From assembly GCA_022823055.1 (NCBI GenBank), contig JAJDXX010000253.1:1-44107 (forward strand): a stretch of 44,107 bases of DNA, read 5' to 3'. Shown piece after piece: positions 1 through 44,107 of the stretch. Every line of letters starts with the position of its first letter. Position 1 is the stretch's first letter. The notes beneath the pieces were generated by a model, which was not told the origin of the DNA, made no database searches, and worked only from the letters and a program-made list of their open reading frames with translations. Made by a program: the position numbers and the translations under genes. This stretch comes from Candidatus Binatia bacterium (GTDB taxonomy: Bacteria > Desulfobacterota > Binatia > UBA9968 > JAJDTQ01).

Positions 1-117
1 AAGGACTCCTACGGCGGGCGCCACGTGCGGGTGCGGGGCCATCACAAGGTCTTCTGCCACCTGATGTTCGGCGTCCTCGCCCTCACCGTCGATCAGCTCA
101 TGCGCCTGACCCTCTGA
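1..117 (+). pseudogene. C-terminal end of a probable transposase (cut by window edge)
   Basis: An open frame runs from the first base to a TGA at 115-117 and encodes 38 residues with no start inside the window. The tail is basic and then hydrophobic (VRGHHKVFCHLMFGVLAL), which resembles the last helices of DDE transposases, where a short basic stretch is followed by a Leu/Ala-rich helix. No catalytic residues are in view and no terminal inverted repeat was identified downstream, so the assignment rests on general resemblance only. It fits the accessory character of the next 2 kb. From 118 to 334 nothing coding can be recognised. It may be an intact gene continuing to the left rather than a fragment. 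Confidence 0.4.
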
Positions 118-334
118 ACACAAACCTCCAGCCTCCCCCCACCCATCGAACGACTTCGCCTCCCCGTCCCTCCCCGGGACGGCGCGAGGAAGCATTGTCC
201 GCGCAACGCCCATCTGGCCTGTCCCGTTCTGTCCTACCCGTTCCATATGCCGCAAATCTCCAAATCCCCACCGACATACTACCGCCCACAGCCCGACAAG
301 GTCTCCCTCCCCAATCGCTCACTCGCGTCGCTGA

Positions 335-1060
335 GGTTTTGCAAGTGGCTCGGAAGCTCTGACTCGCACGCGGTGGCACACGCGACAGGACTGGTACCTC
401 GACTATATCGAGGCCATCGTTCAACGGGACATCCACGACACCGCCCGATTCGAGAAGATACCGCTGATGCCGAGGCTCCTGCGGGTTCTCGCCGAACACT
501 CCGGGCAACTCGTCAACTATTCCGGTTTCGGCGCGCCGCTGGGCATGAATCACCCCACCACGCGGAGGTACACCGGGGTCTTCGAGAGCCTGTTTCTCCT
601 GCACACCCTACAACCCTGGTTCAGCAATGTGCTCAAGCGGCTCACCAAGACACCCAAGCTGCACTTCCTCGATGCCGGTTTGCTCGCCGCCCTGAGGGAC
701 ATCACCCCCGAACGGGTCAGGGAAGACAAGACGCTGTTCGGGCCTGTCCTGGAGACTTTCGTTCTCGCCGAGTTGCTGAAGCTGTCGAGCTGGTCTAACG
801 ACCGGTACGAGTTCTCGCATTTCCGCGACAAGGAACGGAAAGAGGTCGACATCGTCATCGAGGACCGTCGCGGGCGCGTGGTCGGAATCGAGGTCAAGGC
901 CTCCGCCACTGTAACCACCCGTGACTTCGCGGGCCTCCGCCGCCTGTCGGAAGCCTGCGGCGACAGGTTCGTGCTCGGACTAGTTCTCCACGACCACGAA
1001 CACGTCGTACCATTCAGTGAACGTCTGTTCGCCGCACCAGTCTCGGCGCTGTGGTCGTGA
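335..1060 (+). pseudogene. DUF4143-domain ATPase remnant lacking the AAA domain
   Basis: The frame reads through conserved DUF4143 features: a WYLDYIEAIVQRDI segment at about 392-433, the TRRYTGVFESLFLLHTLQPW region at about 560-620, a LHFLDAGLLAAL block at about 661-696, and the nuclease-like VDIVIEDRRG...IEVKAS strand pair near 845-903. Intact family members are about 380-420 aa, with an N-terminal P-loop ATPase (AAA_14). Here the frame is closed by a TGA at 332-334, and neither Walker A nor Walker B is found upstream in any frame, so the N-terminal half has been lost. The longest ATG-initiated piece starts at 467 (197 aa), inside the domain, and is not a plausible native start. The decay fits the neighbouring transposase-like tail. 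Confidence 0.8.
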
Positions 1061-1123
1061 CCGGGTACCAGGGCGATCCACAGCCACCAAGGGACAATTG
1101 GCCCCTCAGGGGCCCCAGGAATC

Positions 1124-1153
1124 TTTCCATTAATGTGGAAATTTGAATATTAT
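1124..1153 (+). promoter_or_regulatory. AT-rich promoter-like leader with palindrome
   Basis: An island of AT-rich sequence in otherwise GC-rich DNA precedes the gene at 1190. It contains a perfect inverted repeat, TTTCCA (1124-1129), six bases, then TGGAAA (1136-1141), followed by TATTAT at 1148-1153 as a possible -10 box, with TTCCAT (1125-1130) 17 bases upstream as a weak -35. The palindrome overlapping the -35 could be an operator. A GC-rich hairpin at 1100-1114 (GGCCCC, TCA, GGGGCC) sits just upstream and may end transcription from the left. All of this is inferred from position and sequence. Confidence 0.3.
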
Positions 1154-1189
1154 AGAGGAACTTGGACCCGATGAAGCCTGGAGGTGTTC

Positions 1190-1909
1190 ATGATTCCTCA
1201 ACTTCCGGAAATACCTGCACCGGTGTGGTTGACTGAACTGTCACCAACCACGATGACGAACGGACGATTTCCACTCCGCGAACTTTTGCGTGATTCTCTC
1301 TACTACCCCTGTTCCGGGTTCGACGGAGATCCTGTCAAACATCTTGCGGGCAACATCCTTAGTTTCGTCTATGTTGACTGCGGTTCCACCCCAGAAGGTT
1401 TACGGGCCGAGCTGGAGAACCGAGGATTTAACGGTTACAAACCTCTGTCACGTCCCCGTTGTGTAGAACCGCAGGAGTTGACGCCTCGGGGGCCGCATTG
1501 GCAGAAGCCGAGTTTCTGTATCTGGTCTGTGTTCCAGCGCCAAGAAGGTTGCAACGCCGCTTATGGGCCGAACCGCTTCAGCCTGCTCTACATCGGCGGC
1601 GAAGCCGTAGAGACGTTTCGAGCCCTTTACATTTCAGACCGGATGGCGCCCAAAGCCGTCGCCGTGATCCAACCCGGTAGTCGAACACGTTTCGAGGACC
1701 GGCACGGAGAGTTCGCTGTTTCCGTACTCCAAAACCCTGTTGGACAGCCTGAGGTTTTACTCTACGGAGGCTGGCAGGAATGCGAACACTACCAAGAGCC
1801 CTGCTGGCCCGACTATGGTATAGAACTGCACCACTACCAACGAAATCCGGCTTGGGGCGGCTGCGTCCGTGTTTGGGCTCGGACACTCAACGACGGCAGA
1901 GCGGGTTAG
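1190..1909 (+). CDS. hypothetical Cys-rich protein
   Basis: A 239-aa soluble protein that I do not recognise. ATG 1190 is chosen because GGAGG at 1180-1184 lies five bases before it; a GTG at 1184 is in frame but overlaps that site. The protein has no signal peptide or membrane segment. It is rich in Trp, Tyr and Pro and carries about nine Cys scattered along its length (CSGF, VDCGS, RCVEP, FCIWS, EGCN, CEHY, PCWPDYG, GGCVRV), without a regular zinc-ribbon spacing. Base composition is visibly less GC-rich than the metabolic genes to the right, which with the debris around it suggests horizontal acquisition. It may be co-transcribed with the MazE-like gene 23 bases downstream. Confidence 0.6.
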   Translation: MIPQLPEIPAPVWLTELSPTTMTNGRFPLRELLRDSLYYPCSGFDGDPVKHLAGNILSFVYVDCGSTPEGLRAELENRGFNGYKPLSRPRCVEPQELTPRGPHWQKPSFCIWSVFQRQEGCNAAYGPNRFSLLYIGGEAVETFRALYISDRMAPKAVAVIQPGSRTRFEDRHGEFAVSVLQNPVGQPEVLLYGGWQECEHYQEPCWPDYGIELHHYQRNPAWGGCVRVWARTLNDGRAG

Positions 1910-1932
1910 GACTTGCAATCCAGAAGCAGACC

Positions 1933-2181
1933 ATGCTGACCAAAGTCAAGAAATGGGGCAACGGCCAAGGACTTCGGCTCATGAAATCTCTATTGAACGA
2001 AGCCGGCATTCACGTAGGCGACGAGGTAAACCTTTCCGTGCGTAGTGGGCGAATCGTCGTCGAACCCATATCTCGAGTCCGGGGCAGATACGACTTGGAG
2101 ACCCTGTTGTCTGAAATGCCCGCGGATTATCAGCCTGAGCAACTTGACTGGGGACCTCCAACCGGAAAAGAAGTCTGGTAG
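1933..2181 (+). CDS. MazE-type AbrB/SpoVT antitoxin, apparently orphan
   Basis: Encodes 82 aa. The N-terminal half is a swapped-hairpin AbrB/SpoVT-type DNA-binding domain: KVKKWGNGQGLRL, then a helix, then VGDEVNLSVRSGRIVVEPI, the signature of MazE/PemI antitoxins. The C-terminal half (RYDLETLLSEMPADYQPEQLDWG) is the acidic toxin-binding tail typical of the family. ATG 1933 begins exactly at the domain; longer upstream frames are not conserved-looking. A MazE antitoxin normally overlaps a downstream mazF or pemK gene, but here the next gene, 29 bases away, is on the opposite strand and encodes a Uma2 protein. No toxin is visible, so this is either a solitary regulator or a broken module. Confidence 0.85.
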   Translation: MLTKVKKWGNGQGLRLMKSLLNEAGIHVGDEVNLSVRSGRIVVEPISRVRGRYDLETLLSEMPADYQPEQLDWGPPTGKEVW

Positions 2182-2210
2182 ACGCCCCACCGCGTTTCCG
2201 CGGAACCCGT

Positions 2211-2828
2211 CTACTCCGGGGAGTCGAACACCGCCGCCACGTCAGCCGTAAACCCTTCGAGCAACGGCGAGGTAGCCGTTTCCCCACGGCGGAACACGCC
2301 GTGCTCGTCATATTCATCGCCCTTGAGGATGAGGACCGTGATGGTGTCGTCGCGCGGGTCCACGATCCAGTATTCGGGAATACCGCCCTCAGCATAGTCG
2401 GCGCGCTTCTCCACCAAGTCCCGTTCGGGGTCATCAGGACTCACGACCTCTGCGACCAAGTCTGCACCCAGCCAGTAGCGGTCCTGGTAGCGCTGGTCCG
2501 AACGATGGCGCAGGAGCAGAATATCCGGTTCTCGGAACTTGCCTTCGCGGATGCGCATGCGCAGTGCTGAGACCATCGCGACACCGCCGAGCGGCCGCAG
2601 GTAGTCGCGGAACAGTTCATAGAGGAACAGGAGGATGGCTTGGTGCGTGGACGTGGGCATGGGCAGTTCCTCGATGTAACCGTCGGTGAACTCGATCAAC
2701 CGGCGGCTGTAGTCCGTGAGCCACAGATAGCCCTCGTCATTCCAGGCACCCTGGCGCGGCAAGGTATCGTGCAACAGCGCGTTCAGCGCTTCCTGCGAGG
2801 TGGTTCCGGGTCCGGTCATCCGGGTCAT
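2211..2828 (-). CDS. Uma2-family (DUF820) restriction-endonuclease-like protein
   Basis: Encodes 205 aa, the usual Uma2 length. The fold signatures are present: LIEFTDGYIEELPMPTSTHQ near residue 45, the acidic REPDILLL motif, LVAEVVSPDDPERDLVEKRADYAEGGIPEYWIVDP (read here in parts), and a C-terminal VFRRGE...LLEGF strand pair. The Asp of PDI, the Glu of AEV and the Lys of EKRADY are the putative PD-(D/E)XK metal-site residues. ATG 2828 has GGAGG eight bases upstream; an ATG nine bases further in is an alternative. These proteins are abundant in cyanobacteria, Planctomycetes and sponge symbionts. Their cellular role is unknown, with a possible link to mobile elements. Confidence 0.92.
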   Translation of the reverse strand: MTRMTGPGTTSQEALNALLHDTLPRQGAWNDEGYLWLTDYSRRLIEFTDGYIEELPMPTSTHQAILLFLYELFRDYLRPLGGVAMVSALRMRIREGKFREPDILLLRHRSDQRYQDRYWLGADLVAEVVSPDDPERDLVEKRADYAEGGIPEYWIVDPRDDTITVLILKGDEYDEHGVFRRGETATSPLLEGFTADVAAVFDSPE

Positions 2829-2864
2829 GCGCTCGTCCTCCAGATCGTCCTTTCATGTCGAATT

Positions 2865-2955
2865 CTACTCCAGCAACCCCTCCCCTTTCCACCTCTCGAT
2901 GGCAGCGAAGTCGCACCGAGGCAACAGATGTCCCGCGCCCAAACTTGGCCGGGGC
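2865..2955 (-). pseudogene. remnant of a family III CoA-transferase C-terminus
   Basis: Read on the minus strand, this segment ends PSLGAGHLLP...DFAAIERWKGEGLLE-stop. The intact CoA-transferase encoded at 6470-7684 ends PPLGAH...YDEAAIAKWKEEGVLV, so the last 20 or so residues are clearly homologous, including the LGA motif and the A-I-x-x-W-K-x-E-G-x-L end. Further upstream the similarity stops and the frame is not long. This is the decayed tail of a second CaiB/BaiF-type gene, left between the Uma2 gene and the ornithine cyclodeaminase gene. It suggests that a larger catabolic cassette once stood here. Confidence 0.6.
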
Positions 2956-3002
2956 CCACTTCTCATCGGTTCCAGGCGAAAACGATGACGTCGCCCCGGT
3001 TT

Positions 3003-4073
3003 CTACGGGTGCACATCTTGCAGAAACAACTCGTCCGGGATCTCGAACCCGATGCCCTGCTCGCGTGCCCGCTGGTAGGCGACCCAGGCCGGGATGTACT
3101 GCAGCCCGAGCCCGCTGGAGGGGCCGGTGCCGACCCCGCCGAACAGCGTGATGTCGTCGTCGCTGGTGCGGCCTTGGTCGAGGCCTTCAACGATCTCGCC
3201 CAGGTACTTTAGCTTGTGGTTCCAGTGGGGCTTCCAGCGCTCCAGCCATAACTGATCGGCCGGCACCTCGCCCGTCTTCATGTGCCAGATGGTGGCCGGT
3301 TCGCGAGCTCGCGCGGTGATGGTGTCAGCGGTCTCGTGTGTGAAGTCATCGAGCTCTCCTACCTGGAGCGAGCCGACGTAGTGGCCGGGCTTCAGCACCG
3401 CACCGTCGAACACCGGCTCGTAGGAATTGGTGGCGCAGGCGATGATGTCGGCGCCCTTGACCGCCTCTTCAGTGCTGCCCATCGGGATGAGTTTGGCGCC
3501 GACCCTTGCCTCCATGGCCTTGCACAGCCCGAGCTTGTGTTCCTCCGTCGGGCAATAGACTCGGATTTCCCGGATGGGCCGCACCGCGCAATGGCCAATC
3601 ACCTGGGTGGACGCCAGCCACCCGGCGCCGAGCAGCGCCATGACTTCGCTGTCGGCCCGGCTCAGGTGCTTGGCGGCGATCCCGCTCGTGGCCCCGATCA
3701 TGGTACGGTTGAGCACCGCGTCCTGAAACATCGCCAGCGGCGCGTGGTCCTCGATGCTGAACATGATGACCAGGCCCGAGAACTTCCCTGCCGGATTGGG
3801 GATCTGGTAACGCCGAGGGAAACCCTTCACCACCTTGCGCGACAGGTGTTCCGAGGTCATCCTGATCAAATGCACTCCGAATCGCGGCACCGAGGCATCC
3901 ATGCTGGAGTAAAGATAGAACTCGCCATCGCCAAGACCGGTATAGTTGAGCGTGCGCGGACGGCTCGACAACCGGCCGGCACCGAGGTCGGCGAAGGTCG
4001 GCTCCAGCACCTCGATGGCGTCCTCGACGGTGACAAGCCGCTCCACTTCCTCGTTGGTCAGGAACAGCGCCAT
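3003..4073 (-). CDS. ornithine cyclodeaminase / mu-crystallin family dehydrogenase
   Basis: Encodes 356 aa from ATG 4073, preceded by AGGGAAATC; the frame extends 14 codons upstream but without a ribosome site. The family pattern is clear: MALFLTNEEVERLVTVEDAIEVLE at the N-terminus, the substrate region around residues 60-120 (VKGFPRRYQIPNPAG), and a central Rossmann domain beginning VMALLGAGWLASTQV with the GAGxxA NAD(P)-binding turn. The ADIIACATNS strand and the LKPGHYVGSLQV segment, where family members read GxHinaiG, follow. Members deaminate ornithine to proline, or reduce or oxidise imines (ketimine reductase, alanine dehydrogenase, lysine cyclodeaminase), so the substrate cannot be told. 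It is divergent from the PLP-dependent dehydratase gene at 4228. Confidence 0.9.
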   Translation of the reverse strand: MALFLTNEEVERLVTVEDAIEVLEPTFADLGAGRLSSRPRTLNYTGLGDGEFYLYSSMDASVPRFGVHLIRMTSEHLSRKVVKGFPRRYQIPNPAGKFSGLVIMFSIEDHAPLAMFQDAVLNRTMIGATSGIAAKHLSRADSEVMALLGAGWLASTQVIGHCAVRPIREIRVYCPTEEHKLGLCKAMEARVGAKLIPMGSTEEAVKGADIIACATNSYEPVFDGAVLKPGHYVGSLQVGELDDFTHETADTITARAREPATIWHMKTGEVPADQLWLERWKPHWNHKLKYLGEIVEGLDQGRTSDDDITLFGGVGTGPSSGLGLQYIPAWVAYQRAREQGIGFEIPDELFLQDVHP

Positions 4074-4172
4074 GATTTCCCTGCCTATCCAACCGTCCGA
4101 GGAAAGACAAGGCACAACGAAAACTTCGACGATGGTCCCATTCCGCGCATCAGATCATTGCAACCGGTGGCG

Positions 4173-4223
4173 AAAGGAGGAATTGTGGACACAACGCAAT
4201 TGGATGGCCATGAGTCACGGTAG
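4173..4223 (+). promoter_or_regulatory. strong ribosome site with a 12-codon leader cistron
   Basis: AAAGGAGG at 4173-4180 is the best ribosome-binding site in this intergenic region. Four bases later a GTG (4185) opens a reading frame of 12 codons (MDTTQLDGHESR) ending with TAG at 4221-4223. The ATG at 4228 of the dehydratase-like gene follows four bases after that stop, in another frame. The arrangement would permit termination-reinitiation coupling of the main gene to a leader peptide. Alternatively the ribosome site serves the in-frame TTG 4183 or ATG 4204, at poor spacing. Functional status is inferred. Confidence 0.35.
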
Positions 4224-4227
4224 ACCA

Positions 4228-5232
4228 ATGGAAGGTAACGGGGACAAGGGGACGGCGGTGTGGCGACCCACGTTGCAGGACGTCATCGGGGCGAGCCGCC
4301 GCACGGCCCCGCATGTGACCAGGACCCCGCTTCACCGTTACCTGTCCCTGGACCGCCTCCTGGACGCCGAGGTCTACGTCAAACACGAGAACCACCAGCG
4401 CCTGGGGGCCTTCAAGGTGCGGGGCGGCGTCAATCTGATTTCCCAGCTCTCGGACGACGAGAAGCGTCGCGGCGTGACCGCGGCGTCCACGGGCAACCAC
4501 GGACAGTCCATCGCCTACGCCGCCGGTATCTTCGGAGTCGAGGCCGCCATCGTCGCACCCGAAGGCGCCAACCCGGGCAAGGTCGAGTCGATACGGAACC
4601 TCGGCGCCCAGGTCATCTTCCACGGCGCGGTCTTCGACGATTGCCTCGCCCATGCCGAGCGGCTGGCGCGCGAGCGGGGGTACCGCTTCATCCACTCCGC
4701 CAACGAGCCCCACCTGATCGCCGGCGTCGGCACGGTCGCACTGGAGATCCTCGAAGACCTGCCGGATGTGCAGGTCATCGTGACCCCCATTGGCGGCGGC
4801 AGCGGTGCGTGCGGCGCCTGCATCGTCGCCAAGACGGTCAATCCTGACATCCAGGTGTTGGGCGTCCAGTCCGTGCAGGCCCAGGCCGCTTGGCTGTCGT
4901 GGAAGGAAGGCCGGATCGTCGAGTCGCCCATGCGGACCATTGCCGAGGGCCTTGCAACCGGTTCCGGTTACGAGATGACCAACGGCATCCTGAGGGACCT
5001 GCTGGACGACTTCATCCTCGTAACCGACTCGGAGCTGGAACAGGCGATCGTGCTGTGCCTCGAAAAGACCCACAATCTGACGGAGCAGGCGGGCGCCGCC
5101 GCTCTCGCCGGAGCGTTGAAGGTCCGGGAGCGGCTGCGCGGGAAGAGGATCGCCCTCGTGATGAGCGGCGGAAACATCTCGATCCCGCAGTTGCGGGCCG
5201 CCCTGGACAACGCCCCGGGGGAGTCGGGTTGA
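4228..5232 (+). CDS. threonine/serine dehydratase-like PLP enzyme
   Basis: Encodes 334 aa from ATG 4228; in-frame ATGs at 4204 and 4210 would add up to eight residues. It is a fold-type II PLP enzyme of the tryptophan-synthase-beta superfamily: TPLHRYLSLDRLL, the lysine motif LGAFKVRGG (Schiff-base Lys about residue 60), the substrate loop ASTGNHGQSIA, the phosphate-binding glycine loop IGGGSGACGA, and the C-terminal VMSGGNIS. These match threonine or serine dehydratases and hydroxyaspartate ammonia-lyases; there is no C-terminal ACT domain, so it resembles the catabolic, not the isoleucine-biosynthetic, form. It overlaps the following methyltransferase gene by four bases (TTGA) and lies divergent from an ornithine-cyclodeaminase homologue, suggesting an amino-acid catabolic pair. 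Confidence 0.92.
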   Translation: MEGNGDKGTAVWRPTLQDVIGASRRTAPHVTRTPLHRYLSLDRLLDAEVYVKHENHQRLGAFKVRGGVNLISQLSDDEKRRGVTAASTGNHGQSIAYAAGIFGVEAAIVAPEGANPGKVESIRNLGAQVIFHGAVFDDCLAHAERLARERGYRFIHSANEPHLIAGVGTVALEILEDLPDVQVIVTPIGGGSGACGACIVAKTVNPDIQVLGVQSVQAQAAWLSWKEGRIVESPMRTIAEGLATGSGYEMTNGILRDLLDDFILVTDSELEQAIVLCLEKTHNLTEQAGAAALAGALKVRERLRGKRIALVMSGGNISIPQLRAALDNAPGESG

Positions 5233-5996
5233 CGACAACACTGTTCTTCGAGCTGTTCAGCGGTTTGCCGCAGCAGGGACCCGGCGATGCCGCCAGCACG
5301 ATCCGGGCGCTCTCCCTGGTTCCCGGCGTCGGACCCGAGACCCGTATTCTCGACATCGGCTGCGGAACCGGCCGGCAGACGCGCGTCCTGTCGCAGAACT
5401 CCCCTGCCCGCATCGTCGCCATCGACAACCATCCGCCGTTCGTCGACGAGCTGAACCGCGAAGCCAGCCGCCTTGGCCTCGCCGGGCGCGTGGAGTCCCG
5501 TGTTGCCGACATGCGGAGCCTCGATTTCGCGGACGCCTCGTTCGACGTGATCTGGTGCGAGGGCGCCATCTACAACACGGGTGTCGAGGCCTCCCTGTGC
5601 GATTGGCGCCGCCTGCTCGTGCGTGGTGGGCATGTGGCGTTTACCGAGGTCTGCTGGACGAAACCCGACCCGCCGGCGGAATGCGTCTCGTTCTGGGAAC
5701 AGGAATACCCCGCGATACGCGATACGGCAGCCCTCCTGACCGCTATCGACGCGTGCGGGTACGAGACCGTGGGGCACTTCATGCTGCCACGGTCGGCATG
5801 GTGGGATGACTACTACCGACCACTTGAGCGGAACGTGACGGAGTTTCGGGCGCGCCATCCCGGCCGCCCGGAGGCGCGGGAACTGGCCGATCAGTGCCAG
5901 CGCGAGATCGACATCTGGAAGGCGTACTCGGACTGCTACGGCTACGCGTTCTTCGTGGCCCGCGCGATCAAAAACCTATCTTCAACTCATCCATGA
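5229..5996 (+). CDS. class I SAM-dependent methyltransferase
   Basis: Encodes 255 aa beginning at a TTG whose last two bases are part of the TGA stop of the preceding gene; GGGGAG at 5217-5222 gives a ribosome site at six bases, so translation is probably coupled. Motif I is RILDIGCGTGRQT, motif II has the acidic VAIDNHPPFVDEL, and motif III/IV reads FDVIWCEGAIYN. The rest (RGGHVAFTEVCW, a mid-length helical cap, a WKAYSDCYGYAFFVARA end) is typical of small-molecule methyltransferases similar to the ubiquinone/arsenite type. The substrate is unknown. Its last 29 bases overlap the convergent hypothetical gene ending at 5968. Confidence 0.9.
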   Translation: MTTTLFFELFSGLPQQGPGDAASTIRALSLVPGVGPETRILDIGCGTGRQTRVLSQNSPARIVAIDNHPPFVDELNREASRLGLAGRVESRVADMRSLDFADASFDVIWCEGAIYNTGVEASLCDWRRLLVRGGHVAFTEVCWTKPDPPAECVSFWEQEYPAIRDTAALLTAIDACGYETVGHFMLPRSAWWDDYYRPLERNVTEFRARHPGRPEARELADQCQREIDIWKAYSDCYGYAFFVARAIKNLSSTHP

Positions 5997-6330
5997 CTTC
6001 CTGGGAGAAGCCGATTTCCCGCATGATCTCCGGATAGCGCAGCCGGCCCGATGGGTCCTGTTCATCAGGGTCCATGGAGATGCCCTTCTCCTTCATGAGC
6101 GTTTCGGCCATCGCCCCATCCACGAGCGTTCCAGCCATGCCCTCCTCACGGTTCGACTGGATCATGACCAACACCGTGCTGGCCTCGCCGCTGTCAAGCT
6201 CCGGCGGCTCCTTGTCGAATACGGCCCTGATGGTCTTCTTCGCCTCCTCCGTGTCTTGTTCAGACCACGCTACCCACGGGTAGAGCACAACCTGCTCGTC
6301 CACCTTCTTGTTCTTGCGACGCCAAAACAC
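5968..6330 (-). CDS. hypothetical protein
   Basis: Encodes 120 aa from a GTG at 6330, with AAGGAG twelve bases upstream; the frame can extend to a TTG at 6390 (140 aa). It is a soluble, charged protein with a basic N-terminus (FWRRKNKK), a middle segment WSEQDTEEAKKTIRAVF and a Met/Asp-rich C-terminus. No catalytic or binding motif is recognised and there is no signal peptide. The last 29 bases overlap the methyltransferase gene tail to tail. Codon use is less GC-biased than in neighbouring genes. From 6331 to 6469 no gene is seen. Confidence 0.6.
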   Translation of the reverse strand: MFWRRKNKKVDEQVVLYPWVAWSEQDTEEAKKTIRAVFDKEPPELDSGEASTVLVMIQSNREEGMAGTLVDGAMAETLMKEKGISMDPDEQDPSGRLRYPEIMREIGFSQEVMDELKIGF

Positions 6331-6469
6331 GATACTCGCACACTCCTTTTCCTTTGATATACCACGACGCCACTCCGTGTTCCCTCTCAAGACCCGGAGA
6401 ATCCGGCAGCTTCGTTGGTATTGCCGCAGTCACTTCCCGGGACGGTGGGTCCGGTCCCCGACAAGGCCC

Positions 6470-7684
6470 CTACACCAGCACCCCCTCCTCTTTCCACTTC
6501 GCGATGGCGGCCTCGTCGTAGCCGAGCACGTCGCGCATGACCTGCTCGGTGTGCGCGCCGAGGGGCGGGGTGAGGGGTATGTCCTCTTCGGGCATATCCT
6601 TGAAGATGATGCCGCCGCGGGGCAGCTCGAAGGGACCGATGGGGGAGTCGTCGTACTTCTGGAAGTAGTCCCGGTGGCGGAGCTGGGGGTCCTTGCAGAG
6701 GTCGGTGCCGTTCTGCACCACCCCGGCCGGTACCCCGGCGGCCTGCAGGCGATGGGCGACGTCCTCGACGGTCTGGGTCGCAAGCCAGTCCGACATGATG
6801 GCGTCCAGCTCGTCGGCATGGCGGCTCCGCTCGACGCAGGTGGAGAAGCGGCTGTCGCCGGCTAACGCCTCGTTGCCCATGACGCCGCACAGGCGCCGCC
6901 ACTCGTCATCGCTGTTGACCGACACCACGCACCAGCGCTCGTCGCCCTCGCAGCGGTAGCAGCCGTGCGGGGCGGCCGTGAGGCTCCGGTTGCCCTGGGG
7001 TTCGGGGTCGACGCCGTTGATGCTGGACTCCAGGTAGCTGGTACCCAGGGTATAGGCGGTCACCTCGCCCTGGGACACGTCGATGGAGCAGCCCTTGCCG
7101 GTGAGCCGCTGGCGCAGCAGCGCGGCCATCATGATGGTGGGCGCGGAGATGAAGCCCAGGTGGTCGGGATAGACGCCTTGGCTGCCGATGGGGCGGTCCT
7201 GACCGGGATGGTTCCACAGGTAGGTCATGCCGCTGAAGGAATTGAGATTGAACCCCCAGGTGCCGTACCAGTTTTTGGGTCCGGTCTCGCCGAGCCCCGG
7301 CAGCTTGAGAATGATGATGGAGGGGTTGACCTTCCTCAACTCGTCGTCGCCGAGCCCGAGCCGGCCCAGCACCTGGGGCCGGAAGTTCACCAGCACCGCG
7401 TTGGACCTGGCCGCCAGCTCCTTGATGATCCGCTTGCCGTCGTCGTGCTTGATGTTGACGGTCATGGACCGGATGGCCAGGTTGCACTCGATGAAGCGCG
7501 GCGCGGCATTGATGTCGCCCTCCGCGCCGTAATGTCTGAAGGTGTCGAGCCCGCCCGGAAAGGACTCCACCTTGATGACCTCGGCCCCGTACTGCGCCAG
7601 CAGCCGGCCGGCATAGGGGCCGGCATACCCCGTGGTGAACGCGATGATGCGGACGCCTTCGAGAATCCGGTTGGGACTGGACAT
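6470..7684 (-). CDS. family III (CaiB/BaiF) CoA-transferase, catalytic subunit
   Basis: Encodes 404 aa, normal for the family. The N-terminus ILEGVRIIAFTTGYAGPYAGRLLAQYGAEVIKVE is the CoA-binding Rossmann-like half, followed by a large interlocked second half. The catalytic aspartate that carries the acyl anhydride is Asp174 in YPDHLGF, at the position of Asp169 in formyl-CoA transferase. The C-terminus LGAHTEQVMRDVLGY...WKEEGVLV is typical. ATG 7684 overlaps the stop of the preceding CoA-transferase gene as ATGA, so the two are translationally coupled and probably form a complex. Together with the acyl-CoA dehydrogenase upstream they would activate a carboxylic acid with CoA and desaturate it. 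The substrate is unknown. Confidence 0.95.
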   Translation of the reverse strand: MSSPNRILEGVRIIAFTTGYAGPYAGRLLAQYGAEVIKVESFPGGLDTFRHYGAEGDINAAPRFIECNLAIRSMTVNIKHDDGKRIIKELAARSNAVLVNFRPQVLGRLGLGDDELRKVNPSIIILKLPGLGETGPKNWYGTWGFNLNSFSGMTYLWNHPGQDRPIGSQGVYPDHLGFISAPTIMMAALLRQRLTGKGCSIDVSQGEVTAYTLGTSYLESSINGVDPEPQGNRSLTAAPHGCYRCEGDERWCVVSVNSDDEWRRLCGVMGNEALAGDSRFSTCVERSRHADELDAIMSDWLATQTVEDVAHRLQAAGVPAGVVQNGTDLCKDPQLRHRDYFQKYDDSPIGPFELPRGGIIFKDMPEEDIPLTPPLGAHTEQVMRDVLGYDEAAIAKWKEEGVLV

Positions 7685-8883
7685 CAGATGACTCCGTCCG
7701 CGGCCAACACCCCGAGGTCTTCGTCACTCAACCCGAGTTCACCGCCGAGAACCTCCGCGTTGTGCTGGCCCAGCATCGGCGCGGGCCGGGGGCCCCGGCG
7801 TTCTCCGTCCAGCAGGAACGGCACCCCCGGCTGGGAGAAGGAACCGAGGACCGGGTGCTCCACCGTACCGAAGAAACCCCGCTCGACGATATGCGGGTCC
7901 TCCATGAAGTCCCGTGGCGAGTTCACCGGCAGCGCCGGCAGGCCGTGCTTCTGAAGCAGCACGGACAGCTCTTCCTTGCCGTATTGGGAGGTGAACGACG
8001 CCACCATGGGATTGAGCCAGTCCGCGGCCGCGCGGCGCTTGGCGTTGTCGATCAGCTCCGGGTCGTCCAGCTCCGTCGGGTGCCCCTCCCACATGTCCAG
8101 GAAGATGGGCCAGTGCCGCTGGGTGGCGAAGAACGAAATCCAGCCGTCCTTGCACGGGAACAGGTTGGCCGGGGCCACGTGCTGGTGCTGGCTGCCGGCG
8201 CGCTTCATGAGCCGGCCCTCGGACGACCAGGTAAAGGCAACGTGCTCGTGGAGAGCCATGCTGGCCTGCACCGAGGCGTCAATGTGGGCGCCCACGCCCT
8301 TGGTCTCGCGCTGCCAGAGCGCCAGCAGGGTACCCAGGGCGGAGTAGAGACAGGTGTAGACGTAGGACTGGCCGCCGGGGGGAACGCACGGGGTCATGCT
8401 TGGGTCGCCGCTGATGAAGAGCAGCCCGCCCATGGCGTTGGCCACCAGGTCCGGCGCCCGGTAGTCGCGGTAAGGTCCGTCCTGCCCGAAGGCGGAAATG
8501 GAAACCAGCACCAGTTTGGGGCGGCGCGCCACCATCTCGCCGTAGCCGATCCCCAGGTCGTCGAGGTAGCCGGGGTCGTGGCTGTCGATGACCACGTCGG
8601 CCCGCGCCACCAGGTCCAGAAGGATGTTGCGACCTGTCTCACGCCCGAGATCCAGGGTGATGCCGCGCTTGCCGGAGTTGAAGTAGGCGAACCGGAGACT
8701 ACCCTCGCGGTTGTTCTGCCCCCTGGCGAAGGGCGGCTCGGTGCGGAGTTCGTCCCCCGATGGCGGCTCGACTTTGACCACGTCCATGCCGAGGTCCGCC
8801 AGCACCTTGCCGCAGAAGGCGCCCATGGCGGTGCCCAGGTCCAGCACCCGGAAGCCCGCGGGAAGCAGGGATTCTCCGCTCAT
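7684..8883 (-). CDS. family III CoA-transferase homologue lacking the catalytic Asp
   Basis: Encodes 399 aa from ATG 8883, overlapping the stop of the acyl-CoA dehydrogenase gene as ATGA. The fold is the same as its neighbour's (GFRVLDLGTAMGAFCGKVLADLGMDVVKVEPPSGDE; then RGITLDLGRETGRNILLDL; GLLFISGD). At the position of the catalytic Asp the sequence reads PGGQSYVYTCLYSALG, where catalytic members have an Asp seven residues before the LY pair; here it is Tyr. In heteromeric family III enzymes such as benzylsuccinate CoA-transferase, one subunit keeps and the other lacks this Asp. I therefore infer a non-catalytic partner of the protein encoded at 6470-7684. Confidence 0.92.
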   Translation of the reverse strand: MSGESLLPAGFRVLDLGTAMGAFCGKVLADLGMDVVKVEPPSGDELRTEPPFARGQNNREGSLRFAYFNSGKRGITLDLGRETGRNILLDLVARADVVIDSHDPGYLDDLGIGYGEMVARRPKLVLVSISAFGQDGPYRDYRAPDLVANAMGGLLFISGDPSMTPCVPPGGQSYVYTCLYSALGTLLALWQRETKGVGAHIDASVQASMALHEHVAFTWSSEGRLMKRAGSQHQHVAPANLFPCKDGWISFFATQRHWPIFLDMWEGHPTELDDPELIDNAKRRAAADWLNPMVASFTSQYGKEELSVLLQKHGLPALPVNSPRDFMEDPHIVERGFFGTVEHPVLGSFSQPGVPFLLDGERRGPRPAPMLGQHNAEVLGGELGLSDEDLGVLAADGVI

Positions 8884-10049
8884 TGACCCTTGGCGCGGGC
8901 GCGCAAGAGGTTCTGGGCCATGCGCCAGCGCAGCACCTCGGTGGCGCCCTCGGTGATGCGGATACTGCGCAACTGCCGGTACCACCACTCCAGCGGCAGC
9001 TCCTTGGTGAGGCCGATGCCGCCATGGACCTGGATGGAGCGGTCCACCACCCGGCTGGCCATCTCCGTGCACACGCACTTGACCATGTAGCCCATGTTGC
9101 GGATGTCCTCGCCGCGGTCGTGGCGCCAAGCGCATTCGTAGACCAGGTTGCGCGCCATGTGCAGCTCCATGACCGAGTCCGCGATCATGAACTGGACCGC
9201 CTGCCGTTCCGCCAGCGGCTGTCCGAACGTGGTGCGGATCTGGCAGTAGTCCATCATCATGTCCAGGGCGCGCTCGGCGATGCCGACGCAGCGCGCCCCG
9301 TGGCCCTTGATGCGCCCCTCCTGGAGCCAGCCCTGGGCAAGCCGGAAGCCCTGTCCCACCTCGCCCGCGACGTTGCCCACGGGTATGCGGGCGTCCTCGA
9401 AGAGGATCTGGAACGGCGCGTCGCCCATCATGGTGGGCCAGCGGCGCTCGATGGTCACGCCCGGGGTATCCATGTCCACCAGGAAACAGGTGATGCCGCC
9501 CCTCGCGCGCTTCTCGGGATCGGTCACCGCCATGACCTGGGCGAAGTCGGAGAAGCCCGCGTTGCTGATGAAGCGCTTGGTGCCGTTCAGCACCCAGTGG
9601 TCGCCGTCCAGCACCGCCCGGGTCTTCATGCCCGCGGGGTCGCCGCCGGCGTCGGGCTCGGTCTGGGCGAAGCACGCGGTCTTTTCCCCGCGGATCACGG
9701 GGTAGAGGTAGCGCTCCTTCTGCTCGTCGTTGAGCTCGAAAAGGATGCCGCGCGCCTCCGGGCCGAAAACCGGGTTGTTGCGGAAGGGGATGGAGATGGT
9801 GCGGGAGACCTCCTCCTGGATCACGCAACGCGTCAGCAGGTCGAGACCGGCGCCGCCGTACTCTTCGGGGATGTCGAGCATCCAGAACCCCAGGGCCTTG
9901 GCCTTTTCCTGAAGCGGCTTGTAGAGCTCCTCGGGCATCTCCTCGCCCTCCGGGCGGAACTCCCGCTCCAGCGGGATCAGCTCCCGGTCGACGAAGTCGC
10001 GCATGGTGTTCTTGATGATCTTGATCTCTTCGGGAAGCTCGAAATCCAT
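8880..10049 (-). CDS. acyl-CoA dehydrogenase
   Basis: Encodes 389 aa, the full family length. An N-terminal helical domain (residues 1-115) is followed by the FAD-binding motifs ACFAQTEPDAGGDPAGMKTRA and WVLNGTKRFISNAGFSDFAQVM, then the C-terminal helical domain with RIKGHGARCVGIAERALDM, FGQPLAERQAVQFMIADS, VHGGIGLTKELPLEWWYRQLR and the base Glu in IRITEGATEVLRWRMAQ. The ribosome site AGGAGG lies upstream of ATG 10049. It is the first gene of a three-gene operon with four-base overlaps to two CoA-transferase subunits. It would oxidise the acyl-CoA they make to a 2,3-enoyl-CoA and pass electrons to ETF. The substrate is not evident. Confidence 0.96.
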   Translation of the reverse strand: MDFELPEEIKIIKNTMRDFVDRELIPLEREFRPEGEEMPEELYKPLQEKAKALGFWMLDIPEEYGGAGLDLLTRCVIQEEVSRTISIPFRNNPVFGPEARGILFELNDEQKERYLYPVIRGEKTACFAQTEPDAGGDPAGMKTRAVLDGDHWVLNGTKRFISNAGFSDFAQVMAVTDPEKRARGGITCFLVDMDTPGVTIERRWPTMMGDAPFQILFEDARIPVGNVAGEVGQGFRLAQGWLQEGRIKGHGARCVGIAERALDMMMDYCQIRTTFGQPLAERQAVQFMIADSVMELHMARNLVYECAWRHDRGEDIRNMGYMVKCVCTEMASRVVDRSIQVHGGIGLTKELPLEWWYRQLRSIRITEGATEVLRWRMAQNLLRARAKGQ

Positions 10050-10196
10050 TCTTCATCTCCTCCTTGCTTGCCTGGGTCCGGCTGACAGATGGCTCGTAAC
10101 ATAAGCCCGCGCCCGGCTGGAGGTCAAGCTGGCCTCGTTGACAACCGCCGGGCCAGTGTCTATGTTTCCTGGAACCTACCGGCGCGAGGCCAGCTT

Positions 10197-10499
10197 ATGC
10201 CGATATACGAATACAAGTGTTCGGAATGCGGTGTGTTCGAGGTGACCCAACGGATCACGGAGGATCCGCTGGAGGAGTGTCCCGCCTGTCAGGGCGAGAT
10301 CAAGAAACTGATATCGAACACCTCTTTTCAACTGAAAGGCACCGGTTGGTACGTCACCGATTACGGGCGCGGCAAGGGCGACAACGGCGACAAGCGCGAG
10401 ACCAACGGAACCAAGGAATCCTCCGACTCCAAGTCCACGGAGAGCAAGTCGTCCGACAAGTCTTCGTCCGGCGACAGCGCCTCCAGTAGCGCGTCCTGA
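10197..10499 (+). CDS. FmdB-family zinc ribbon protein with Ser/Lys-rich tail
   Basis: Encodes 100 aa from ATG 10197. The N-terminal 55 residues are an FmdB/CxxC putative regulatory domain: [16 protein letters not shown] with CxxC at residues 8-11, and [13 protein letters not shown] with the second CxxC, followed by the [15 protein letters not shown] motif that is common in this family. The remainder is a low-complexity Ser/Lys/Asp tail, probably disordered. Function in the cell is unclear; family members are often small zinc proteins next to metabolic operons. It is divergent from the acyl-CoA dehydrogenase operon. A second FmdB protein lies at 43520-43801. Confidence 0.93.
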
Positions 10500-10621
10500 C
10501 GGCAGGACGCTGCCACCACTCACGCGTCACGAACGTATCCCGGTCACGATACGCGCACCTCTGGGAACGCGACCTTCCGCACGGCGCATCGAGTTCCCGT
10601 AACCTCGATGGCAGGGACCTC

Positions 10622-11425
10622 ATGAAAACGAAACCACTGGGAGGCACCGGGGTCGACGTACCGGAGATCGGCCTGGGCGCCTGGCAATACCGGGGCGGGA
10701 TCGCGCCCCTGCGGCACGGCATCGAGTTGGGCGCCAATCTCATCGATACGGCCGAAATGTACCGCACCGAGGACGTGGTGGGCGAAGCCGTGCGCGGCAT
10801 GCGCGACCGCGTATTCATCGCCAGCAAGGTCTCCGGCGACCATCTCGGGTACGACCAGGTGCTGCGGGCCGCGGACGCGAGCCTCCGCCGCCTGGACATC
10901 GACACCATCGACCTCTATCAGGTCCACTGGCCGAGCCGCAGCACTCCCGTCGCGGAGACCATGCGCGCCATGGAGACCCTGGCGGACACGGGGCGGATCC
11001 GCTACATCGGCGTCAGCAACTTCTCCACCGACGAGCTCGATGAAGCCCGCTCGGCCATGAACCACCACCCAATCGTATCGAACCAGGTCCTCTACAACCT
11101 CCGCCGGCGCGAGATCGAGCGCACGCTGATGCCCTACTGCCTGCGCCACGACGTCACCGTCATCGCCTACACCCCGCTGGACAGCGGCAGGCTGGCGGGC
11201 AAGCCCGGATTGTTCGCGGCAAAGGGCGCGAGGACGCTTCAAGAGATCGCCGGAGAGTACGGGAAGACGCCGGCCCAAGTGGCGCTCAACTGGTGCACCG
11301 GCCATGAAGGCGTCATCGCCATTCCCAAGTCCGACAGCATCAAGCGCACCGAGGAGAACTGCGGCGCATCGGACTGGCGCCTTTCCGACGAAGACATGGC
11401 CCGGCTCGACCGGGCCTTCGCCTGA
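10622..11425 (+). CDS. aldo/keto reductase
   Basis: Encodes 267 aa, typical of short AKR (beta/alpha)8 barrels. The catalytic tetrad is visible: Asp42 and Tyr47 in DTAEMY, Lys69 in IASKV, His102 in LYQVHW. The GRIRYIGVSNFS motif and the C-terminal NADPH-binding IAIPKSDSIKRTEENCGA are present. The N-terminal strand KPLGGTGVDVPEIGLGAWQYRG places the start correctly. It is followed after 17 bases by an aminotransferase gene and then an SDR, all on the plus strand, so the three probably form an operon dealing with a carbonyl/amine intermediate. The substrate is unknown. Confidence 0.95.
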   Translation: MKTKPLGGTGVDVPEIGLGAWQYRGGIAPLRHGIELGANLIDTAEMYRTEDVVGEAVRGMRDRVFIASKVSGDHLGYDQVLRAADASLRRLDIDTIDLYQVHWPSRSTPVAETMRAMETLADTGRIRYIGVSNFSTDELDEARSAMNHHPIVSNQVLYNLRRREIERTLMPYCLRHDVTVIAYTPLDSGRLAGKPGLFAAKGARTLQEIAGEYGKTPAQVALNWCTGHEGVIAIPKSDSIKRTEENCGASDWRLSDEDMARLDRAFA

Positions 11426-11442
11426 GATACGAGGACACTGGA

Positions 11443-12807
11443 ATGGACTTTCCCGCGCTTTCCCGAACCGGAGCCATGGCGTTCTTCTCGGGATATGGAA
11501 AAATGATCCACAACCCGCAAGGTATCCTCTACTGGACCCGGAAAGCCCGGGCCAAGGCCCGGATCAACGCCACCATCGGCTCCGCCCGGGGCGCCGAAGG
11601 AGCGGTCTTCCCCGAGGGCGGCAAGCGCCAGATCACCCTGTGCGCGCCGCTGATCCACTCGTTCTTTCGCGGGCTGGACACCGAGGAGATCTTCCCGTAC
11701 ACGCCGGAGACCGGCACCCCCGCTTTTCGAACGGCGTGGAAGCGATGGATCCTGGCGCGCGCGGGCGACGAGACCGAACGCCTCGAGCGGCAGATGCTGC
11801 AGCCGATCCTGACTCCCGGCATCACCGCGGCCATCAGCATCTGCGCGCGCATGTTCGTGGACCCCGGGCACTCCATCATCGTGGCCGACCGCCGCTGGGA
11901 GAACTACGACCACGTGCTCGAACGCAACCTCGGCCTCGCCGTCACCGACTTTCCGCTGCTCGGCGACGGCGACCTGAACGTCGCGGGGGTGGTGGATGCC
12001 GTAGAGCGCGTCTGGCTCCGGCAGGACAACGCCGTGTTGCTGCTGAATTTCCCCAACAACCCAACGGGCTTCTGCCCGTCCGAGAGCGCCGGACGCCGGC
12101 TTGTGGAGGAGCTGGACCGGCTCGCCGCGGCGTCGGAAAAGCGCCTGGTGGTGTTGTTCGACGACGCCTACGAGAGCTACGTGTACGATCCCGTCGCCAT
12201 GCAGTCATCGCTCTTCTACTTGTGCCGGCCGCGCCCCAACCTGCTGCCGGTGAAGCTCGACGGCGTCACCAAGGAGCTGCTCTGGTACGGCGCGCGCGCC
12301 GGCACCATCACGCTGGCCTGTCCGGACGAATGGCTTTCCGAGGACGACGGCGCCGGCGCGGCCGGGGAGATCGACAACAAGTTCGCCGGCGTCGTCCGGG
12401 GACTGGTCTCCAGCAGCGCCACAGTGACCCAATCCGTGGCCGCCAAGGCCATGGCCCAGATGGACCGGCTGCTGGAGCAGCGGCGCCGGACCTTCAACGT
12501 TCTGAAGAAGCGCTACGACACACTGAAGCAGGAGCTCGAGACCATGGACACGGACCTCTTCACGGTGGAGCCGTTCCACGGGGGATTCTTCTGCTTCCTG
12601 AGCCTGCGCCCGGAGTCCGGGCTCAGAGCCACGGACGTGGCCAACCACCTGCTCGACCGATACGGGGTCGGCACCGTGCCCTTCGAGGGGGAGCGCATGA
12701 ACGGACTGCGCATCGCCTATTGCAGCGTCGAGAGCGACGACCTGCCGGAGCTGTGCCGGACGCTGGCGCGGACGGTGAACGAGCTGGCACACCAGGAAAG
12801 CCCGTGA
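11443..12807 (+). CDS. PLP-dependent aminotransferase, class I/II fold
   Basis: Encodes 454 aa. Fold-type I signatures are intact: an N-terminal region ending FPYTPETGTPAFRTAWKRW, the glycine/thr turn PILTPGITAAISIC that binds the PLP phosphate, LLNFPNNPTGFCPSES with the substrate/PLP-ring Asn, VVLFDDAYESYVYD with the Asp-x-x-Tyr pair, and the Schiff-base Lys in LDGVTKELLWYGARAGTI. The C-terminal domain carries FHGGFFCFLSL and a GLRIAYCSV strand. It is slightly longer than aspartate aminotransferases because of an N-terminal extension of about 40 residues. It lies between an aldo/keto reductase and an SDR. The amino donor and acceptor cannot be predicted. Confidence 0.93.
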   Translation: MDFPALSRTGAMAFFSGYGKMIHNPQGILYWTRKARAKARINATIGSARGAEGAVFPEGGKRQITLCAPLIHSFFRGLDTEEIFPYTPETGTPAFRTAWKRWILARAGDETERLERQMLQPILTPGITAAISICARMFVDPGHSIIVADRRWENYDHVLERNLGLAVTDFPLLGDGDLNVAGVVDAVERVWLRQDNAVLLLNFPNNPTGFCPSESAGRRLVEELDRLAAASEKRLVVLFDDAYESYVYDPVAMQSSLFYLCRPRPNLLPVKLDGVTKELLWYGARAGTITLACPDEWLSEDDGAGAAGEIDNKFAGVVRGLVSSSATVTQSVAAKAMAQMDRLLEQRRRTFNVLKKRYDTLKQELETMDTDLFTVEPFHGGFFCFLSLRPESGLRATDVANHLLDRYGVGTVPFEGERMNGLRIAYCSVESDDLPELCRTLARTVNELAHQESP

Positions 12808-12828
12808 CGGACGCCGGGAGACAGGCTC

Positions 12829-13560
12829 ATGGGAAGGCTTGAGGGAAGGGTCGCCATCGTCACGGGTGCCAGCCGCGGCATCGGCAGGGCGGTAGCCCTG
12901 GCCTTCGCCCGGGAGGGGGCAGCCCTTGCCATCGCCGGCGGCCGGGACCAAGCCGCGCTCGACTCGGTCGAGCGCGAAGTCTCGGCCCTGGGCGCCGAAT
13001 GCGTCGCGCGGCTGGTGGACGTCGGCCGGCGGACGGAGGTGGACCGGTTGGTGCGGGAGGTGGAGGAACGCTGGGGGCGCATCGACATTCTCGTGAACAA
13101 CGCCGGTGTCCTCACCCTCAAGCGCTTCGAGGACATCACCGAAGAGCAGTGGGACGAGACCATCAGGGTCCATCTCAAGGGGACCTTCAACGGCATGCAG
13201 GCGGTGCTGCCCATCATGAAGCGGCAACGGTCCGGCAAGATCATCAACCTGACCGGCCCGGCGGCGCTGCGCCCCTCCAACGGCGTATCCGACTACGCCA
13301 GCGCCAAGGGCGGCATCATCACGCTGACCTTCAACGTCGCCAACGAAATGAAGCCCCATAACATCCAGATCAACTGCATCTCGCCGATAGCGGACACGCG
13401 CATGACCGACGCCATCGCCGAGTTCCGCGAACGCGAGGGAATACCGGACGCCCGGCCCAACCCGGCCCCCGCCGAGACCGTGGCGCCCGCGTTCGTCTTC
13501 TTCGCGTCCAGCGACAGCGACTACATCACCGGAGAGGTCCTCGGTTTCCATCGGAAGTGA
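12829..13560 (+). CDS. short-chain dehydrogenase/reductase with altered catalytic Ser
   Basis: Encodes 243 aa, a classical SDR. The cofactor motif is IVTGASRGIGRAVALAFAREG, the NNAG motif is DILVNNAGVLTL, and the active site reads SDYASAKGG (Tyr and Lys). The catalytic Ser normally found about 13 residues before the Tyr is not present: the strand reads IINLTGPAALRP, with Gly at that position and Thr next to it. This suggests altered or lost activity, or Thr standing in for Ser. The C-terminal PAETVAPAFVFFASSDSDYITGEVLGF is the usual end. The start has GGGAGACAGGCTC before ATG. It is the last gene of the three-gene plus-strand group. Confidence 0.93.
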   Translation: MGRLEGRVAIVTGASRGIGRAVALAFAREGAALAIAGGRDQAALDSVEREVSALGAECVARLVDVGRRTEVDRLVREVEERWGRIDILVNNAGVLTLKRFEDITEEQWDETIRVHLKGTFNGMQAVLPIMKRQRSGKIINLTGPAALRPSNGVSDYASAKGGIITLTFNVANEMKPHNIQINCISPIADTRMTDAIAEFREREGIPDARPNPAPAETVAPAFVFFASSDSDYITGEVLGFHRK

Positions 13561-13650
13561 GCCGGTGGCCTCCGGCGCGGTAATGGTGAATAATGGGTAC
13601 AGGACAATCGCGGTCGTTGAGCCATGACACGAAAGGAGCAAGGTGAAACC

Positions 13651-14640
13651 ATGTTGCGAAAATCAGCGACGGCCTGGATGGTCGCCGCGGCCGTGTTGAC
13701 CGCACTGGCGGCGACGGCGGCGGCCCAGCCCCTGGGATTCCAGGCGGTGCCGCGGGACGCGTTCCCGGTCTTCGACGACCCGAAGATGCTGAGCGCCGCG
13801 GAAGCGGAAAAACAGGGAGTCATCTTCGATCGGGACGTGATCATCGGGGTGGCCCACAACGGCGAGGCCAAGGCCTATCCCATCACCATCATGGGGGTCC
13901 ACGAGCTGGGCAACGACACCATTGGAGGGGTGCCCATCGCGGTCTCCTGGTGACCGCTGTGCCAAACGTCTATCGTGTATAGACGCAAACTCGACGACAA
14001 GGTGCTGAGCTTCGGGCACGCGGGCATTCTCTACGAGAACTCGTTCATCATGTACGACCGCGAGACCGAGTCTCTGTGGGTTCACGTCACCGGCGAGGCC
14101 GCGCACGGCCCGCTCAAAGGCAAGAAGCTCGACTTCATGCCGTCGACGGTGACGAGTTGGGCCAACTGGAAAAAGAACTACCCCCTTACCCAGGTGCTGC
14201 CGGGTTACCGCCGCGGCGGGTTCATGGGCACCTACGTCGGTCCCTTCCAGAGCGACATCCTGGGACTCGCGGTGTTGGTGAAGCTCAAGGCCAAGCTCTA
14301 TCCCTACGGCGTATTGGAACGGCAAAACCTCGTCAACGACGAGTTCAACGACGCCAAGGTGGTCGTGTACTACTCGCCGGACGACGCCACGGGCACCGCG
14401 TGGCGCCGGGAACTGGACGGGCGGGTTCTTACCTTCGAACAGTCGGAACGCAAGGACGCCCAGGGCAACGTACTGTTGCGCGACAGGGAAACCGGGAGCC
14501 TGTGGTCGTGGCTGCGGGGCGAGGCGGTGGATGGGGAGCTCAAGGGGCGGAAACTTCGCCAGCTCTTGTACAATCCCATCCTGAACGACCGGTTCGTCGC
14601 GTTCTACCCCGGCGCCCCGATCTTCGACACCGCGAACTAG
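13651..14640 (+). CDS. DUF3179-domain exported selenoprotein (UGA at codon 101)
   Basis: Reading through one in-frame TGA (13951-13953) gives a 329-residue protein. ATG 13651 is preceded by AAGGTG at a six-base spacing and begins a signal peptide (MLRKSATAWMVAAAVLTALAA, cleavage near AAAQ); an ATG at 13624 is in frame but less well placed. DUF3179 motifs run without interruption across the UGA: GVHELGNDTIGGVPIAVSW, then UGA, then PLCQTSIVYRRKLD, FGHAGILYENSFIMYDRETESLWVHVTGEA. The family has Cys at the UGA position (CPLC), so Sec101-Pro-Leu-Cys104 would form a UxxC redox pair. A hairpin with SECIS geometry follows the UGA. No other frame disruption is present. A nonsense mutation is the alternative. 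selA, selB, selC and selD must lie elsewhere. Confidence 0.85.
13967..13985 (+). promoter_or_regulatory. bacterial SECIS-like hairpin downstream of UGA
   Basis: Seven bases CGTCTAT (13967-13973) pair perfectly with ATAGACG (13979-13985) around the five-base loop CGTGT. The loop starts 21 bases after the UGA, inside the 16-37 base range described for bacterial SECIS elements, and has a G at its second position with a following U, as recognised by SelB. The element lies within coding sequence, as bacterial SECIS elements do. It is AT-richer than the flanking sequence, which argues for selection on the stem rather than chance. Confidence 0.75.
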
Positions 14641-14784
14641 TCTGGAGAACCCCAGCGGACGGCTTCCCTAGCCTGCACCGACAAATCGTTATATAAAGTG
14701 AGTGCAGGAACGAGCCCCGAGCACGTGACGCCGCGGCGAACCCAGCGGCACACGACACGCCGGGCAACAGGTATTCCAAGACTC

Positions 14785-15960
14785 GTGAGCGCCACTGCCG
14801 ACTATATCCGGGAAGCACGAGAGCAAAAGGGGCTGACGCTGGACCAGGCGGCGGATGCGACGCGCATTCCGCAGTACTACCTGGAGATCCTGGAAGGCGG
14901 CGGAAACGATCGCCTGGTGTCGGACCGGCTCTACATGGTCCACTTCCTGCGCACCTACGCCGCGTACCTCGAGATCGAGGTGGAGACGCTGGCGGCCCAG
15001 TTCGTGCGCGAAAACCGGGCCGTGGACGCTTCGCCCGCGTCTCCCGAGACGAAGCCTCGTTCGAGGAAGGCGGCGACGGTCGCCGTGCTGGTGGTCCTGC
15101 TGGTGGTCGCCGCCGGCCTGTACATCTATGATCCCACGTTCGTGAACGTGGCCAATGTTGCCCGCACGCTCACCGAACGACCGGACGTGGGAGCACCGCC
15201 CGCCGACGCCCCGCCGGAAATCGCCGTGACACCCTCCTCGCCGACCCCTGTCGCCACTCAAACGCCTCTACCGAGCACGGACCAAGATTCGGTGCTGCAA
15301 CCGGAAGCCGACGAGACCGCGCCTGCCGAACCGGAGTTGGCGGGAAGCCCGCCCGCCGCGGACCCGGAACCCGCCGCCACGCCGGAGCCGTCCGCTGAAC
15401 CCGTGGCCCCGGTGGAGAATGCCCCCGCGGCGCCGGCCGATCCCGCGGAGGCTCAACTAGAAACCCCGCGGGAGGTTGCCTCGACGCCGGCGACGGAGCG
15501 GACGGCAGCAGAGGAGACCGCGGCTGCGTCGGAGACAGGGGAGATCGCCGAACCGCCGGCCGAGCAGACGCAACCGGAGGTCGCAGCCGCGAGTGCCGAA
15601 CCCGGGGCGCCCGCGGAGACCGCGCCCGGCGGGACGGAGCCGGCAACGACCGCCGCGGCGAGCGGATCGGAGCCGCCGCAGACCGCCAGCGCCGAGGCCG
15701 CGCCCGCACACACCCTCACCATTGCGGCCGACGCCCGTTCCTGGATGCGGATATGGGTGGACGACAAGCCGTACCGTGACCTGCTGCTGAACGCCGGTCA
15801 GAGCGCCACGCTTTCCGCCGGCACCGGGTTCAGGATCACCTTCGGCAACGCCGGAGGCGTGCGCCTAACGTTGAATGACGAGGAACTTCCCACCGTCGGC
15901 AGGTCCGGACAGGTGATCCGAAACTACAAGCTGCCGCGCCCCGAGCAGGCAACCCCATGA
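14785..15960 (+). CDS. RodZ-like HTH/DUF4115 membrane protein
   Basis: Encodes 391 aa from GTG 14785; an in-frame GTG at 14698 would add 29 residues without a ribosome site. Order of parts: a cytoplasmic helix-turn-helix of the HTH_25 type ([29 protein letters not shown], residues about 8-75), a single membrane helix ([20 protein letters not shown], about residue 95), a long Ala/Pro/Glu-rich disordered linker of some 190 residues, and a C-terminal DUF4115 beta domain ([20 protein letters not shown]...[16 protein letters not shown]). RodZ couples MreB to the cell-wall elongation machinery. The stop overlaps the threonine aldolase start as ATGA. The 57 bases following the selenoprotein gene contain TATATAAA, a possible -10. 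Confidence 0.85.
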
Positions 15961-16985
15961 TCGACCTCCGTTCCGACACGGTAACGACGCCCACACCCGA
16001 CATGCTGAGGGCCATGACCGCGGCCGAGGTGGGGGACGACGTCTACAGCGAGGATCCCAGCATTAACCGGCTGGAGGAAGAGGTGGCGGGCATCCTGGGC
16101 AAGGAGGCCGCGGTCTTTACGCCGTCCGGCTCCATGGCCAACCAGATCGCCATCCGGCTCCACACTCAGCCGGGAGACTCGGTGCTGTGCGAGGAAGGGT
16201 CGCACACCTTCGCCTACGAGGCCGGCGCCGGAGCAGCGCTTTCCGGCGTCCAGTTCGACATCATCCCGTTCCGGGAGAAGCTCTCCGATGCCGCCATCAC
16301 GAGCCGCTTCCGCGCCGACGGACTGCACGAGTCCCCCTCCACGCTGATCCTGGTGGAGAACACCCACAACCGCGGTCGCGGCCGCGCCCTGGGCTCCCAG
16401 GAGACACAGCGTATCGTGGGGACGGCGCGCGGGCTGGGACTCAAGACCCACTGTGACGGCGCCAGGCTGTGGAACGCCGCCGCCGCCACCGGCGACTCCG
16501 AACGCGAACTGGCCGCGGGCTTCGACACGGTGGCGGTATGTTTCTCCAAGGGCCTGGGCGCACCGGTGGGCTCCGCCCTGGCCGGCGGCCGCGACACCAT
16601 CGCGCACGCGCGCAAGATACGCAAGCGACTGGGCGGCGGTATGCGCCAGGCCGGGTTCCTGGCCGCGGCCGCGCTGTACGGGGTCCGGCAGCATCGGCGG
16701 CGCCTGCCGGAAGACCACCGCCGCGCCGCCGCCCTCGCACACGGCCTGGAAGAGCTCATGCACAATGGGAGTCCGCTTGAAGTGGATATCGCGGACCCAC
16801 CCACCAACATGGTCTATTGGCGCGCCCCCGACGGACCGGCAATGGTGGAGGCGCTGCGGGGCAGGGGTGTGCTCATGAACCATGTCGGCAACGGCTGGCT
16901 GCGTGCGGTCACGCATCTCCAGATCTCGGACGCCGACGTCCACGAAGCGCTCCTGCGGATCCGCGAGGTGCTGCGCGGGGGTTGA
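15957..16985 (+). CDS. ltaE: low-specificity L-threonine aldolase
   Basis: Encodes 342 aa, the normal length of this fold-type I PLP enzyme. It starts with [20 protein letters not shown], the almost invariant N-terminus, followed by [20 protein letters not shown], the substrate-binding [13 protein letters not shown], the PLP-stacking His in [12 protein letters not shown], the [13 protein letters not shown] loop, the PLP Asp in [11 protein letters not shown], and the Schiff-base Lys in [14 protein letters not shown]. It cleaves L-threonine or L-allo-threonine to glycine and acetaldehyde. ATG 15957 overlaps the stop of the RodZ-like gene by ATGA. A gene for an FAD-dependent amine oxidase follows 76 bases downstream. 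Confidence 0.95.
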
Positions 16986-17061
16986 CGCGGTCGGCGCGCA
17001 TCCGATCCGCTGATGAGGCGCAAGCATCCTGCCTCACCCTAAGGCCCCCTCCCTGACCCCT

Positions 17062-18171
17062 ATGGGACCCGAAGACGCAAGATACGTCATCATTGGCGCA
17101 GGCTTCGCCGGAGCGGCTACGGCCTGTCACCTGGCTTACCGCGGCGCGCGGCAGGTGGTGATCCTGGAACAGGAAGCCGTGGCCGGCTTTCATTCGTCCG
17201 GCCGCAACGCGGGCTTCATTCGGCAGGTGCTCTCCGAGCCCTCGGTGGCGGACCTGGCGGCGAAGTCCGCCGAGTTCATCCGCAATCCCCCGCCCGGCTG
17301 GCCCGTGCCGGTCTCGTACGATGCCATCGGGTGCCTGATTCTGGGACGCGGCGCACAGTGGGAGGCGTTGTGCCGGGACGCGGAACTGGCGCGCGGGCGC
17401 GGCCTGGACGTGGAGTTGTGGTCACCGGAAGAGACGGTGGCGGCCATACCGCCGATCGAAGGGGGCAGCCTGGACGGTGCCGTGTGGTGCGCCTCTGACG
17501 GCGTCATCGACATCAACGCGCTGCTTTCCGGGTATCTCAGGGTAGCCCAGAGGGGCGGCGCGGTAATCCGTTACGGCGAGACCGTGCGCGAGGTGCGCAT
17601 ACGCGACGGAGGCGTGCAAGGCGTCGCCACCGACCAGGGTTTCCTGGAGGCCGACGTGGTGGTGAACGCGGCCGGACCCTGGGCCGCGCCCGTGGGCGTA
17701 ATGGCCGGAGCGGCGCCCATCGCGTTCCACCCGCGGCGGCGGCACTTGTTCGTCACCCCGCCGCTCGACTGGGTCAAGCCCGACTGGCCCTTCTGCCTCA
17801 ACGTCTCGGACGAGATCTATTTCCAGCCCAACTCCGGCGGCCTCATGCTGTGCCCGTGCGACGAGGAGGACCTGCCGCCCTGCGACCCACCCACGGACAT
17901 CCGCGCCATGGAGCTGCTGGCGGAGAGGCTGGCGGCCGTCTATCCCAGGTTTCCCGACGTCTCCATCGCACGCTATTGGGCGGGCCTCCGCACGTTCAGC
18001 GACGACAACCGCTTCGTCATCGGGTGGGACCCCAAGGTGGAAGGCTTCTTCTGGGTGGCGGGCCTCGCCGGCCACGGCGTCACCACCAGCGCGGCCGTGG
18101 GCTCCCTGGCCGCCGATCTCCTCTTCGGCGCCGACCCCGACCCCGACTTCTCCCCCGCTCGCTTTGCCTGA
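17062..18171 (+). CDS. FAD-dependent amino-acid/amine oxidase (DAO family)
   Basis: Encodes 369 aa. The N-terminal dinucleotide fold reads YVIIGAGFAGAATACHLAYRGARQVVILEQE, followed by the DAO-family SSGRNAGFIRQ segment. The substrate domain contains SLDGAVWCASDGVIDINALLSGYLRVAQRGGAVIRYGETV (given in parts), the second FAD-contact strand ADVVVNAAGPWAAPVGVMAG, and the C-terminal PRFPDVSIARYWAGLRTFSDDNRFVIGWDPKVEGFFWVAGLAGHGVTTS region, with the GHG turn contacting flavin. Members include glycine oxidase, sarcosine oxidase and D-amino-acid dehydrogenases. There is no signal peptide. Placed after threonine aldolase, it could act on glycine or another amino acid, but this is inference. Confidence 0.92.
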   Translation: MGPEDARYVIIGAGFAGAATACHLAYRGARQVVILEQEAVAGFHSSGRNAGFIRQVLSEPSVADLAAKSAEFIRNPPPGWPVPVSYDAIGCLILGRGAQWEALCRDAELARGRGLDVELWSPEETVAAIPPIEGGSLDGAVWCASDGVIDINALLSGYLRVAQRGGAVIRYGETVREVRIRDGGVQGVATDQGFLEADVVVNAAGPWAAPVGVMAGAAPIAFHPRRRHLFVTPPLDWVKPDWPFCLNVSDEIYFQPNSGGLMLCPCDEEDLPPCDPPTDIRAMELLAERLAAVYPRFPDVSIARYWAGLRTFSDDNRFVIGWDPKVEGFFWVAGLAGHGVTTSAAVGSLAADLLFGADPDPDFSPARFA

Positions 18172-18266
18172 GACACGAATCCGGTAGCTCCACTGTTCCT
18201 ATCCGTCATTGATATGAAAATAAACAATTATTCAATGATTTCGGTTAGTTATGGAATCCCGCTACA

Positions 18267-18381
18267 CCCCAATGAGTCATTCCCGCGCAAGCGGGAATCC
18301 AGGCGGGGTGGGGCCGAGCAATGAGGCCGCCACACCCCCCACCCCTGGATTCCCGCTTCCGCGGGAATGACTCATTGGGGG
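18267..18381. repeat. 115-bp element with long terminal inverted repeats
   Basis: The left arm (18267-18312) starts CCCCAATGAGTCATTCCCGC and the right arm (18337-18381) is its near-perfect reverse complement; each arm itself contains the small palindrome TTCCCGCG..AAGCGGGAA. It is non-coding, lies between the FAD oxidase gene and clpP, and shares its core with the elements at 18434-18490 and 40101-40201. This looks like a MITE or REP-type palindromic unit that could also act as a bidirectional terminator. The 338-base gap 18172-18510 holds only these repeats, with an AT-rich patch at about 18210-18250. Confidence 0.85.
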
Positions 18382-18433
18382 GAGGGCGCCCCATTTTCAT
18401 CCCCCTTTGTGTCGGCTGCAAGCCGACATGGGT

Positions 18434-18490
18434 GATTCCCGCGAAAGCATGCCCTCGACCCCGATCGGGGACGGGAATCCAGGGGTGGCG
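18434..18490. repeat. partial palindromic repeat unit with insert
   Basis: A third unit of the same family: GATTCCCGCGAAAGC, then an interposed segment containing CTCGACCCCGATCGGGGA (itself palindromic), then GGGAATCCAGGGGTGG. It keeps both ends of the CATTCCCGCG..GGGAATCCAGG core but the hairpin tip is replaced. It is adjacent to the 3' end of clpP. Confidence 0.7.
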
Positions 18491-18510
18491 GAGGGGTGCA
18501 GACACGCGGG

Positions 18511-19107
18511 TTATGCCGGCCGCTTGACGAGGACCTCGTCGATGATGTGGTAGTCCAGGGCCATGGGCGCGGTCATGTAGCGGTCACGCTCGGTGTCCCG
18601 CTCGATGGTCGCGAGGTCCTGACCCGTGTGCTTGACCAGGATCTGGTTGACTTCCTCGCGCACCCGCAGCATCTCTCTGGCGTGGATGTCGATGTCCGCG
18701 GCCGACCCACGGTAACCCCCCAGAGGCTGGTGGATCATGATGCGCGCGTGGGGCAAGGCAAAACGCTTTCCCGAAGCGCCGCCGGCCAGCAGCAGCGCGC
18801 CCATGCTGGCGGCTTCGCCGACGCACACCGTGGCCACGTCCGCCTGGATGTACTGCATGGTGTCGTAGATGGCGAGCCCCGCGGTGATCAGCCCACCGGG
18901 CGAGTTGACGTACAGGTAGATGTCCTGGGTGGGGTCCTCGGATTCAAGGTAGAGGAGCTGGGCCGCGACGGTGTTTGCCACCGGGTCGTCGATCTCTCCC
19001 ACAAGGAAGACGATGCGGTCCCTCAGCATGCGGGAGTAGAGGTCGTATACGCGCTCGCCGCGACCGGTGTCCTCCAGGACCGTGGGTATCTCGAATTGGT
19101 TTCGCAT
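18511..19107 (-). CDS. clpP: ATP-dependent Clp protease proteolytic subunit
   Basis: Encodes 198 aa from ATG 19107 (a TTG two codons upstream is in frame). The catalytic triad is complete: Ser101 in GEAASMGA, His126 in IMIHQPLGG, and Asp175 in [10 protein letters not shown], with spacings identical to E. coli ClpP (25 and 49 residues). The oligomerisation and axial-loop regions are normal ([24 protein letters not shown]). It lacks a propeptide. The tig-clpP-clpX arrangement is not seen: neighbours are repeats and an alpha/beta hydrolase, so this may be a secondary copy without adjacent ATPase. Confidence 0.96.
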
Positions 19108-19216
19108 AGCCAAGAGCGTTCAAGCCGGCACCCGTCGGAACACCCAACGCGGCTGCGCTATCGAGAAGAGTGTCGCACGACGAACGTGCTTCCTCGTGAA
19201 ATATGCAGCCTGGAGG

Positions 19217-20113
19217 TCACGAACTCAAGAGGCCGTGCCGGTCCAGGAACTCACGCATGATCGCGACGCAGCTTTCCGGCTCTTCCAACTGCAGAAAGTG
19301 AGTCGTCTCGGGCACGAAGTCGTAGTCCACGGTCAGCATATGCCTCATGTCCAGCGTCGGCAGGTAGGAATAGGGCAAGGTGGGATCGGCGCCGACGACC
19401 TTGGTCGGGCAGCGGAGCTTGTCCAGGTCGACCATCACCGCGAACGCCGCGGCGTACTGGATGATCTGGGCTTCGTAGTCACGCGGACACCGGAGCTCGT
19501 AACCGTTCCCGTCGGCGGATTTACGGAGCGTGGTCCTTGCCACGAGATCGTACACCCCCGGAACGGCCTGTTGGTACGTGGGTAGATAGGGAAGAAGCTC
19601 GGCAAACTCATCCTCGCTCTCAAACCTGGGGGAACGACGCCGGGCCATGCCTGCCACGCGCTCGGCCGCAGCATCGAACTCCTCGTAGTTCCGCCCCGGC
19701 TTGCACACGGGCGGATCGAACAGAACACGCGCCGCGTACTCGGCGCCCAGATTGGTTGACAGGAGCGAAGCCAGAGCCGAGATGGAATGGAAGACGCCGA
19801 TCTTCGGCTTCTCCCCGTAGTGACTGTCGATGGCCGCGAGAATCCGGTCGTGGTCGTTGACGAATCTCGCGACGTTGTGACCCTGCGACCTGCCGACCGC
19901 ATTCCAGCCGTGGTTTCTGAGGTCATAGACGACCAGGTCGAAGTCGTCGGCCAGCAGCGACCAGAAGGGGTAGTAGAGATCGACGGCGAGTCCGTTGCCG
20001 TGGCTCAGGACCAGCCGTGGGCCTGCCGGGTTGCCGTGACGCCGCAGGACGATGACGGTGTCATCGTCCACGCGGACGTCACGGGTGGAAAGCGGCTTGG
20101 GTACTTCCCACAC
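19217..20113 (-). CDS. alpha/beta hydrolase in the PKS locus
   Basis: Encodes 298 aa from GTG 20113, 16 bases after the free ACP gene. The fold is clear: VLSHGNGLAVDLYYPFW oxyanion region, LVVYDLRNHGWN, the nucleophile elbow GVFHSISALAS (a Ser-x-Ser variant of GxSxG, with Ser in HSIS), and the catalytic His in VPETTHFLQLEEPE. The acid is probably the Asp in VVGADPTLP. Because it follows the PKS and ACP genes on the same strand, it could act as an external thioesterase or acyltransferase releasing the product from the carrier, but sequence alone does not distinguish this from a general esterase. Confidence 0.88.
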   Translation of the reverse strand: MWEVPKPLSTRDVRVDDDTVIVLRRHGNPAGPRLVLSHGNGLAVDLYYPFWSLLADDFDLVVYDLRNHGWNAVGRSQGHNVARFVNDHDRILAAIDSHYGEKPKIGVFHSISALASLLSTNLGAEYAARVLFDPPVCKPGRNYEEFDAAAERVAGMARRRSPRFESEDEFAELLPYLPTYQQAVPGVYDLVARTTLRKSADGNGYELRCPRDYEAQIIQYAAAFAVMVDLDKLRCPTKVVGADPTLPYSYLPTLDMRHMLTVDYDFVPETTHFLQLEEPESCVAIMREFLDRHGLLSS

Positions 20114-20129
20114 GGCTGCTCAACCGGCC

Positions 20130-20351
20130 TTACCCGGAGTGGGAATCCACGTATGCGATCAGGTCACCGAGGTTGCTGAACTTCGCGACTTCTTCGGCAG
20201 GGATCGTGACGTTGAACTCGTCACCGACCACCTTGATGAAAGCCACGGCATCCACGGATGATACGCCCGAATCGGCGAGGCTCTGCGTGGGATTCGCAGG
20301 GCGACCCAGTTGTTCCTGGTAAAGCTGCTTGATGCGATCTTCGCTCGCCAT
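20130..20351 (-). CDS. free-standing acyl carrier protein
   Basis: Encodes 73 aa. ATG 20351 is preferred over an ATG two codons upstream because AAAAGGAGG lies seven bases before it, against one base for the other. The four-helix carrier fold is recognisable, with the phosphopantetheine site in ADSGVSSVDAVAF: Ser32 aligns with the Ser of the usual DSL motif, whose Asp is replaced by Ser31. The IPAEEVAKFSNLGDLIAYV end is typical. It lies between the PKS gene and the hydrolase gene, and the second PKS module has no carrier domain of its own, so this protein is the obvious candidate to serve KS2. The pairing is inference. Confidence 0.93.
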   Translation of the reverse strand: MASEDRIKQLYQEQLGRPANPTQSLADSGVSSVDAVAFIKVVGDEFNVTIPAEEVAKFSNLGDLIAYVDSHSG

Positions 20352-20529
20352 TTGCATTCCTCCTTTTCAGGTGACGACCCGTGTATCCAACACGGGTCCG
20401 TTCCGTAAAACTCGCGTCTCTGCGCACCGCGAAATGTTCCGCACAATATAGGGGTTTCCACGACAATTTCAAACTCAAACGGACCCGCGCCGAACTTTCT
20501 TGGCCGCAGAACACCCATCATCGACGGCT

Positions 20530-23500
20530 TCAGTCTGGCGTCCGTTTGAGCGCCTCGATCCAGTAGCGGCGGCGCTCGAACGGGTAGCCGGGCAGCGCGA
20601 TCCGGCGCCGGCTCTCTCCCGCGAAGAGGCCGGCAAAGGAGACCCCCAGTCCCGCCTCGTAGGCGCCAGCCACCGCCTCGACGAACCCGTTGTCCGACGG
20701 TGCGTTGCGCCGGAGGCTCGACAACACCGCCGGCGCCCCGTGGTTGCCGCCAGCGTCCGGCGGCGACGGCCACGCGGAGACCACCGCCGGAGCCAGCACT
20801 GCCTCCGGACCGATCTCCACCACCACGTCCACCTCCAGGGCCGCCAGCGTCGAGACGCATTCCGCGAACGCGGCGGGCTCACGCCCTTGGCCGCGCCAGT
20901 ACGCCCCATCGAGCACGTCACTGGGCTCCAAGGTCCGTCCGGTCACGCCGCTCACCAGGACCAGGGACGGCGGCGCCCACGCGACGCCGGCGAGGAGGGC
21001 TTCCAGGTCGTCCGGATCGGAGTCCGGGGCTTCACCCGCGGCCGTCGGCGCCAACAGCGCACCGCGCGCCATCGCCAAACGCAACCCCTCTTCCAGTCCG
21101 AACACTCCGGCCGCCTGCGCGGCCGCCAACTCTCCCAAGTCCTGCCCCACCACCACGGTCGGGCGAATCCCGACACTCGACCACAGCGCCGTAAGCGCGC
21201 ACTCCAGCGCATAAACGGCCGGCTGCATCCACGCCGGGGCGTCCAGGTCTTCCTCCGAACCGGCCCGGCCGAACATCACGTCCAGCAGCGATGCGCTTCG
21301 CGTTTCTCGAAGCACCGCGTCGCAACGATCCAAAACCGCCCGCACCACCGGTTCGCTTTCGTACAACACCTGGCCCATGCCGGCCCACTGGCTGCCCTGG
21401 CCGGTGTACGCGAAGGCGACCCTCGTCGCCGCCGGCGGCGCCGGCCTCTCCCCCGCATCCGCCAACGTCTTCAGCCCGTCTCGCAGCGACGCGGCATCCT
21501 GGAACACCACGCCCGCCCGGTGGTCGAAATGGCTCCGTCCCACGCCGGCCGTCCAGGCCATGTCCGCCAGCAGCGACCGCACGGCGGCATCTTCGTCCGG
21601 CGAATCCCCGGCGCGCTCTTCAAGCCACGACAGATACCGCTCCGCGAGTTCCCGAAGCGCCTGGTCCGACTTCCCCGACAGGGGCAGCAGCCGGGTTCCG
21701 CGCGCCCGCGCCGCATCTTCGACCGGCGGCAACTCCGGGACCGGTTCGGACAGCGGAACCGCAAGCACGGAACCCACGGGGGACCCGTCATCATCCGGCC
21801 CGGCATCGGCCGCTCCGTACCCCTCCAACACGACATGCGCGTTGGTTCCCGATATCCCGAACGCGCTTACTCCTGCCCGCGGCGGCCGATCGGGGTCGCG
21901 CGGCCACTCCGTCGGCTCGGAGGTCACCCGAACCGAGAGCCTGTCCCAGTCCAGATGCGGGTTCGGCTCCCGGAAATGCAGGTGTTTCGGAATCACGCCC
22001 CGCTTCATCGCCAGCACGGTCTTGATCAGCCCCGCGACTCCGGCGGCCGACTCCAGGTGGCCGATGTTGGTCTTCACCGAACCGATCAACAGCGGACGGT
22101 CCGTTTCCCGTCCCCTGCCGTACACCGCCGCCGCCGCCCGCAACTCGATGGGGTCGCCCAACTCGGACCCGGCTCCGTGAGCTTCCAGGTAGTCCACTTC
22201 CGCCGGCGGCACGCCCGCCCGCGAGAGCGCCTCTTCGATCGCCTGCTCCTGTGCCGGACCGTTGGGCACCGTGGGCCCGGCGCTCGCGCCGTTCTGGTTT
22301 ACCGCCGAGCCGAGGATCACCGCCCAGATGCGGTCGCCGTCGGCCTCCGCATCGGCCAGCCGCTTCAGGACCACCATCCCGCAGCCCTCGCTCCTCACGA
22401 AGCCGTTCGCGGACGCGTCGAAAGTCTTGCACTGCCTGTCCGGCGACAGCATCCCCAATTCCGCCATCTCCCGGGTCAACCCGGGCGACAGCACCGCGTT
22501 GACGCCGCCGACCAGAGCCAGGTCCACTTCACCCTGCCGCAACCCGGCCACCGCCTGGTGCGCGGCCACCAGTGACGCCGCGCAGTTGAGCATGACCGGC
22601 ATCGTCGGTCCCTGGAGGCCCAGCTTGAAGGCAACGCGGCCCACCGCCATGCTGCCGGCGGTGCCCAGGTAGCTGGCGACGTCGCCGCCGGCCATCATCA
22701 GGTCCCGGTACTCGCTGGCGGCAACGCCGGCGTAGACCCCGGTGCGGCTGCCCTTCAGCCGGTCCGGATCGATCCCGGCGTCTTCGAGGGCCTGCCAGCT
22801 CGTCTCCAGAAGGAGCCGCTGCTGCGGATCCATCATTCGCGCCCCGATGGGCGTGACCCCGAAGAAACCCGCGTCGAACCGGTCGATCCCTTCGACGAAC
22901 CCGCCGCGCCGGGAAGCCGCATCCCCGGCTTCGGGATCTCCCAATACACCCTTCCAGGGACCGGCGTCCCCGCGACCGTCCGTCACCGCGTCTACGCCGG
23001 CTTCGAGCTGGCGCCGGAACGCCGAAAGATCCGGTGCGCCGGGGAAGCGGCACGCCATGCCGACGATGGCGATGCCCTCGTCCGCGCGCAGAGCGGCGGG
23101 TTGCTGCTCCGGCTCCGCCTGAACGGCTGGCGCGCCGCTGATGTCACCGAGCTCGCCGGCCACGTGGCGAGCGAGTGCGGCGATGTCGGGATAGTCGAAC
23201 ACCACGGTGTTCGGCGCCGTGTACTCCCCGGAGAATGCCCGATTCAGCCGGTTCCGCAGCTCCACCGCCATCAGCGAGTCCATCCCAAGATCGAAGAAGC
23301 CCACCGCGGGCGCGGGCGCCGACGGCAGCCTCAACACCGCCTGGACTTCCTGCTGCAGGAAGGAAACGAGCAGTTCTTCGCGCGCCGCCGGCGGCGCGGC
23401 CCCCAGCCGGGAGAGCAGGTCTTCCGATGCTCCCGGAGAGTCCGCGGAGTCATCCTCGGCCGCCGGCAGCAGGTCGTCGAACAGGGACGGACGCCCGCCG

Positions 23501-26500
23501 AGGGCCTCTCCGAACACCGACCAGTCCGCCGCCAGGACCACCGCGGTGGTGGGGTCCTCGCGCAGCAGCCGGTCGAACACCCTGAGGCCCTGCTCCGGGC
23601 TGAACCAGCCGGTTCCGGCTGCCTCCCGCCGGGCGGCGATCCGCTCCCGCTGCTCCTCGGCCTCACCGAGCTCCGACCATGCCCCCCAGGCGATGGCCTG
23701 TCCGGGAAGCCCCAGCGCGCGCCGGTGGGCGGCGAGCTGATCGAGGAACGCGTTGGCCGCCGCGTGGTTCGCCTGCCCCGGATTGCCCAGAATGCCGGCC
23801 ACGCTCGAGAACAGGACGAAGAGGTCCAGATCGAGGTCGGCCGTAGCCCGGTGCAGGTGCCAGGCGCCCAGGACCTTCGGCCAGAGGACCTGCTCGAACC
23901 GCTCCCAGCTCTGGTTCGCGAGCGAGTTGTCCGCCAGCACTCCCACGCTGTGGATCACGCCTCCAAGCGGCGGCAGCTCGCCCTTGATCCGCTCCAGCAT
24001 TCCGTCCACCGCGCCGGCATCGGTCACGTCGGCCAGCTCCACCCGCACGGTGATCCCGCGTTCCGTGAGCGCGCCGATCACTTCCTCGGCTTCCGCGTCG
24101 GGAGCGCGCCGGCCGTTCAACACGATCGCCCCCGCTCCCCGCTCCGCCAGCCAGCCTGCCAGGGCGCACCCGATCCCGCCCAGGCCGCCGGTCACCAGGT
24201 AGGTCCGGTCCTGCCGCAGCCGGCCCTCCGCGAGCGGCGGCGCGGTCAATACGATCTTTCCGATGTGCCGGGCGTCGCGCATGAACTCCATCGCCGCCCC
24301 CGCCTCGGCCAGCGGCCACCTGCTGTGGATCAGGGGTTGCAGCTCTCCGGCCCCCAGCCGTTCCACCACGTTCCGGAGCGCCGCTCCCGGCCGGGCCGGC
24401 TCCTGTTTCTTCAGGACGTCCAGCTCCAGGATGGAGTAGGCCACGTCCGGCCGCGCGGCCGCCATTTCCTCCTCGCTCAGGATGTCCCGCCTCGCCAGTT
24501 CCACGAACCGGCCGCCGCGAGCCAGGCAGGACAGGCTCGCCTCGATGAAGCCCGGCCCTGTAAGGCTGTTCACCACCAGGTCCACACCCGCGCCGCCGGT
24601 GGCTTCGAGGATCTCCTCCCCGAACGAGGTCTGGCGGCTGTCGAACACGTGGGCCACCCCCAGCGACCGCAGGTAAGCCCGCTTGGGCGCGCTGGCGGTG
24701 GCGAAGACTTCCGCGCCGGCCGCCTGCGCCAACTGCACCGCCGCGAGCCCGACGCCGCCCGCGGCGGCGTGAATGAGCACCCGTTCGCCGGCCTTGAGCC
24801 CTGCAAGATCGAAGGACAGCGCGGCGGTCACGAACGCGGTGGGGATGGTGGCAAGGGCAGCCACCGGCATCCCCGCGGGCGCCGGCACAACCAGCTCCTC
24901 TCTCGTCACCACTTCCGGTCCGAATGTGCCGAACGCCAGGGCCACCACCCGGTCGCCCACCGAGACGGTCGAGGTCTCGGAACCGACCTCAACAATGCGG
25001 CCGCACATCTCCTCGCCCATCACGCCTTCGCCCACCAGCCCCATGGCCCGGAACACGTCGAGGAAATTCAGCCCGCGGGCTTCGACCGCGACGCGGACTT
25101 CCCTTGGCTCCAGCGAACGCGCCGGCGTCGGCTTCACTTGAAGCCCTCCGAGGTCGCCGCCGTCTCCGCACGCCAGCAGCCAGTCCGGCCCCTCCGGCAA
25201 GGCAAGGCGCGGCGCGGTCCGGACCAGGCGGGCCACCCGGCGGCGCCCGGCCCGGTAGGCGATTTGCATCTCCGGGTCGGGAAACAGCAGTTCCTCTGCG
25301 AAGTCGGCCGGCAGCTCCGTCTCCTCGGGGTCGAGATCGATCATCTTCGGCTTGACCTGAGCCGCTTCCCTGGCCACCACCCTGCCGAAACCCCACAACG
25401 TCGCTCCGGCAAGCTGTCCCGCCCGCTCCCGCTCCAGCACCTGCGCGCCCCGGGTGAGGAACCACGTTCCCTTCGCGGGGGTCAGATCGGCATCGATCAT
25501 GCCCTGCATGAGCGCCAGCGCGCTCGCCGCTGCCCGTCTCGCATCCTCTCCCATTTCCCCCGTGGCCGCCTGCGGCCCGTGACCGTCCAGCGCGGCAAGA
25601 TGCACGATACCGCCGAGCGGCACATCATCGGGCAACTCCTCCAGAACCGAGCGCCACGACTCGCGCCGATCCATCTCCACGGCTCTTCGGACGACTCCGG
25701 CGCCGTCGTGCGCGGGTCCCCCGTTCTCCGGCGATTCCCCGCCCGCCAGCACCACCGTCTGGTTCCGCGCCGCGAGCTGGGCCGCCAGCGCCGCGGCCAC
25801 GCCGCCCCGGTCCGCCGCGAGGACCCAGGCGGCCGGCGGCAGCACCACCTCCGCCGGCCCCTGCGCCACGATCACGCCCCGGTCGGGCAGCCCAACCGAC
25901 TCGGACTCGTCGATTCCCAGGACCTGGGCGTCGGCGAAACCCACGTCGCCGAGCGCCCGCCGCCACACGTCGGGTCCGGCCAGGGCGTGGTTCGAGCGGT
26001 AACGGTCGGCGTACCGCCACCAGCCGTCCAGTTGTCCGAAAATCAGGTCCATCCAGCCTCTACCGCGCTGGTTCTCCAGCGCCACGAGCTGTCCCGACGG
26101 CGCCAGCAAATCCCGGCAGTGCGCCAGCGTCTCGTCGAGATACTGCGTCGCGTGCAGCACGTTGGCGGCAATCAACAGGTCATAACCGTGCAAGTCGAAG
26201 CCCTGAGCCGCGGGTTCCTTCTCGATGTCCAGGACGCGGTACTCGATCTGCCCGTCCACCTGGCCGAAACGCGCCTCCGCGTCCGCGAAGAAGCCCGCGG
26301 AGATGTCGGTGTACATGTAGTCGAACCGCCCGGCCGGAAGCCCCGGCAGCACGCACTCGGTGGCCGACCCGATGCCGGCCCCCACCTCCAGCACCCTGAG
26401 CCGCCGTCCGTCCGGCAACCCGGCCGCGAGGGTCTCGACCACCTCTCCCAGCATCCGGTTCGCCGCCATCCACACCGGCGCCCTCCGGTAAAGATCGGCG

Positions 26501-29500
26501 GCCTGCGGTTCCGCGTCGCCGAACAGCAGCGACAGCGGATCCTCGCGGCCGCGAAGCACCTCCGGGAGGGCGCCGGCGCATCGCCGGATGAGCCCGATCT
26601 CGTTCGTGCCGTGGGGATAACGTCCGCTCATGCCGGTCGCATGTTCGTCGGGATCTTGCGGCATGCCCTCCGGCAACGGATCCTCCGCCCCGACCACCAC
26701 CAGGAAGCCGTCGCCCGCCGCCTCCAGCACGCCCGACCTGACGAGTATTTCCAGCATCCGGCGCAACAGATGCACGTGATTCGGCAAAATCTCCAGGTCC
26801 TGCCGCAGGCCCTCGGGGTCCACGGCGGCGCCCGCCATGCGCTTCCAACCCAGCTTTTCCAGGGCCGAGAGCGCATAGGACCATGCCAACCGCTCCAGGT
26901 CGGTCTGCAGGGCGGCCTCTTCCTCGACTCCGACTCCTTCGGCGGCCAGGTAACGGGAGAACGGCTCCGAACGGGAGGCCACGTCCGACGGGCTCGGGAT
27001 GAAATCGGCGGACGGCATTCCCGGCGCAAGGACGCCGTCCCGCCACACCACCTCGTAGAGCAGCTCGTCCAACCCTTCCACCGCCGAGAGCATCGCTTCC
27101 CGGGTGGCCCGCTTCACCGTGTACCCGTCCAACCCGCCCAGCAGGGTCCCGCTCGGGTCGTAGATCCGCAGGTCCCCGGTCAGCACCTCCGGCGGCTCGG
27201 ATTCCGCATCCGGGACCGCGGTCTGCCGGTCCCCCGCCATGCGCGCGTGGCAGACGACCCGCTCCGGCAGCGCCCCCTTGAGCCACAGCCGTTCCCACCC
27301 GAACGGCAGATAGGTGACCCCTTCCCAACTTTCCGCCGAATCGCGCGCCGCGGCCATGACCTGGAAACAGCCGTCGAGCAGGAGCGGATGGATGTCGACC
27401 CCGCCGGAGTCGACGCCTGCCGGAAGAGCCAGCTCGCCAAGCGCCTTGCCCGTCCCGGACCAGACCGCTTCCAGCGTGCGGAACGACGGGCCAAGATCGA
27501 TTCCGACCTCGGCCTTGGCCCGGTAGAGGGCGGCCACGTCCCGCGGCGACAGCCCGGCCTTGAGGCCTTCCAGGTCCTCCCGCGGTTCGGCCTGGAGGCC
27601 GCCGGCTTCCGGCGACACCCGCGCCTCCGCGTGCAGCGTCCATTCGGCTCCGGCATCTCCCCTGCTGAGTATCCGGACACGGCGCGACGGCCCCTCGCCG
27701 GAACCGTCGAGCAGCACCTGCATCTTCCGGCTTGGTTCGGCGGTCCCGTCTCCGGAATCCCCGTCCGGGAAAATCAGCGGGTTGTGGAGCTGCATGTCCT
27801 CCACCGCGTACCGTCCGGTTTCCTCCGCGAATGACGCCGATGCCGCCATGGCACCGTAGAGGGCGCCCGGCGCAACCAGCCGGCCGAACACCCGGTGGTC
27901 GTTCAGCCAGGGCGGGTCCGAGGGAAACAGTTCCGTATCGAACGTAGTCTCCCCGCTGGCGGATTCGTGCCGGCCGCCGAGCAACGGATGGCCGGCGCCC
28001 AGGAGCCGGCGCCTTCGCGCCTTGACCCAGTGGCTCTGGCGCTGGAAGGGATAGCCCGGCACCGAGATACGGCGCCGCCGCTCGCCGGCGAAGAGTCCCG
28101 GAAAATGGATCGGGAGCCCGGCCTCATACGCCTCTGCCGCCGCGGCGACGAAAGAGTCCCTGGCCTCACCCGCCGGCGCGTCGCGCCGCGGCCGCCTGAG
28201 ACTCGATAGCACCCGGACGCCGGCCGCCGACTCCGGCCAGATCATGGCGACCATCGGACCCAGCACCGCGTGGGGTCCGATCTCCACCACGGCGTCCATG
28301 TTCAGTTCGGCCAGCGTCTCCACCGCGCCGCGGAACGCCACGCGCTCTCGCGCCTGACGGCGCCAGTAGGCCCCGTCCAGCGCCGTGCCCGGCTCAACCG
28401 GCCGGCCGGTCACCGTGCTGACGAACTCCACCGACGGCGGCGCGAGGGCGACTCCCGAAAGCGCCGCTTCCACGCCGTCCAGCGCCGGTTCCACCAGGGC
28501 GCTGTGATAAGCCGGACTCTTCCTCAACCGCGCCACTCCCACGCCCTCGCTCTCGAAGCGCGCCAGGACCGCCTCGACGTCCGTCGCGGAGCCGCTCACC
28601 ACCTGGCTCGCGCCGTTGTCCGCGGCCATGCTCAAGCCGGGTCCGGCGGAGGCCGCGTTCAACTCCTCCACCGTGGCCGCCACGCGCGACTCGGTCGCGA
28701 AGATCGCCACCATCGCCCCCTGTCCGGGCAATGCTCCCATCAACGCGCCGCGGGCCGCGGCGAACCGCAGGCCGTCCTCGAGGCCGAAGACCCCCGCGGC
28801 CTGGGCCGCCGCGATCTCCCCGAGGCTGTGCCCCACCACCACGTCCGGGCGGATCCCCAGGCTCGCCCAGAGGGCGGTCAACGCACACTCCAGCGCGTAG
28901 ATCGCCGGCTGTGTCCAGGCCGCGTCGTCGAGGTCTCCCGCGCGGCCGAAAATCACGTCCAGCAACGACGCGCCCCGTTCCTCCCGGAGCACCGCATCGC
29001 AACGGTCCAGGACCGCCCGGGCCACCGGCTCGCAGTCGTACAGGTCCTGCCCCATCCCCATCCACTGGCTGGCCTGTCCCGTGTACGCGAACGCCACCCT
29101 GGCGGGCGCCTCCGAGGCCGTTGCCGGTTCGCCGTCCCCGTCCGCCAGCGCCCGCAGGCCCTCGCGCAGGTTCCCGGCGTCCCGGAACACCAGACCCTTC
29201 CGATGGCTGAAGTGACCCCGTCCCACCGCCGCCGTCCAGGCCATGTCCGAAAGCAGCGGATCCCCGCCGCCGGAAGAAAGATCCCCGGCGTGCTCGTCGA
29301 GCCATCCCAGGTACCGCCCGGCCAGCTCCTGCAGCGTCTCGGACGACTTGCCCGAGAGCGGCAGCAGGCGCGTCTCGCGGGCGGCGAGCGCTTCCGTGGC
29401 GGGCGCCGCCGTCCCCTCCGGGAGCGAAACGGCGATGGACAATGATGAGCCTGAAGCCCACTCTTTCCTGTCGGAGCCCGCCGGGACGTCCCCCGTAGAG

Positions 29501-30918
29501 TCGTAACCCTCGACCACGAGATGGGCGTTGGTCCCGGACCAGCCGAACCCACTCACACCCGCCAACGGAGCGCGGCCTGAATGACGCGGCCAATCCATCG
29601 GATCGGAGGTAACCCGCAGCGGCAACCGGTCCCAGTCGATCTGAGGGTTGGGATTCCGGAAATGAAGATGCTTCGGGATCGTGCGCCGGTTCATCGAGAG
29701 CACCACCTTCATCAGCCCGGCGACCCCTGCCGCGGGCTCCAGGTGACCGATGTTGGTCTTCACCGAACCGATCAGCAGCGGCCGCTCCGCTTCGCGCCCC
29801 CGGCCGTAGACCGTCCCGGCGGCCTGCGCCTCGATCGGGTCCCCGACCTCGGTGCCGGTGCCGTGCGCCTCCAGGTAGTCCACTTCCGCGGGCAGGACTC
29901 CTGCCTGTGACAAGGCCTCTTCGATGCACCGCTCCTGCGCTGCGCCGTTCGGCACCGTCAGTCCCGGGCTCGCCCCGTCCTGGTTGACCGCCGCGCCCCG
30001 GATCACGGCCCAGATGCGGTCGCCGTCCGCCTCCGCGTCGCTCAGCCGCTTCAACACCACTATCCCGCAGCCCTCGCCCCGCACGTACCCGTTCGCGGCG
30101 GCGTCGAACGTTTTGCATTGTCCGTCCGGCGCCAGCATTCCGGCATTGCCGCGCAGTTCCGAGAGCCGTCCCGACAGGATCGTGTGCACGCCTCCGGCGA
30201 GGGCAAGAGCGGCCTCGCCCCGCTGCAGGCCCGACACCGCCTGGTGTATCGCCACCAGTGACGACGAGCAGGCGGTGTCCAGCGCCATGGCGGGTCCCTC
30301 CAGGCCCAGCACGAAGGCAACCCGTCCGATGGCCGTGTTGAAGGAAGTGCCGCTGACGGCGTAGAGGCTGGCGGCGGGTCCGGGGACCTCTTCCCCGCCC
30401 AGGATCAGCGCGCGGTAGTCGTTGTTGCTGATGCCGGCGTACACTCCGGTGCGGCTGCCCTTGAGCCGGTCCGGATCCATTCCCGCGTCCTCCATCGCCC
30501 GCCAGCTCGTTTCCAGCATCAACCTCTGTTGCGGGTCCAGCAGTTGCGCCTCCACGGGCGAAATCCGGAAGAACGGGGCGTCGAACAGGTCGATCTCATC
30601 GAGGTAAGCAGCGAAGAGGCACGCTTCGTTCTGCACGGCGGCGTCAGGGAAGAGCTCCCCGATGCGTCCGACGCCGGAACCGGGGATTACCTGGGTGACG
30701 GAGTTCCCGCCAGCCTCCAGCAGACGCCAGAAGGAGGAAAGGTCCGGCGCGCCCGGGAACCGGCACGCCATCCCCACGATGGCGATGGGCTCCCCGGACG
30801 GCGAGACCTGCCGGTGGCCGCGCTCCGCTTCGGGGCCTTGCTTTCGGGAAGGAACGGAAGACTCGTCGCTCATGTTCTTCTCCAGGCTGTTGTCCGGGCG
30901 ATCCCTCGGAAGGGTCAT
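20530..30918 (-). CDS. type I polyketide synthase, KS-AT-DH-cMT-ER-KR-ACP-KS-AT(inactive)
   Basis: Encodes 3462 aa from ATG 30918, whose ATGA overlaps the permease stop; ATG 30873 behind GGAGAAG is an alternative. KS1 (about 42-468) has Cys217 in DTACSSS plus EAHGTGT and NIGHLE. AT1 (607-895) has Ser698 in GHSLG and PAYHS, closer to malonyl- than methylmalonyl-type. DH (975-1235) has His1008 in HRVFGRLVAP and Asp1182 in DGCFQ. The C-methyltransferase (about 1440-1670) has LEVGAGIGSATE. ER (1926-2225) has HAAAGGVG. KR (2237-2461) has TGGLGGIG, but His2385 replaces the catalytic Tyr in GQANHAAAN. ACP has Ser2548 in GMDSL. KS2 (2614-3033) keeps Cys2779 in an unusual LNCAASL. AT2 (from 3167) reads GQDLG for GHSLG, lacks about 70 residues, and should be dead. 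No terminal ACP or TE. A reduced, C-methylated acyl product is inferred. Confidence 0.97.
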   Translation of the reverse strand: MTLPRDRPDNSLEKNMSDESSVPSRKQGPEAERGHRQVSPSGEPIAIVGMACRFPGAPDLSSFWRLLEAGGNSVTQVIPGSGVGRIGELFPDAAVQNEACLFAAYLDEIDLFDAPFFRISPVEAQLLDPQQRLMLETSWRAMEDAGMDPDRLKGSRTGVYAGISNNDYRALILGGEEVPGPAASLYAVSGTSFNTAIGRVAFVLGLEGPAMALDTACSSSLVAIHQAVSGLQRGEAALALAGGVHTILSGRLSELRGNAGMLAPDGQCKTFDAAANGYVRGEGCGIVVLKRLSDAEADGDRIWAVIRGAAVNQDGASPGLTVPNGAAQERCIEEALSQAGVLPAEVDYLEAHGTGTEVGDPIEAQAAGTVYGRGREAERPLLIGSVKTNIGHLEPAAGVAGLMKVVLSMNRRTIPKHLHFRNPNPQIDWDRLPLRVTSDPMDWPRHSGRAPLAGVSGFGWSGTNAHLVVEGYDSTGDVPAGSDRKEWASGSSLSIAVSLPEGTAAPATEALAARETRLLPLSGKSSETLQELAGRYLGWLDEHAGDLSSGGGDPLLSDMAWTAAVGRGHFSHRKGLVFRDAGNLREGLRALADGDGEPATASEAPARVAFAYTGQASQWMGMGQDLYDCEPVARAVLDRCDAVLREERGASLLDVIFGRAGDLDDAAWTQPAIYALECALTALWASLGIRPDVVVGHSLGEIAAAQAAGVFGLEDGLRFAAARGALMGALPGQGAMVAIFATESRVAATVEELNAASAGPGLSMAADNGASQVVSGSATDVEAVLARFESEGVGVARLRKSPAYHSALVEPALDGVEAALSGVALAPPSVEFVSTVTGRPVEPGTALDGAYWRRQARERVAFRGAVETLAELNMDAVVEIGPHAVLGPMVAMIWPESAAGVRVLSSLRRPRRDAPAGEARDSFVAAAAEAYEAGLPIHFPGLFAGERRRRISVPGYPFQRQSHWVKARRRRLLGAGHPLLGGRHESASGETTFDTELFPSDPPWLNDHRVFGRLVAPGALYGAMAASASFAEETGRYAVEDMQLHNPLIFPDGDSGDGTAEPSRKMQVLLDGSGEGPSRRVRILSRGDAGAEWTLHAEARVSPEAGGLQAEPREDLEGLKAGLSPRDVAALYRAKAEVGIDLGPSFRTLEAVWSGTGKALGELALPAGVDSGGVDIHPLLLDGCFQVMAAARDSAESWEGVTYLPFGWERLWLKGALPERVVCHARMAGDRQTAVPDAESEPPEVLTGDLRIYDPSGTLLGGLDGYTVKRATREAMLSAVEGLDELLYEVVWRDGVLAPGMPSADFIPSPSDVASRSEPFSRYLAAEGVGVEEEAALQTDLERLAWSYALSALEKLGWKRMAGAAVDPEGLRQDLEILPNHVHLLRRMLEILVRSGVLEAAGDGFLVVVGAEDPLPEGMPQDPDEHATGMSGRYPHGTNEIGLIRRCAGALPEVLRGREDPLSLLFGDAEPQAADLYRRAPVWMAANRMLGEVVETLAAGLPDGRRLRVLEVGAGIGSATECVLPGLPAGRFDYMYTDISAGFFADAEARFGQVDGQIEYRVLDIEKEPAAQGFDLHGYDLLIAANVLHATQYLDETLAHCRDLLAPSGQLVALENQRGRGWMDLIFGQLDGWWRYADRYRSNHALAGPDVWRRALGDVGFADAQVLGIDESESVGLPDRGVIVAQGPAEVVLPPAAWVLAADRGGVAAALAAQLAARNQTVVLAGGESPENGGPAHDGAGVVRRAVEMDRRESWRSVLEELPDDVPLGGIVHLAALDGHGPQAATGEMGEDARRAAASALALMQGMIDADLTPAKGTWFLTRGAQVLERERAGQLAGATLWGFGRVVAREAAQVKPKMIDLDPEETELPADFAEELLFPDPEMQIAYRAGRRRVARLVRTAPRLALPEGPDWLLACGDGGDLGGLQVKPTPARSLEPREVRVAVEARGLNFLDVFRAMGLVGEGVMGEEMCGRIVEVGSETSTVSVGDRVVALAFGTFGPEVVTREELVVPAPAGMPVAALATIPTAFVTAALSFDLAGLKAGERVLIHAAAGGVGLAAVQLAQAAGAEVFATASAPKRAYLRSLGVAHVFDSRQTSFGEEILEATGGAGVDLVVNSLTGPGFIEASLSCLARGGRFVELARRDILSEEEMAAARPDVAYSILELDVLKKQEPARPGAALRNVVERLGAGELQPLIHSRWPLAEAGAAMEFMRDARHIGKIVLTAPPLAEGRLRQDRTYLVTGGLGGIGCALAGWLAERGAGAIVLNGRRAPDAEAEEVIGALTERGITVRVELADVTDAGAVDGMLERIKGELPPLGGVIHSVGVLADNSLANQSWERFEQVLWPKVLGAWHLHRATADLDLDLFVLFSSVAGILGNPGQANHAAANAFLDQLAAHRRALGLPGQAIAWGAWSELGEAEEQRERIAARREAAGTGWFSPEQGLRVFDRLLREDPTTAVVLAADWSVFGEALGGRPSLFDDLLPAAEDDSADSPGASEDLLSRLGAAPPAAREELLVSFLQQEVQAVLRLPSAPAPAVGFFDLGMDSLMAVELRNRLNRAFSGEYTAPNTVVFDYPDIAALARHVAGELGDISGAPAVQAEPEQQPAALRADEGIAIVGMACRFPGAPDLSAFRRQLEAGVDAVTDGRGDAGPWKGVLGDPEAGDAASRRGGFVEGIDRFDAGFFGVTPIGARMMDPQQRLLLETSWQALEDAGIDPDRLKGSRTGVYAGVAASEYRDLMMAGGDVASYLGTAGSMAVGRVAFKLGLQGPTMPVMLNCAASLVAAHQAVAGLRQGEVDLALVGGVNAVLSPGLTREMAELGMLSPDRQCKTFDASANGFVRSEGCGMVVLKRLADAEADGDRIWAVILGSAVNQNGASAGPTVPNGPAQEQAIEEALSRAGVPPAEVDYLEAHGAGSELGDPIELRAAAAVYGRGRETDRPLLIGSVKTNIGHLESAAGVAGLIKTVLAMKRGVIPKHLHFREPNPHLDWDRLSVRVTSEPTEWPRDPDRPPRAGVSAFGISGTNAHVVLEGYGAADAGPDDDGSPVGSVLAVPLSEPVPELPPVEDAARARGTRLLPLSGKSDQALRELAERYLSWLEERAGDSPDEDAAVRSLLADMAWTAGVGRSHFDHRAGVVFQDAASLRDGLKTLADAGERPAPPAATRVAFAYTGQGSQWAGMGQVLYESEPVVRAVLDRCDAVLRETRSASLLDVMFGRAGSEEDLDAPAWMQPAVYALECALTALWSSVGIRPTVVVGQDLGELAAAQAAGVFGLEEGLRLAMARGALLAPTAAGEAPDSDPDDLEALLAGVAWAPPSLVLVSGVTGRTLEPSDVLDGAYWRGQGREPAAFAECVSTLAALEVDVVVEIGPEAVLAPAVVSAWPSPPDAGGNHGAPAVLSSLRRNAPSDNGFVEAVAGAYEAGLGVSFAGLFAGESRRRIALPGYPFERRRYWIEALKRTPD

Positions 30919-32654
30919 TCCCGCTCCGGTGCCAGGGCTTCCACCCGCACCGTCAGGATGTCCGTGTCATGATATTGCTGGTGACGCACCCACGCCGCAA
31001 GGTGCCGCAGCAGCCGCAGCGACATTTCCGACTCGTCCGGCCCGTCGTCCGCTTGCTCGGCCAGCAGCGCCATCCTGTCCTGAAGGTTCTCCCCGCCGGG
31101 TGCCACGATGAATTCCAGAACCGCCCCGCCGCCCTGCCGGTGCGCCGCGAGGAGGAGCCGTTGCTGGAGCGCCTGCCCGTCGCCCTTGTCCCGTCGGGTG
31201 AGCGTCAGCAACGTCTCCTCGACCACGGCCTGGAGCCGGTCCGCCATCGCCGCATCCCAACCATTCCGGGATGCGAACTCGCCGAAGAACTTCTTCGTCC
31301 GCGGAAGTGCCGATACATCGAACTCCGCTTCAAAGCGACTGCGGCGCGGTTCCGTCAACTGCACAAACGCGGTCATGAGAATCGCCGTCAGACCGCCGGC
31401 CGTTATTCCGTTGCGAAAAAGCCCGCCGGCGAACTCGGCCACATGTTCCGGGAACACCGCGTTGCTCTGGAACCCGACGCCGATCCAGAAAGACACGCCC
31501 ACCACCAATCCCTTGCGGTAGTCCAGACCCTCCTGGAGCACCATCTTCATGCCGATGACGAAAAGCATCGCGACGATGACGAGCATGTACGCGGCGATGA
31601 CCGGATTCGGGATCGCCAACAGCAGAGCGAGGGCCTTGGGAAGGAAAGCCACGGCCATGAGTACGATCCCGGCGGCCACGCCGAGGCCGCGGGCGGCCAC
31701 GCCGGTCAGCTCGGCGAGGGAGACCCCGGTGGTGTAGGCCGTGTTGGGGACCGTCCCGGCGAGACCGGAGAACAGGTTGCCGATCCCGTCCACCGCCGCC
31801 GCGCCCTGAACCGCCCGGAAGTCCACCGCCCGGGGGCGCCGCCAGGACGTGCGCTGGGCCGCGATGGAGCTGCTGATGGTGCGGATGGACCCGATCAGCG
31901 CCACCAGCAGGAAGGCCGGAAGAAGCGACCAGAACGCCGGCCCGAAGTCGAGGGCGAAGCCGGCCCACTCGCCGGAAGGGAATCCGACCCACGATACTCC
32001 GGCAATCCGTTCGAGGTCATAGATGCCGAAAAGAGCGGCTGCCGCCGAACCCGCCACGACCCCGAGGACCGGCGCCCACAGGCGCCACGCCCCTGTCCCC
32101 TTGAGCGATACGCCGACCACGACCCCGACCGTCACGAGAGCGCTGAGCGGCGCGGCCGCCGCCGGGCTCCCGTCCGGCACATCTCCCAGTATGTCGAAGA
32201 TGGCCGGCATCACCGTTACCGGTATCAGCAGGATCACCGTTCCGGAGACGGTCGGCGTCAGGACCCGTCGGAACAGCGAAAGACGCTCGGATAGGAGAAG
32301 CTGGAACAACGCCGCCGCCACCACCAGGGTGGCGAGCAGCGGCGGACCGCCATCGGCCACCGCGGTGATGCAGACCGCGATGAAGGCCCCGGAACTGCCC
32401 ATCATGAGCACGTGGCCCATGCCGATGCGGCCGAGCCGGACCGTTTGCAGCACGGTGGCCGCCCCGCAGATGAAGGTGGCGGCAAACACGGCCCACGCCA
32501 GATAGGCTTCGGTGGCGCCACCGGCCCGCATCACCACCGTCGGGATCAGGACCGTCACGGTCACGCTGATGACCGCGAGCTGCAGACCCAGTCCCAGGGA
32601 GACCGCTGTCGGGGGATGTTCGTCGGGCTGGTAGCGGATACCGGTAGTGGCCAA
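30915..32654 (-). CDS. NCS2-type permease fused to a degenerate HATPase-like domain
   Basis: Encodes 579 aa from a TTG at 32654 with GGGAGA upstream. Residues about 15-440 form a multi-spanning transporter with NCS2 (nucleobase/xanthine-uracil permease) features: MGSSGAFIAVCITAV, GTVPNTAYTTGVSLAELTGVAAR, and LPKALALLLAIPNPVIAAYMLV. The last 130 residues are soluble: RLQAVVEETLLTLTR, RLLLAAHRQGGGAVLEFIVAP and DRMALLAEQADDG...SEMSLRLLRHLAAWVRHQQYHDTDILTVRVE. They resemble the anti-sigma/HATPase fold, but the Asn of the N-box and the glycine boxes are missing, so ATP binding is doubtful. Its stop overlaps the PKS start as ATGA, suggesting a role in the PKS pathway (transport or sensing). The domain assignment of the tail is tentative. 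Confidence 0.8.
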   Translation of the reverse strand: MATTGIRYQPDEHPPTAVSLGLGLQLAVISVTVTVLIPTVVMRAGGATEAYLAWAVFAATFICGAATVLQTVRLGRIGMGHVLMMGSSGAFIAVCITAVADGGPPLLATLVVAAALFQLLLSERLSLFRRVLTPTVSGTVILLIPVTVMPAIFDILGDVPDGSPAAAAPLSALVTVGVVVGVSLKGTGAWRLWAPVLGVVAGSAAAALFGIYDLERIAGVSWVGFPSGEWAGFALDFGPAFWSLLPAFLLVALIGSIRTISSSIAAQRTSWRRPRAVDFRAVQGAAAVDGIGNLFSGLAGTVPNTAYTTGVSLAELTGVAARGLGVAAGIVLMAVAFLPKALALLLAIPNPVIAAYMLVIVAMLFVIGMKMVLQEGLDYRKGLVVGVSFWIGVGFQSNAVFPEHVAEFAGGLFRNGITAGGLTAILMTAFVQLTEPRRSRFEAEFDVSALPRTKKFFGEFASRNGWDAAMADRLQAVVEETLLTLTRRDKGDGQALQQRLLLAAHRQGGGAVLEFIVAPGGENLQDRMALLAEQADDGPDESEMSLRLLRHLAAWVRHQQYHDTDILTVRVEALAPERE

Positions 32655-32800
32655 CTGCGTTCTCCCTTGCTCGTGGATGGAGGATATCCCGGCGAGCCAC
32701 CCGATTCAATGTCGACACCGTCTGTCAGGACAGGTATTTGTCCGGTAAAGTGAAGGAACGTGCACCGAGAGTGAACGCTGCTCAATGGAGGCGAGAGTCC

Positions 32801-33523
32801 ATGTCGGAAGACAACAACCTGGAAGGCATACCGGAAACCATGCGAGCGCCCATCGGGCGCTACGCCGAAACCCTCAGGGAACTTGCCGGCGACAGCGCCC
32901 GGTCGCTGACCCTGTTCGGCGCCATCGCCGCCGGCACCTTCAATCCCCGGTCCCACACGGCCCGGAGCGTCTTCGTGGTGGACGCCGTGGATCTGGATAT
33001 GCTGCACCAGTTGGCGCGGCAGGGGCCGCGCCTCGGGAAAGCGCGCATCGCCGCGCCGCTGATCATGACGCCGGAATACATCGACGCCTCCATGGACACC
33101 TTTCCGCTCGAATTCCTGGAGATCGCCCAGCACCACGTCTGCGTGTTCGGCGATGACTACTTCCGGGAGCTGCCTCTCCAGGCCGCGGACGTGAGGCACG
33201 AGTGCGAGCGGGAGATCAAGACCATCCAGCTCGGCATGCGGCAGGCGCTGCTGGCGGCAGCGGGCCGGGACAAGGCCCTGAGCACCGTGGAGGTGGACGT
33301 GGGGGAGCGGCTGTTGCGGTCCCTGCGTGGATTGCTGTGGCTGCACGGCGACACCGAGCCCAGGGCGGCGCTGGATGCGGTGGCGGCCGTCGAGGGCGGA
33401 ATTCAGCGGTCGCTGCCGGGGGTTCGAAGCGCCGTCGACAACCGCAGCGGTCACGGATGGGAGGAGTTCAAGACGCTGTATGCGGACGTGGACGCCTTGA
33501 GGACCCACATCAATGCCTGGTAG
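32801..33523 (+). CDS. nucleotidyltransferase-like hypothetical protein
   Basis: Encodes 240 aa from ATG 32801, with GGAGGCGAGAG upstream; an in-frame ATG at 32738 is less likely. The N-terminal half (RSLTLFGAIAAGTFNPRSHTARSVFVVD, then LARQGPRLGKARIAAPLIMTPEYIDASMDTFPLEFLEI) resembles a predicted nucleotidyltransferase fold without a clear GSxxxxxD..D metal site; the C-terminal half is helical. No exact family can be named. The last 11 bases overlap the TPM-domain gene, and LemA follows, so the three are probably one operon. It is divergent from the permease-PKS operon across a 146-base gap that contains GGACA-6-TGTCC (32728-32743), a weak palindrome. Confidence 0.65.
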   Translation: MSEDNNLEGIPETMRAPIGRYAETLRELAGDSARSLTLFGAIAAGTFNPRSHTARSVFVVDAVDLDMLHQLARQGPRLGKARIAAPLIMTPEYIDASMDTFPLEFLEIAQHHVCVFGDDYFRELPLQAADVRHECEREIKTIQLGMRQALLAAAGRDKALSTVEVDVGERLLRSLRGLLWLHGDTEPRAALDAVAAVEGGIQRSLPGVRSAVDNRSGHGWEEFKTLYADVDALRTHINAW

Positions 33524-34367
33524 CCACACCCGCTCCCCTCTCGGACCGGCGCTGGCCGTGTGTCTTGCCGGAATGGCCCTGCTCGCCTCGGCGGCGGGCG
33601 CGGCGGTCACGGTCAAGGACCCCGGCACGTACGTAGTGGACACCGCCAACCTCATCGACCCCGACACCCAGCGCAGGATGGAGGGCTGGCTGCGCGAGCT
33701 GGAGCAGAAGACCACGGCCCAGGTCAAGGTCCTGACCGTACCCACCACCGACGGCGAAGACTTCTTCGAGTTCGTGCAGCGCCACGCCGAGGCCTGGAAG
33801 CTCGGCCGCAAGGGCAAGGACAACGGCGCCCTCATCGCCCTGGCACTCAAGGAACGGCGTGTGCGCGTGCATACGGGTTACGGCCTGGAGGGAGTGCTGC
33901 CCGACTCCTGGGCGGGGACGGCCTCCAGGCGGGTCGCCAACGACTTCTTCGGGAAAGGGCAATACGCCTAGGGGTTGCTGGCCCTCACCGTGGCCACGGC
34001 CAACCGGGTGGCGGACGCCGCGCGGGTGAAGCTCACCGGAGCGCCCGACTACCGGATCCGCGGCGCACGCCGGCGCGTCACCGGCACCGGCATCGGCGGC
34101 TCGCTGATGCCGCTGCTGCTGATGCTGTTCTTCCTGGGTTCCCTGCGCCGGCGGCGCCATCGCACGGCCTGGGGCGGCCGGGGCGCGGCGTCCGGCTTTC
34201 TGATGGGCGCCGTCCTCGGCAGCCTTCTCGGTGGCGGGCGCTCCTGGGGCGCGCCAATGGGCGGGGGCTTCGGCGGCGGTTTTGGAGGAGGCCTGGGCGG
34301 CGGGTTCGGCGGCTCCTTCGGGGGCGGCGGAGGCTTCGGAGGAGGAGGGGGCGGAGCCGGTTGGTGA
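33513..34367 (+). pseudogene. TPM-domain exported membrane protein interrupted by in-frame TAG
   Basis: The frame is open across 285 codons apart from a single TAG at 33969-33971. Before it: a signal peptide (ALAVCLAGMALLASAAGA), VKDPGTYVVDTANLIDPDTQRRM, and the TPM core TTAQVKVLTVPTTDG...RVHTGYGLEGVLPDSWAG. After it: the domain continues at once (GLLALTVATANRVADAA), then a membrane helix (LMPLLLMLFFLGSL) and a Gly-rich tail ending GGGGAGW, typical of the family. The TAG therefore falls within the conserved domain. Possible explanations are a nonsense mutation, readthrough, or a sequencing error. TAG is a normal stop elsewhere in the window (14640, 33523). TPM proteins frequently occur beside LemA, as here. 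Confidence 0.8.
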
Positions 34368-34413
34368 CGCCGCGGATGATCGTGCATACTGGATATTCGT
34401 AGGGGGGTATACC

Positions 34414-34986
34414 GTGAGCGCATCGAGGATTCTTTTGGTGTTCCTGGCCGCGGTCGTGGGGATGGTGTTGCTGGCGGGCGGCTGCGTCCTCAACGGCTAC
34501 AATCGGGCCATCACCCTGGACGAGGGGGTCAAGAACCAGTGGGCGCAGGTGGAGAACCAGCTCCAACGGCGCTTCGAGCTGATTCCCAACCTGCTGGAGA
34601 CGGTCAAGGGGGTGGCCAAGCAGGAGGAGAAGATCTTCCTGGGAGTGGCCAACGCCCGCAAGGCCTACTTCCAGGCGAACACGGTCAACCAGAAGGCTCA
34701 GGCCGCCGTGGGCTTCGAGCGCGCGTTGTCCCGGCTGCTGGTGCTTCGGGAACGATATCCGCAGCTCAAGTCCAACCAGTCCTTCCTCAAGCTCCAGGAT
34801 CAGCTCGAAGGCACCGAAAACCGCCTGGCGGTGGAGCGCAAGCGGTTCAACGACCGCGTCACCGCGGTGAACACGTTCGTGCGAAGGCTGCCGGGCCGGT
34901 TCTATGCGGACCTTGCCGGTGTTGAAAAGGCCGAGTACTTCCAGGTGGAGGAGGCGGCGAGGGAGGCACCGAGAGTCAGCTTCTGA
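34414..34986 (+). CDS. lemA: LemA family protein
   Basis: Encodes 190 aa from GTG 34414; AGGGGGG at 34401-34407 lies six bases upstream and decides the start. An N-terminal membrane helix (ILLVFLAAVVGMVLLAGGC) could act as an uncleaved anchor or a poor lipoprotein signal. The LemA domain follows: LNGYNRAITLDEGVKNQWAQVENQLQRRFELIPNLLETVKG, then LSRLLVLRERYPQLKSNQSFLKLQDQLEGTENRLAVERKRFND (quoted in parts), and the FPGRFY-like LPGRFYADL end. These four-helix proteins of unknown function are commonly next to TPM-domain genes. From 34987 to 35107 nothing coding is seen. Confidence 0.95.
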   Translation: MSASRILLVFLAAVVGMVLLAGGCVLNGYNRAITLDEGVKNQWAQVENQLQRRFELIPNLLETVKGVAKQEEKIFLGVANARKAYFQANTVNQKAQAAVGFERALSRLLVLRERYPQLKSNQSFLKLQDQLEGTENRLAVERKRFNDRVTAVNTFVRRLPGRFYADLAGVEKAEYFQVEEAAREAPRVSF

Positions 34987-35107
34987 GAACCCGATGCCGG
35001 CCCCGGGAGTCCTTTCCCATCTGTGTTGAAACAACTGTTTCTGGTGCGCGCCGTTTCAGATTCACTCTGAACCGGGGAATTGGTTTCGTATAACCAGTCC
35101 TGGAAAT

Positions 35108-35136
35108 TTGACAAACAGAACTTTTTTTGTTAGATT
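35108..35136 (+). promoter_or_regulatory. sigma-70-type promoter
   Basis: TTGACA (35108-35113) is a perfect -35 box and TAGATT (35131-35136) a 4-of-6 -10 box, separated by exactly 17 bases that include a run of seven T. It is one of the few consensus promoters in the window and points at the ribosome site AAAGGAGG at 35143-35150, implying a leader of about 15 bases. Confidence 0.7.
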
Positions 35137-35155
35137 CCACATAAAGGAGGTTATC

Positions 35156-35227
35156 TTGGAAGTCTGGCTCGTCATAGCTCTGTCCATCGCCGTCAGCCTC
35201 GCCATCGCCGTACTGCTCGAATACTGA
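35156..35227 (+). CDS. 23-aa single-helix membrane peptide
   Basis: A TTG at 35156 lies five bases after AAAGGAGG and opens 23 codons ending at TGA 35225. The peptide is MEVWLVIALSIAV followed by SLAIAVLLEY: an almost uninterrupted hydrophobic helix long enough to cross the membrane, with acidic residues at both ends. Strong promoter, strong ribosome site and a plausible product together support a real gene, although TTG is a weak start. It resembles in size small accessory subunits of membrane complexes, but no specific family is recognised. It converges on the formate dehydrogenase operon, whose last gene ends 71 bases away. Confidence 0.6.
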   Translation: MEVWLVIALSIAVSLAIAVLLEY

Positions 35228-35297
35228 TGGAGGGCATGTGCAGTCCCGTCGCGGGTACTCCTGACGACGATCGAACACTCTCGCCCGCATCCATCCG

Positions 35298-38045
35298 CTA
35301 CAGCGGCTCCACGCGCGCCGCGCAGAACTTGTACTCGGGGATCTTGCCGTAGGGGTCCAGCGCCGGGTTGGTCAACAGGTTGACCGCCGCCTCGGCGAAA
35401 CAGAAGGGAATGAAGACGCATCCGTCGGGGACCGCGCTATCGGCCCGTGACTTGATCTCGATGACGCCCCGGCGGGTAGAGACGCGCACCATCTCTCCCG
35501 CGGCCACGCCGAGCCGGCGCAACTCCGCCGGCGAGAGATTGGCCACCGCCTCGGGTTCCAGTTCGTCCAGCACACTGGCGCGCCTGGTGATGGCGCCCGT
35601 GTGCCAATGCTCCAGTTGGCGGCCGGTGCTGAGGATCATGGGGAATGATTCGTCCGGCTGCTCGTCGGGCGGGATGATGTCCACGGGCACGAGCTTCCCC
35701 CGCCCGCTGGCGGTGGGGAAACCGTCGCCGAACACCACTTCGGTTCCCGGCCGATCCGGCGCCGGGCACGGGTAGGTCACGGAGCTTTCGCGCTCCACCC
35801 GCTCCCAGGTGATGTGGTCCAGGGACGGCATGACCTGCTTCATCTCCGCGAAGACGTCCGCAGGGCCGGCATAGCTCCAATCGAGCCCCATGCGACGCGC
35901 GATCTCCTGGATGATCCACCAGTCCTGGCGTACTCCGGGCGGGGGCTCCAGCGCGGCCCGCCCCATCTGCACCTGGCGGTTGCTGTTGGTGACGGTGCCG
36001 TCCTTCTCGGGCCAGGCCGAGGCCGGCAGCACCACGTCGGCGTGAAACGCCGTCTCGGTAAGGAAGATCTCCTGAACCACCAAGTGCTCGAGTCCGGCCA
36101 AGGCCTCGCGCGCGTGCTGCACGTCGGGGTCCGACATGGCCGGGTTCTCGCCCATGATGTACATGCCCTTGATCCACCCCGCGTGCACGGCGTCCACGAT
36201 CTCCATCACCGTAAGACCCCGTTGCGGGTCCAGCGCCGTGTTCCAGACTTCCTCGAAACGCCGCCGCACCGCTTCTTGCTCCACCGAGCGGTAATCCGGA
36301 TAGAACATCGGGATGAGGCCGGCGTCGGAGGCCCCCTGGACGTTGTTCTGGCCGCGCAGGGGATGGAGGCCGGTGCCGGGGCGTCCCACCTGCCCCGTGA
36401 TCAACGCCAAGGCTATGAGGCAGCGAGCGTTGTCGGTGCCGTGGATGTGCTGGGAGATGCCCATGCCCCAGAAGATGATGGCCGAACGGGCGCCGGCGTA
36501 GAGCCGCGCCACCGCGCGCAGGGTTCCGGCGTCGACGCCGCAGACCTGTGCCATGGCCTCGGGCGTGAACTCCGCCACGTGCTGCTTCAGTTCCTCGAAA
36601 CCTTCCGTGTGGGCGGCCACGTAGTCCCGGTCGTAGAGCCCTTCCCCGATGATGACGTTAAGCAGTGCGTTGAGCAGCGCCACGTCGGCGCCCGGCTTGA
36701 ACCGGAGCATCCGGGTGGCGTGGCGCCGCAGGGCCTGGCCCCGGGGGTCCATGACGATCAGCTCGGCGCCGCGCTTGGCCGCCTGCTTGAAGTAGGTGGC
36801 GGCCACCGGGTGGTTCTCGGTGGGGTTGGCGCCGATGACGATGACGACGTCCGAGTCCTCGCAGGCGGTGAAGGGCGCGGTCACCGCGGCGGAGCCGATG
36901 CCTTCCATGAGCGCGGCCACCGAGGACGCATGGCACAGCCGCGTGCAGTGGTCGACGTTGTTGGTGCCGAAGCCCGTGCGAACGAGCTTTTGCACCAAGT
37001 AGGCCTCCTCGTTGGAGCCCTTGGCCGAGCCGTAGGCCGCCAGCGCGTCGCCGCCGTCGCGGTCGCGGACCTTCCGCAGCCCCGCGGCCGCCGCGTCCAG
37101 GGCCTCGTCCCATGAGGCCTCGCGGAAATGGGTGTAGGGGTTGGCCGGATCGATATCCGCCGACGCGTCCTTGGGCGCGTCCCCGCGGCGGATCAACGGC
37201 ACCGTCAGCCGGTGTGGATGCGTCACGTAGTCGAAGCCGAAGCGCCCCTTGACGCACAGCCGGCCGCGGTTGGACGGCCCCGGGCGTCCGCGCACGGCGG
37301 CGATGGCGTTGTCCTTGACCTGATAGCCGATCTGACAGCCCACGCCGCAGTAGGGGCACACGCTCGGCACCTCGGCGAGCGCCTCGCGCTTGTCCACGCC
37401 GTCCGCGTCCACCAGCGACGCGGGCATGAGCGCGCCGGTGGGACAGGCCTGCACGCATTCGCCACAGGCCACGCAGGTGCTGTCGCCCATGGGGTCGTCG
37501 AAGTCGAAGACGATCTTGGCGCCGGCGCCGCGGTGGGCCATGCCGATGACGTCGTTCACCTGCACCTCGCGGCAGGCGCGCACGCACAGATTGCAGTGGA
37601 TGCAGGCGTCGAGGGCCACGCGCATGGCCGGATGGCTGGCGTCCGAAGCCGGCGCCGCGCGCGCCGGGAAGCGGCTGTCCGTCACTTCCATCCGCTCGGC
37701 CCACTGCCACAGGCGCGAGCCGGCGTCGTGGGCGGTCTCCCTGGCGGGCTGGTCCGCCACCAGCAGCTCCATGACCATGCGCCGCGCGCTTCGAGCGCGT
37801 TCGCTGTCCGTATGCACCTTCATGCCCGAGGCCGGGCGGCGAATGCACGAGGCGGCCAGCACGCGTTCGCCCTCCACCTCCACCATGCACGCGCGGCAGT
37901 TGCCGTCGGGCCGGTAGCCGGCCTGCGGGTCGTAGCACAGGTGCGGCAGCACCGTGCCGTGGCGCTCCGCCGCCTGCCAGAGGGTCTCGCCCGGGGCGGC
38001 TTCCACCTCGCGCCCGTCGAGAGTGAAACGCATGGGTTCGCTCAC
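35298..38045 (-). CDS. fdsA: NAD-dependent formate dehydrogenase alpha subunit (FdsA type)
   Basis: Encodes 915 aa from GTG 38045, overlapping the preceding stop as GTGA; an internal ATG at 38033 is an alternative. The N-terminus is a NuoG-like module: a [2Fe-2S] site (LPHLCYDPQAG, GNCRACMVEVEG), then two ferredoxin clusters (CIHCNLCVRAC; CVACGECVQACPTGA). The molybdopterin part begins CPYCGVGCQIGY...GRLCVKGRFGF, with the active site CTRLCHASS, where Cys371 is the Mo ligand (Cys, not Sec) and the adjacent His is conserved. FIPFCFAEAAVNLLTNPALDP closes the cofactor-binding domain. It oxidises formate to CO2 and passes electrons to the diaphorase subunit encoded just upstream. A dedicated FdhD sulfurtransferase is not in view. 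Confidence 0.95.
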   Translation of the reverse strand: MSEPMRFTLDGREVEAAPGETLWQAAERHGTVLPHLCYDPQAGYRPDGNCRACMVEVEGERVLAASCIRRPASGMKVHTDSERARSARRMVMELLVADQPARETAHDAGSRLWQWAERMEVTDSRFPARAAPASDASHPAMRVALDACIHCNLCVRACREVQVNDVIGMAHRGAGAKIVFDFDDPMGDSTCVACGECVQACPTGALMPASLVDADGVDKREALAEVPSVCPYCGVGCQIGYQVKDNAIAAVRGRPGPSNRGRLCVKGRFGFDYVTHPHRLTVPLIRRGDAPKDASADIDPANPYTHFREASWDEALDAAAAGLRKVRDRDGGDALAAYGSAKGSNEEAYLVQKLVRTGFGTNNVDHCTRLCHASSVAALMEGIGSAAVTAPFTACEDSDVVIVIGANPTENHPVAATYFKQAAKRGAELIVMDPRGQALRRHATRMLRFKPGADVALLNALLNVIIGEGLYDRDYVAAHTEGFEELKQHVAEFTPEAMAQVCGVDAGTLRAVARLYAGARSAIIFWGMGISQHIHGTDNARCLIALALITGQVGRPGTGLHPLRGQNNVQGASDAGLIPMFYPDYRSVEQEAVRRRFEEVWNTALDPQRGLTVMEIVDAVHAGWIKGMYIMGENPAMSDPDVQHAREALAGLEHLVVQEIFLTETAFHADVVLPASAWPEKDGTVTNSNRQVQMGRAALEPPPGVRQDWWIIQEIARRMGLDWSYAGPADVFAEMKQVMPSLDHITWERVERESSVTYPCPAPDRPGTEVVFGDGFPTASGRGKLVPVDIIPPDEQPDESFPMILSTGRQLEHWHTGAITRRASVLDELEPEAVANLSPAELRRLGVAAGEMVRVSTRRGVIEIKSRADSAVPDGCVFIPFCFAEAAVNLLTNPALDPYGKIPEYKFCAARVEPL

Positions 38046-39745
38046 GGCAGATCCTCCCGGAAGTAGCGATAGGCGCAGCGCACCGAGTTGGGCGCCGCCT
38101 GTCCGAGGCCGCAGATGGATGCGTCGGCCATGGCGGCACCCAGGGCCTCCAGCAACGGCTCGTCCCACGACGGCCGCTCCATCAGCGCCACCGCCTTCTC
38201 CGTGCCCACGCGGCAGGGCGTGCACTGGCCGCAACTCTCGTGCTTGAAGAAGCGCATGAGGTTGCGCACCACGGCCTTCACGTCGTCCTGGTCGCTCAGC
38301 ACCACCACGCCGTGGGAGCCGACGAAGCAACCCTGGTCGTCCAGAGGGCCGAACTTGAGCGGGATGTCGGCCATGGAGGCGGGCAGCAGGCCGCCCGAGG
38401 CGCCGCCGGGAAGGTACCCCTTGAAGCGGTGACCGGGAGCCATGCCGCCGCAGTGCTCGTCGATCAGCTCGCGCGCGGTGATGCCGGCGGGGGCGATCTT
38501 GACGCCCGGTTGCGCCACCCGGCCCGACACCGAATAGGCGTGGAGACCGGCGCCGCCGTTGCGGCCCTGGGCAGTGTACCACTCCGGCCCCTTCTCCAGG
38601 ATGTCCCGGATCCAGTACAGGGTCTCGACGTTCTGCACCAGCGTGGGACGGCCGAACAGCCCCGTCTCCGCCACGTACGGCGGCCGGTGCCGCGGCAGCC
38701 CGCGCTTGCCCTCGATGCTCTCGATCATGGCCGACTCTTCGCCGCAGATGTAGGCGCCGGCGCCCCGGCGCAGGACCAACTCCACGTGCGCGGCCATCCC
38801 CGCTTCCCGGAGCCGGAACAACTCCCGGGACAGGATTTCTCTGACCTCGGCGTATTCGTCCCGCAGGTAAATGTAGGCCGTTTCCGCCTCCACCGCCCAG
38901 ACCGCGATCAACACGCCCTCCAGGAACCGGTGCGGGTCGCTCTCCATGAAATAACGGTCCTTGAACGTGCCGGGCTCGCCCTCGTCCGCGTTCACGGTCA
39001 TGAGCCGCGGGCCGGGATAGCCGCGCACGATCTGCCACTTGCGCCCGGTGGGAAAACCCGCGCCGCCGAGCCCCTGGAGGCCGGAAGCCGTCACCTGCTC
39101 CACCACGTCCCCACGGCTACGTGTGCCGTCGAGGCACTCCTTGAGAAGCGTGTAGCCTCCCTCCGCGACGTACGCGTCGCAGGCCTTGTAGGCCGGTATC
39201 GCCGGTTCCGTCTCCCCACCCCGGACCAGGGCCGTCACCGAATCCACGGTCGCGCTCTCCACGTAGCGCTGCCCAACCCTGGCCACGGGCGCTCGGTCGC
39301 AGCCGCCCATGCACGGTGCCGGCAGCACGCGCGCGCCGTCGCCGAGCGCCTGCGGCAGGTCGGCCAGAAGCCCTTGCGAACCCATCATCTCGCACACGAC
39401 ACCATCGCACACGCGCACGGTCGGATCCGCCGGCCGCGCCGAACCGTCCCGGTCCACGTCGAAATGCGCATAGAAGGTCGCCACCTCATAGACTTCGGCC
39501 AAGGCCAGACGCATCTCCTCCGCCAGCGCCGCCAGATGGGCGCCGGACAGGAAATGGTAGCGGTCCTGAATCGCGTGCAGGAACTCGATCAGGAGGTCCC
39601 GCCGCCGCGGCCGGTCCCCCAGCAGCGCCCGGACCTGCTCCAACGCCTCCAGGTCGACCTGGCGCCCTCTCGGACGGTTTCGCCCGCGGCCCCGGCCGGC
39701 ACCCGGGTGCCCGCGCCGCCGCGGCGGCTCGTGCGTTTCGGCCAT
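38042..39745 (-). CDS. formate dehydrogenase diaphorase, FdsG-FdsB fusion
   Basis: Encodes 567 aa. Residues 1-30 are basic and Gly/Arg-rich. Residues about 30-175 are a NuoE/FdsG-like thioredoxin-fold [2Fe-2S] domain (VYEVATFYAHFDV; RVCDGVVCEMMGS; PAPCMGGCDRAP). From about 190 onward it is NuoF/FdsB-like: GLQGLGGAGFPTGRKW and MTVNADEGEPGTFKDRY for NADH and FMN, RGAGAYICGEESAMIESIEGKRG, and the [4Fe-4S] ligands in HESCGQCTPCR plus a later Cys (ICGLGQ). Other organisms often encode these as two genes; here they are fused in one chain. It passes electrons from the formate-oxidising subunit to NAD+. ATG 39745 follows the small gene at 39797 by 51 bases. Confidence 0.95.
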   Translation of the reverse strand: MAETHEPPRRRGHPGAGRGRGRNRPRGRQVDLEALEQVRALLGDRPRRRDLLIEFLHAIQDRYHFLSGAHLAALAEEMRLALAEVYEVATFYAHFDVDRDGSARPADPTVRVCDGVVCEMMGSQGLLADLPQALGDGARVLPAPCMGGCDRAPVARVGQRYVESATVDSVTALVRGGETEPAIPAYKACDAYVAEGGYTLLKECLDGTRSRGDVVEQVTASGLQGLGGAGFPTGRKWQIVRGYPGPRLMTVNADEGEPGTFKDRYFMESDPHRFLEGVLIAVWAVEAETAYIYLRDEYAEVREILSRELFRLREAGMAAHVELVLRRGAGAYICGEESAMIESIEGKRGLPRHRPPYVAETGLFGRPTLVQNVETLYWIRDILEKGPEWYTAQGRNGGAGLHAYSVSGRVAQPGVKIAPAGITARELIDEHCGGMAPGHRFKGYLPGGASGGLLPASMADIPLKFGPLDDQGCFVGSHGVVVLSDQDDVKAVVRNLMRFFKHESCGQCTPCRVGTEKAVALMERPSWDEPLLEALGAAMADASICGLGQAAPNSVRCAYRYFREDLP

Positions 39746-39796
39746 CTTCTCAGGCTTCCCGGTTCGACATCCGTGAACGGCGCAGTCCGCGCTTGC

Positions 39797-39976
39797 TCAC
39801 CGGCTCTCCTTCTCGAGGCGCTCGATCAGCGCCGCCACCTCGTCGAGACGCTGCCGTGCATCCGCCGCCGACCGGGCCACCCGATCCGCCGCGGCCCCCT
39901 CATGTACCGCGTCCTCCAGCGTTGTGACCGCGATACCGAATACCTTCAACAAACGGCGCACTTCATCGCTTGGCAT
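39797..39976 (-). CDS. 59-aa helical protein heading the formate dehydrogenase operon
   Basis: ATG 39976 is preceded by GGGGAGG, and the frame ends with TGA at 39797-39799. The product is 59 aa: a short N-terminal segment (MPSDEVRRLLKVFGIAVTTL) followed by Ala/Arg/Glu-rich helix with heptad-like spacing (RQRLDEVAALIERLEKE), suggesting a coiled coil. It has no Cys and no signal peptide. It is not the FdsD delta subunit by sequence as I remember that family, though its place and size are comparable. It lies 51 bases upstream of the fused diaphorase gene on the same strand and is probably co-transcribed. Confidence 0.65.
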   Translation of the reverse strand: MPSDEVRRLLKVFGIAVTTLEDAVHEGAAADRVARSAADARQRLDEVAALIERLEKESR

Positions 39977-40036
39977 CGAGCCTCCCCATTATCCAGTTGT
40001 GGCCAAACTCGCCGAGCACTGATGCGTCTCATCGTG

Positions 40037-40259
40037 ATTCCCGCGAAACAGACTGTCTCAAAACTCCACTCAAGCTGGGAACGGCACCGCCCCCCCGAAC
40101 CGTCATTCCCGCGGAAGCGGGAATCCAGGGGTGGGGCGGGGCTGAAACGGGCCTGTTCCCCACCTCACCCCGCCTGGATTCCCGCTTTCGCGGGAATGAC
40201 GATTTCGGGAGCTGTTGCCTCTCTCGGATGGAGTTTTGACACAGCTTGTTTCGCGGGAA
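40037..40259. mobile_element. MITE-like element with nested inverted repeats
   Basis: The outer arms are ATTCCCGCGAAACAGACTGT... (40037-40070) and its near reverse complement ending ...GCTTGTTTCGCGGGAA (40226-40259): about 34 bases with few mismatches. Nested inside are the 40-base arms of the common repeat (40101-40138 and 40163-40201), each with the TTCCCGCG..GCGGGAA hairpin. No transposase is encoded. The right third is translated as the C-terminus of the aldehyde oxidoreductase gene, so the element sits at or in that gene's 3' end. Target duplications could not be identified by eye. Confidence 0.8.
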
Positions 40260-42048
40260 GTCCCAACGCCTTGCGCTTGGCCTCGGACACCCGGCCGTCC
40301 TCGCGCCACCCGCGGGCCTGGTAGTAGTCCCGGAGCATCTCCCGCAGTTCGTCGCGGGTGAGCCGCGTCCCTTGGGCGACGCCCGCGGCCAAGGACTCCG
40401 TCAGCACCCGTGGCGGCAGCCCGTCGTCCTCAGGCCGCCAGCCCTCGCGCTCGTTGAAGCAGCGCTTGAGGGTGTGAATACGCTCCGCCGCAAGACGCAG
40501 CTCGGCCGCGCTGTAGTCCCAGCCCGTGACCTTCGCCAGCAGGTCCGCGGCCTCGGCGTAGAAGTCCTGGAAGCAGTTGCGCAGGAACTTGCACACGATG
40601 AGCGAGTCCAGCGCCGCGCCGAAGTCTTCCGAGGCCGCCACCAGCGCGCCGCGGGGCGGCGCGGAGTCGAGGCGGTCCACTTTGCCAGAGAAATCCGCCT
40701 CATAGGCGCCGGAGCGGTTATGGCACGCGCCGCGCGGACTCACCGCCAGCCCCAGGGCCATGGTCTTGAGGCTCCGAGGCTCGTAGCCCGGCAGTTCCAG
40801 ACCCTTCACCTGCATGGCCCAGTCCAGCGAACCGCGGCCCAGGGCGAGCGCCGCGCGCCGGGAACCCTCTGCCAGAAGGTCGCCCACTCCTCGGCGCTCC
40901 GCGATGGCCGGTATCGCGTCCAGCACCGCCTCCGCCGCGCCGAAGCGCAAGCCGCCGGCCTCCGGCAGGAGCCCCCGCTCCGCGCACTCCATGGCCCATG
41001 CCAAAGTGCCGCCGGTGCTGATGCTGTCGAGGCCGTATGCGTCGCACAGGCGGGCGGCCTCCAACACCGCCTCGCGATCCTCGAGACCGCACAGTGGCCC
41101 CAGGGCGAACAGGGTTTCGTACTCCATGCGTTGCTCGCCGCCCGACGACGCCCTGAACAGCCTCTCGCAGCGAATGGTGCAGGACGCGCACCCGTTGCGC
41201 CGGCTGAAGCTGGTTTCGGTGAGGCTCTCGCCGCTCAACTCGTCGGCGGCGTCGAAGGTGGGCTGCTGGAAGTTGCGCGCGGGCAGCGCGCCGAGCCGGT
41301 CGAACACCGCCAGGTTGGCCACCGTGCCCACCTCACGGTATTTTGCGGTGTGGGTCCCGAGGCTCCGGCGACGCAGGGAAGCCGCCGCCGCCGCCACGCC
41401 TTCGGGGTCCGCCACCGCAACCTGCTTGCCGCCGCACAACGCGATGGCCTTGAGGTTCTTGGAGCCCATGACCGCGCCCACGCCGCCCCTGCCCGCGTGC
41501 CGGCCTTCGTTGCTGATGGTGGCGAAGCGCACGAGGTTCTCCCCCGCCGGCCCCACCGCCGCCACCCGTACGGCGGCACCCTCCAGCTCGGCGCGCACCG
41601 CGTTCTCCGTATCCGCCGCGCTCTTGCCCCAGAGATGGCGCGCGTCGCGCAACTCCACGCCGCCGTCCCCGACGAACAGGCACAGGGGCTCCGGCGCCCG
41701 CCCGGTGACCACCAGCGCGTCGACGCCCACTGCCTTGAGTGCCAGCGCGAAGAAGCTGGACGAGAGCGAATCCGCGATGAAACCCGTCAAGGGCGACTTC
41801 GTCACCACCGCGTACTTGGCCGTGGTGGTGAGCCCGGTGCCCGCCAGCGGGGCGCTTGCGAAGACGAGGGGGTTCTCCGGCGCCAGGGGTTCCACGCCCG
41901 GCGGCGCGAAGTCGTAGAGGAGGCTGGTGCCCAGGCCGATACCGCCGACAAAGGCGCGCAAACGGTCCGCCCCGATCTCACGCCACTGGTGGCGGCCCGA
42001 GTCGAGGTCCACGTGAAGGAGCCGGCCGTGAAACCCGTGCACCGTCAT
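40165..42048 (-). CDS. aldehyde:ferredoxin oxidoreductase family enzyme
   Basis: Encodes 627 aa from ATG 42048, which overlaps the MobA-MoaD stop as ATGA. The N-terminal domain begins GFHGRLLHVDLDSG and contains AFVGGIGLGTSLLYD, NPLVFASAPLAGTG and the TISNEGRHAGRGGVGAVMGSKNLKAI tungstopterin-binding region (given in part). The [4Fe-4S] cluster ligands are Cys287, Cys290 and Cys294 in CASCTIRC, with the fourth in the C-terminal domain (KFLRNCF). LDSISTGGTLAWAMECAERG is the usual domain 2 start. The enzyme would oxidise an aldehyde to its acid with ferredoxin using a tungsten or molybdenum bis-pterin. The last 30 residues (from about position 598) are encoded by the MITE-like repeat and replace or extend the native end. 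Confidence 0.93.
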   Translation of the reverse strand: MTVHGFHGRLLHVDLDSGRHQWREIGADRLRAFVGGIGLGTSLLYDFAPPGVEPLAPENPLVFASAPLAGTGLTTTAKYAVVTKSPLTGFIADSLSSSFFALALKAVGVDALVVTGRAPEPLCLFVGDGGVELRDARHLWGKSAADTENAVRAELEGAAVRVAAVGPAGENLVRFATISNEGRHAGRGGVGAVMGSKNLKAIALCGGKQVAVADPEGVAAAAASLRRRSLGTHTAKYREVGTVANLAVFDRLGALPARNFQQPTFDAADELSGESLTETSFSRRNGCASCTIRCERLFRASSGGEQRMEYETLFALGPLCGLEDREAVLEAARLCDAYGLDSISTGGTLAWAMECAERGLLPEAGGLRFGAAEAVLDAIPAIAERRGVGDLLAEGSRRAALALGRGSLDWAMQVKGLELPGYEPRSLKTMALGLAVSPRGACHNRSGAYEADFSGKVDRLDSAPPRGALVAASEDFGAALDSLIVCKFLRNCFQDFYAEAADLLAKVTGWDYSAAELRLAAERIHTLKRCFNEREGWRPEDDGLPPRVLTESLAAGVAQGTRLTRDELREMLRDYYQARGWREDGRVSEAKRKALGLPAKQAVSKLHPREATAPEIVIPAKAGIQAG

Positions 42049-42956
42049 CCTCCGGCGTCGCTGGACATGAGCAGCACACGGTCGCCCGGCGCCACCCGGC
42101 GGCCGCCGTCGCGCACGAAGTCGCGGCCGTTGAGGTTGCACACGTGGCCGGCGGTGAGGCCATCCGCCGCCTCGGTCAGGACCGGACCCACCAGCACGGG
42201 CAGCTTCCGCGCCAGCGCGGACCACACGTGGGCCAGCGTGGCCGACTCGGGGAGTTCCACGGACACGCGGCTCGTGCGGGCGCGCAGGCGCGCGACCCCG
42301 AACAGCTCCACCTCGCATCGGCCGGCGGCCGGGCGCGCCGCGCCATCCGTGGCCGCCCGCCACCGCGCCAGCGCGCACTCGTAGTCGTCCGGCGTGTTCA
42401 TGTTGAAGAAACTCCAACCGTCCGGATCCAAGGCGCGGATCTCGTCCTCCTCCAGCTTCAGGGTGCGCACCTTGTCGAAGAGGAAGACCGGGCGCAACTC
42501 GCCGCGCTCAAGTTGCCGCTCCAGCAACGGCAGCACCGAGCGCCGGTACACCGCGTGGAGCGGCTGGAGGCGCCCCTCCCAGTGTGGCACCACCACGTCG
42601 TGCCCAGGCAGCCGGGCGGCCAGGTGCGAGACCAGGGGAAGACTGAGGAACGGTACGTCACACGACGTCACGAAGGCGGCCGCGCTCCGGCACTCCCGGA
42701 GGCCGTAGCAGAGGCCGCCCACCGGCCCCTGATAAGCTACCTCGTCGCGCACGAGAGTCACCGGGAGTTCCGGCAACTCCTGCCCGGGCGCGGCCACCAC
42801 CACGATATCCGGGAACAAGGTCGCAAGCCCGCGGATCACGAGCTTCACCAAGGGCTCTTCCCCGAAGGACAGCATGGCCTTGGGTCGGCCCATGCGACTG
42901 CTCTTGCCGCCCGCCAGAATGATGGCGGAACCGACCCTATCCCGTTCACCGGTCAT
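42045..42956 (-). CDS. MobA-MoaD fusion (cofactor nucleotidyltransferase plus sulfur carrier)
   Basis: Encodes 303 aa. Residues about 8-205 are a MobA-type guanylyltransferase: SAIILAGGKSSRMGRPKAML with the nucleotide-binding GGxSxRMGxxK, VRDEVAYQGPVGGLCYGL, VTSCDVPFLSLPLVSHL with the metal Asp, and HAVYRRSVLPLLERQL. Residues about 213-303 are a MoaD/ThiS ubiquitin-fold domain (VELFGVARLRARTSRVSVELPESATLAHVWSAL in part; LTAGHVCNLNGRDFVRDGGRRVAPGDRVLLM) ending in the diagnostic SSDAGG di-glycine used for thiocarboxylation. Joining the sulfur carrier to MobA is unusual, since MoaD acts two steps earlier. The gene overlaps the aldehyde oxidoreductase gene by four bases, pointing to a dedicated role in its pterin cofactor. 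Confidence 0.9.
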   Translation of the reverse strand: MTGERDRVGSAIILAGGKSSRMGRPKAMLSFGEEPLVKLVIRGLATLFPDIVVVAAPGQELPELPVTLVRDEVAYQGPVGGLCYGLRECRSAAAFVTSCDVPFLSLPLVSHLAARLPGHDVVVPHWEGRLQPLHAVYRRSVLPLLERQLERGELRPVFLFDKVRTLKLEEDEIRALDPDGWSFFNMNTPDDYECALARWRAATDGAARPAAGRCEVELFGVARLRARTSRVSVELPESATLAHVWSALARKLPVLVGPVLTEAADGLTAGHVCNLNGRDFVRDGGRRVAPGDRVLLMSSDAGG

Positions 42957-43099
42957 GCTTCATCTCTTGCCAAGCCCCGGCGGAATTCTCCGCCACGCGA
43001 CCCTCTCACCGGAATGATTCCACAGCGGTTCGATGATAACAAGAACGGCGGTTTGGGAAGGCGCATGAGCCGAAGAGAGGACGTCGAAGCCGAGGAAGC

Positions 43100-43498
43100 T
43101 CAGCTTGCCCGAACGTGGTTGAGACCGGTTCCGGCAAGGTAGCCAAGCCAGACGGCGATCAGGCAGACCGCGACGGAAAGGACGACGTTGCCGACCGCGG
43201 GCACCCATTGGCCATCGCGCAGCAGTTGGAGTGTCTGCAAGCTGAACGCCGAGAAGGTCGTGTAGCCGCCGCAGAAGCCGACCATGATGAACGCGCGAGC
43301 CTCGGGTCCGGGCGTCCATGGATGGTCGAGGGAGCCGCTCAACGGTGCGACCACACCGATGATGAACGAGCCCGTCACGTTGACGAGCAAGGTGCCCCAG
43401 GGGAATGCGTCGCCGAATCGCTCCGAAACCAGCACGGTGCACCAATAGCGTCCAACACCGCCGATGGCGCTGCCGAGCGCGATCCACAGGTAGGTCAT
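43100..43498 (-). CDS. crcB: fluoride channel CrcB/FluC
   Basis: Encodes 132 aa with four predicted membrane helices. The family signatures are present: LGSAIGGVGRYW at the N-terminus, PWGTLLVNVTGSFIIGV with the pore Asn, and GFCGGYTTFSAFSLQT, the TTFS motif with the Phe-box residues. It exports fluoride as an antiparallel dimer. The start at ATG 43498 lies 22 bases downstream of the FmdB stop, so it is probably co-transcribed. No fluoride riboswitch consensus is seen in the short upstream space. From 42957 to 43099 nothing is recognised. Confidence 0.96.
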   Translation of the reverse strand: MTYLWIALGSAIGGVGRYWCTVLVSERFGDAFPWGTLLVNVTGSFIIGVVAPLSGSLDHPWTPGPEARAFIMVGFCGGYTTFSAFSLQTLQLLRDGQWVPAVGNVVLSVAVCLIAVWLGYLAGTGLNHVRAS

Positions 43499-43519
43499 GC
43501 GCCGGATCGCGAACGAGAG

Positions 43520-43801
43520 TCAGTGTCCGATGGCCCAGGGGCGGCGTGCGCGCCGGTGGCCATGACCATGACCGTGACCCGGTGGCTTTCCGGAGACGAC
43601 TCTGGGCTCATGCGCGCTCTTCTCGTTACGCTGATGCGCCACCCGGTTGTTCGGGTCCATGTCGGCGATGAACGGCGCCGTCAAGATGCGCCGGGCCGCC
43701 TTCCCGCAGGCCGGACAGGGCATCGGATCGGACGATCGGCTCATGCTGCGAAATTCGGTGAACGGGCCGCAGTCCTCGCACTCGTAGTCATATAAGGGCA
43801 T
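43520..43801 (-). CDS. FmdB-family zinc ribbon protein with His-rich tail
   Basis: Encodes 93 aa from ATG 43801 (AAGGA eight bases upstream). The zinc ribbon is MPLYDYECEDCGPFTEFRSM with CxxC, then MPCPACGKAARRILTAP with the second CxxC, followed by the FIADMDPNNRVAHQRNEKSAHEP segment characteristic of FmdB proteins from amidase operons. The C-terminus is basic with GHGHGHGH, a possible metal-binding tail. It follows the AmiS/UreI transporter gene by 78 bases on the same strand. In amidase clusters (fmdA-fmdB or amiE-amiS), FmdB is a putative regulator, which supports an amide-utilisation locus to the right of the window. Confidence 0.94.
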   Translation of the reverse strand: MPLYDYECEDCGPFTEFRSMSRSSDPMPCPACGKAARRILTAPFIADMDPNNRVAHQRNEKSAHEPRVVSGKPPGHGHGHGHRRARRPWAIGH

Positions 43802-43879
43802 GGCGTTGTCCTTCTCCGCCGCGACCGGCGCGGCGGGACGCCGTTCGCCCCGATGAGGGACGAACGGCGTCCATCGTCC

Positions 43880-44107
43880 TTATGCCAGAATGCCTTCCAG
43901 CAAGAGATAACCCGGCAGCCACCCGGTCAAGATGCCCTGTATCGAGGTCACCGCACCGGTTACCTTCGCGATCGGCTTCTGCATCGCGAGCAGCAGGAAG
44001 AACATGAACCACAATACGGCCCATGCCGCCCAGCAGAGCCCGAACCAGTAGCCCCAGAGCGTCGACGCGCCCTGGAGGGTCGTGATCGCGACCGGAACCG
44101 CGGTAAT
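43880..44107 (-). CDS. AmiS/UreI-family transporter, C-terminal part
   Basis: Only the last 75 residues are in the window; the gene continues past the right edge. They contain a Trp-rich helix pair (GYWFGLCWAAWAVLWFMFFLLLAM), a short polar loop (QKPIAKVTGAVTSIQ), and the conserved end GILTGWLPGYLLLEGIL before TAA at 43880-43882. This matches AmiS/UreI proteins, six-helix channels for short-chain amides or urea. The FmdB gene that follows supports an acetamidase/formamidase operon. Start and full length cannot be judged. Confidence 0.85.
   Translation of the reverse strand: MTAVPVAITTLQGASTLWGYWFGLCWAAWAVLWFMFFLLLAMQKPIAKVTGAVTSIQGILTGWLPGYLLLEGILA

Follow-up and report, generated by a model that had tools for sequence, protein, structure and literature searches.

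A DUF3179-family selenoprotein in Candidatus Binatia: probable selenocysteine decoding of a conserved UGA codon and a predicted Rieske-like fold

Background

Selenoproteins with a DUF3179 domain form part of the documented bacterial selenoproteome. An entry for the 'DUF3179 domain-containing protein, pfam11376, UxxC/T' is included in a selenoproteome table published in 2022, in which these proteins are credited to the study of the Olavius algarvensis worm symbiont by Zhang and Gladyshev (2007, NAR 35:4952) (PMC9312934), and they were tabulated again in 2026 (PMC13188914). Here, a DUF3179 gene interrupted by a single in-frame UGA codon was analysed in a window of 44,107 nucleotides, positions 1 to 44,107 of contig JAJDXX010000253.1 of a Candidatus Binatia genome. 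An earlier note on this DNA, made from the sequence alone, had suggested that DUF3179 is not an established selenoprotein family, which is incorrect in view of both tables. The gene thus represents a new member of the DUF3179 selenoproteins, a family known since 2007, and not a new selenoprotein family.

Results and discussion

The DUF3179 gene and its product

The gene is located at positions 13651..14640 on the forward strand and encodes a product of 329 residues, ending in a TAG stop codon (14638-14640). On translation, the frame of 329 codons contains one internal stop, the TGA at 13951-13953 (codon 101; forward strand), which lies in the context VSW-U-PLC-Q when TGA is read as U. The protein read in this way matches the Pfam profile PF11376 (DUF3179) with a score of 235 bits (E 1.6e-69; cut-off 27), and the match spans both sides of the TGA, while a search against NCBIfam returned no family. 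The earlier note had described a frame that is otherwise open for 329 residues, with DUF3179 sequence on either side of one UGA, and both the translation and the profile match agree with this description. A likely ribosome-binding site, AAAGGAG (13632..13638, forward strand), was read from the sequence 12 nt before the ATG, and this motif is itself preceded by another in-frame ATG, at 13624. Residues 1-26 (13651..13728, forward strand) make up a probable signal peptide, as judged by inspection and in keeping with a predicted helix at residues 3-21. The export previously claimed for this protein is thus plausible, and on the basis of its N-terminus the product is probably exported. The sole cysteine of the protein, Cys104 (13960..13962, forward strand), is a possible resolving residue and is not conserved in the family.

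Conservation of the UGA codon

Nine genomes from the genus were analysed, comprising the source genome and eight other species; each has the in-frame TGA in DUF3179, and one carries two copies. In a second collection the TGA was also found in six loci that are close (84-97 % identity) and in three from SAR324 (65-67 % identity). Metagenome assemblies labelled Candidatus Binatia or 'Deltaproteobacteria' are the closest public records. At the level of the phylum, DUF3179 occurs in 45/395 sampled genomes, with an in-frame TGA inside the match in more than half of the 45. In the fifty homologues that were examined closely, codon 101 is occupied by TGA in twenty-seven and by TGC or TGT in twenty-three, with no other codon observed, so that the alignment proposed in the earlier note does yield the TGA/Cys pairing at codon 101. 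Close relatives carrying TGC or TGG without a hairpin, which that note had named as evidence against a selenoprotein, were not encountered; the relatives retain both the TGA and the hairpin described below. In a tree of thirty-six sequences, from which the UPLC columns were left out, only two changes between Sec and Cys were required, as against 11.3 in shuffles.

These data bear on the possibility that an ordinary Cys-type DUF3179 gene acquired the TGA through a sequencing error or by pseudogene mutation. In favour of this reading, the draft assembly is fragmented (253 contigs) and Cys homologues are common, but the same TGA recurs in independent assemblies, both within the genus (eight other species) and in SAR324. 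Furthermore, substitutions between close relatives fall mostly in third codon positions, both before and after the TGA, and this coding-type pattern downstream of the codon, together with the covarying hairpin, renders an error or pseudogene extremely improbable.

Two loci show a second stop within DUF3179, after the Sec-type TGA: a TAG after SLWS in L051 (1690-1824) and a TGA after TTWK in L056 (1391-1606). These extra stops are possibly pseudogene mutations, assembly errors or further recoding.

The SECIS hairpin

Bacterial SECIS elements are described as having a loop of 3-9 nt, a stem of 4-16 bp, a G at position 1 or 2 of the loop and a distance of 16-37 nt from the UGA (PMC13188914). The hairpin at 13967..13985 (forward strand) conforms to these rules, with a 7-bp stem CGTCTAT/ATAGACG (13967-13973/13979-13985) and a 5-nt loop CGUGU (CGTGT in the DNA; 13974-13978) with G at loop position 2. 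The stem starts 14 nt past the UGA, and 20 nt separate the UGA from the loop. When all 931 TGA triplets on both strands of the window were considered, sixteen (~1.7 %) were followed by a hairpin obeying the SECIS rules with at least seven Watson-Crick pairs, while the exact geometry of the hairpin at TGA 13951 was shared by none of the others. A search against Rfam gave nothing meaningful at the UGA and hairpin site.

The published minimum free energy cut-off for SECIS elements is -7.5 kcal/mol or lower (PMC13188914). The isolated hairpin (27 nt) folds at -6.9 kcal/mol, just short of this value (z -3.0 against shuffles), and in a context of 40-50 nt it is slightly outcompeted by an alternative fold at -7.5 kcal/mol. 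As the single-sequence fold is borderline and a competing fold exists, the case for a SECIS element is carried by the comparative evidence. Among the TGA genes, 92 % of the stem cells in the alignment are paired, and five of the seven pairs show double-sided, compensatory changes. The covariation score of these genes is 0.583, compared to 0.188 ± 0.030 in shuffles (none of 500 shuffles scored as well), and the signal is lost when the partner is slid by 1-3 columns. By contrast, the same columns in the Cys genes show 44 % pairing and a shuffle-like score of 0.165. All TGA genes have G as the second loop base and T as the next, which agrees with the published bacterial model (PMC13188914). By eye, the helix is seemingly displaced by about one base in L054 and L056. 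As judged by covariation, the hairpin is a SECIS element, and the bacterial-type structure that had been recognised in the single sequence, with its 7-bp stem and G at the second position of the CGTGT loop, is borne out by the TGA genes as a group.

Selenocysteine machinery in the source genome and its relatives

The lack of Sec machinery in the genome had also been put forward as grounds for rejecting a selenoprotein, but selA, selB, selD and a tRNA-Sec(UCA) were all found. The selA (C247:9171-10502; 579 bits), selB (C247:7107-8993; 387 bits) and selD (C247:6066-6992; 373 bits) genes are clustered on a single contig (C247), while the tRNA-Sec with anticodon UCA is encoded on another (C248). 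The selD gene of the source genome (L019) itself carries an in-frame TGA, and its product is probably also a selenoprotein. In the genome G095 (C41:56948-58612), a tRNA-Sec gene and a TGA-containing DUF3179 gene lie approximately 900 bases apart. The presence of selA was considered as a means of discriminating genomes with TGA from those with Cys at the site and proved uninformative, with nearly all sampled DUF3179-bearing genomes of the phylum possessing this gene. One genome (G198; locus L052), rated as 100 % complete, encodes a TGA-type DUF3179 gene with the hairpin, yet selA, selB and tRNA-Sec were not detected in it. The DUF3179 gene of this genome is located on a contig of ~2.8 kb, and the anomaly is most simply read as misbinning or an assembly gap.

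Codes in which UGA specifies tryptophan occur elsewhere, and reassignment of UGA to tryptophan or another amino acid in this lineage was also considered. Trp is never seen at the site in the homologues, which have Cys there, and tRNA-Sec and SelAB are present, so that the likelihood of a reassigned codon is close to nil. Because the site is restricted to TGA and Cys codons, the hairpin is conserved in the TGA genes only and the Sec machinery is present, selenocysteine insertion at UGA 13951 is very likely. SelB and tRNA-Sec would decode this codon as Sec101 under the direction of the hairpin that starts 14 nt after it. The gene is considered, with high confidence, to encode a genuine selenoprotein of the DUF3179 family.

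Tandem repeats and predicted fold

Comparison of the protein against itself gave an alignment 25 standard deviations above shuffles, and the profiles of its two halves matched each other with an hhalign E-value of 2.3e-31. On these comparisons, the DUF3179 protein consists of one domain duplicated in tandem. The first repeat (residues 36-188; 13756..14214, forward strand) bears H84, U/C101, D136, S141 and W143, while the second (residues 200-329; 14248..14637, forward strand) has SPDD where the first has UPLC. The second copy retains equivalents of D136, S141 and W143, and in the alignment only the first copy contains the complete set of invariant residues.

The predicted structure has a mean pLDDT of 90.7 for the whole protein and 94.4 for repeat 1. 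This has a bearing on whether the UGA may be a true stop, with the gene yielding a 100-residue fragment and a second product reinitiated further on, for example at GTG 13975. An open frame beginning with this GTG does exist (13975-14640), but a stop at codon 101 would split the single, confidently predicted domain of residues 36-188 between two strands, and members with Cys at the site read on. Such a two-product arrangement would also leave the conserved SECIS-type hairpin and the Sec machinery unexplained, and it is accordingly given very little probability relative to decoding of the UGA as selenocysteine.

Foldseek alone found no significant match for either the whole model or repeat 1. 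With VIA-align 2, Rieske-fold proteins or proteins containing a Rieske domain accounted for all fifty of the matches listed, for the whole model and repeat 1 alike, and the leading entries were NirD and Rieske proteins. Examples include 3c0d against repeat 2 (Z 8.9, rmsd 3.2, 96 residues) and 2qpz against repeat 1 (Z 8.4, rmsd 3.0, 92 residues); in repeat 2 the fold matches fall on residues 211-315. The best Rieske/NirD alignments cover about 90-98 residues at 2.7-3.6 Å, with Z-scores of 8.4-8.9, which lie only slightly over the stated background of the tool (Z 7-8). A sequence search against PDB chains gave no match at E-values up to 1, sequence similarity was not detected between the repeat profiles and a Rieske ferredoxin of the same genome, and no mention of a link between DUF3179 and Rieske proteins was found in the literature searched. 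Identity as a Rieske iron-sulphur protein was rejected, as there is no CxH motif and the only Cys besides Sec101 is C104. From the predicted models, the two halves likely resemble the Rieske/NirD fold, with the iron-sulphur ligands missing. In a linear reading of the aligned ranges on the predicted model, Sec101 is placed on a hairpin ahead of the ligand positions, with D136 near the second ligand motif.

Invariant residues and possible chemistry

Throughout the DUF3179 alignment no variation is seen at H84, D136, S141 or W143, and position 101 is always U or C, while position 104 may be C, T, S or A. In several proteins with UPLS, UPLT or UPLA, Sec101 is the sole Cys-type residue of the mature chain. 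Given that several Sec members have no other Cys, an intramolecular U-C bridge cannot be the shared mechanism of the family. The UxxC redox arrangement that had been proposed is therefore present in this protein and is not general to the family.

No enzymatic data on any DUF3179 member were found in the literature searched. The pattern of invariant residues is consistent with a periplasmic oxidoreductase that would use a single selenol or thiol together with an external reductant, which is put forward tentatively as the most likely function. Following export to the periplasm, Sec101 would react with a substrate and be regenerated by an external thiol or a thioredoxin-like protein, and in the subfamily to which this protein belongs C104 could serve as a local resolving residue. 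Alternatively, Sec101 or Cys101 may act mainly as a metal ligand or as a nucleophile without a redox role, for instance together with H84 and D136, with the decoding of the UGA unchanged. The invariance of H84, C/U101, D136, S141 and W143, alongside the variability of the possible resolving Cys104, would suit such a role, as would the resemblance of the predicted fold to metal-binding Rieske domains. The Rieske pattern CxH...CxxH is missing, however, Sec101 precedes the Rieske ligand positions in the linear reading given above, and thiol-based oxidoreductases make up the majority of known selenoprotein families (PMC9312934), and a metal-binding or non-redox role is thus regarded as unlikely, although not negligibly so. 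Returning to the redox reading, it is proposed, with somewhat less than even likelihood, that the chemistry is performed by a lone Sec, with no resolving Cys in many members, on an exported, duplicated and ligand-less Rieske-like (NirD-like) domain. If true, this would make these selenoenzymes a structural class apart from the thioredoxin fold, which dominates among bacterial selenoproteins.

Genomic neighbourhood

The gene neighbourhood of DUF3179 is kept within the genus only. Neighbourhood was rejected as a functional clue, with the SAR324 and distant loci having unrelated neighbours (for instance NUDIX, DUF2385, CutA1, SurA-type and sigma factor proteins), and no substrate is indicated by the neighbourhoods outside the genus. 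In two of about thirty loci, a protein of the thioredoxin fold, recognised by eye as AhpC/TSA- or TlpA-like and with an in-frame TGA of its own, is encoded immediately ahead of DUF3179 and in the same orientation (L052, 1501-2094, reverse strand; L044, forward strand, TGA at 936). The TGA contexts of these proteins are GHW-U-PYC and ATW-U-PIC, respectively, and the other neighbourhoods have no gene in common. As a weak hint, the two proteins are possible redox partners of DUF3179.

Elsewhere in the window, a single polyketide synthase of 3462 residues is encoded at 20530-30918 (reverse strand), with KS, AT, DH, methyltransferase, ER, KR and ACP domains followed by a second KS-AT. A molybdopterin oxidoreductase of 1246 residues (35298-39038, reverse strand) has a 2Fe-2S domain only from residue 334, with ~330 residues ahead of it. 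No internal stop occurs in the frame of this enzyme, and by that test it contains no Sec.

Comparison with known systems

Several features of the DUF3179 family may be new. Sequence comparison points to an invariant Sec101/Cys101 with an optional second Cys (C/T/S/A), and to several Sec members lacking any other Cys in the mature chain, which would exclude a U-C pair as the shared chemistry, and the protein is a tandem duplication with predicted Rieske/NirD-like halves. The function of the family would thereby be constrained to an essential residue, Sec/Cys101, acting alone with H84, D136, S141 and W143 in the first Rieske-like repeat. The comparative set also provides a clear SECIS covariation signature for DUF3179, a family in which standard annotation would truncate or split the protein across the whole genus and its SAR324 relatives.

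The protein shares with the DUF3179 selenoproteins of 2007 its Pfam family, Sec as the leading residue of the motif and the UxxC arrangement, and as far as their published description extends it differs in lineage and sequence only. The Cys-type DUF3179 proteins, found for example in Haloferax, Bacteroidota and Alphaproteobacteria, share the domain and its invariant residues and have Cys where this protein has Sec, but unlike the TGA genes they carry TGC or TGT at the site and have no SECIS hairpin. The predicted models align with the Rieske/NirD fold (Rieske ferredoxins; NirD, PDB 3c0d, 4aiv and 2jo6), from which the DUF3179 protein is distinguished by its lack of CxH/CxxH ligands, its tandem duplication and the Sec in repeat 1. 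Similarly, UxxC, probable export and a probable redox role are held in common with the UxxC thioredoxin-fold selenoproteins (Prx, TlpA/AhpC-TSA types), whereas DUF3179 does not have a thioredoxin fold and the second Cys is optional within the family.
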